DNA of 37,017 bases, taken from the IMG/VR virus record IMGVR_UViG_3300042520_002913, positions 1 to 37,017 of that record; one strand, given 5' to 3'. The translations under genes were made by a program, and so were the position numbers. Origin of the DNA: a virus. Positions 1 through 37,017 of this stretch are shown piece after piece (the stretch's first letter is position 1; every line of letters starts with the position of its first letter). The notes under the pieces are model-generated. The model ran no database searches, had not been told where the DNA came from, and saw only the letters and a list, made by a program, of their open reading frames with translations.

Positions 1-107
1 CAACTCCAGGTTCAGGAGATTCCGATGGACCTGGCGGTTTAACTCCTAGAGTCGGCTTTGAAACGAAACCGAAAAACGTTGCGTTACTCTGGTGCGTTAA
101 GTATTAA
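1..107 (+). CDS. Tail fibre protein, C-terminal end only (collar-domain type)
   Basis: This is the 3' end of a gene that enters from the left edge, read in the frame starting at base 3 and ending in TAA at 105-107. About 34 residues are visible: a Gly/Pro/Ser/Asp-rich linker followed by FETKPKNVALLWCVKY. An ending of the type E-T-(K/R)-P-x-N-V-A-x-x-x-x-(I/V)-K-Y is typical of phage tail-collar-domain fibre proteins. That is family knowledge recalled by eye, not a search result. The gene lies directly before four fibre-like genes on the same strand, which fits. Nothing can be said about the rest of the protein. Confidence 0.7.
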   Translation, partial: TPGSGDSDGPGGLTPRVGFETKPKNVALLWCVKY

Positions 108-110
108 ATA
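103..110 (+). promoter_or_regulatory. Candidate T4-type late promoter box
   Basis: ATTAAATA resembles the T4-like late -10 box (TATAAATA in T4, NATAAATA in relatives). It overlaps the stop codon of the preceding fibre gene and ends 5 bases before the ATG at 116. There is no separate -35 element, as expected for this promoter class. The assignment rests on the same box recurring before many genes in the window. Confidence 0.5.
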
Positions 111-115
111 ACATT

Positions 116-2143
116 ATGGCTTTTTGCAAATATACTGAACAAATTTATGATTATGAATGTTTGGGAGATTCTCTTCAAAAGATCAATCAAAATTTTTCCA
201 ATTTAAACAAAGCAGTTTGCGAAATACCAGAACCACTACCCGGTCCTGGCATAAGTGTTGATTTTAATATTACAGAACAAGATCAATCAGTTGTTACTAT
301 CGCCGCTGAAAATTCTTACGATTACAGACCAACATTTGAATCTTACGATAGTGGAGCTGAACAAACTGTTTTGGCTGTTAAAGATTCAACAAATTTGCAT
401 GTTACAGAATTTCCATATAGTCCAATAGAAGGTGGTTTAAAACCTACTGCAACTTTTACGACTATAGCAAAAGCAAAATCATTTCCCCAAGTTACTATTT
501 ATTGGTTAGCTTCTGGAGAAGAGCCGACAACCACTTTTCCTTTAAACTCTGCAATTGCTGATAATAATAGAGGCAGCCTTTGGTTTAATGACACAGTCTC
601 GTGTTTTTTAAGTGCTTCAGAAGGACTATATGTTGGTGGGGCGTTTCAATCAGTCGGAACTAATTTCTCTCAAAAATTGGCATTAATTGATATAAACACA
701 ACATCTCAAGGTCAGTTTGTTTCTAGTCCTATACCGTTTTTAGGACAAATTGGAGAAGTTCGAGACATTAAAAAAACTTCTGTTACTGTTAACAATATAG
801 TTAATGAACTGTTAATTGTTGGAGGAACATTCGAAAGCATTGGAACAAACGGCCGTGGGCTTGCAATTCTCAATAAAACAAACGGATTAATTTATCCATG
901 GTACGTTAATGGAGACGTTAATGCGTTAGAGATTGTTGACGGAATTTTATACGTCGGCGGAGTTTTCGATTATATCAGTTACGGACCGATTGCTGCTTCA
1001 GTTGCTTCTGGCCAACGGTTTGCAACAAACGGGTTTGTTTCGATTAACTTAGCTTCAGTGGTAGCTGGGTTAGCAACAAGTTCTTTACTTGATTTTTCAG
1101 GCTATCTTTCAAGAAATGCGATAATATATTCTTTTGCTAAATATGAATATAATTTATATATTGGTGGAAAATTTCAAATTAAATCAGCAACTAATGAAAT
1201 AACTCATCAAAATTTATACTCAATTGATTTAACTCCGTTCTCAGTAACAAATTCAAATTACATTTCTCCGTGGGTTCCTGTTTCGAGATTCAGGCCTCTC
1301 GTTAACGGTCCTGTGTATACACTTTGTATAGATAACACTATAGCTAACGGAGGTTCTGTTTATTTGTATGTGGGAGGCCATTTTTCTAAAGTATATAGTT
1401 ATTCTCAATTTTATACAGATCCTCGTAACAAATCTGTATTTGTGAACAAAACCAATGCTTTTTGTATTCAAATTACAAATGTTTCTACAATAAAACCAAT
1501 ACCTGATATTATTTTAAATTGGTCTCCTAAAATTAACGGACCAGTTTTAAACTTTTTATCCAACAACAATTTAACAGAAGACTATATTTTATGTTACGGT
1601 CAATTTGGCTCAGTAAATGACCAAACTGCCTCTCATCTTTGTGCTATCGGCAAAGCTTCTTCCACGACACTGCGCAACAAAATACATCCTTATTGGAAAC
1701 CTGGAGTACAAAACGGTCCTTCAATTCCGAATAAAGCTCTCTTAATTCGTCCCACTTTAGCAGGTAACACGTTAATTGTTGGCGGTAATTTTGATAAAGT
1801 TTCGAAACATTACAGATACAATTTAGCAGAAATTTCTTGTATATCTAACGCATACAATTTAAAAAATTTGTCGTGGGATTGTGGTGGTCATGTGGTGTCT
1901 CCTGGAAATCCATTTGCAATGGATTTATATGCTTCGACCACTTCGAGGGTAAGTGGAGTTCCATTCGAAATAAATCAATTAAATTCTACTGTTTTTATTC
2001 CAATGGTGGACGGATTCAAAGAATTAACTCCCGGACAGCCATTAAGATTTTTTGTTCGCAGACCAGGTAAATTATGTGACACAGACGATACATTTACTCA
2101 ACCGGCTTATGTTGTTGGCTGGAAAGTGGATTACAATAATTGA
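116..2143 (+). CDS. Tail fibre/adhesin with seven VGGxF repeats (predicted beta-propeller)
   Basis: A 675-residue virion-type protein of unknown exact role. The N-terminus (residues 10-35) carries ECLGDSLQKINQNF, a motif shared with the gene at 4623 and more loosely with the one at 2174; it probably docks the protein on the tail. From about residue 165 to 575 there are seven repeats spaced roughly 45-75 residues apart, centred on LYVGGAFQSVGTN (171), LLIVGGTFESIGTN (233), LYVGGVFDYI (278), LYIGGKFQI (347), LYVGGHFSKV (about 417), ILCYGQFGSV (about 494) and LIVGGNFDKV (about 553). Seven such blades would close a beta-propeller. The C-terminal 100 residues look like a separate beta domain. A late promoter box ends 5 bases before the ATG and there is no Shine-Dalgarno sequence. 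A host-surface contact role is inferred from context and fold. Confidence 0.75.
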   Translation: MAFCKYTEQIYDYECLGDSLQKINQNFSNLNKAVCEIPEPLPGPGISVDFNITEQDQSVVTIAAENSYDYRPTFESYDSGAEQTVLAVKDSTNLHVTEFPYSPIEGGLKPTATFTTIAKAKSFPQVTIYWLASGEEPTTTFPLNSAIADNNRGSLWFNDTVSCFLSASEGLYVGGAFQSVGTNFSQKLALIDINTTSQGQFVSSPIPFLGQIGEVRDIKKTSVTVNNIVNELLIVGGTFESIGTNGRGLAILNKTNGLIYPWYVNGDVNALEIVDGILYVGGVFDYISYGPIAASVASGQRFATNGFVSINLASVVAGLATSSLLDFSGYLSRNAIIYSFAKYEYNLYIGGKFQIKSATNEITHQNLYSIDLTPFSVTNSNYISPWVPVSRFRPLVNGPVYTLCIDNTIANGGSVYLYVGGHFSKVYSYSQFYTDPRNKSVFVNKTNAFCIQITNVSTIKPIPDIILNWSPKINGPVLNFLSNNNLTEDYILCYGQFGSVNDQTASHLCAIGKASSTTLRNKIHPYWKPGVQNGPSIPNKALLIRPTLAGNTLIVGGNFDKVSKHYRYNLAEISCISNAYNLKNLSWDCGGHVVSPGNPFAMDLYASTTSRVSGVPFEINQLNSTVFIPMVDGFKELTPGQPLRFFVRRPGKLCDTDDTFTQPAYVVGWKVDYNN

Positions 2144-2160
2144 TTTTTTTATTTTTATCA

Positions 2161-2168
2161 AATAAATA
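2161..2168 (+). promoter_or_regulatory. Candidate T4-type late promoter box
   Basis: AATAAATA sits in the 30-base gap after the 675-residue fibre gene and ends 5 bases before the GTG start at 2174. It is one of the best matches to NATAAATA in the window. Initiation some 6-7 bases downstream would leave essentially no 5' leader. Confidence 0.6.
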
Positions 2169-2173
2169 AACTT

Positions 2174-2743
2174 GTGCCTACAACATCACCTAATGACTTG
2201 CCAGATCCACCGTATCCAGATGCTCCATATATTATTAATGAGAATTGGTGCATTGGAGATACAATTGACATAATTAACGCTAACACTGAATACTTCGAGA
2301 ACAAAAAGGTAAACCGTTCCGGAGATACAATGACCGGAGAATTAATTGTCCAAGACGACGTTACTATCGAAAACGGCGGAAATTTAAATTTAAATTGTGG
2401 TTATCTTAAAAACTTTTCTGTAGTAGTAAAAGAAGTTAGTATAACTGCTGTTACTCCCGACGCAAAATACGTTTTACAACCAGGAGATTGCGGAAAAATT
2501 ATAGTAGTAAACTCAAGTATATTATGCAAAGTAACTGTTCCTGCAGGATTAAAAGTTGGATTTAATGTTATGATAGTCAGCAATACATCTAAAGTGGTTA
2601 ACATTCTTCCCGATCCAGTTACAGGACCTTCTGTGCAAGTAAAAAACATTTATGGGTTTCCTTCGATTGCTGGCCAGTACGGTATTTGCAATTTTGTAAT
2701 AATTGCTCCAGACGTTGCTTTGATTTCCGGAGATTTGAACTAA
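2174..2743 (+). CDS. Short tail fibre-like structural protein
   Basis: A 189-residue protein starting at GTG; no better ATG is available and the promoter box lies immediately upstream. The N-terminus is Pro/Asp-rich, followed by ENWCIGDTIDIINAN, a looser version of the C-x-G-D-S-x-x-x-I-N motif in the fibre genes at 116 and 4623. Residues 49-56 read SGDTMTGE, the S-G-D-T-M-T-G motif common in phage tail fibres, where it often opens a repetitive shaft. The rest is a beta-rich domain ending in VALISGDLN. Only 3 bases separate its stop from the RCC1-repeat gene, so the two are co-transcribed. It is probably a fibre component or connector; the specific role is unknown. Confidence 0.65.
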   Translation: MPTTSPNDLPDPPYPDAPYIINENWCIGDTIDIINANTEYFENKKVNRSGDTMTGELIVQDDVTIENGGNLNLNCGYLKNFSVVVKEVSITAVTPDAKYVLQPGDCGKIIVVNSSILCKVTVPAGLKVGFNVMIVSNTSKVVNILPDPVTGPSVQVKNIYGFPSIAGQYGICNFVIIAPDVALISGDLN

Positions 2744-2746
2744 CAT

Positions 2747-4609
2747 ATGTTTGGTTTACCGACGCATCGCACGAAGACTCCTCCTTCTGGTCACAAATGT
2801 CCCGATATTTCTCCTTCTGAGGGCTCATATGATCCAGCTACGGATAGATCTTCCGTCGGTTGCAACGATAAGTGCCCAAATCAAATTAAATCAGCAATAC
2901 GTTTAGCTGAAATGAGAGACAATCACTATTCTGTAGTTATTGCTCAAGACTATAAAAATATGCGCGGATGGGGAGGGCTAGCAGCTGATGGGTTGGGAAT
3001 TTCAAATACAAATACACCTACGTTAATTTTTCCAAATTGGGTTGGACCAAAAGAAGAAATTGTGTGGGTTCGGTCTCAGGAAGGTTGGTCGATATTCAGA
3101 ACACTGCAAGGCAGTGTGTACGCATTTGGCCCAAATTATAATAAAATATTTGGATCCGCGTATAGTAATACTGGAAAATTTGAACGAGCATTAACTAACG
3201 TAATTTGGATGCAAATTGCTGGAGGCATTGCTCGCGGTAATGCAGGAGAAGGAGTTCTAACAAGTGTTTATGTAAAAAATGATGGTTCGGTGCACGGATT
3301 AGGAAACGCTCGACCAAGCGGATTCGGAGCAATTACTACGGCTTTGGCTACAGATGGAGCATCTAATGATTTAGGCATAGGAAATGCTAAAAAATGTTGG
3401 GTTCAACTTTTTGATAACAATGACCAAAACACAAAAACATTCGTTCTTAAAAATGATGGAACTTTATGGGCATGCGGGTATAATGCAGGAGGAGCACTCG
3501 GAGTTGGATCTTCTTCAACGCACGTAACCAGTTGGATGCAGGTTATTGATTCTGCTGGCAATCCCTTAACAAACGTTCAAAATGTAATAACATCCGCGTT
3601 ATACCAAAACACGACATGTATTTTGGCTGACAAAAAAATATATTCTTGTGGACAAAACACAAGAGGAGGCCTCGGACTCGGGCTGGCTTCCTCAGCAACT
3701 CGTAATTCAGCAACTCAATTGCTGAATATAGCAAGCGCTAATTTAATTGAAGGAGCATATTTTTATTCAAGCTTTTTAGCTTCTACGGACAGTAATGAGG
3801 TATATACATGGGGAAACAATGGTCACGGAGAATGCGGAGTGGGAGTTGCTGCAGGTACAGATGTAAACACAGCAACTAAAGTAATTACTATCCCAACAGA
3901 CGAAAAAGTAATTTGGGCTCATGGCGGAGGCAGTTATAATATGTGCCAAGGAGCATTCTCGATCGTTAGAGACGGAGGTTCGGTATATGTAGCTGGTTAT
4001 AACCACACGTATGCTCTCGGAATTCCTGATAAAAATAATCAAAACATTATAAGTTTCATGAGAAATGATTATTTTGGATTTGGATCGCCTATTTTGCTTG
4101 AACCATGGAGATTTCCAATTTCTGTCAACGGTAATTATTTTACAACTGGCACTAATATAATTTCAGGACTAACTCCAATCGACTATCAAGATAAAAACGT
4201 AACCGTTCCAGGAAAAGCGGCCGCAGCTGAGCGCGTTTATGTAAATAAAGGATATTATGTTTCAGGTCCTGGTGTACAATATCAAACACAGGTTACATTT
4301 GTTGACGTAAGTGCTAACGCAATTTATATTGACAAGCCCGTATTAGCTAATGCCAGCAATATTACTCTTACGTATCACAGCTATCCAAAAGCAGTGCAAT
4401 GTGACATATGTGGATATTCAGGAGAAATGGCAATGAAAGTTGTAACTGTCAATGGAGACTGTTCTGGCACAATGTATCAATGTGGTTGGAATCAACTAGT
4501 TAACGCAAAATATAATTTTAATCCATACCCATTTAAACCTAATGGTATCAAATTTGATGATAATGGACAAAAAGTAGATTTGCCCTGCGCGTTTGAAATG
4601 GAATTTTAA
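2747..4609 (+). CDS. RCC1-repeat virion protein (predicted seven-bladed propeller)
   Basis: A 620-residue protein with RCC1-type repeats, the family in which each blade contains a (V/L)-x-x-(W/C/F)-G-x-N-x-x-G-x-L-G signature. Visible blades are GWGGLAADGLGI (74), VYAFGPNYNKIFG (124), VHGLGNARPSGFG (182), LWACGYNAGGALGVG (240), IYSCGQNTRGGLGLG (298), VYTWGNNGHGECGVG (352) and VYVAGYNHTYALG (413), seven in all. The first 45 residues hold a Cys-rich segment (HKCPD, GCNDKCPN). A C-terminal region of about 170 residues follows, with more Cys pairs (CDICGY, YQCGWN). RCC1 propellers mediate protein-protein or ligand contact in cellular organisms. The surrounding fibre genes suggest a virion surface role here. 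It follows the 189-residue gene by 3 bases. Confidence 0.75.
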   Translation: MFGLPTHRTKTPPSGHKCPDISPSEGSYDPATDRSSVGCNDKCPNQIKSAIRLAEMRDNHYSVVIAQDYKNMRGWGGLAADGLGISNTNTPTLIFPNWVGPKEEIVWVRSQEGWSIFRTLQGSVYAFGPNYNKIFGSAYSNTGKFERALTNVIWMQIAGGIARGNAGEGVLTSVYVKNDGSVHGLGNARPSGFGAITTALATDGASNDLGIGNAKKCWVQLFDNNDQNTKTFVLKNDGTLWACGYNAGGALGVGSSSTHVTSWMQVIDSAGNPLTNVQNVITSALYQNTTCILADKKIYSCGQNTRGGLGLGLASSATRNSATQLLNIASANLIEGAYFYSSFLASTDSNEVYTWGNNGHGECGVGVAAGTDVNTATKVITIPTDEKVIWAHGGGSYNMCQGAFSIVRDGGSVYVAGYNHTYALGIPDKNNQNIISFMRNDYFGFGSPILLEPWRFPISVNGNYFTTGTNIISGLTPIDYQDKNVTVPGKAAAAERVYVNKGYYVSGPGVQYQTQVTFVDVSANAIYIDKPVLANASNITLTYHSYPKAVQCDICGYSGEMAMKVVTVNGDCSGTMYQCGWNQLVNAKYNFNPYPFKPNGIKFDDNGQKVDLPCAFEMEF

Positions 4610-4616
4610 TTAAATA
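4609..4616 (+). promoter_or_regulatory. Candidate T4-type late promoter box
   Basis: ATTAAATA begins on the last base of the RCC1-repeat gene's stop codon and ends 6 bases before the ATG at 4623. It has the same arrangement as the box at 103-110. Confidence 0.45.
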
Positions 4617-4622
4617 AAGAAT

Positions 4623-5702
4623 ATGGCGGAATGCTTTGGTAATTTAATTGTCGATAAAATTAATCGCACAGAATGCATTGGCAATTCTTTAGTTAAGATT
4701 AATAAAAATTTCGCAGATCTAGATGCAGCAATTTGTCGAGCGGCCAATGGAAACGATCAATTTAAGTCAATTGTAACCACAAATATATTTCCTCACACAG
4801 TGGAATGTAGGCTTTCTTTGAGTCCTACAAATCCGGCTCCTTCAACCGACATAAAAAATGCCCAAGATATATATCTACACCCATACAACGGCAATGCTGT
4901 TGCTTTATGGAACGCTGGAGCTGAAAGATGGGAGCTTAAAGCACTAACTTCTACTATTTCTAAAAATCTTACGGGGTGCGATGCGGATACAAATTATGAC
5001 ATATTTTTGTATCACACTGGACTTAAATTTGAAATAGAACTTCAAAAATGGATTGTTTCAACACCAGGGGCAACTCCACCTGCATTAGATATTCAAGACG
5101 GCATACCTGTCAAAACACTAGAACCAAATAAACGATTGATTGGTTGTTTGAGAACAACCGTTGCATGTCGTACTGAAATGAGTTTTGGGAAAACTGCTGG
5201 CATCGGAGGCAGTCATCCAAAATTATTTTTATGGAACATGTACAATCAAGTGCCAGTTCATTTTTCCATTTTAGACTCAAGAGAATACTCAAGCACGTGG
5301 GTTACTACTGCTAGTGGGCATAATGCTCAAACAAACGGTCCTTTTGAACTATTTGGTTCAAGTAACAATAACCGAGTTTCATTTATTAAACGGGATACAA
5401 CTATTTTAACAATGAACTCCGTGCACACTTGCGAAAACGTAGCACGATATTATTTTATACATTCGCTAAATTTAGAAACTCCTACTGTTGCTAATTTCTT
5501 TGCAAAAACTCCGGGTATACCAATATACGAGTCTTATGGCTCTCAGTCGATGACTTACATGACTCACAACATTATGTCTCCTGGTTATCACTTTGTGCAA
5601 ATGGCCACAATGACATATTCTCAACAACCTGTAACGTTTAATATGTGGCAAAATAACAGCAGACACGCATATGGCACCACAGGTTCCTTTTCACTATTTT
5701 AA
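4623..5702 (+). CDS. Tail fibre/adhesin protein
   Basis: A 359-residue protein. Residues 14-40 contain RTECIGNSLVKINKNF, the N-terminal motif shared with the fibre gene at 116. Residues about 79-185 match a domain I recall from many phage fibre proteins: a segment of the type 'YLHPYNGNAVALWN...W', then 'NYDIFLYHTGLKFEIELQKW', 'QDGIPVKT' and 'RLIGCLRTT', followed by FLWNMYNQVPV. The C-terminal 150 residues are aromatic and beta-rich (SYGSQSMTYMTHN, GYHFVQMATMTYS) and look like a compact trimeric tip or lectin-like head. The stop codon overlaps the stop of the convergent minus-strand gene by sharing TTAA. It probably forms part of the host-recognition apparatus. Confidence 0.7.
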   Translation: MAECFGNLIVDKINRTECIGNSLVKINKNFADLDAAICRAANGNDQFKSIVTTNIFPHTVECRLSLSPTNPAPSTDIKNAQDIYLHPYNGNAVALWNAGAERWELKALTSTISKNLTGCDADTNYDIFLYHTGLKFEIELQKWIVSTPGATPPALDIQDGIPVKTLEPNKRLIGCLRTTVACRTEMSFGKTAGIGGSHPKLFLWNMYNQVPVHFSILDSREYSSTWVTTASGHNAQTNGPFELFGSSNNNRVSFIKRDTTILTMNSVHTCENVARYYFIHSLNLETPTVANFFAKTPGIPIYESYGSQSMTYMTHNIMSPGYHFVQMATMTYSQQPVTFNMWQNNSRHAYGTTGSFSLF

Positions 5703-8700
5703 TCTATTAACAATCTTTTAGTTAACAGATTATTAAACGACAATTCTAGCAATTCATCATTGCCGTACCATTGCTCATCTGTAGATAGCGAGTAATCTAA
5801 AGTATTATTAGGGGAATTCCAATTAATAATATTATTCTTGTATCCAACTTCTGTTTCGTTGTATTGAAAAAACGCATAGTTATCATCTAGTGGCATTCGA
5901 GCGCTATCGATATCAATTGACAATAAAGGATAAACAGTTAATCCGGAATCTAACGGAGACACATAAATTGGCTGATAGAAATTATAAATTTTATCTTTCA
6001 TTATTACAGTAGTGCCGGCTGTAATTAAATCAGTCAGTGTAAGAGAATCTCCAATAACATCGATCAAATCAGTTTCGTAGTGTTTTTGACCTCTTAAATA
6101 ATGTTTGTTAACAGAAAATAAATTTAATAACCTTTCCACTTCTCGTGGAAAATCATCAGCAAAAGTTGTTGTTTCGACTGACATTTGTTTTGCTAAAGAC
6201 ATGAGCTGGTCTATTTCGACTGTATCTAAATCTCCATGATTGGAAAAGAAATTAGCAATCCTTTCATATGAGATTCTTCCAACGCTTTCTGTAAAAGGAT
6301 TTCCATCCCCCACAATTGCCTTCATAAACTCGTTAAAAAATTGTGAATTTTTATGTAATATTTCCGGTAATGCTAGAGATTTATAGTGTCGAGATGTATC
6401 AAATTCCTCATTAACTTTTACAATTTTAGGTATGCCGTTTTCTAAATCTAATACTTTAAATTGTGTAGAATTTCCATTTATAAAAACAGATGAAAACGTA
6501 GAACCTGTATATTTTTGATACCATTTGTTTCCCGTCCAATCTCCAGCTCCTTGAGCTGAAGGAACAGACCCCATTCCAAGAAAAGAAGCAACTTGAACTC
6601 CATTAACAATAGAATCAGTTTGAGTAGTCGTTGGAGCAACAGAAAACACTGACAATGTGCTGTTTGGAGAAATTGCTTTGAATATATATATCTCGTTCTT
6701 ATCTTTGTTTATTGCCCATATATTATCAAATACGTCACTATTTAAACCAGACCATTCTTCGTTTGCTGAAAAAAGCTGATTTATTTCGGAAGGAGTATAA
6801 CTATTAACGATTAAATCTAGATTACCGCCAGTAAGACTTATTTTCCAAGTCGTAGTATTTGTGGCATCTAAAATATTTTGTGTAGAAATGCGATTAAGTC
6901 CATGAGTAATCCAAAGATTTCCTGTTCGATCGAATGTTATATAACTAGGTCTCAAATAATTTGTAAATTCATACAATTTCATTCCTGTAGTAGAATGATA
7001 ACATTGAATTGTATTTGTTTCTCTACATGCTACCCACACGTTATTAACGTTATCGATTGCTAATGATACAGGCACTGAGTTAAGATCTAATCCTGGACAC
7101 TTGAACAACTCGTTTCCGCTTAAGTCGTATTTGATCAACGTGCTATTAACAGGGTGAGCATAACAAACCCAAACATCATTATTCATGTCGGTTTCTATAA
7201 TTGGCGGCTCTAAAAGCAAACTACCGTAATCCTCTGAGCTTAGTGGATAGCTAACATTAGGCACCGCAACTCCAACTAAATTTAAACTTGAGTCAAATTT
7301 TAAACAACTCAAACTCCCAAACATAGAAACCCAAAAATTGTTGTTTTGATCGATTGAAATATACGAAGGGGCATTATTTAAATCTCCTGTGTATGAACTT
7401 ATTGAAATAGAAGTAGTGGGAGCTAAGGAAGAACCGCCACTATCATACACCCAAATTACATCTTGATCAGCATCAGCAGCGTATAAACGGTTTAAAATTG
7501 GATCAAAAGCCATTCCGTATACAGCTCCTGCTCCAGACAATGTATATGTAGTCGCATTGAATATAGTCGATTCTGGAGCAGTAATTAAATCTAATGAACC
7601 TTGAGTTACAGTTCCCAAATTTTGATAATAAGCAACCGATCCACATTCAGTGTTAGAATACGTTACAACTCCAAACTTGTTAATTTTTCCAGCTCGTGGG
7701 TGAGAAATATAAGCATGAGGATAAATTGGATAGCCAACAGGAAAGGCAAATGTTCCTCCCCCATTAACAGCAACCGTTTTTGCTGAAATAGTAATAGGAG
7801 TATCAAATGATAATAAAGGAGTTAATGTTGTAAATACAAATCCTCGACAAGGAGTTCCAAGATGATCATTAGCTTTAAAATATAAAGGAGCAGCAGACGG
7901 AGCATAAGAAACCCCGTCAACTTCAACTGTATATAAATGTTCAGGTACAAATCCACTAATAGGATTTCCTGACAACAATTCTACTTTGATCGGATTTATA
8001 GAGCCAATCATATTCGATGCTGGATAAGATAAAACTTTAACCCCAGTTAGCGAAGGAGAAGAAATGTAGTTGTTATATTCACAACTTATTAATATTGGAA
8101 TTGGAACATTCGACCATTTTATAGGATATACTTCATTAATGTAATTTTCTGTAATTTTAAGATCAGTTGGAATTGTTTCGTTTATTTGCCAAGCAATTGT
8201 TGCCCGCGTAACTTCACTGTTTGCGTAACTTGGATAGCGATAATAATTTGAGTCTTGTGGATTTACAAAATGCAATGAACTTAGTGTTGCCACCAACAAT
8301 AGCGGGCATGGATTTAAGGTAGAAGCAGAATCGTCATAATAGTAAAATGAAGCTGTGCCGGAAACAGCAACGGTATTTCCTTTTGAGTCAAAAATTGGCT
8401 TAGTATTAACTCTCAATACCTCATTTATCGGTTCGTTTGTTTCAGAGTTAACAAATCTCCATTGTGGTACCAAAAAATTCCATTTATTTTCTAAATTTAC
8501 TCCATAATGAGGTAAAGAGGCAGAATTAATGCTTTGCAACACAATTCCGATAGAAGAATTAATTTGACAAGAAGTTACACCTAATACAAACATTTCTGTC
8601 GGCATTACACTAGCCGTACCATAACTAGTTGGGGAAGAAATAATTTCCATGGAATCTCTTATTAGATAATCCACTTCGACTTCAGCACTATTTGTAACTA

Positions 8701-8923
8701 TCGATCCGATCGGATAACAAGCTGACAAGGAAACAGTATAAATTCCAGGATATTCGTATAAATGAAAAGCTGTTACTAAGTTATATTCCGTATTGTTGTC
8801 TCCAAAATCCCACAACAAAGAAGTAAAACCGCTCGGTACATTTGCCGTAAAAGCAAATTGTGTGCTGTAAATAAATCCAGTTTGATTGCTCGGACTGATG
8901 TTAAAATATAAAGGCGCTGTCAT
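5699..8923 (-). CDS. Large baseplate/tail protein with PKD domain and beta-propeller
   Basis: A 1074-residue protein encoded directly after gp6; its ATG overlaps the gp6 stop (TAATG), so translation is coupled. Residues 1-86 form a PKD-type domain with LLWDFGDNN and a later YEYPGIYTVSLSA strand. Residues about 460-750 form an NHL/YVTN-like propeller with blades such as MAFDPILNRLYAADADQD, ISIDQNNNFWVSM, LAIDNVNNVWVAC and ITFDRTGNLWITHG. GAGDWTG follows at about 793; a matching GKGDFTG follows the propeller in the gene at 23763. Residues 855-1074 are a mixed helical domain (FFNEFMKAIVGDG, FPREVERLLNLFSVNKHYLRGQ) that looks like a baseplate-anchoring part. It occupies the slot after gp6 where T4 has gp7, but homology to gp7 is not shown here. 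The stop codon overlaps the convergent fibre gene. Confidence 0.7.
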   Translation of the reverse strand: MTAPLYFNISPSNQTGFIYSTQFAFTANVPSGFTSLLWDFGDNNTEYNLVTAFHLYEYPGIYTVSLSACYPIGSIVTNSAEVEVDYLIRDSMEIISSPTSYGTASVMPTEMFVLGVTSCQINSSIGIVLQSINSASLPHYGVNLENKWNFLVPQWRFVNSETNEPINEVLRVNTKPIFDSKGNTVAVSGTASFYYYDDSASTLNPCPLLLVATLSSLHFVNPQDSNYYRYPSYANSEVTRATIAWQINETIPTDLKITENYINEVYPIKWSNVPIPILISCEYNNYISSPSLTGVKVLSYPASNMIGSINPIKVELLSGNPISGFVPEHLYTVEVDGVSYAPSAAPLYFKANDHLGTPCRGFVFTTLTPLLSFDTPITISAKTVAVNGGGTFAFPVGYPIYPHAYISHPRAGKINKFGVVTYSNTECGSVAYYQNLGTVTQGSLDLITAPESTIFNATTYTLSGAGAVYGMAFDPILNRLYAADADQDVIWVYDSGGSSLAPTTSISISSYTGDLNNAPSYISIDQNNNFWVSMFGSLSCLKFDSSLNLVGVAVPNVSYPLSSEDYGSLLLEPPIIETDMNNDVWVCYAHPVNSTLIKYDLSGNELFKCPGLDLNSVPVSLAIDNVNNVWVACRETNTIQCYHSTTGMKLYEFTNYLRPSYITFDRTGNLWITHGLNRISTQNILDATNTTTWKISLTGGNLDLIVNSYTPSEINQLFSANEEWSGLNSDVFDNIWAINKDKNEIYIFKAISPNSTLSVFSVAPTTTQTDSIVNGVQVASFLGMGSVPSAQGAGDWTGNKWYQKYTGSTFSSVFINGNSTQFKVLDLENGIPKIVKVNEEFDTSRHYKSLALPEILHKNSQFFNEFMKAIVGDGNPFTESVGRISYERIANFFSNHGDLDTVEIDQLMSLAKQMSVETTTFADDFPREVERLLNLFSVNKHYLRGQKHYETDLIDVIGDSLTLTDLITAGTTVIMKDKIYNFYQPIYVSPLDSGLTVYPLLSIDIDSARMPLDDNYAFFQYNETEVGYKNNIINWNSPNNTLDYSLSTDEQWYGNDELLELSFNNLLTKRLLID
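5701..5731. repeat. Inverted repeat at the convergent gene junction
   Basis: AATCTATTAAC (5701-5711) and GTTAACAGATT (5721-5731) are inverted copies with one mismatch and a 9-base loop. The repeat lies exactly at the overlap of two convergent genes and codes for the last residues of the minus-strand protein. It could act as a weak transcript end, but it has few G/C pairs and no long T-run. Confidence 0.4.
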
Positions 8924-10767
8924 TATTGCAAGAATGTAGATTCAACAATTTCAATTTTTGAGTGAATGTTGAATAAATCATAAAAATACAAAAACGAAAA
9001 TTCTTCCATTTCTGTGTCATTAACAATGACATTTACATCCAAATCCTCATACACAGGATTCCACATAATCAAAGAAAGTCCTTCATAAATGTCACCAGTT
9101 GACATGTTTTTAGTTTCAATTTTTAAAACTCCTTCTATAGAAAGCAATTGAGAAACCAATCCAGAATAATCAAACGTTTTGCCTAATTGGGTTTTTGTAG
9201 GATCGAAAAAATTCTCAAAGGCGGTTTTAACGTCATTTGTAATCGAACGGTTAGAACGAGCCGTTTGGGAAGTTTTTATTATTCTAAGTTTTGAAAAATC
9301 CTTTTCGACTACTCGTGGCAAATTGTTGCTTTTTGCTGCAAAAGAAATTGCTTTATATATAGGATCCATAAAAACCACTTCGGTTGTTAATGTTTTATAT
9401 GCAATAATGTTTGATAATATTGCTTCTTTTTGCGCTGGCAGTAAATATTTTAACGACGAACCAGGTGAAATCTTTGGTATAGCACAAACGTAAATATTGT
9501 TAAAATTGCAACTATCTGCATACAAAACGTTATTCAATAATATTTGACGAAATTGAGTAGGTTTTACTGATATATTGTTAAAATATTTTAAATATTTAGC
9601 TGTGTAATCCCAATTAGAAAATACTTTAGCATCAGAAACAAAATTAGCAAAATTTGTTTTAATGAACGATTCATAATCTTGTTTTGTTACCAAACGGTAT
9701 TGACTTTTAAAATTAGAAGGAGCATTATTGCGAATACTTTCAACCGTTTCCATTTCTTTTGTTAAAGTGGAACCTACTACATTTTCAAATTTTAATTTTA
9801 AAAATTGTTTGGAATTCAAATATTCAAAATTTTCAACATTAAGTGAAGATAAAATAGCACCAAAAGTTAATGAAGAGTAAACAATAGGAGTGGAGCTATT
9901 TAAAGTATTAGGTCCAACTACACCTTTTGCTCCGTTGCTTTCTAAATAAAAAATAGACACCAAATCTCCGGATTCTAGTTTACGTCCATTTATTCCGTCT
10001 CCCAAAACAATTTCATATGTTTTGTTTGATGTAATTCGTTTTTCAAATACTCTGTCAAAAGAACGTTCTGTGTACAAACTTGGAACGTTTTTGTATTGAG
10101 ACCAAAATCCATTGGCTATTTCATAAACATACACATCAATATTAAAGTGATCTATGTCTGCAATACTGTTAGAAATATTAATAATTTCTCCTGAATTTCC
10201 TTGAGCTGCATACGGAGACATCTCTTTAAAAATGCCCTGATACAACAAATATTTGCTAGAAAGATCTTCTAAAGGAATAATTCCACTTTGGTTGGTGCTG
10301 AATGTTATATCTTCATTAAAACTAAAAGGAATACCTCCAATCATCAAATAAGAATAACGAGGAATTGTGTATGATTGACCGACAGCCAAATCCACCAGAG
10401 AGTTAAAACTAGTGTCTGTACTAAATTTAGTTGTTGCTGATGCGTTGAATACAAGAGTTGATGTTTGATACCCTACTGGTTTGTAATCCAGTAACTTTAC
10501 TATTCTGTTAATATTTTCATAAAGTTGAGCTTCCGTAAACATCGACTCGGAACTAGTTTTATTTAAATAAAAAATTAACGTATTATAGGCAAAAGAAACT
10601 ATATCAATAATACTTGCTAAATTAGAGCCAATATAATTTTGATCAGTAAAAAGACCTTGTTTGTTGAGTCTTTCTATTATTAAATTTCTCAGAGCAATTG
10701 CATCAAAAGAAACATAACTGTCTGTAGGGAGAGTGTAGTTATTTGTTAATTGTTGATCATTAGCCAT
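8923..10767 (-). CDS. gp6: Baseplate wedge protein gp6 (Baseplate J-like)
   Basis: A 614-residue protein with the features of the T4 gp6/Baseplate J family. The N-terminal region, about residues 20-100, reads VSFDAIALRNLIIERLN, then FTDQNYIGSNLASIIDIVSF and LYENINRIVKLLDYKP, the usual hallmark of gp6 homologues. A beta-rich middle (IVLGDGINGRKLESGDLVSI) and a C-terminal wedge domain (about 350-614) with RLVTKQDYESFI and TRSNRSITNDV-type segments follow. In T4, gp6 dimers form the inner ring of the baseplate wedge and join wedges together. Length is close to T4 gp6 (about 660). It starts 5 bases after gp25 ends, which is the standard T4-like gene order, and overlaps the next gene by one base. 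Confidence 0.87.
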   Translation of the reverse strand: MANDQQLTNNYTLPTDSYVSFDAIALRNLIIERLNKQGLFTDQNYIGSNLASIIDIVSFAYNTLIFYLNKTSSESMFTEAQLYENINRIVKLLDYKPVGYQTSTLVFNASATTKFSTDTSFNSLVDLAVGQSYTIPRYSYLMIGGIPFSFNEDITFSTNQSGIIPLEDLSSKYLLYQGIFKEMSPYAAQGNSGEIINISNSIADIDHFNIDVYVYEIANGFWSQYKNVPSLYTERSFDRVFEKRITSNKTYEIVLGDGINGRKLESGDLVSIFYLESNGAKGVVGPNTLNSSTPIVYSSLTFGAILSSLNVENFEYLNSKQFLKLKFENVVGSTLTKEMETVESIRNNAPSNFKSQYRLVTKQDYESFIKTNFANFVSDAKVFSNWDYTAKYLKYFNNISVKPTQFRQILLNNVLYADSCNFNNIYVCAIPKISPGSSLKYLLPAQKEAILSNIIAYKTLTTEVVFMDPIYKAISFAAKSNNLPRVVEKDFSKLRIIKTSQTARSNRSITNDVKTAFENFFDPTKTQLGKTFDYSGLVSQLLSIEGVLKIETKNMSTGDIYEGLSLIMWNPVYEDLDVNVIVNDTEMEEFSFLYFYDLFNIHSKIEIVESTFLQ

Positions 10768-10772
10768 AAAAA

Positions 10773-11297
10773 TTAATAAATGTGAGTAGTTTTTTCGATA
10801 AACGTAAACGTTTGAGATTTAATATCTAATGAACTATTTATTGAAGTAGTCGTATTGAACAAAGGAATATGTAAAAATAATGTTATTAGATATTCATTGT
10901 CTTTAGGTTTTGGAACAACTCGACATTGTTTTACGATTGCTCGAGTTTCAAATTGGGTCACCGCTCTAACTATTGCTTCACCAATCATTTCTCCGTTTTC
11001 ACTTGTTATTGCTTCAAAGAGATATTGGTGCAGAGATAAGCCGTATCTTGGAAATAAAAATCTTTGTCCGGGTCTAGTATTAAATAAATTTAAAATGGAA
11101 TTTCGAATACAATCTTCATTGTAATCTACAGCTATGTCGTTTCCTGCAATATTTTGTTGAATTAACGGACTAAATTCTTGCTTTTTTTGAAAATCCAGAT
11201 GTAAATCCTGAAAAACGTATTTAGTCGTTTCTAAGGCTTTTGAAACTCGTTCCAAGTTTGTTATTTTAATTGCCACGAAATTACTTATTAACGACAC
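10773..11297 (-). CDS. gp25: Baseplate wedge protein gp25
   Basis: A 174-residue member of the gp25/lysozyme-like baseplate wedge family. Residues about 60-100 read NEDCIRNSILNLFNTRPGQRFLFPRYGLSLHQYLFE, quoted here in pieces as IRNSILNLFNTRPGQR and FPRYGLSLHQYLFE; this is the conserved core in which P-G-(E/Q)-R precedes the strand and (F/G)-G-L-x-x-x-x-(Y/L)-L-F-E follows. The C-terminal half supplies the expected alternating strands (IVKQCRVVPK, YLITLFLHIPL). In T4, gp25 sits at the inner baseplate ring and binds gp6 and the sheath. The start is GTG at 11297. No ATG gives a complete N-terminus and the divergent promoter region lies just upstream. gp6 follows after 5 bases. Confidence 0.88.
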   Translation of the reverse strand: MSLISNFVAIKITNLERVSKALETTKYVFQDLHLDFQKKQEFSPLIQQNIAGNDIAVDYNEDCIRNSILNLFNTRPGQRFLFPRYGLSLHQYLFEAITSENGEMIGEAIVRAVTQFETRAIVKQCRVVPKPKDNEYLITLFLHIPLFNTTTSINSSLDIKSQTFTFIEKTTHIY

Positions 11298-11310
11298 AAA
11301 AATTGCCGCT

Positions 11311-11318
11311 TATTTTTC
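11311..11318 (-). promoter_or_regulatory. Weak candidate late promoter for gp25-gp6 operon
   Basis: On the minus strand this reads GAAAAATA, one mismatch from NATAAATA, ending 13 bases before the GTG of gp25. It is the only plausible late-type box for the baseplate operon in the 58-base divergent gap. The match is imperfect, so confidence is low. Confidence 0.3.
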
Positions 11319-11339
11319 ATATAAAAATTAATTTGATTT

Positions 11340-11347
11340 GATAAATA
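11340..11347 (+). promoter_or_regulatory. Candidate T4-type late promoter box
   Basis: GATAAATA is a full match to NATAAATA. It ends 8 bases before the ATG at 11356 and is the plus-strand half of a divergent control region opposite gp25. Confidence 0.6.
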
Positions 11348-11355
11348 ATAACAAT

Positions 11356-11889
11356 ATGAGCAAGTTTGATGTATTGTTAGAACAAGAATTAGAAAGATAC
11401 CAGCAAGGAGGGTTTCTTGTTGGGGATCGTATCAAATTCAAAAAAGATGCTTTGAAACACGAATATATTTCCTCTAGAGCTCAATCATTTGTGGATATTA
11501 TTAAAGCTTGTATGGAGCCGTCTTTTGATTTAAATTTGCGTATAGGAGCGCTTAAATCAATTTATCCTACTTCTGCAACCAATTTTCAAGCAGGACATCA
11601 AGCTCCTACAGGCATGTTTGCTGACATTTACATTGAATATGCTCCTGGTCTTCATAGAAATCCAATGACTGTACCAGTAGAAACAATCGAACATATCGAT
11701 GATGGAAACAATCGCGGTCCTATTCCGAAAAGCGTAAAGCGCCCTAACAACGTGCACGGTCCAAAGGAACAAAAAACCCAACCTGATGACGTTAAAGCGG
11801 AAGTCAATCTCACAAACAAAAACACTCAAATTCCCGGCTCAAATAAGTGGGACGACTCTAAACCCGGAGCTGGAAATTTTAAATCTTAA
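11356..11889 (+). CDS. Conserved phage protein, probably virion-associated
   Basis: A 177-residue protein. A TTG codon at 11338 would add six residues, but it lies on the late promoter box, so the ATG at 11356 is preferred. The N-terminus MSKFDVLLEQELERYQQGG continues FLVGDRIKF, a beginning I recall from a conserved family of T4-like marine phages whose function is not known to me. The middle (residues 55-110) is mixed alpha/beta with APTGMFADIYIEYAP. The C-terminal 70 residues are polar, Pro/Asn/Lys-rich and probably disordered (KRPNNVHGPKEQKTQPDD). Late promoter use and position next to the baseplate genes suggest a structural or assembly role. Confidence 0.65.
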   Translation: MSKFDVLLEQELERYQQGGFLVGDRIKFKKDALKHEYISSRAQSFVDIIKACMEPSFDLNLRIGALKSIYPTSATNFQAGHQAPTGMFADIYIEYAPGLHRNPMTVPVETIEHIDDGNNRGPIPKSVKRPNNVHGPKEQKTQPDDVKAEVNLTNKNTQIPGSNKWDDSKPGAGNFKS

Positions 11890-11912
11890 GTAGATTTTTC
11901 AAAAAACCTTAG

Positions 11913-11918
11913 TATACT
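11913..11918 (+). promoter_or_regulatory. Possible sigma70-type -10 box before the nrd operon
   Basis: TATACT lies 14 bases before the ATG at 11933, in the only gap ahead of the nucleotide-metabolism operon. No convincing -35 hexamer is present at 16-18 bases upstream. It differs from the late box, which fits a gene set needed earlier in infection, but the call is weak. Confidence 0.3.
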
Positions 11919-11932
11919 ATTACGCACAACCT

Positions 11933-12124
11933 ATGTTCAAAAATATTTACTACAAATTCCTGGTTATGTGTTTTTATTATATCGGAGATTTTGCTTGTAG
12001 ATTTGAGTTCAATTGGACAATTTCGTTGTATCAAAAATCAATGATGCTTTCATTATTTTACGATGAAAAAATTAATTTCTGGTTTTGGAAAGAACCTCCA
12101 CTAAATAAAGAAACAGACTTATGA
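11933..12124 (+). CDS. Small conserved phage protein ahead of nrdB
   Basis: A 63-residue protein rich in aromatic residues: an N-terminal segment FKNIYYKFLVMCFYYIGDFACR, given here as YYKFLVMCFYYIGDF, then LYQKSMMLSLFYDEK and FWFWKEPP. I recall short phage proteins with the same plan (a 'Y-x-x-G-D-x-x-x-R' helix followed by an 'L-Y-x-x-x-M-x-x-S-x-x-x-D' helix and a final W-K), often next to nucleotide-metabolism genes; function unknown. The gene overlaps nrdB by ATGA, strong evidence that it is translated and coupled. It opens the nrd operon. The first helix is hydrophobic enough to touch the membrane, but a membrane role is only a possibility. Confidence 0.65.
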   Translation: MFKNIYYKFLVMCFYYIGDFACRFEFNWTISLYQKSMMLSLFYDEKINFWFWKEPPLNKETDL

Positions 12125-13113
12125 AAAACACAAACAAACCTAAAATTTTTGATGAGCAAATTGCACGTAAGCCTGATTATTATCCTTGGGCTCAAGAGTT
12201 TTGTCATGCTATACATTCCGGTTTTTGGACAGATAAAGAATTTAACTTTAAGTCCGACGTACAACAGTTCAAAGTCAAACTGACAGACCAAGAAAGAGAA
12301 ATTATTGTGCGCACGCTCTCAGCAATTGGTCAAATCGAAATTGCTGTTAAAAAGTTTTGGGCCCAACTCGGTAACAACTTAAAGCACTCTTCTCTTGCTG
12401 ATCTTGGGTATGTAATGGCTAATACAGAAGTTATTCATAATAATGCCTATGAAAGATTGCTCGTTGTTCTTGGCCTTGAAGAAGTATTCGAAGAGAATTT
12501 AAAACTAGAATGGATACAAGGTAGAGTAAACTATCTACAAAAATATAATCACAAATACTACAAGGATTCTAAAAAACAATATCTTTATGCTATTATATTG
12601 TTTACTTTGTTTGTAGAAAACGTGTCATTGTTTAGCCAGTTTTATGTTATTAACTGGTTTGCTAGATTTAAGAACGTAATGAAAGATACCGACCAACAAG
12701 TCAAGTATACTCGCAACGAAGAAAATCTTCACGCAATGATTGGTATGAAGATAATCAACACTATTCGTGAAGAATATCCTGAGTTGTTTGACGAAGAACT
12801 CGAAGAAAAAGTTTTACAGGAAGCTCAAGAGGCTTTTAATTCAGAATCTAGAATTGTCGATTGGATGGTTAATGGAATTAAAGAAGAAGGTCTAACAGCT
12901 GACATTCTTAAAGAATTTATAAAGAATAGAATCAACGAATCACTAAAACAAATTAAATTTAAAAAAGTATTTGATGTTGATAAAGATCTTTTAAGGAAGA
13001 CAATGTGGTTTGATGAAGAATTACTTGGCAACAATCAAACCGACTTTTTCCACTCTAGGCCAGTCGATTACTCAAAAAAATCTCAATCGTTCTCTGAAGA
13101 TGATCTGTTTTAA
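12121..13113 (+). CDS. nrdB: Ribonucleoside-diphosphate reductase small subunit (class I, NrdB)
   Basis: A 330-residue radical-generating subunit of class I ribonucleotide reductase, partner of NrdA encoded downstream. Metal ligands by eye are E73 (SAIGQIEIAV), E103 and H106 (NTEVIHNNAY), E166 (FVENVSLF), E201 and H204 (NEENLHAM); the radical tyrosine is Y110, placed as Y122 of the E. coli protein. The first ligand is Glu where E. coli has Asp84. The C-terminal SEDDLF is the tail type that docks into NrdA. The protein begins directly with the ferritin-like fold, so no N-terminal ATP cone is present. It overlaps the upstream small gene by 4 bases and ends 3 bases before the next. It supplies dNTPs for phage DNA synthesis. 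Confidence 0.93.
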   Translation: MKNTNKPKIFDEQIARKPDYYPWAQEFCHAIHSGFWTDKEFNFKSDVQQFKVKLTDQEREIIVRTLSAIGQIEIAVKKFWAQLGNNLKHSSLADLGYVMANTEVIHNNAYERLLVVLGLEEVFEENLKLEWIQGRVNYLQKYNHKYYKDSKKQYLYAIILFTLFVENVSLFSQFYVINWFARFKNVMKDTDQQVKYTRNEENLHAMIGMKIINTIREEYPELFDEELEEKVLQEAQEAFNSESRIVDWMVNGIKEEGLTADILKEFIKNRINESLKQIKFKKVFDVDKDLLRKTMWFDEELLGNNQTDFFHSRPVDYSKKSQSFSEDDLF

Positions 13114-13116
13114 TCT

Positions 13117-13350
13117 ATGACTGTTAGACAACTTACCGAGTTATTAGCTCTCGAAGACCCAAATATGCGTGTCGTTGTTGATGGATATGAAAGCGGATAC
13201 GACGAACCAGTTAAAATTAGATATGTTAATATTATACCGAATCTCCACAAAGAAGACAACGAAAAGGACGATAATTGGTGGGATGGGGAATTCAAAGAAA
13301 CGCTTGACAGGACTGCAGAAATTGCTTTAGTACTTCCAAGAAAATCTTAA
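13117..13350 (+). CDS. Small acidic protein between nrdB and nrdA
   Basis: A 77-residue protein with no recognised function. It begins MTVRQLTELLALEDPNMRVV and continues VDGYESGYDEPVKI, a pattern (short helix, then D-P-x-x-x-V-V-V-x-G-Y-E-x-G-Y-D) that I recall from small conserved phage and bacterial proteins. A strongly acidic middle (HKEDNEKDDNWWDGEF) and a final strand IALVLPRKS follow. It lies 3 bases after nrdB and 2 bases before nrdA, so it belongs to the reductase operon and may assist it. No catalytic motif is visible. Confidence 0.65.
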   Translation: MTVRQLTELLALEDPNMRVVVDGYESGYDEPVKIRYVNIIPNLHKEDNEKDDNWWDGEFKETLDRTAEIALVLPRKS

Positions 13351-13352
13351 CT

Positions 13353-15011
13353 ATGACAAAAGACTCTTATTATTGGCTGAACAAAGACTCCCGTAAATTT
13401 CTCGAACGTGGTTATTTGCTAGAAGAGGAAACAGCAGAACAAAGAATTGAAGATATTGCTCAAGCCGCTGAAAAATATTTACAAATGCCTGGATTTGCCA
13501 AAAAGTTTACGAATTACATGGCACTTGGGTTCTACAGTTTAAGTTCTCCAATTTGGAGTAACTTTGGTAGAAAACGCGGCCTACCAATCTCTTGTTTTGG
13601 TTCGTATGTTTCTGACACAATGGAGTCGATTCTCCACAAAGTTGCTGAAATTGGAGTAATGACAAAGCATGGGGGCGGAACATCTGCTTACTTTGGAGAC
13701 ATTCGTGGAAGAGGCACTCCAATTTCGTGCGGCGGAGAGTCTACTGGCTCCGTTCATTTCATGGAGCTTTATAACAAACTTATGAATGTTGTTTCTCAAG
13801 GTAATGTTCGTAGGGGTTCGTTTGCTGCTTACCTTCCCATCGATCACAGAGACATTGAGGAATTTTTACAAATTCGTTCAGAAGGTCATGACATTCAGGA
13901 AATGTCGTTTGCTGTTTGTGTACCTGACCAATGGATGAGAGAAATGGTAGGGGGAGATAAAGACAAACGTAAGATTTGGTCTAAGGTAATTCAAAAGCGT
14001 TTTGAAACAGGATATCCTTATATTATGTTTTCTGACACGGTGAACAATAACGCTCCTTCTATTTATAAAAAGAAAGGATTGCGAATTAACAACTCTAATC
14101 TCTGCAGTGAGATCTGTTTATCAAACGATAAAGACGAGTCGTTTGTTTGTGATCTTTCCTCTTTAAATCTTGAACGTTGGGATGATATAAAGGATACAGA
14201 TGCTGTTGAGACTCTTGTGTATTTTCTTGATGCAGTAATGTCAGAATTCATTAATAAGACAGAAGGAATGCAGTTTATGGAAGCTCCAAGAAGGTTTGCA
14301 ATGAACCAAAGAGCTCTTGGGGTCGGAGTTCTTGGATGGCATTCCTTGTTGCAATCTAAGATGATTGCGTTTGAGTCTATGGAAGCAAAATTGATTAACA
14401 ATCAATTATGGAGCTTTATTAGGAAAAAGTGCGACTCTGCAACAGAAGAACTAGCAAACAAGTTTGGAAAGGCTCCTATTTACGAGGGTACGGACGAGAA
14501 TAGAAGAAATACCACAACTCTTGCTGTTGCCCCAACAACATCCTCTAGCTTTATTCTAGGACAGGTTTCTCAATCAATCGAGCCATTGAATTCAAACTAC
14601 TATGTCAAAGATCTTGCAAAGGGCAAATTCACGTACAAGAATCCTTATCTTAAAGCTCTTCTTAAAGATAAGGACAAGAATGATGACGATACATGGAAGT
14701 CAGTTCTCGAGCACGGAGGTTCTATACAGCATTTAAATTTTCTTTCTCAAGAAGAAAAAGACGTATTCAAGACTTTCGGTGAAATTTCTCAGAAAGAAAT
14801 TATTATTCAAGCCGCTCAAAGACAAAAGTATATCGATCAATCTCAAAGCTTGAACTTAATGATTCCTCACGATGCTAAACCAAAAGAAGTAAACGAGCTT
14901 TTAATCTTTGGTTGGGAACAAGGAATTAAAACTTTTTATTATCAACGTGGATCCAATCCTGCTCAAAAACTCGCAAGAAACATTTTGAATTGCAAGTCAT
15001 GTGAAGGATGA
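13353..15011 (+). CDS. nrdA: Ribonucleoside-diphosphate reductase large subunit (class I, NrdA, no ATP cone)
   Basis: A 552-residue catalytic subunit of class I ribonucleotide reductase, shorter than the 750 or so residues of E. coli NrdA. Active-site residues are present: C81 (PISCFGSYV) and C266 (FVCDLSSLNL) as the redox pair, N249/C251/E253 (NSNLCSEI) as the thiyl-radical site, Y529-Y530 (KTFYYQRG) for radical transfer, and C547-x-x-C550 (NCKSCEG) as the swinging C-terminal thiols. The Gly-rich KHGGGTS and SQGNVRRGS segments fit the specificity and substrate regions. The protein starts at YYWLNKDSRKFL, directly before the barrel, so the N-terminal ATP cone is missing. Third coding step of the nrd operon. 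Short NrdA of this kind is known from Bacteroidota and from marine phages. Confidence 0.95.
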   Translation: MTKDSYYWLNKDSRKFLERGYLLEEETAEQRIEDIAQAAEKYLQMPGFAKKFTNYMALGFYSLSSPIWSNFGRKRGLPISCFGSYVSDTMESILHKVAEIGVMTKHGGGTSAYFGDIRGRGTPISCGGESTGSVHFMELYNKLMNVVSQGNVRRGSFAAYLPIDHRDIEEFLQIRSEGHDIQEMSFAVCVPDQWMREMVGGDKDKRKIWSKVIQKRFETGYPYIMFSDTVNNNAPSIYKKKGLRINNSNLCSEICLSNDKDESFVCDLSSLNLERWDDIKDTDAVETLVYFLDAVMSEFINKTEGMQFMEAPRRFAMNQRALGVGVLGWHSLLQSKMIAFESMEAKLINNQLWSFIRKKCDSATEELANKFGKAPIYEGTDENRRNTTTLAVAPTTSSSFILGQVSQSIEPLNSNYYVKDLAKGKFTYKNPYLKALLKDKDKNDDDTWKSVLEHGGSIQHLNFLSQEEKDVFKTFGEISQKEIIIQAAQRQKYIDQSQSLNLMIPHDAKPKEVNELLIFGWEQGIKTFYYQRGSNPAQKLARNILNCKSCEG

Positions 15012-15029
15012 TAGAAACTATAAAGACTG

Positions 15030-15314
15030 ATGCACTTTAATATATCATTACATAATATTTTTAATAAAAAAAATAAATTCAAAAATATTTTTTCTTATTA
15101 TAAACCAATATCAAAAAATAAAAATATAGAACTCGAATTATTATATACAAATTTTACTTTATTTAAATTAGAAATCGATTTGCATTTTATTGCTAGAGAT
15201 CATGCTGGGATTTTATTTGAGTTGAATTTGTTTGGTTATGGGGGATCTTTTAAAATTTATGATTCTAGACATTGGGATTATAAAAATTGGTGTTGGGAAA
15301 CATCTGACACATAA
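15030..15314 (+). CDS. Small conserved phage protein
   Basis: A 94-residue protein, very AT-rich at its 5' end. The C-terminal half carries ELELLYTNFTLFKLEIDL, then RDHAGILFELNLFGYG and YDSRHWDYKNWCWE. I recall a family of short phage proteins with the same 'D-H-A-G-x-x-F-E-L-x-L-x-G-Y' and 'Y-D-x-R-H-W-D-x-x-x-x-x-W' blocks; their function is unknown to me. The conserved pattern makes this a real gene despite its low-complexity start. It follows nrdA by 18 bases and is probably the same transcript. Confidence 0.65.
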   Translation: MHFNISLHNIFNKKNKFKNIFSYYKPISKNKNIELELLYTNFTLFKLEIDLHFIARDHAGILFELNLFGYGGSFKIYDSRHWDYKNWCWETSDT

Positions 15315-15382
15315 AATTTTAAATCAACTTTATATAAACTTTCGTACACACACAACGAAATTAGAAAGGAACACACACAAAT

Positions 15383-15598
15383 ATGCCTAACAAAAACGCT
15401 TACGAAATCCGCTTGGATGTTCTTCAAATGGCTCACGGAGATGCTCAGATGAAGTATCTCGAAAAGCTTAATAATTTGAGAGACAACAACGGAAAAATTG
15501 CTGACAGTTCAGCTGTCGATGGTCTTTTTCCGCAAACGTCTGATATTATTAAAAGAGCAGAAGAACTTTATAAGTTTGTTGAAGACAGAGGTCTTTAA
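15383..15598 (+). CDS. Small conserved phage protein with N-A-Y-E-I-R start
   Basis: A 71-residue, probably helical protein: MPNKNAYEIRLDVLQMAHGD, then MKYLEKLNNLRDNN and SDIIKRAEELYKFVEDRG. The NAYEIRxxVLxMA beginning is one I recall from small proteins of T4-like cyanophages, without a known role. It is one of the few genes here with a visible ribosome-binding site: AGAAAGGA at 15363-15370, 12 bases before the ATG. A strong terminator follows 18 bases after the stop, so this is the last gene of the nrd transcript or a short transcript of its own. Confidence 0.7.
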   Translation: MPNKNAYEIRLDVLQMAHGDAQMKYLEKLNNLRDNNGKIADSSAVDGLFPQTSDIIKRAEELYKFVEDRGL

Positions 15599-15613
15599 CA
15601 TTTGAGTCGAACC

Positions 15614-15653
15614 CTGAATCCCTCTGGGCTACCAACCTAGAGGGATTTTTTTT
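15614..15653 (+). terminator. Intrinsic terminator of the nrd operon
   Basis: AATCCCTCTGGG (15617-15628) pairs with the inverted arm ending AGAGGGATT (15636-15647), including one G-U pair, around a 7-base loop, followed by an eight-T run. It ends the block of small and nucleotide-metabolism genes. The T-run also contains the first bases of the TTGACA box of the next gene. Confidence 0.9.
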
Positions 15654-15682
15654 GACATTTTTATTTTATAATAGAATATAAT
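15652..15682 (+). promoter_or_regulatory. Sigma70-type promoter for the 41-residue gene
   Basis: A perfect TTGACA (15652-15657) is followed by TATAAT at 15677-15682 with a 19-base spacer; a second TATAAT lies at 15667-15672 but is too close to pair with this -35. The ATG at 15688 is 5 bases after the -10 box, so the transcript would start at or next to the start codon. It overlaps the T-run of the upstream terminator. Confidence 0.6.
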
Positions 15683-15687
15683 AACCT

Positions 15688-15813
15688 ATGGCTAACAACA
15701 CAAAAATATATAAAGAAAGCTATTCAACCTCTAAAAAAGCAAAAGAAGCAGCTGCAAATTTGCGCAAAGGAGGAATTAGCGCTAGGGTATCAAAAGTGCC
15801 TAGAAAAAAATAA
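15688..15813 (+). CDS. 41-residue basic protein
   Basis: A short gene with its own sigma70-type promoter. The protein is MANNTKIYKESYSTSKKAKE continuing with AAANLRKGGISARVSKVPRKK. Ten of 41 residues are Lys/Arg. The arrangement 'S-K-K-A-K-E-A-A-A-N-L-R-K-x-G-I-S-A-R-V' resembles small conserved phage and bacterial proteins in which a helix with regularly spaced Ala and Lys leads into a G-I-x-A-R-V strand. Function is unknown; the charge allows nucleic-acid binding, which is inference. The start codon lies 5 bases after the -10 box and there is no Shine-Dalgarno, so the message would be leaderless. Confidence 0.55.
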   Translation: MANNTKIYKESYSTSKKAKEAAANLRKGGISARVSKVPRKK

Positions 15814-15821
15814 ACAAATCA

Positions 15822-15829
15822 AATAAATA
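15822..15829 (+). promoter_or_regulatory. Candidate T4-type late promoter box for hsp20
   Basis: AATAAATA lies 57 bases before the Hsp20 ATG, the longest leader among the late boxes found here. The 5' region between them (15830-15886) holds no other gene and no clear hairpin. Confidence 0.5.
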
Positions 15830-15886
15830 AATTTGTCCTAGTGCACAATTACGTGGCTAGCACAAACACTCATAGATTAATAAATT

Positions 15887-16366
15887 ATGACACAATTAGC
15901 AACATACGTTCCTGGACATTTTTCGTCCACAGAAAGGGTTTATCGCCAGTTACCTGCTCTGTTTAACGACAACTGGCTTAACAGCATCTTTGGAGAAGTA
16001 GATAAAGCATTTGACGTACCTAATGCAGTTTATCCTTATAATGTTCTTCAAATAAGAAATTCTAAAGAAGAAATAATTCAATATGAAGTTGAAGTAGCTC
16101 TTGCGGGAGTCGGCAAAGATAGTATCGACGTAAAAGTAAGAGACGGCAAATTGTATATTGACATTAATAACGAAAAGGAAAAACCTACCGATACGGTAAC
16201 GTATCTTAAGCGCGGTATTAGTCAAAGAAAAGGTAGCATGGCCTTTAATTTAGACGAAAAAGTTAATTCTAAAAAAATTAGCTCTACCTTTAAAGACGGG
16301 TTACTTAGAATTATAATTCCGGTAGTAAAACCGGAAACGATTGACATAGACATTAAAGTAGAATAA
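15887..16366 (+). CDS. hsp20: Small heat-shock protein, Hsp20/alpha-crystallin family
   Basis: A 159-residue ATP-independent chaperone of the phage Hsp20 type. The alpha-crystallin domain spans about residues 50-150: YPYNVLQI, then YEVEVALAGVGKDSIDVKV, DGKLYIDI, a loop, YLKRGISQRKGSMAFNL, and the conserved terminal block FKDGLLRIIIP (135-145), in which A-x-x-x-G-x-L of cellular Hsp20 appears as F-K-D-G-L-L. An N-terminal 45-residue arm rich in aromatics should drive oligomer assembly. Hsp20 genes are regular in T4-like cyanophages and other marine myoviruses and are thought to aid virion assembly or protect phage proteins. A strong terminator follows, so it is a single-gene late unit. Confidence 0.92.
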   Translation: MTQLATYVPGHFSSTERVYRQLPALFNDNWLNSIFGEVDKAFDVPNAVYPYNVLQIRNSKEEIIQYEVEVALAGVGKDSIDVKVRDGKLYIDINNEKEKPTDTVTYLKRGISQRKGSMAFNLDEKVNSKKISSTFKDGLLRIIIPVVKPETIDIDIKVE

Positions 16367-16390
16367 AATTCACTTAAATACGATATACTT

Positions 16391-16426
16391 AAAAGGGGGG
16401 TTTCTAAAGAACCCCCCTTTCTTTTT
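16391..16426 (+). terminator. Intrinsic terminator after hsp20
   Basis: AAAGGGGGGTT (16392-16402) pairs perfectly with AACCCCCCTTT (16410-16420) around a 7-base loop and is followed by TTTCTTTTT. Six consecutive G-C pairs make it the strongest hairpin in the window. Confidence 0.93.
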
Positions 16427-16436
16427 AAAAACTAAG

Positions 16437-16444
16437 AATAAATA
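16437..16444 (+). promoter_or_regulatory. Candidate T4-type late promoter box
   Basis: AATAAATA ends 8 bases before the GTG of the 1675-residue tail gene and sits just past the hsp20 terminator. It is the clearest promoter of the main structural block. Confidence 0.6.
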
Positions 16445-16452
16445 CTTACAGA

Positions 16453-19400
16453 GTGGAAACTAATTTCTTAAAACAAAAGTTCGATATTGACCCACAAGGA
16501 GCATCAGAAGATAGCAATGCTCCATTGTCTTATATTGAATGGAAGCAAAAACGTCCTCAATTAGTTGAACGTCAGTCCAACTATCATTATGCCCAATATG
16601 TAATTAAATGGTTTCAACAAAATAAAATTAAAAACAAAGATAGCAATTTTTTATTAAAACAAAAGTATTTGTATTTGCTAGATCAACTGCAAATATTTTT
16701 TACAGAAAAGGAAAAAACTGAGTGGTATTCTAAAATAAATTTAGCTGATAAAACGGAACTTCTGTTAGCAATTCCTTTTTTTGCAAAAAAATTAAAAAAC
16801 ATAGCTTTATACTATCTTGGATTAAGAAAAAAACTAAAACACACTAAATTAAAATATAATACCGTCGGTACGGAAGCTGGATTAAAACAAAATATATACA
16901 ATTATTTACTAACCCTTTCCCAGAATGAAGCAGATGTTATATTTAAGGATTATGTTCCTGCGCTATCTGGATTAAAAAATTCTTTGGTTGTGGATGTCGA
17001 AGAACTATACGACGATAAAGATTATTTTGACAAGGCCTTTTCTGGTTCATTAGCAGTTAACTACAATCTTTTTCATAAAGCTACAGAAGAGTATTATAAT
17101 ACTAAAGGAATTAGCTTGTCATCCGATGAATGGCTATTTGATTGTTTGTCTATCATACCTTTAGATAATTTCGATACATTTGTAAATACGTTAACTTCAC
17201 AATTATTAGAACAAACGGATGCTGAACTTTATAAAGATTTTGTAGAAAAATATTTGTCTGAAAATAAATTTTTAACCAAAGCCAATCAACAAACAAACAA
17301 CGTAGAAGTTTTAAACAATACTATTCAAACCGGCAGTAACGTATTTTATTACCCCTATTCGACAATTGATCCCACTATAAATTTAACGATATCTACTCCC
17401 GTTGTATATCTTAGTTCTCTTTCTTTACAAGGAACGACCGGAGGAACTTCTGTAGAAGATTCTGATACCATTTTCGTAAAAACAGGAAATGTATTAAGGG
17501 GAGCATGGCTCAAATACGAACAATATAACAATAATAATATAAGCCTAAATGCTCAAATTAGACAAAACACGACAACTAAATTTATTTTTCCTTATCCTGG
17601 ATATGGATTATCTTCAGAGGATTTTTCGTGGACCGGTCCTGATACTAACACCACGGTCGAATATGATTTTTTAGCCAGTAAATTAAAAGAAGCAATAAAT
17701 CAAGAATATTGGAATCAACAACTTCTCGCAAACAACTGCCAATCCGTTTACATTAATAATACTACATTGGCTGAAAATCAAGCAACGTCAAACCCAAGGC
17801 CTAATTTTGCTGACCAACTTTTTGTGCAAAACCGAAACCAAAAAGAAACATTTCTTCCTTTAACTGAAGAAAATGGAGCATGGCTTTACGAATTTAAATC
17901 CACAGCTTTACCTGTTGTTTCCCCAAATACGAGTGATCAAAAAAACACAAAGTACATTTGGCCTTATGAAATGCTTAGTTCGAGTAATGAATTTGCTCAG
18001 CACTTTTTGTCTATGGACTACAATGATGTATGTAATCCTGTTTCTGTTAATATTTTACATACTCCGTTTGCAATTGCTTCTAATAAATTCAACACAGCAG
18101 ATAAAATATACAAATTCAACAGCGTTGAAGATACAATCGAAACAGCTACGGAATGTTGTTGGCTTTCAGGAAATACAATAAAAGACGGAAAGCATTATTT
18201 TGTAGAGCAGACAGGGTTTTCTTCTATATTCAAATCCGGAGAAGTTGTTAGGTTTTTATGGACTGGCCCGACAACGGAATTGAGTGAAATTTTTAAACCG
18301 ATTTCTCACAATAGCGATTGTCCCTTTGTGACAAATATTCCTTCTGTTTCTTCTTTAGAATGGCAAAAGTGTAGTTGTAAGCAAGTTTATTATACTCCAT
18401 TTGGTCATTCTGGAGATCGGTTTTTTTACAATCAAGAAATGGCTGATTTTATTGCTGTTGATTTTTCTGATGGGGTTTCAAGTTTTGATAGAAGTACTTG
18501 GAAAGATTTATCAGGTAACGAGTTGTTGAATTCTCCTCATTTTGCTTGGTTTCAGACATACGATTCAACTGGTTGGAAAAACGGAAATTGGGTTAACGGA
18601 CAAGATTCCGGTCTTGCTCCACTAGCATTAGAAAGAGGAAAACGTTATTTTTATAAGCGTTATAAAAAGAAAAACGGAGAAATTCTTCCGTTTTATGCTG
18701 TCAACTATGATTTTGACGGAACAACAAACGCCAAACAAAAATGGATATCAGCAAAGTTAAACGAAGACGGGGAATGGATAAATACAAATGAAATCACAAA
18801 CACAAAACTTTACGCTGGAAATTTATTCAAATATGAAAGAATTGATCAAACGACTTCGCAAATAATTTCTAGCGAGTTGGTAGAAAACACAGGAGAAAAT
18901 AAAGGAAGCATTTGGTCAAGCTTGGATTATTTAGTATCCGGCACTTATTTTGATACGACGTATATTTCTTGGCCTGTTCAAGAAATGCAAATATTTGCAA
19001 CATCTCAGACTCCTCCTTTTAATTTACAAGAATTAGATGAATTATATTGGTGGGAAATCCGACATACTTTATATCCAACCGTTTCAGTGTTAATTGAAAG
19101 TCCGGTCGAAACTGTGTTTTCCGACCCAATTGCAAGCTCATCTACAACAACTACTGGCGGCGGGGCAGCAATTACCACAACAGTTGCTGTTCCTCCTGTA
19201 TTAATATCGAGCTATCGTATAAACAAAACTGTATTCTCATTTACTCCTCCTCTTACAGGAATATATTCAATAAAAGTTCACGCAAAAAGTAAAACAGGAG
19301 CTCCTTTAACGTTTACGAACATCCCTCATTTAACCGTAGTGCCTCAATTTAGAGAAGAAGAAAAACTTGTAAATTTTGGACATCCGTCTAATGGCTTTTT

Positions 19401-21480
19401 GTTGGAGCAACCTTTGTATGGTTGGAATTATAATTTAAAAACAGTAGATCCGGATGCAGAAGGAGCAAAACCATACTGGGCTATATTATACACTCAAAGA
19501 GACGAGAATACAAAATTTAAAGGAACAAAAAGTTGGGGATATCCAAATAATTTTATTGATAATTATTTGCCCAATCATCATCCAAAAATTTCTCCGCTGT
19601 CCTTAACATATGGATCTGTTTTATCTTATAATAGAATTGGCTATTCGTTTAAGTGGACACAACCAATAGAATACCAAACCTTTAACGGAAATTCTCGCTG
19701 GTGCAAGTTAAATGTAGACGAAGAATCTTTTTCTAATTTGTCAGAAATTTTTAATTCAAAAAAACGAAACGATTTATCTGTAGTTGCAACAACTGAACCA
19801 AGCGACATAAAATTATCGAACATCGTAGATGGATATCCTGCAGAAGTAACTTATTATGCTCAAAATAGTTTTGTGTGGAATGTTTCTGTAGAACCTAATA
19901 CATCAAGCACAGCGGTTGGGAGTGATACTGAATTGTTATATACAGCACAATCTCCTTGGTCTAATTTGGGTAACAGATTTTATGCAACAATTGCAACAAT
20001 ACCTGTTCTTGAAGAAATGCGTTCGGAATCCGAAATTGGTGGTTATTTCTTGCCTCAACATTTGGGGGCGTCAATGTACATTAACAAAAATTTCGAAACA
20101 TCTCTCAATAATTTTTCTTTAAGCGCTGATGTGTTGACTGAAGATTTAAATGCTCACATTGGAGGGTTTGGGCGATCTGGAATTGATCATTCAAGCAACT
20201 ATACTTGGAATGAGAAAAATAGTTGGATGAAAGGTTCTTCTGTTGCTGGAGCAAACAGAGGAGAAGTAAAAGCTAAATATTCAAAAACTCTTCAAACGTT
20301 TATCCCATACGAAGAAAGCAATTCTGAAGTTCCATTAGGTCTAATAAACCAAAAAAGTCGGCTCACACCTTGGAGTAGCAATTCTACCGCAGAATGGAAT
20401 GACCTTAAAAATAATCCAGAAAGTTTTACTGGAATAAAAAGTGTATCAGCTTGGTTGGATGATCAAGTACTTAAAACTGATGATTTAACGATTGATAATT
20501 GGGTTTCTGACATTTATGGAAATCAATACGGAATACTTAAAAACCTCAATGGTTGTTCAAACTACAACAGTCGTTATACATCAGGAACTTTATGGACTAG
20601 ATTAAACAATCAAACGGTTCAACCGGCGACGGAAAGTTTAAGTTTAATTTTCGATAAATTCAAAACTAAAAGTTTTTATTTGGAGTTAACAGGAAGCAGC
20701 ATTAAAACCATTGATTGCTTTTTTGATACGTTAATGATAGAAACCTCTAGCACTTTGTTATTTTGTGTACTCGAGTTTGATTATGAGAATTCTTTATTAA
20801 CCACAAATTACGACAACGTTGTCATTTGTGATATTTTGTCTGATACTTTCAAATTTGAAAATACGTGGTTACAAATTCAACCGAAAACGGTCACGATTTT
20901 GTTTACAGATTTAAGTTCTTCAAAATTTATTCCAACCATATATAAATTAGATTTAGCAAACCGCAAATTTACTTTGGAATTTCCTAAGCGCACAGAAGAT
21001 TGGAATAACCTCAACGAAGCGTTGAGTGGAATAGATGTCGAAACGCTAGGACACGCTGTGTTTTCTTACGATTCAACTCACCAAACGTATTTGATTAATT
21101 ACAGCGGAGTTGATACGAACAGTCATTTATTCGTAATTGATTTTGAAATTGAGCAACAAGAAAATTTAAAACTAGTAGCAGCAAATCGTTTTTTTGAACA
21201 GACAACGAGCTCTCTTTTAAGTGGTATTCCTCCAATTGTGGACTTATCAGTATATGGCTATATTAACACTACAGCAGGAGCAATCATTAATTTTCCGATT
21301 ATAGCCACAAATTCTACCACAAATTGGCAAATAATTGGAACGTTTATTCCTGGTATAGCAATGAGCTCGACAGGAGTTGTAACTGGTTCGATATCTTCTC
21401 CTGGGACATATTATGTTAATTACAAAGTAACTAATAATTTTGGTTCAACAATTTATCCATTAACAATAACAGTTACATGA
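16453..21480 (+). CDS. Giant tail/baseplate structural protein with C-terminal Ig-like domain
   Basis: A 1675-residue protein, the largest in the window, starting at GTG right after a late promoter box and terminator. Residues 25-170 are helical: PLSYIEWKQKRPQLVERQ, then HYAQYVIKWFQQNK and AIPFFAKKLKNIALYYLGLR followed by KLKYNTVGTEAGL. I recall this N-terminal plan from the large baseplate or virion proteins of T4-like cyanophages. The middle is long, beta-rich and aromatic, with a low-complexity Ser/Thr/Gly stretch at about 895-910. The last 85 residues fit a He_PIG/Ig-like domain: ends of the type PPIVDLSVYG, IAMSSTGVVTGSISSPGTYY, TNNFGSTIYPLTITV. It overlaps the next gene by ATGA. It probably builds the baseplate periphery; exact equivalence to a T4 protein is not shown. 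Confidence 0.72.
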   Translation: METNFLKQKFDIDPQGASEDSNAPLSYIEWKQKRPQLVERQSNYHYAQYVIKWFQQNKIKNKDSNFLLKQKYLYLLDQLQIFFTEKEKTEWYSKINLADKTELLLAIPFFAKKLKNIALYYLGLRKKLKHTKLKYNTVGTEAGLKQNIYNYLLTLSQNEADVIFKDYVPALSGLKNSLVVDVEELYDDKDYFDKAFSGSLAVNYNLFHKATEEYYNTKGISLSSDEWLFDCLSIIPLDNFDTFVNTLTSQLLEQTDAELYKDFVEKYLSENKFLTKANQQTNNVEVLNNTIQTGSNVFYYPYSTIDPTINLTISTPVVYLSSLSLQGTTGGTSVEDSDTIFVKTGNVLRGAWLKYEQYNNNNISLNAQIRQNTTTKFIFPYPGYGLSSEDFSWTGPDTNTTVEYDFLASKLKEAINQEYWNQQLLANNCQSVYINNTTLAENQATSNPRPNFADQLFVQNRNQKETFLPLTEENGAWLYEFKSTALPVVSPNTSDQKNTKYIWPYEMLSSSNEFAQHFLSMDYNDVCNPVSVNILHTPFAIASNKFNTADKIYKFNSVEDTIETATECCWLSGNTIKDGKHYFVEQTGFSSIFKSGEVVRFLWTGPTTELSEIFKPISHNSDCPFVTNIPSVSSLEWQKCSCKQVYYTPFGHSGDRFFYNQEMADFIAVDFSDGVSSFDRSTWKDLSGNELLNSPHFAWFQTYDSTGWKNGNWVNGQDSGLAPLALERGKRYFYKRYKKKNGEILPFYAVNYDFDGTTNAKQKWISAKLNEDGEWINTNEITNTKLYAGNLFKYERIDQTTSQIISSELVENTGENKGSIWSSLDYLVSGTYFDTTYISWPVQEMQIFATSQTPPFNLQELDELYWWEIRHTLYPTVSVLIESPVETVFSDPIASSSTTTTGGGAAITTTVAVPPVLISSYRINKTVFSFTPPLTGIYSIKVHAKSKTGAPLTFTNIPHLTVVPQFREEEKLVNFGHPSNGFLLEQPLYGWNYNLKTVDPDAEGAKPYWAILYTQRDENTKFKGTKSWGYPNNFIDNYLPNHHPKISPLSLTYGSVLSYNRIGYSFKWTQPIEYQTFNGNSRWCKLNVDEESFSNLSEIFNSKKRNDLSVVATTEPSDIKLSNIVDGYPAEVTYYAQNSFVWNVSVEPNTSSTAVGSDTELLYTAQSPWSNLGNRFYATIATIPVLEEMRSESEIGGYFLPQHLGASMYINKNFETSLNNFSLSADVLTEDLNAHIGGFGRSGIDHSSNYTWNEKNSWMKGSSVAGANRGEVKAKYSKTLQTFIPYEESNSEVPLGLINQKSRLTPWSSNSTAEWNDLKNNPESFTGIKSVSAWLDDQVLKTDDLTIDNWVSDIYGNQYGILKNLNGCSNYNSRYTSGTLWTRLNNQTVQPATESLSLIFDKFKTKSFYLELTGSSIKTIDCFFDTLMIETSSTLLFCVLEFDYENSLLTTNYDNVVICDILSDTFKFENTWLQIQPKTVTILFTDLSSSKFIPTIYKLDLANRKFTLEFPKRTEDWNNLNEALSGIDVETLGHAVFSYDSTHQTYLINYSGVDTNSHLFVIDFEIEQQENLKLVAANRFFEQTTSSLLSGIPPIVDLSVYGYINTTAGAIINFPIIATNSTTNWQIIGTFIPGIAMSSTGVVTGSISSPGTYYVNYKVTNNFGSTIYPLTITVT

Positions 21481-22184
21481 GCGCGACACTTTCAGCAATT
21501 GGTACATTTGATGTTACCGAAACTACAACAGTTCAAAGATCTTATAAGTGGGATGATGGTATACCACTTGATACAATCACATATTATGATTTACTCATTA
21601 ATGAACCTCCTTTTGGAAGCACAAATTCTAGCGGAAAAATTTATGTCGGCACTGCTCCATTTATGTCCGTGACTCTTTCGTCTACATATACCCCCCATCC
21701 TTCTGCTGTAGCCGTTAAAAGAACATATGATTTTGGAGATTATTACAATTCCGAATTCAATACTGTTATTTCTACTTGTTTTAATGACGAAGAAATATGC
21801 CACACGTATATTATGCCTGGAACTTATACGATTAAAATGACAGTCGAAGAATATCGCAAGGTTGCTAAAACCATAATACCTGTAGGGCAATACGTTAAAC
21901 AAAATACTACTCCGACATATCCGATAGATATATACTGGCAGTGGAAAAATTTCTTATGTGAAGATCCAGAAAACCCATTAAATCGCAAATTAACGTGGAA
22001 CTATTCTAGTGACTGTTTTTGTTGTTATGTATGGAGAGACGCTATACCTTGTTTATGTGTCGACAATTGTGTGTGGGAAACTACGTGTCCAGTTGTAGAC
22101 AACAGCGTTTGCATTGATCCTGGACCGGTTTGTGATCCAATAACGTGGGAAAGTTCGACTTGTGAAATCCCTTCTACTATATAA
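21477..22184 (+). CDS. PKD-domain tail protein with Trp/Cys-rich C-terminus
   Basis: A 235-residue protein, translationally coupled to the giant tail gene by an ATGA overlap. The first 145 residues form a PKD-like domain: TYDFGDYYN followed by ICHTYIMPGTYTIKMTVEEY, the usual 'F-G-D...H-x-Y...G-x-Y-x-V' sequence. From about residue 150 to the end there is a Trp/Cys-rich tail with repeated units WKNFLC, WNYSSDCFCC, VWRDAIPCLC, VWETTC and TWESSTC. The same W-x(3,5)-C unit opens the next protein and recurs in the 1360-residue protein. Such units could form disulphide- or metal-stabilised stacks; no direct evidence. Structural role inferred from context. Confidence 0.65.
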   Translation: MSATLSAIGTFDVTETTTVQRSYKWDDGIPLDTITYYDLLINEPPFGSTNSSGKIYVGTAPFMSVTLSSTYTPHPSAVAVKRTYDFGDYYNSEFNTVISTCFNDEEICHTYIMPGTYTIKMTVEEYRKVAKTIIPVGQYVKQNTTPTYPIDIYWQWKNFLCEDPENPLNRKLTWNYSSDCFCCYVWRDAIPCLCVDNCVWETTCPVVDNSVCIDPGPVCDPITWESSTCEIPSTI

Positions 22185-22191
22185 TTTATTT

Positions 22192-22199
22192 TATAAGTA
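22192..22199 (+). promoter_or_regulatory. Candidate late promoter box (variant)
   Basis: TATAAGTA differs from the T4 late consensus TATAAATA by one base and ends 6 bases before the ATG at 22206. The same AAGTA variant appears before the fibre gene at 33348. Confidence 0.45.
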
Positions 22200-22205
22200 A
22201 AAGTT

Positions 22206-22850
22206 ATGGGAAATGTTACCTACAATACATGGGAGCAACAAACTTGCAACTCTTGTAAAACTCACGAACCTCCAAATATCGAGGTAGTAAAAACCGTATA
22301 TACGAGGGAGTTAATCGTAGAAGTATTAGAAAACTTTCCTACAGCTCATATAGATATATTTCAAGATCCAAATTTTTTAAATAGAAACTCTCCTTATAAA
22401 GTAAAGCTAACAGCCCGCAACGTGTTACCAGGAAGTTTTCCTATAGAACGGATAGATTGGGATTTAGGTGACGGTACTCCAATTAAAAGCCAAAAACGGT
22501 GGGCAATAAATACCGATACAGAATTTGAATATTCTGATGTATTTTTTGCTGATTGGAGAGATCCCAGAAATTACGATATAAATCACGTTTATGAAACTTC
22601 TCCTGGTTCTAATTTGACTTTTTATCCGTCACTTACGTGTTACGCGAGCTCTACTGGTTCGTATGATTGCGTAAAAGGAATTGTTGGTCCTATTAATCCA
22701 TCTCCGATTTTAACTGAAAACGACGAAGCAAATAATGCAGTTAATAAACGAAAACCGCTAAATTTGATACAAAATGAACTAACTGATCACGGAAAAGTTT
22801 TACTTGGAGAGTTAGATTGTACGGCTGTTATTTGGAGGTACAATAAATAA
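22206..22850 (+). CDS. PKD-domain tail protein
   Basis: A 214-residue protein. It opens with NTWEQQTCNSC, a W-x(4)-C unit matching the tail of the preceding protein. Residues 50-160 look like a PKD domain: PYKVKLTARNVLP, then RIDWDLGDGTPI and later NHVYETSPGSNLTFYPSL, with a 35-residue loop between the D-x-G-D-G strand and the closing H-x-Y strand. The C-terminus is a short amphipathic segment (RKPLNLIQNELTD) and GELDCTAVIWRYNK. The stop codon lies within the late promoter box of the next gene. Role in the tail inferred from neighbours. Confidence 0.65.
   Translation: MGNVTYNTWEQQTCNSCKTHEPPNIEVVKTVYTRELIVEVLENFPTAHIDIFQDPNFLNRNSPYKVKLTARNVLPGSFPIERIDWDLGDGTPIKSQKRWAINTDTEFEYSDVFFADWRDPRNYDINHVYETSPGSNLTFYPSLTCYASSTGSYDCVKGIVGPINPSPILTENDEANNAVNKRKPLNLIQNELTDHGKVLLGELDCTAVIWRYNK
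22842..22849 (+). promoter_or_regulatory. Candidate T4-type late promoter box overlapping a stop codon
   Basis: AATAAATA covers the last codons and TAA stop of the preceding gene (codons AAT AAA TAA at 22842-22850) and ends 11 bases before the ATG at 22861. Confidence 0.6.
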
Positions 22851-22860
22851 ACTTATTGTT

Positions 22861-23766
22861 ATGTCGTTTACCGTTAATGATCATTGGTTGTCTGCACTAT
22901 CTCCTGTAAAATTTGTTTATGATTTTGCAGACGGTCAAGAGTTTAAGGGACAATATAAACCGATTCGAAATAACTTTTTTTATTACGGACACGAAGCGTT
23001 TAAAAATTTTAAAGATGCAACTTTGAGCAAAAAAAGCGCTTTGGTATTAACCGATACTAAGCAATTGCAAGACATTTTAACTTCTAAAGCTGTTTCTTAT
23101 TCCGTCGGAAAATACGTTGCAGGTAGTTTGTTTTTAAAAATGGAAGATAGATTTTTAACCACAAAAAACAATCTACTGTATAGAGGAGCTCCGTGCGGAA
23201 ATGCCTCAGATGCAGCATTAATGACTATTTCTTTAGTTGGAGACAGCTTAGCTGAAATTAGAATTGGTTCGAAGTTTATTGAAATAGACAGCAACTATCC
23301 ATTTACAGCAAAATTAGTAGATTCCGAAACATTCGGAGAAGCTCAATATAGACGGTTTGAAATTGAAGTAGCGAATAATAAAATAGCGTTTAAAATTAAA
23401 ACTCCTATTGGATATAGATTTTTAGCTTTTGGTAAAGATAATGTATTAAGAGCCGTAGGTGTTGAATTGAACAACACTATAGTAAACAATTATCATTTTG
23501 ATGCTGTATTTCAAACGAGATCCTTTATTGATTATGGCTTTGATATCTCTAAAGGAGAAATGGTGGAATCGAAATATTTCAATGAAACTGACAAACAACT
23601 GCACAATGAAAATTTAAATATTAAACAAAGCATGTTTAGAAATACTCACTATCTAATGGAGTGTCCGACTTTAAATATATCTTTAAGTGGAGTTGTGGGA
23701 GCCAACTTAATTAATCTTAAAACTAATTACTCTTCTTCTGGAGTATTTCTTCCTTCGTTTTTATGA
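22861..23766 (+). CDS. Structural protein of unknown function in the tail block
   Basis: A 301-residue protein not recognised by family. It is soluble, mixed beta-rich, and carries no signal peptide or membrane segment. Notable segments are SPVKFVYDFADGQEFKG at the N-terminus, YRFLAFGKDNVLRAVGVELN in the middle and LMECPTLNISLSGVVGANL near the end. It starts right after a late promoter box and overlaps the next gene by ATGA, so its product is made in step with the 825-residue LamG/propeller protein and probably assembles with it. Confidence 0.55.
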   Translation: MSFTVNDHWLSALSPVKFVYDFADGQEFKGQYKPIRNNFFYYGHEAFKNFKDATLSKKSALVLTDTKQLQDILTSKAVSYSVGKYVAGSLFLKMEDRFLTTKNNLLYRGAPCGNASDAALMTISLVGDSLAEIRIGSKFIEIDSNYPFTAKLVDSETFGEAQYRRFEIEVANNKIAFKIKTPIGYRFLAFGKDNVLRAVGVELNNTIVNNYHFDAVFQTRSFIDYGFDISKGEMVESKYFNETDKQLHNENLNIKQSMFRNTHYLMECPTLNISLSGVVGANLINLKTNYSSSGVFLPSFL

Positions 23767-26240
23767 GTAACAGATCTTACAATAAATTCTTCGTTAATCG
23801 TAATCGAGAAGAAGGCTCTGAAAAATTAATGCTTGGTTACATGACAAATGCCCGAGAAACTATTCTTCCGAGAGACTCTTTTGTAGAATTTAATATTCCG
23901 TTTTATACAAATCCAGTAGCAATTGCTAAAAGCTCATTAATTCCAAGCGGAGCTACAGGAGGCTCGTTTCCTGCTGCTTCTGATCGTATTTTTAAAGCTA
24001 AAAAAAATTACGGAGAATACACTCCATATGGTAATCCGTCTGATATAGCGGACGGCACTTGGTTTTGTAGTTGGTTATACAAAACACCTGAAGGTCAACT
24101 ACAGTGGACTGATAGATATTATAATCCTGGAGCATTGGTAACTACAGCTAGCCTTTTAACTGGTCAATATGTTTCTCATAATCCGGTTTATAGAGATGTT
24201 GCTTCAACCATGGTTTTAGAACCAGGTGTGAGATACAAATATTTCCATTGCGGAGAAAAGTTAGCAAATGAACTCGTGTCTTCGTTTTCCGGAATAAGCT
24301 CAAATAAAATTTTAATGAATTTAACTAATTGGGAGACAAATAAGCAAATAGATACCTCTCCGAATTCTTTTCAAATAAAAATAACAAACCCCAACGAAAA
24401 TTATAACTACACTTCTGTGTATGAAGACGAACTTCACGTCAAGAAAAAAACGTTATATTTTGATGGAGTGACTCCACTTACTGTAACTTTAGCACATGAT
24501 TATGCTTATACTCCAGAAGATGAATTTACTGTTGCGTTCTGGTGTCAAAGTCCCGATTGGCAAGAAATTCCAACAACACAACTTATTGGAAATTACTCTT
24601 CAAACGGAGGATGGGGATTGTTTGTTCAAAATTTAAGTAGCTATCCTTTTTTTGTGCTTCCGGAAACAAATTATGGGCATTTATTGTACGTTAATGAGGG
24701 ACTTAACGGCTATTTGGATCAGTCTGTACAAGAAATACCTAAAGTTCCAGCTGCGGCTGCTCACGTTGCTGTTGATTTTAATCAACATATAGTAGTTTGC
24801 ATAGAAGATAATTCAGGCATAATCTATAAATTAGATAATTCTGGCAAAATTATTGCTCACTCAAAACAAACAAACGATCCATTTGAGTACATATTTTTTA
24901 ATGAGGTTCCATTGCAAATTTTGATTGGAGCTAATAATACAATCCTTGTACGAACAACACGTGTAGTTTATACTTTCGATGAGCAATTAAATAAAATTTC
25001 TCAATTTGTCATTTCAAGTTCTTCAAACGACGTAATGGCTTTTCGCTGGAAAGCAAGTCAAGATTTTCATGAATTTAATATAACCAAAAATGTATCTGAT
25101 TCTAAATTTATAGAAACTACTCAGTGGATAGTCTCTTCAGATGGACACTTATATAAAAAATCTGAAAATGATTCAGATTTTGCTCTTTTTTATCAATTTT
25201 CGAAACCTGCAGTTAAATTAAACATAGATCCTCTTAATCGTATATGGGTTACTCATGGTAATAATTTAATATCCGTATTTCAATCCAATGCTGCACCATT
25301 AGATTTTCCTGTATTTTCTTTTTCAGTCGGAAACGACATTGCTCATCCAATTAAAAATTTAAACTTTTTTTGTCAATTTAATCCGACTACTAGTCAAAGA
25401 AGATGGCTTGCGGTAATTTACTACTCTAACGAAAATTTTATTCATATTGTAGATATGAACGGAACCGTCGTAAAAGTTATCGACATGTTTTCATTATTTA
25501 ATGCCAACGTTGTGCAAGCGCTTGAACAAACTGCTGACAAATTTAGGTTTTTAGGAAAAGGAGATTTTACTGGATATGAACACCGCCGAGTATTTCAACA
25601 TTTAGCTCCTTATTCAAATCAGAATCAACTCGTATTAAAAATTGCTTTGCAAAATACTAAAAATGAAAGATTGATTTTTGATCATTTTATACAAAAATAC
25701 CCGATAACTGATTGGAGTAAAGATTCTTGGCAGCATGTTGTTATGACACTTAAGCATCAGACGTTTAATGTCTTTGTTAATACGACGCCTGTGCTATCTT
25801 TAATGTTTTCTGGAAAAAACAAATTAACGTATGACTTAGCTCCTTTGTTTTATATAGGGTCTTCCGCAGGTTCTCAATCTGGATTTAACAAAGAACTTCA
25901 ATACACTTCTGAATTATTTAAAGGACATTTTGCTGATATTAAAATTTACAATTATGCTCTTAATAAGACGAATTACGAAATATTTTTAAGAGAATTTATT
26001 AAGGCTGAAGACATAACGTGGTTTTTGCCAACTCCAGACTTGCAATACATAGAAAAAATTGAAAGGCTATTTAAACATAAAGTTCCTGGCCATAAATCAG
26101 CTCTGTATCGTGTTAAACTCAAAGGAACTTATATAAAGGACATAAATCTCAGAAAATTAATCGAACAACAAATTAAACAGCTAGCATCAGAAACAAATCC
26201 AAGCTATGTGGAATTTTTGTCAATAGAATGGGTCGATTGA
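23763..26240 (+). CDS. Tail protein: LamG-like domain interrupted by a beta-propeller
   Basis: An 825-residue protein. Residues about 225-303 look like the first half of a LamG/concanavalin-type domain: LYFDGVTPLTVTLAHDY, EFTVAFWCQSP, GGWGLFVQN. Residues about 316-580 form an NHL-like propeller (VAVDFNQHIVVCIED, LNIDPLNRIWVTHGNNLIS), then GKGDFTGYEHRRVF at about 598. Residues about 620-745 return to LamG: WSKDSWQHVVMTL, FNVFVNTTPVLSL, FYIGSSAG, and FKGHFADIKIYNYAL, the characteristic closing strands. The C-terminal 70 residues (HKVPGHKSALYRVKL, YVEFLSIEWVD) look like a tail-anchoring domain. The propeller plus GxGDxTG unit also occurs in the minus-strand 1074-residue protein. LamG folds commonly bind carbohydrate, so glycan contact is plausible but inferred. 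Confidence 0.72.
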   Translation: MSNRSYNKFFVNRNREEGSEKLMLGYMTNARETILPRDSFVEFNIPFYTNPVAIAKSSLIPSGATGGSFPAASDRIFKAKKNYGEYTPYGNPSDIADGTWFCSWLYKTPEGQLQWTDRYYNPGALVTTASLLTGQYVSHNPVYRDVASTMVLEPGVRYKYFHCGEKLANELVSSFSGISSNKILMNLTNWETNKQIDTSPNSFQIKITNPNENYNYTSVYEDELHVKKKTLYFDGVTPLTVTLAHDYAYTPEDEFTVAFWCQSPDWQEIPTTQLIGNYSSNGGWGLFVQNLSSYPFFVLPETNYGHLLYVNEGLNGYLDQSVQEIPKVPAAAAHVAVDFNQHIVVCIEDNSGIIYKLDNSGKIIAHSKQTNDPFEYIFFNEVPLQILIGANNTILVRTTRVVYTFDEQLNKISQFVISSSSNDVMAFRWKASQDFHEFNITKNVSDSKFIETTQWIVSSDGHLYKKSENDSDFALFYQFSKPAVKLNIDPLNRIWVTHGNNLISVFQSNAAPLDFPVFSFSVGNDIAHPIKNLNFFCQFNPTTSQRRWLAVIYYSNENFIHIVDMNGTVVKVIDMFSLFNANVVQALEQTADKFRFLGKGDFTGYEHRRVFQHLAPYSNQNQLVLKIALQNTKNERLIFDHFIQKYPITDWSKDSWQHVVMTLKHQTFNVFVNTTPVLSLMFSGKNKLTYDLAPLFYIGSSAGSQSGFNKELQYTSELFKGHFADIKIYNYALNKTNYEIFLREFIKAEDITWFLPTPDLQYIEKIERLFKHKVPGHKSALYRVKLKGTYIKDINLRKLIEQQIKQLASETNPSYVEFLSIEWVD

Positions 26241-26253
26241 ACAAAAATTTAAC

Positions 26254-26261
26254 AATAAATA
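26254..26261 (+). promoter_or_regulatory. Candidate T4-type late promoter box
   Basis: AATAAATA lies in the 30-base gap after the LamG/propeller gene and ends 9 bases before the ATG at 26271. Confidence 0.6.
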
Positions 26262-26270
26262 TAAACAGCG

Positions 26271-29200
26271 ATGGCTATTGATTTGTACGCAAATTTCGAA
26301 AGAACCAGAAACAGTAACGTTTTTTATCGTCCGACTGCATTTGGATCATATCCTGTGTTTTTAAGATTGAGTGATACGGAAAACTTAAATGCTAATTATA
26401 CGACCGTTTTTTATGCGGAATCTTCTTTAAATGGAGCTCCTTTTACTGAATTTCATAAAGACATAAATGGTAAATTTGTGTCTTATTTGTTGTTTAATTC
26501 GAGTACACCCGCGTTATGTTCAGTGAGAGTTAATCTTAAAGATATAACTCAAACGCAATTATTAGAAAGCTTTAATATCAGTTGCCGGTTTTTAAACGAC
26601 ATTCCTGTAGCTAATTTTGCTCTTTGGCCTACATATGTTCCTTATAGAGACCCTTCAACTGGTCTCGTTACAACAAAAATTTTAAACGGTTTGAATTTTA
26701 CTGAAAGTTCAGGTACTTCGTTTTTCGGAGAAGGTCACACAGAAACTTTCTATCTTTCTTGTTGGAACATTACTATTAATTTAAATTCCATGTGGTTTGT
26801 TGGAACACCAGCCCCTATACTGGTTGATCGTTCACGATCGCCAGTTGGTTTAAACCCAACAGATAGTTCAGTTTATGTTGCTCCAGGGCCGTTTTTTAAT
26901 TCAGGAGTAGTTGATATTACTTCAGCTCCGCTGGAGTATCAAGAATTTCCTGTGAGCTTATTTGTATATGATAATGTCAATATTACTCCTAAAAGCCCAA
27001 TTGTTACATATCACGATTCTACAGGAGAGCCTTTTTATTATCCTTATTTTTATTCTACTCAAGATGTTGATCAGACCTTAAATCCTCAAAATACGTATTT
27101 GAGAGACACAATTCGAGTTATTCCGTATACTCAACCGTCAGCTGTTGGATTTAGCAGTGACTTAAATACTCCGTTTTTATTTTTACCAATTAATTCCACA
27201 ACGAGATTGTTAACATCTGAGTTAATATTGCCTCCTCAGCCAACTTATACTCCGGTTACTGTTTCATACAAAGGTTCGATGTGGAATATTTTTGCACGTT
27301 CGATGGTCGGAAATTGGGGAGATGTAGATGATGCTTTTACAAATACAGGATTTTTACCTTCAGTTAATTCTTACAGCACTTATATAAAGTACGATAGCAA
27401 CAATAACGGAATATTGGATTATTTTACTGCATCTCCTAAAGTAGATACTACTCTAACCGTTTCAGGAACAGCGACAAGAACTTTACACATTAACGCTCCT
27501 CCTTATGATTGGATTCCGAGAGACGTGTTTGATATAAAACAAGCTACCACAGTAATTAAACCTTTACCGTTTGGAAATAAAATATATACTCCAAACTTTT
27601 ATAATTTAAAAGACACAAATGTTAGGTTTGAGTTTTTAATAAACTTCGAACAAACTCGCTATACGATTAAGCAAATAACTTTTTCTTCTGATTCAGCTTA
27701 TGCTCCTTATACTACTACTTCTTCTACTGTTGGATTTTTAAAGTTCAAAAGATCTGGGTTGGTTTCCATATTAGTTACGATCACAACGGAAGATACGCTC
27801 ACTGGAGTTACACAAACATATCAAACTTATTTTTCTAATTTTATAGAAGCGGTAGATTATTACGATGACGTTCATCCTGAATATTATTTTTCTGATTCGA
27901 TAGCAACGCAACTTTCACAAACTTCTTGTCCTAAACTAACCCCAAACGAATGGGTCACAGCAAATGCCGTTAACAACGTAGTGTCTAAGTTTTATGATGT
28001 ATTGGAAACAGTTAATCGATTTGGTTATCGTTATATTCCAGCATTTTGTTTTTATGGTTGGTTGGGATTGTTGCACGACAGACAAATGGTTTGGCAAGAA
28101 GTAGAGTGCCCTCCAGCTAACGAAAACGTCGTAATGTGGATGGCTCTGGAGTGCGAAGTTGAATCTTGCCGGCCGGCTTTATTTGATTACAGTTTCAAAA
28201 CTTGGGAAGACAATGAGTGTCCAGAACCAAATACTTGTTCCGGTTCATATTGTATGATTTGGAATTGGAAAAATCAAAAAACTACTTTTTCTGAACAATG
28301 TGTTACGTGGAAACAAGCAACGTGTGGAGATGAAGAAACGGAACCAGGAAGGTATGGTTCTTCTTGGAAAAGCAAAAATGTGTGCGACACTGACTCAGAG
28401 ATAAATTGCGTAAAAAGCAATTGGCATATTTGCACAATTGATCCTGAATACTTTCCAATAACTAATTGTGAACAAGTGTCGTTTCGTTGCAGTTTTGTAG
28501 GAATTGCTCCAAGCAATACAAACGACACTTTAGTTTTGGCGTATTCAACGGAACTTCATTTAGTTTCTACTGATTACGGCATGACAAAATTAGACTTAGA
28601 AAAGCTTTCCAATCAAACTACTAGATTCCAAAACATCGTAGGATTATCAATTGGGCCAACAGACCAGTTGTTCGTACTAGATTCAACGTTATCTCAAGTT
28701 TCAGTGTTCCGTTTTACTCCTGAAAATAAATTGGATTTAATCAATAGTTGGGGTAAATTCGGTTTTAGGGATAGTGTAAATGGTTTAAATAAACCTAAGG
28801 ATATACACGTAGATCAAAACAACAACGTGCTAATTGCTGATTCTGGCAATAAGTGTGTTAAAAAATTTGCTTTCAATGGCAGAAATTTAGGAATATTAAC
28901 TTACTCAAAATTTGAAGTGGATAGCCCAAGAAGTGTATGTGTTGATTCTGAAGAGCGAATACATGTTCTTCTTTCAAAATCAGTAGTCGTGCTTGACTAC
29001 AACGGAAGCTTTTTGTTTGAATATCAACTTGCTGAAGAAGTCCAGTCTTCAATTAAGATTAATACCAATTACAACAGAGAGTGTGTATATATAACATACG
29101 GAACAGGGGTAGCAAAATATTTTAAAACAGGAACTCTGTCTCATTTTATAACAAATAACCACAGATGTGACAGCGGAGCAATAATTTCGAGCATAACTAC

Positions 29201-30353
29201 AGTATCTTCTGACAAATACAGAAACGTATATGTCTCAGCAGGAGAGCGCATTTTGAAATTTGGAGATAGGATGAAAATCAAACAAACCATGTCCAATAGT
29301 TTGAATTCATCTCTTTGGTCAAGCAAACAAAATCTTTATATTGAAAAAGATGAATACATCCAACCTTGGGTTTATCTTCGTTTGTTTCACAAATTATGGG
29401 ACAATATCGAGCTTATAAGAAGTTCCTTATTTTACGAAACCGGCCAATGTAAAAATTACAAAGCAGCGGTTTGGGAAAAACAGGATTTAGTTATCGGTCA
29501 AAATGAGCTCGTATCAAATGCAGTAGTTAACCGTTTAATTTGTCAATTGTGGGACAACTTGCAAACGGTACTACAATACTTTGATCCCGCATGCGGTACA
29601 CAAGAAAGTAATGATGTACAACTTGAAACTTGTTGCAAAAACCGGTTGTCTTGTGAACAACAAATTCCTCAACTCGATCAAGAAACAATTCCTGATGTAG
29701 AAAAAACATGCAACAGATCAATTCGTTATGAAGGAATGGTTTCTTATCCAAGAGTTGAATTTTTTGAGTTAGGAGTTACTTCCTTAGGCTTAGTAAGCTT
29801 AATTGCTACTCCGTTTGATGTACCCGATCGTTACATTATAAATTATAACAACTCAATAGCTTTAGATACTGGATATCTTGGTCAAGCTAATAGATACGGT
29901 TTTGGAGGATTTAACCGTTCTTCGTTTACTAATAGATTGAGCGGACTGAAAGACCCTGTGACTGGAAATTTATATCCATTTGCTCATTCTTCTCATGAAC
30001 CAGATAATTATCCAAGTGTATTGGATGCTCCTGGTCCTCTTACTTTCCAATTCAACAAAAATAGTCTAACATCAACTGCTGTTCTTTCAGTGTATGCTCC
30101 GATGGTCAATACTCTATGGGAGGCATATGTAAGTTGTCCTGGCCAAATGCCAGTTCCACGGCCCACGCCAACGCCAACTCCAACGCCGACTCCAACTCCA
30201 ACGCCAACTCCAACGCCGACTCCAACTCCAACGCCGACTCCAACTCCAACGCCGACTCCAACTCCAACGCCGACTCCAACTCCAACGCCGACAGCAACAC
30301 CTATCCCAGTAGGTTTTGAATACCGCAATCCTAATTTTACTTTAGAAATTTAA
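26271..30353 (+). CDS. Giant tail protein: Trp/Cys repeats, NHL propeller, helical repeats, (Pro-Thr) arm
   Basis: A 1360-residue protein. Residues 1-550 are beta-rich with no family I can name. A helical unit at 557-590 (EWVTANAVNNVVSKFYDVLE) recurs at about 1027-1057 (EYIQPWVYLRLFHKLWDNIE) and 1078-1109 (ELVSNAVVNRLICQLWDNLQ). Residues about 605-740 are rich in W-x(3,5)-C units (WQEVEC, WMALEC, WEDNEC, WKQATC). Residues about 744-1000 are an NHL propeller (GLSIGPTDQLFVLDS, DIHVDQNNNVLIADSGN, SVCVDSEERIHVL). Thus propeller and Cys block are inserted between helical repeats 1 and 2. Near the end come 22 Pro-Thr dipeptides (1298-1341) and a short tail GFEYRNPNFTLEI. T4-like marine phages carry large proteins with similar helical repeats, recalled from memory. 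Probably a baseplate-periphery or fibre-network protein. Confidence 0.7.
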   Translation: MAIDLYANFERTRNSNVFYRPTAFGSYPVFLRLSDTENLNANYTTVFYAESSLNGAPFTEFHKDINGKFVSYLLFNSSTPALCSVRVNLKDITQTQLLESFNISCRFLNDIPVANFALWPTYVPYRDPSTGLVTTKILNGLNFTESSGTSFFGEGHTETFYLSCWNITINLNSMWFVGTPAPILVDRSRSPVGLNPTDSSVYVAPGPFFNSGVVDITSAPLEYQEFPVSLFVYDNVNITPKSPIVTYHDSTGEPFYYPYFYSTQDVDQTLNPQNTYLRDTIRVIPYTQPSAVGFSSDLNTPFLFLPINSTTRLLTSELILPPQPTYTPVTVSYKGSMWNIFARSMVGNWGDVDDAFTNTGFLPSVNSYSTYIKYDSNNNGILDYFTASPKVDTTLTVSGTATRTLHINAPPYDWIPRDVFDIKQATTVIKPLPFGNKIYTPNFYNLKDTNVRFEFLINFEQTRYTIKQITFSSDSAYAPYTTTSSTVGFLKFKRSGLVSILVTITTEDTLTGVTQTYQTYFSNFIEAVDYYDDVHPEYYFSDSIATQLSQTSCPKLTPNEWVTANAVNNVVSKFYDVLETVNRFGYRYIPAFCFYGWLGLLHDRQMVWQEVECPPANENVVMWMALECEVESCRPALFDYSFKTWEDNECPEPNTCSGSYCMIWNWKNQKTTFSEQCVTWKQATCGDEETEPGRYGSSWKSKNVCDTDSEINCVKSNWHICTIDPEYFPITNCEQVSFRCSFVGIAPSNTNDTLVLAYSTELHLVSTDYGMTKLDLEKLSNQTTRFQNIVGLSIGPTDQLFVLDSTLSQVSVFRFTPENKLDLINSWGKFGFRDSVNGLNKPKDIHVDQNNNVLIADSGNKCVKKFAFNGRNLGILTYSKFEVDSPRSVCVDSEERIHVLLSKSVVVLDYNGSFLFEYQLAEEVQSSIKINTNYNRECVYITYGTGVAKYFKTGTLSHFITNNHRCDSGAIISSITTVSSDKYRNVYVSAGERILKFGDRMKIKQTMSNSLNSSLWSSKQNLYIEKDEYIQPWVYLRLFHKLWDNIELIRSSLFYETGQCKNYKAAVWEKQDLVIGQNELVSNAVVNRLICQLWDNLQTVLQYFDPACGTQESNDVQLETCCKNRLSCEQQIPQLDQETIPDVEKTCNRSIRYEGMVSYPRVEFFELGVTSLGLVSLIATPFDVPDRYIINYNNSIALDTGYLGQANRYGFGGFNRSSFTNRLSGLKDPVTGNLYPFAHSSHEPDNYPSVLDAPGPLTFQFNKNSLTSTAVLSVYAPMVNTLWEAYVSCPGQMPVPRPTPTPTPTPTPTPTPTPTPTPTPTPTPTPTPTPTPTPTPTPTPTATPIPVGFEYRNPNFTLEI
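30162..30293 (+). repeat. Tandem minisatellite coding for (Pro-Thr)22
   Basis: 22 six-base Pro-Thr units, organised at the longer scale as an 18-base unit CCAACGCCGACTCCAACT repeated almost perfectly. It is far richer in G+C than its surroundings and open in several frames on both strands. The encoded Pro-Thr run should be an extended, stiff linker. Exact tandem copies invite slippage, so length may vary between isolates. Confidence 0.95.
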
Positions 30354-30380
30354 TATTTAGGTGAAAAAAATATAAATTTA

Positions 30381-30388
30381 GATAAATA
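30381..30388 (+). promoter_or_regulatory. Candidate T4-type late promoter box
   Basis: GATAAATA is a full match to NATAAATA and ends 10 bases before the ATG at 30399. Confidence 0.6.
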
Positions 30389-30398
30389 AAATTGTATC

Positions 30399-31310
30399 AT
30401 GAAAAATCCTCTTTCCGACTTATACGAACAAATATTGCTTAATGAAGCTGAAAAACATGCTTTAGAAAATCCATCACAAGACGAAGTTGGCAACATCAAA
30501 TCAAAAGCTGAATTTTTTGGTTCTAAACCAAAACCAGTCGAAGGGCCAGACAAAGCAAAAGTAAAACAAGGACCTAATCATCAGCAAACTACAGGTAATA
30601 CATCAAAACCAAAAGCTGAAAAATCCAGTATGCCAAATTCTGCTGCAGCTAAGTCTACTGAACCAGAAAAAGGAAAAGAAATGAAAGATACAGACGTAGA
30701 TCCTACTTCCGATAAAGAAGAAGAGGAAGACGAAAAGAAAGAAAAAATTAAAAAAGAAAGTTTTATTATGAATTCATTTGAAGCATTATTTAAGAAAACA
30801 TTACAAGAAGAATTATCTCCAGAAGAGCCAATTGGTTCAACTGAAGAAATTCCAGCAGATAGTGACGAATTAGATCTTGAAGGAGAAGACGGCGAAGAGA
30901 GTACGGAAGAAGAGGAAGAAGAGGAAGAAGGAGATTTAATCTCAGACCTTAGAGGACTACAAGACAAACTTGCTTCCATTTTAGCCAAACTTGAAGACTT
31001 CGAAGAGTCCGAAGAAGAGAGCGAAGATTATTCCGAAGACGACTTTGACTCTGAATTTGAAGATGATTCTTCCGAAGAAGCCATGAAGGAGTCTGTGGAC
31101 AAATTAAAAGGTTTGAATGACTCCAAAGGCAAAACTTTGATGAGCAAGAAAAACAAGATTGGTAAATTGCATCCAAAAGGTGGAAAAGCTCACACTGGAA
31201 AAATTAAAAATAGCCCTGAGCCTAAAGCTTTAGGAGACAAAAAAAATAATTTACAAAAAGGCAAACCTGAAGTCAAATCGACCGTGAAAAAGGGAGACTT
31301 TATTAGATAA
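30399..31310 (+). CDS. Highly charged protein, possible scaffold or internal virion protein
   Basis: A 303-residue, low-complexity protein. Two short amphipathic helices of similar type occur: MKNPLSDLYEQILLNEAEKH at the start and MNSFEALFKKTLQEELSPEE at about 126-145. Between and after them are Lys/Pro-rich (30-100) and then very acidic stretches (95-115 and about 150-225, with runs of Glu and an Asp/Ser/Glu mix). A coiled segment DLRGLQDKLASILAKLEDFE lies inside the acidic part at about 180-200. The last 70 residues are strongly basic (KGKTLMSKKNKIGKLHPKGG). Acid-base split composition of this kind is seen in phage head scaffolds and in internal proteins, but no family is recognised. A terminator follows 27 bases after the stop, and the neck genes come next. 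Confidence 0.6.
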   Translation: MKNPLSDLYEQILLNEAEKHALENPSQDEVGNIKSKAEFFGSKPKPVEGPDKAKVKQGPNHQQTTGNTSKPKAEKSSMPNSAAAKSTEPEKGKEMKDTDVDPTSDKEEEEDEKKEKIKKESFIMNSFEALFKKTLQEELSPEEPIGSTEEIPADSDELDLEGEDGEESTEEEEEEEEGDLISDLRGLQDKLASILAKLEDFEESEEESEDYSEDDFDSEFEDDSSEEAMKESVDKLKGLNDSKGKTLMSKKNKIGKLHPKGGKAHTGKIKNSPEPKALGDKKNNLQKGKPEVKSTVKKGDFIR

Positions 31311-31337
31311 TTTTAAATTTAATTGTAGTGTCATTTT

Positions 31338-31370
31338 AAAGCCCTATGTGCATGCATATAGGGCTTTTTT
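31338..31370 (+). terminator. Intrinsic terminator
   Basis: AAAGCCCTAT (31338-31347) and ATAGGGCTTT (31358-31367) pair perfectly; the inner bases TGCATGCA can continue the stem, making an almost complete 30-base palindrome, followed by a T-run. It ends the giant tail/charged-protein unit. A late promoter box for the next gene begins one base after it. Confidence 0.9.
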
Positions 31371-31378
31371 ATTAAATA
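31371..31378 (+). promoter_or_regulatory. Candidate T4-type late promoter box
   Basis: ATTAAATA directly follows the terminator T-run and ends 5 bases before the ATG at 31384. Confidence 0.45.
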
Positions 31379-31383
31379 ATAAT

Positions 31384-31869
31384 ATGAAGTCGATTTTTGA
31401 GAAGAGGATTGAAGACTATTTAACTATTTACAAAATTCCAATTGGTCCAAATCAACTCGACCCTACGGTTTTTTATTTTTCTGAAACACAAAACATCCCA
31501 ATTTTACTTCCAAGTATACACAGTCAAATTTCTAAAGACCTGGAAACAATAGCATCAGATCAACCAACTAGGATTAAAAATTATTATTTAGTTGGACCTG
31601 CTTTAATTCCGGGTAACAAAAATCGGTCCAGCGAACTTCGTGTAATCATTGTCGTTAATAAAGAAATGATGGATGTTGATGTTGAAGGTGTGTTAGCTGA
31701 AAGAATACTCAGAGCTGCAAAAGAACTAAGCGGTAAAATTGCAATAGGAACAACTAGACCTATTGAATATGTTATAACAACAAGGGAAGTCGAAAACGAA
31801 AACTACAAAGGAATTTACAATCTCAGCACAAACGAATGGAAACAAATTCCAAACGGATTAACAAAATAA
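31384..31869 (+). CDS. Phage protein with nucleotidyltransferase-like fold, probably inactive
   Basis: A 161-residue protein. A GTG at 31348 would extend it, but that codon lies inside the terminator hairpin, so the ATG at 31384 is preferred. The middle reads YYLVGPALIPGNKNRSSELRVIIVV at about residues 67-91, in the arrangement of the nucleotidyltransferase core G-S-x(8-13)-D-x-D-x-x-(V/I). The Gly-Ser is Gly-Pro here and the two Asp positions are occupied by Glu and Arg, so catalysis is unlikely if the fold is right. A helix AERILRAAKELSG and strand RPIEYVITTRE follow. It leads into the neck gene after 3 bases. The fold call is by eye and tentative; plain 'conserved phage protein' is the safe label. 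Confidence 0.55.
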   Translation: MKSIFEKRIEDYLTIYKIPIGPNQLDPTVFYFSETQNIPILLPSIHSQISKDLETIASDQPTRIKNYYLVGPALIPGNKNRSSELRVIIVVNKEMMDVDVEGVLAERILRAAKELSGKIAIGTTRPIEYVITTREVENENYKGIYNLSTNEWKQIPNGLTK

Positions 31870-31872
31870 ATC

Positions 31873-32904
31873 ATGCTTAAAACTGTCAATGCCGTTCGTT
31901 ATCTAAATAAAAACAATAATGCTAACGAACGAGAGAATTATTCTAAGTGGTGGAAAGAACAAATTGAACATTACGGAACTTCCACTACTTATTTTACGCA
32001 TGGTTACACATTAACTTCCCACAATTTTTTGTATGGAGAAGATACTACTTCTAAATTTAGTAGAAGAGAAGAAGTAATAATGCTCACTGACATCACAAAT
32101 GATGCATTAATGCTTTCTAAATTTGGTATAATGGCTGACTGTGATATGACAGCTGTAATTCACATTTCTTCTTTTTATGAAAAATTTGGTTGTGGTACAG
32201 AACCAAAAGCGGGAGACTTAATTCAATTAACTGAATATGGAGCGGATAGACCAGGCGGAAGATCTGCTCCTATATACGAAATAACAGAACGAGATGATGA
32301 GTATTTGCCTATGACGAATTCGTTAATGGGACATTATGTGTGGTACATTAAATGTAAACGTTTTGAATACTCATATGAAGGAGGGGTTTATGTTGGACCA
32401 AACGATAAACAAGTCAGTGATGGAGGTTCTTATGGTCGTTTGGAAGGAGGAGAAAATACTCCTGAGATCTATCAACCTTATCCAGATTCTGTACAAAATT
32501 CCGCCAAATGTATATATGACTATTATAGTGAAACTCCTTCGGAATTGGCTGTTGAACCAACTTATTATCTTACACCAAGACCTCCGGAATGTCCTGAGGA
32601 ATTTAAAGTAACGGAATTTAACAAAGTTCCTGGACCTTATGGCATAAACTATCCGTTTTCAGAAGAAGGAATGAGATTTGTATCAGCTTTACGCTTCTTG
32701 GAAGAAAACAAAGAAAACGTTGTGTTAAGAACAACTCTTAGCAGCGAACCAGGAAATGTTGAAACGTTTATGTTAACTACATCAGGCAAATCAGAAGATA
32801 CAATAGTTTATCAATCGAACAACGATACCGTGGTTCTAGATAACATTGCTGGTTCTGGAATAATCAGTGATACCGGCGAAGCAGTAGACGCTGGAACCTT
32901 CTAA
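31873..32904 (+). CDS. gp14: Neck protein, T4 gp14 type, with extra C-terminal domain
   Basis: A 343-residue protein. Residues 15-175 match the plan of T4-like gp14 neck proteins: EQIEHYGTSTTYFTHGYT, then FLYGEDTTSKFSRREEVIML, MLSKFGIMADCDMTAVIHIS, KAGDLIQLTEYG, APIYEITERDDEYLPM and YVWYIKCKRFEYSYEG. In T4, gp14 with gp13 closes the head portal and joins head to tail. The protein is longer than T4 gp14 (about 256) because of a C-terminal extension. Its last 67 residues (about 277-343) are closely related to the C-terminus of the next gene and end in DAGTF. It follows the preceding gene by 3 bases. Confidence 0.7.
   Translation: MLKTVNAVRYLNKNNNANERENYSKWWKEQIEHYGTSTTYFTHGYTLTSHNFLYGEDTTSKFSRREEVIMLTDITNDALMLSKFGIMADCDMTAVIHISSFYEKFGCGTEPKAGDLIQLTEYGADRPGGRSAPIYEITERDDEYLPMTNSLMGHYVWYIKCKRFEYSYEGGVYVGPNDKQVSDGGSYGRLEGGENTPEIYQPYPDSVQNSAKCIYDYYSETPSELAVEPTYYLTPRPPECPEEFKVTEFNKVPGPYGINYPFSEEGMRFVSALRFLEENKENVVLRTTLSSEPGNVETFMLTTSGKSEDTIVYQSNNDTVVLDNIAGSGIISDTGEAVDAGTF
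32809..32849 (+). repeat. Direct repeat copy 1, near neck gene 3' end
   Basis: 41 bases that differ from 33160-33200 at only two positions, both silent. It is the best conserved part of a longer protein-level duplication covering the last 67 residues of two neighbouring genes. Confidence 0.85.
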
Positions 32905-32911
32905 TTAAATA
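32904..32911 (+). promoter_or_regulatory. Candidate T4-type late promoter box
   Basis: ATTAAATA starts on the last base of the neck gene's stop codon and ends 5 bases before the ATG at 32917. Confidence 0.45.
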
Positions 32912-32916
32912 ATAAA

Positions 32917-33255
32917 ATGAGACGTCAAATCAACAAATCTCAAGCTTATGGTTATTATGGTGGGGTTCGAGAAAGATACGTTCCTGGAGACGTTGTTGAT
33001 TTTGACAAACAATTTCTAGCTCAAATTCCTGCAGAATTAAGAAAATTTTTAGTTGATAACGCTCCCAATATTTTACTCAGAAAACCCTTAAGCAGTGAGC
33101 CAGGTAATATCGACACGTTTGTAATGTCTACTTCTGGCAAACCCGAAGACGTTATTTTCTATCAATCGAACAACGATACTGTGGTTCTAGATAATATTGC
33201 GGGATCTAGCATAACTAGTGACACAGGAGAACCTCTCGACGGTGGGAGTTTTTAA
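32917..33255 (+). CDS. Small virion protein sharing the neck protein's C-terminal domain
   Basis: A 112-residue protein. The first 45 residues are unlike the neck protein (RRQINKSQAYGYYGGVRERY). Residues 46-112 are a close copy of the neck protein's C-terminus: LSSEPGNIDTFVMSTSGK and YQSNNDTVVLDNIAGSSIT, ending GEPLDGGSF. A 41-base DNA stretch is almost identical in the two genes. It could compete with, or bind beside, the neck protein through the shared domain. Own late promoter box. Confidence 0.7.
   Translation: MRRQINKSQAYGYYGGVRERYVPGDVVDFDKQFLAQIPAELRKFLVDNAPNILLRKPLSSEPGNIDTFVMSTSGKPEDVIFYQSNNDTVVLDNIAGSSITSDTGEPLDGGSF
33160..33200 (+). repeat. Direct repeat copy 2, in the small neck-related gene
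   Basis: Partner of 32809-32849; see that entry. Spacing between copies is about 350 bases, and both are in the same orientation and reading frame. Confidence 0.85.
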
Positions 33256-33295
33256 TGGACGTACTGTAATTATCAGCAAAAAAAATACAGCAAAT

Positions 33296-33303
33296 AATAA
33301 GTA
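33296..33303 (+). promoter_or_regulatory. Candidate late promoter box (variant)
   Basis: AATAAGTA, the same variant as at 22192, lies 44 bases before the ATG at 33348. The implied transcript would start just before or at the stem-loop at 33306-33330. Confidence 0.35.
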
Positions 33304-33305
33304 AT

Positions 33306-33330
33306 ATTGTTAGACAATTAAGTCAACAAT
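33306..33330 (+). other. Stem-loop in the leader of the fibre-like gene
   Basis: ATTGTT(A)GAC pairs with GTCAACAAT: nine base pairs with one bulged A and the loop AATTAA. No T-run follows, so it is not a terminator. At the 5' end of a message it could stabilise the RNA, which is an inference. Confidence 0.45.
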
Positions 33331-33347
33331 TAAAACACTAAAAAATC

Positions 33348-34577
33348 ATGGCATACAATACAATTCTCATCAAACGCCGTATTCCCCTACCAGGAGCTCT
33401 AGCTGGTCCTCCAGCTTCTCTTTCTGGTGGCGAATTGGCTTTCAATGAAGTAAATTCCGTACTTTACTATGGAGCTAGCGCCGGAGTCATTCCGATTGCT
33501 GGTTCTGGAATGTTCGTGGATCTTACTTCTGATCAAACTATTGGAGGTAACAAGACTTTCACCGGTCTAACCACCCTTAGTTCAACAACATTTTCTTCTA
33601 ATTCTGTCATAGATGCAGGAGCTAATAGAATAACCAACATTGCTGATCCTGTAAACGACCAAGATGCTGTAACTAAAAAATACGCATATGATTGGTTTGT
33701 TGAAAAAGTCGAATCCGAAGCTGTCACTCTTCAAGGTGGCTTAACGGTTAGTAACGGATTTACTACTGACACTGCTACTGTTACGGGGAATGCAACAATT
33801 GAAGGAAACCTAACAGTCAATGGAGACTTTACTGTATTAGGCAACATTACTACTCTTGAAACTGAAACCACTACAACTAGTGCGTTTGCGGTTACAAACA
33901 ACGGTAGTACTACAGCATTAACGGTCACTCAAGTTGACGGTGTACATAATGTTGCTGAGTTCAAAGACGGATCAGACATGGCCATGGTCATTGCTGGTAC
34001 CGGAACTGGCGGACAGGTCGCTATTGGTACAGATACTCCAGCTAGTGGCATTCGGTTAACGGTTAATGGTTCCATTTCGGCTAGTGACACTATTTATGGT
34101 GGAAACGGCTTGGAAATTGGCAGCAATGCTGGTACAGCTACTTTATGGGTAGAGTCTGGCAAAGTCGGCGTAAATACCGAAACTCCAAATGAAGCTCTGA
34201 CAATCGTTGGAAACGTTTCAGCAACAGGCAATTATTATGGCTTAGATATCTATGCTCGTAATGCAGATCTGACTGGAACATTAGACGTTGATGGAGCAAC
34301 AACTCTAAATTCAACTTTAGATGTAACTAGTGCTGCAACGTTCGCCTCATCCGTCTCAGCATTGGGAACACTCACTATTGAAGGAGCCACCACGCTCAAC
34401 AATACACTGGACGTAACAGGTGCTGTTGATTTCGACTCCACATTAAATGTAGACAGCTATGCTACGTTCAACGACACAGTGACGGTCACAAACAACCTCT
34501 CTGCAAACAGCAACGTAGTTGGAACGCAATACGTTTCTAGATTAGTTGACTTCATCGTCGACGGTGGAGATTTCTAA
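33348..34577 (+). CDS. Repetitive tail fibre-like structural protein
   Basis: A 409-residue protein. The first 60 residues follow a plan common at the N-terminus of phage fibre or decoration proteins: YNTILIKRR, then LSGGELAFNEVNSVLYYG and FVDLTSDQTIGGNKTF. The rest is a chain of short Thr/Ala/Val-rich repeats of the type (T-L-x-V-x-G/S-A-x-x-F/L) such as TLNSTLDVTSAATF, TLTIEGATTLNNTLDVTGAV and DSTLNVDSYATFNDTVTV, suggesting a trimeric beta-helical shaft. There is a conserved VGVNTETPNEALTIVGNV segment (about residues 273-290), also typical of fibre shafts. It ends VDFIVDGGDF, resembling the ends of the two preceding proteins (DAGTF, DGGSF). It has a leader stem-loop and a strong terminator, suggesting high expression. 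Confidence 0.72.
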   Translation: MAYNTILIKRRIPLPGALAGPPASLSGGELAFNEVNSVLYYGASAGVIPIAGSGMFVDLTSDQTIGGNKTFTGLTTLSSTTFSSNSVIDAGANRITNIADPVNDQDAVTKKYAYDWFVEKVESEAVTLQGGLTVSNGFTTDTATVTGNATIEGNLTVNGDFTVLGNITTLETETTTTSAFAVTNNGSTTALTVTQVDGVHNVAEFKDGSDMAMVIAGTGTGGQVAIGTDTPASGIRLTVNGSISASDTIYGGNGLEIGSNAGTATLWVESGKVGVNTETPNEALTIVGNVSATGNYYGLDIYARNADLTGTLDVDGATTLNSTLDVTSAATFASSVSALGTLTIEGATTLNNTLDVTGAVDFDSTLNVDSYATFNDTVTVTNNLSANSNVVGTQYVSRLVDFIVDGGDF

Positions 34578-34600
34578 TAAATTGTACAAGTTATAAAATT

Positions 34601-34630
34601 AACCCGGGTCAGAAATGGCCCGGGTTTTTT
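34601..34630. terminator. Bidirectional intrinsic terminator between convergent genes
   Basis: AACCCGGG (34601-34608) pairs with CCCGGGTT (34619-34626); T-G and C-G pairs extend the stem inwards to leave the loop AGAAAT. A six-T run follows on the plus strand. On the minus strand the T-run is weaker (AATTTTATAA). It separates the plus-strand fibre gene from the minus-strand membrane gene, whose stop codon overlaps its T-run. Confidence 0.92.
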
Positions 34631-35489
34631 ATTGGGTAGGAGCGTTAATTCCAATTACTCTGGCAGAAATTGAAGGCTCTGGAGCATCAAAGGTTTCAAT
34701 TGAACTTTCTTCTGTTTCCTCAAGCAACTGAGGAGACTGGGATTTCTTTAACATCCGACCGGTTGTAGCTACGTTAAAAGCTAACACGAGCGCTACTGCA
34801 AGAGGATCAAACACAACGATTAGTACGCAAATAAACGCAATTACGACTGTATCTAGTGGTCTGTTAATAGTTTGAGCAATAAACTTAAACGTTCCGATAT
34901 CTTTATTTTTATGCCCTTCTGCTTTTAATGTATTAATTTCTGTGTCTTTGTCAAACTTGACTGTTTGTAATTCTTGTATCCTATTTGTTAGTTTTTGAAT
35001 TTCTTCTCCTGATCGTTTTATATCTTCATATACAGGAGCTGCTGATGTACGAGACATTGCCGGAAGTCTTTGTTCTTGGGATTTTCTAGATGAATTTAAT
35101 GTATCAATTCTAGATGTTATTTGCTGAATTTCTGTTTGAATTGAGTTTTTTTGTTCTTCGATTAAAACTAATTGAGAATCGATTTGGGTTACTTTGCTTG
35201 AGTTTACTTGATAAGCTGCTGACAAGTAGCCGAACACTCCAATGGAAGTAATAACCATCAATACAGCAACTGCTGCAGACAGATAAAGTTTGAGCCACCA
35301 AGCAGTCTTACTCCAGAAACGATAAAGATATGATGTAGCAACGAGTTTTCCGAACTCCAATACTCCAGCCATTATCATCACCTGGAAGTAGCTACCGGAA
35401 AACAACGTCGCTATGCCGAGCACAGAAAAATATGCAGCACTTCCCGCTACCAAAAACGCACTCAGTCCCAATAATAGTGTAAATAACAT
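34629..35489 (-). CDS. Membrane protein with four predicted helices and a coiled coil
   Basis: A 286-residue protein of unknown function. Hydrophobic segments lie at about 5-30, 34-55, 67-92 and 213-240. Residues about 95-192 between helices 3 and 4 are a polar coiled coil (TQIDSQLVLIEEQKNSIQTE and SGEEIQKLTNRIQELQTVKF), so a long helical hairpin would project from the membrane. The last 40 residues are acidic and Pro/Ser-rich (EETEESSIETFDAPEPS). Its late promoter box suggests late expression, when membrane functions such as lysis, assembly or superinfection exclusion are needed, but no holin, spanin or exclusion family is recognised. It ends in the shared bidirectional terminator. Confidence 0.65.
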   Translation of the reverse strand: MLFTLLLGLSAFLVAGSAAYFSVLGIATLFSGSYFQVMIMAGVLEFGKLVATSYLYRFWSKTAWWLKLYLSAAVAVLMVITSIGVFGYLSAAYQVNSSKVTQIDSQLVLIEEQKNSIQTEIQQITSRIDTLNSSRKSQEQRLPAMSRTSAAPVYEDIKRSGEEIQKLTNRIQELQTVKFDKDTEINTLKAEGHKNKDIGTFKFIAQTINRPLDTVVIAFICVLIVVFDPLAVALVLAFNVATTGRMLKKSQSPQLLEETEESSIETFDAPEPSISARVIGINAPTQ

Positions 35490-35497
35490 AACACTAT

Positions 35498-35505
35498 TAT
35501 TTATT
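35498..35505 (-). promoter_or_regulatory. Candidate T4-type late promoter box
   Basis: On the minus strand this reads AATAAATA, ending 8 bases before the ATG at 35489. It shows that the minus-strand genes carry the same box at the same distance as plus-strand ones. Confidence 0.6.
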
Positions 35506-35518
35506 CAGACTTGCTATG

Positions 35519-36595
35519 TTATGCCGCAGACCAGGTCTGCTCAAAATATATTTTAGTAAATACGTTTGTTGGTCTCGTCCAAGGAGTTGTCGGGAAAACG
35601 CACTGAAGTCCGTTTTGACGTACGTTTGTGACTGTCGACAGGTTTGCTATAGCAAATCCATAAATAGGTTCTGCTACAGCAGGAACTTCCGGAGAAACGA
35701 TGATGTGTCTCATACGTTTGTATGTACCACGAATATATGTTCCTCCATCATCATTGGAAAATTTATGTCCATTTGTGTGACAATTAGTATACGTTCCAGC
35801 AGTTGTTTCTCCATTCAAGGAAGCTAATAAGTTAGTTTGATTTTGCTCAAACCAATCTCTTTTCTTATCAAAATATGCAGCTCCCGGGTTAGTTCTCAAA
35901 TAATACAAATAGTATTCAGGATTGCAAGGCTCAAACGGTGCTTGTCCCAAGGTAAATGTGTTATTTTGAAGAGCCCCGTTGCTTTCTAAATAAGAATAAG
36001 GGCAATTAAATAAACCTAATTCTGCATCATTCGGAAACGAAAATTCAGGAGTTCCGTCTGTAGTTACCTGAAATCCTTGTCTTGTTAGATCCGTTTTCAA
36101 TGTCAGCTCGTAAATGATGTATGCAAATTTGCCACTGTTTAATATAAATGGATCGTCGAGTTTCGAACGACTAAATAATGAAGTTAAGTTAGGAGTAGTG
36201 GTGCAACTAATTGCAACTTCTGTGATGTTTGCAGAAGTCGATAAAGTATTTGTTAGTTGGAATGTCTTTCCAATTCGGAAATCGGAAGGAGAATTTACCG
36301 GAGCTGTGATTAAATCAACTAAAGTATAACAAGCTGGGGCAGCTGGAGAACCAGTAGCAGACAATGGAGCAGAGTGAAAGCTAATGCTGCTTAATAAGTC
36401 AGTTGAAGTAGGATTAGTTGTACCGCTTCCTGCTAACACAGTAGTCAAGCAATTTGCCCATGGAATATACCCAATAGCATCCAAACCTGTGTTAAGAACG
36501 AGGTTTTTGGATTTAGTAACCAATTGTAGATTTCCACTATCGTCTGGAATGTAGACTGAAAATTGTCCGGATGCTTTTGTGTCGAGTTTAATCAT
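35519..36595 (-). CDS. Virion structural protein, tail-associated
   Basis: A 358-residue protein with no signal or membrane segment. The start MIKLDTKASGQFSVYI, then LVTKSKNLVLNTGLDAIG and VLAGSGTTNPTSTD, follows a pattern I know from phage tail or fibre proteins ('K-N-L-V-x-N-x-G-L-x-x-(I/L)...V-G-S-G-x-T-x-P-x-x-x-D'). The remainder is beta-rich with a Cys/Pro-rich middle (FNCPYSYLESNG, FEPCNPEYYLYYL) and the end RMRHIIVSPEVPAV. The spacing to the membrane gene downstream is 29 bases and to the upstream partial gene 33 bases; it has its own late promoter box. Confidence 0.6.
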   Translation of the reverse strand: MIKLDTKASGQFSVYIPDDSGNLQLVTKSKNLVLNTGLDAIGYIPWANCLTTVLAGSGTTNPTSTDLLSSISFHSAPLSATGSPAAPACYTLVDLITAPVNSPSDFRIGKTFQLTNTLSTSANITEVAISCTTTPNLTSLFSRSKLDDPFILNSGKFAYIIYELTLKTDLTRQGFQVTTDGTPEFSFPNDAELGLFNCPYSYLESNGALQNNTFTLGQAPFEPCNPEYYLYYLRTNPGAAYFDKKRDWFEQNQTNLLASLNGETTAGTYTNCHTNGHKFSNDDGGTYIRGTYKRMRHIIVSPEVPAVAEPIYGFAIANLSTVTNVRQNGLQCVFPTTPWTRPTNVFTKIYFEQTWSAA

Positions 36596-36602
36596 ATAGT
36601 TA

Positions 36603-36614
36603 TATTTATTTATT
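36603..36614 (-). promoter_or_regulatory. Candidate T4-type late promoter, doubled box
   Basis: On the minus strand the sequence AATAAATAAATA contains two overlapping AATAAATA boxes (36603-36610 and 36607-36614). The nearer ends 7 bases before the ATG at 36595. Confidence 0.6.
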
Positions 36615-36628
36615 TCAAATTGTAAAAT

Positions 36629-37017
36629 TTATGTCGAATAAGACTGAGTGTGATATACTAATCTTCCAACTATTTGTTCGTATAAAGCAAAATCCAAGCT
36701 AGTTCCTATAGAAAAGAAAGACAGTCCTACCGTTGACGGAGTGTTGGACCCCACTTTGAAAAGAGTCAGCGTTTGACTCGTGTATGCAGGATTTGCTGCA
36801 TGAGCAGCAGTAAAGCTTGTTCTATTGTACCGAATATCGTACGATCCGTTTGCGTTTCTGTTTATAGCATGAAATCCTACTCTTTCTCCTGCTGAACCGC
36901 CAGTTGGAGTGTAAAGTGTCGTTGTTTTTTGTTTTGTTGATCCTTCTGATCTCATATTGATCGTCGGAATTGTCGTTGAAATTGCATCTCCGAAATAATA
37001 TTCGCTTGAACCAGTCG
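36629..37017 (-). CDS. Virion-type protein, C-terminal part (N-terminus beyond window)
   Basis: The reading frame is open to the right edge of the window. An ATG at 36955 exists, but coding continues upstream of it as SEYYFGDAISTTIPTIN, so the gene is cut by the window edge. About 129 residues are visible. The sequence includes TTTLYTPTGGSAGERVGFHA, NANGSYDIRYNRTSF, and LTLFKVGSNTPSTVG, all beta-rich and Ser/Thr-rich like tail proteins. No family is recognised. It is followed 33 bases on by the structural gene at 36595, in the same direction. Confidence 0.55.
   Translation of the reverse strand, partial: TGSSEYYFGDAISTTIPTINMRSEGSTKQKTTTLYTPTGGSAGERVGFHAINRNANGSYDIRYNRTSFTAAHAANPAYTSQTLTLFKVGSNTPSTVGLSFFSIGTSLDFALYEQIVGRLVYHTQSYST

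Follow-up and report, generated by a model that had tools for sequence, protein, structure and literature searches.

A LamG-like domain predicted to be split by a beta-propeller in a putative tail protein of uncultured T4-like phages

Results

The 37,017-bp window (the whole stretch of DNA that was analysed) contains on its plus strand a gene (23763..26240) for an 825-residue protein in which one LamG/ConA-like domain is, very probably, split by a complete seven-bladed beta-propeller. LamG-type and propeller folds are each common, and lectin-propeller combinations are already known, either in tandem or with a domain inserted in the propeller; what sets this protein apart is the placement of the propeller inside a LamG hairpin. 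A survey of the literature, chiefly open-access papers, turned up no precedent in which a LamG domain or jelly roll hosts a propeller. Nesting is constant across the family: relatives of the gene occur at 50 loci in viral_contigs, and all 40 that were aligned carry the insert, at lengths of 276 to 386 residues.

Other genes of the window encode the baseplate wedge proteins gp6 and gp25, ribonucleotide reductase, Hsp20 and the head-closure protein Hc2. The window gp6 is approximately 23–27% identical to gp6 of T4-like cyanophages, and from gp6, gp25 and the other genes we take the window to be part of the genome of an uncultured T4-like myovirus.

Layout of the protein

The protein has a conserved N-terminal region (residues 30–225; 23850..24437, plus strand, as for all features below) that is kept in all members of the family and carries the motifs WFCSWLY and EPGVxYxYFHxGE. 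AlphaFold2 (AF2) modelled this region with pLDDT values mostly of 80–93, dropping at residues 81–96 and approximately 121–140, and it matched neither a Pfam entry nor any known family. The family profile for residues 94–163 matches antibody heavy-chain variable domains (E 0.006), a likeness around W..W motifs that is probably due to chance. The first half of the LamG/ConA-like sandwich follows (residues 226–291; 24438..24635), with AF2-predicted strands at 228–234, 240–243, 255–263, 272–276 and 282–289.

The propeller insert, assigned from structure alignment and a profile match, occupies residues 292–612 (24636..25598) and interrupts the hairpin between the strands at 282–289 (GGWGLFVQ) and 622–631 (LVLKIAL). 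It begins with an entry segment (residues 292–311; 24636..24695; SSYPFFVLPETNYGHLLYVN; mean information 0.64) in which E301, G305 and N311 are invariant in the 40-member alignment, and it ends with an exit segment (residues 598–612; 25554..25598; GKGDFTGYEHRRVFQ). The latter, at a mean information of 0.70, is the best-conserved stretch of the insert, with G600, D601, T603, G604, Y605 and R609 invariant in the 40 sequences. The second half of the sandwich (residues 613–745; 25599..25997) has predicted strands at 622–631, 639–647, 655–664, 667–672, 675–681, 696–698 and 720–729. A conserved alpha/beta C-terminal region (residues 746–825; 25998..26237) completes the protein; it belongs to no known family and had no convincing match among PDB sequences.

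A LamG profile match in two complementary halves

The original prediction had placed LamG-type strands on both sides of a propeller, and the motifs it quoted are all present: LYFDG at 230–234, FTVAFWCQS at 255–263, WQHVVMTL at 656–663, FYIGSSAG at 696–703 and FADIKIYNYAL at 723–733. Its boundaries needed adjustment. Opening strands do occur in the interval proposed for them (225–303), but the first half stops near residue 291 and residues 292–311 already belong to the propeller, because the structure alignments begin at residues 291–293. The closing strands likewise lie where proposed (620–745), with the boundary shifted so that the C half begins near residues 613–622.

Profile searching confirmed the LamG similarity. 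The unspliced protein matched Pfam Laminin_G_3 at 40 bits (E 5.7e-10; curated cut-off 27.6), and this match was limited to residues 650–735, which correspond to positions 75–147 of the 151 in the profile. By itself, the N half (residues 226–291) matched profile positions 11–60 weakly (16.1 bits), and the C half scored 35.8 bits. When the two were joined in silico, yielding constructs for profile and pairwise comparison rather than real proteins, the match ran unbroken from position 11 to 147 and the score rose to 51.2 bits. Four scrambled N halves, made by hand with the composition kept only roughly, gave 34.4–34.5 bits when joined to the C half, and nothing was matched before position 75. The two flanks are thus complementary LamG halves (profile positions 11–60 and 75–147) and not two complete domains.

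Joining the halves gave a near-complete Laminin_G_3 match in seven of seven family members tested, the window protein included. Among relatives, designated here by locus, the joined halves scored 45.8 (L007), 50.4 (L046), 52.3 (L146), 46.6 (L147), 49.3 (L154) and 63.5 bits (L150), the last covering positions 2–151 of 151; the unspliced scores of L146 and L154 were lower (33.4 and 26.7 bits). At E<=0.1, Laminin_G_3 was matched in 39 of 40 members and by the N half alone in 19 of 40 relatives (best 1.6e-4), while the N halves of L146, L147 and L150 had no Laminin_G_3 match alone. Nesting hides the LamG domain from ordinary scans, which show only one half.

Predicted structure of the insert and its flanks

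The AF2 model, built from a 40-sequence alignment, had a pLDDT of 84 overall and of about 90 over residues 226–750. That a propeller fills the gap between the LamG halves was borne out by alignment of residues 292–612 to solved propellers, with Z up to 23. The alignment to 3u4y (VIA-align) gave Z 23.2 over 265 residues with an rmsd of 2.9, and that to 7bid, a seven-bladed designed protein, gave Z 21.0 over 255 residues, nearly the whole length of 7bid. Approximately 26 strands are predicted within residues 292–612, and on the model the insert would qualify as a seven-bladed propeller. It has the same fold as seven-bladed YncE/YVTN, NHL and WD-type propellers (Z 21–23 to 3u4y, 1l0q, 1ri6 and 7bid) but differs from them in being only about 10% identical, in its low repeat regularity, in being inserted, and in ending in the conserved GDFTGYE strand. 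The insert profile matched the NHL of TRIM2/3 partially (3.8e-5; profile positions 18–88), and a profile scan for NHL repeats matched none in the window protein and one of 40 members.

From the model we infer that strands of both LamG halves may lie in one two-sheet sandwich. In a perturbation test, residues 606–825 were folded alone with their own alignment, which removed the N-terminal region, the N half and the propeller. The mean pLDDT was 65, and the strand at 720–729, the last LamG strand, was lost; over residues ~696–725 the block pLDDT fell from 79–95 to 34–55, the next block standing at 70. The C half in isolation is thus given no proper fold by the prediction, which agrees with the original idea of one sandwich built from both halves. 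Pairing of strand 720–729 with the N half would account for its loss, but since the propeller was also removed, the test is no proof of this pairing.

The truncated model gave modest alignments (Z 5.8–6.5) with the later portion of ConA-like lectin domains, among them those of NanB, PAPP-A, clostridial binding domains and ADGRG4, and all 50 rows were apparently ConA-like. A fold search with the whole model was silent on the LamG part because propellers filled the list of matches. The N and C halves weakly matched the binding domains of clostridial neurotoxins, a likeness put down to the ConA-like fold that they have in common; nothing points to a toxin. In a mean-field DCA of 52 sequences, phylogeny was dominant and not even control hairpins produced a signal.

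Variation within the family

A distant clade was found by scanning with the C-terminal region, and its members are still nested as judged by motif. A search of GTDB genomes yielded no relative, and tblastn searches of 50,697 phage records (INPHARED) with the window protein, L146 and L155 gave no match. No named T4 or cyanophage tail or baseplate family was matched, the best PHROGs value being 0.035. The search for an uninterrupted LamG version that the original prediction had recommended found none among the relatives. Against three separate LamG proteins that the same 217-kb phage encodes, an HMM of the joined family gave only marginal matches, which argues against a near uninterrupted ancestor.

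Mean column information was 0.53–0.62 for the N-terminal region, 0.47–0.54 for LamG, 0.41 for the propeller body and 0.62 for the C-terminal region. With columns treated as independent, the propeller body was less conserved than LamG (P 1e-6) and the entry and exit segments were more conserved (P 1e-9). In 89% of sequence pairs the propellers were less identical than the LamG parts, a descriptive figure because the pairs are non-independent.

Some lineages carry further inserts within the propeller. In L045, L046, L049 and L053, these lie after reference residue 415 and are very roughly 65–100 residues long. Matches to DUF4183 (8.2e-10) in L154:1218-5228 fall about where the propeller is expected, and they may represent a third level of nesting.

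Genes flanking the nested protein

The gene immediately upstream (22861..23766, plus strand) encodes a 301-residue protein and overlaps the nested gene by 4 bp; its product matched no known fold in Pfam or among PDB sequences. In the distant clade (L146, L147, L150 and L154) partner and nested protein form one fused chain, with the partner at the N-terminal end, and the two best hmmsearch matches of the partner were L146 (1.4e-34; L146:1929-2870) and L147 (1.9e-32). Such a fusion is a sign that the partner and the nested protein work together. Downstream lies a gene (26271..30353, plus strand) for a 1360-residue protein with an NHL repeat (1.9e-8). At every close locus with enough flank the gene order was kept, with a partner of approximately 300 residues (231–485), the nested protein and then a large protein of 888–2159 residues.

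A scan further downstream at two loci, L007 and L028, found tail collar/fibre genes matching phrog_523 (1.2e-38) and phrog_8469 (2.8e-15), followed by Hc2. The nearby tail collar/fibre genes, neck protein and gp6/gp25 point to a virion protein of the tail or baseplate periphery, and on this gene context the product is probably a virion tail-module protein.

Four proteins in the 37 kb bear propellers: those encoded at 2747-4609 (RCC1-type), 5699-8923 (SMP-30/NHL with PKD), 23763-26240 and 26271-30353 (NHL).

Discussion

How might a propeller nested in a LamG domain serve a phage tail? The reading that we favour, to which we assign a probability of roughly 0.6, is that of a nested virion protein at the tail periphery with anchored ends, a LamG pedestal and a propeller head. 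Along with the upstream gene product, the conserved N- and C-terminal regions would fix the protein to the tail or baseplate, and the LamG sandwich would act as a rigid pedestal. The two conserved strands would hold the propeller at a fixed angle, and the propeller would form an outward head that touches the host surface, whether glycan or protein. A conserved base that supports a faster-changing head would be the probable reason that nesting has been kept.

The assignment of host contact to the propeller is the tentative part of this reading, at somewhat below even odds; it is suggested by the lower conservation of the propeller, which can also mean weaker constraint. No glycan- or calcium-binding residues were identified in the protein. 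The original prediction spoke of a sensor ring on a glycan-binding jelly roll, and a display head on a phage tail protein suits the context better than a sensor.

The main rival reading, which we consider a real though lesser possibility, accepts the nested fold but has the propeller serve the baseplate or fibre network as a structural adapter or spacer, binding other virion proteins rather than the host. Propellers often bind proteins, four propeller proteins are found in one module of the window, the entry and exit segments are strongly conserved, and no host ligand is known. An assembly interface would be harder to reconcile with a propeller body that is the least conserved part of the protein, and extra propeller insertions, which several lineages have, are commoner in an exposed head than in such an interface.

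It is very improbable that the protein is not nested and instead has a propeller with an independent domain before it and a separate, complete LamG after it. The unspliced Pfam scan does show the C-terminal half only, and L151 has one local Laminin_G_3 match (profile 18–150) that spans the propeller end and the C half; this match is taken as a weak extension because in the window model that stretch corresponds to one of the propeller blades. In the window protein, however, neither flank alone spans the profile, the complementary halves join in all seven members tested, and the C half alone is predicted to be incomplete. The blade at residues 531–574, moreover, is required for a complete propeller in the AF2 model and the structure alignment. 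Least probable of all is a sialidase-like hydrolase that removes or trims host surface glycans. Trans-sialidase C-terminal and sialidase lectin families did match the LamG part weakly, and the lectin domain of NanB could be aligned to it structurally, but these results bear on the lectin fold alone. The insert is similar to propellers of the seven-bladed YncE/NHL/WD type (membership in GH33 being rejected on the 7bid match) and not to the six-bladed sialidase fold, and no Asp-box (SxDxGxTW) was seen by eye in the sequence.

The nested tail-periphery protein can be set beside several known systems. S-PM2p176 (YP_195209.1; entry listed under T4-LIKE GC 864), an annotated virion structural protein of the T4-like Synechococcus phage S-PM2, shares the propeller and LamG kinds of domain and matched the whole profile of the new family weakly (E 2.6e-7 in a small ORF set). 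It differs in carrying its domains in tandem, a propeller being followed by a CBM_4_9 domain, an uninterrupted LamG (656–815, profile 1–150) and a second LamG, and nothing in it matched the two terminal regions (N and C) that characterise the new family. Plain BLOSUM alignment to its LamG gave a weak signal for the C half (P 0.019) and none for the N half. The Laminin_G_3/ConA-like superfamily (PF13385) is matched over positions 11–147 of 151 once the halves are joined, but in the new protein about 320 residues interrupt the hairpin of strands 5 and 6 and the ligand site is not recognised.

The sialidases NanB, NanC and RgNanH and the V. cholerae neuraminidase likewise combine a lectin jelly roll and a propeller in one chain, but their propeller is six-bladed and enzymatic. 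The title of the 1994 structure paper on the V. cholerae neuraminidase reportedly refers to dual lectin-like domains. In NanB, NanC and RgNanH the N-terminal lectin domain is complete, and it is the propeller that takes up an extra domain rather than the lectin domain that takes up a propeller (PMC4646021, PMC4747158).

Across the viral library, a fold match of nearly full length was obtained only for A0A6J7X8W6 (BFVD), an uncharacterised 1206-residue protein of an uncultured Caudovirales phage (E 4e-38, TMq 0.61, 17% identity). Its length suits the fused form, and it probably belongs to the nested family.

The family is a clear example of an all-beta fold set into a hairpin of another such fold and kept across diverse proteins, and the constraints on such nesting are open to comparative study across it. 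It also puts a name to a candidate host-contact protein in uncultured T4-like phages that have no isolate in the searched collection. A further-reaching proposal, which we consider rather unlikely as a whole, is that this undescribed architecture arose when a propeller grew from a LamG hairpin, became fixed early in an uncultured T4-like group and provides its principal exchangeable head for receptor binding, some lineages having gained further domains within the propeller.

Several minor features of the window and its relatives were also recorded. Near the C-terminus of the 1360-residue protein, a PTPTPT proline-threonine repeat (30165-30292) is encoded by a 12/18-bp tandem array. Repeated W/C-rich stretches (W..x..C) occur in 26271-30353, 22206-22850 and L001:2682-4112 and are perhaps a common small repeat. 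The ribonucleotide reductase large subunit (13353-15011) has only 552 residues and its match begins at profile position 204, so that its N-terminal part seems to be missing.
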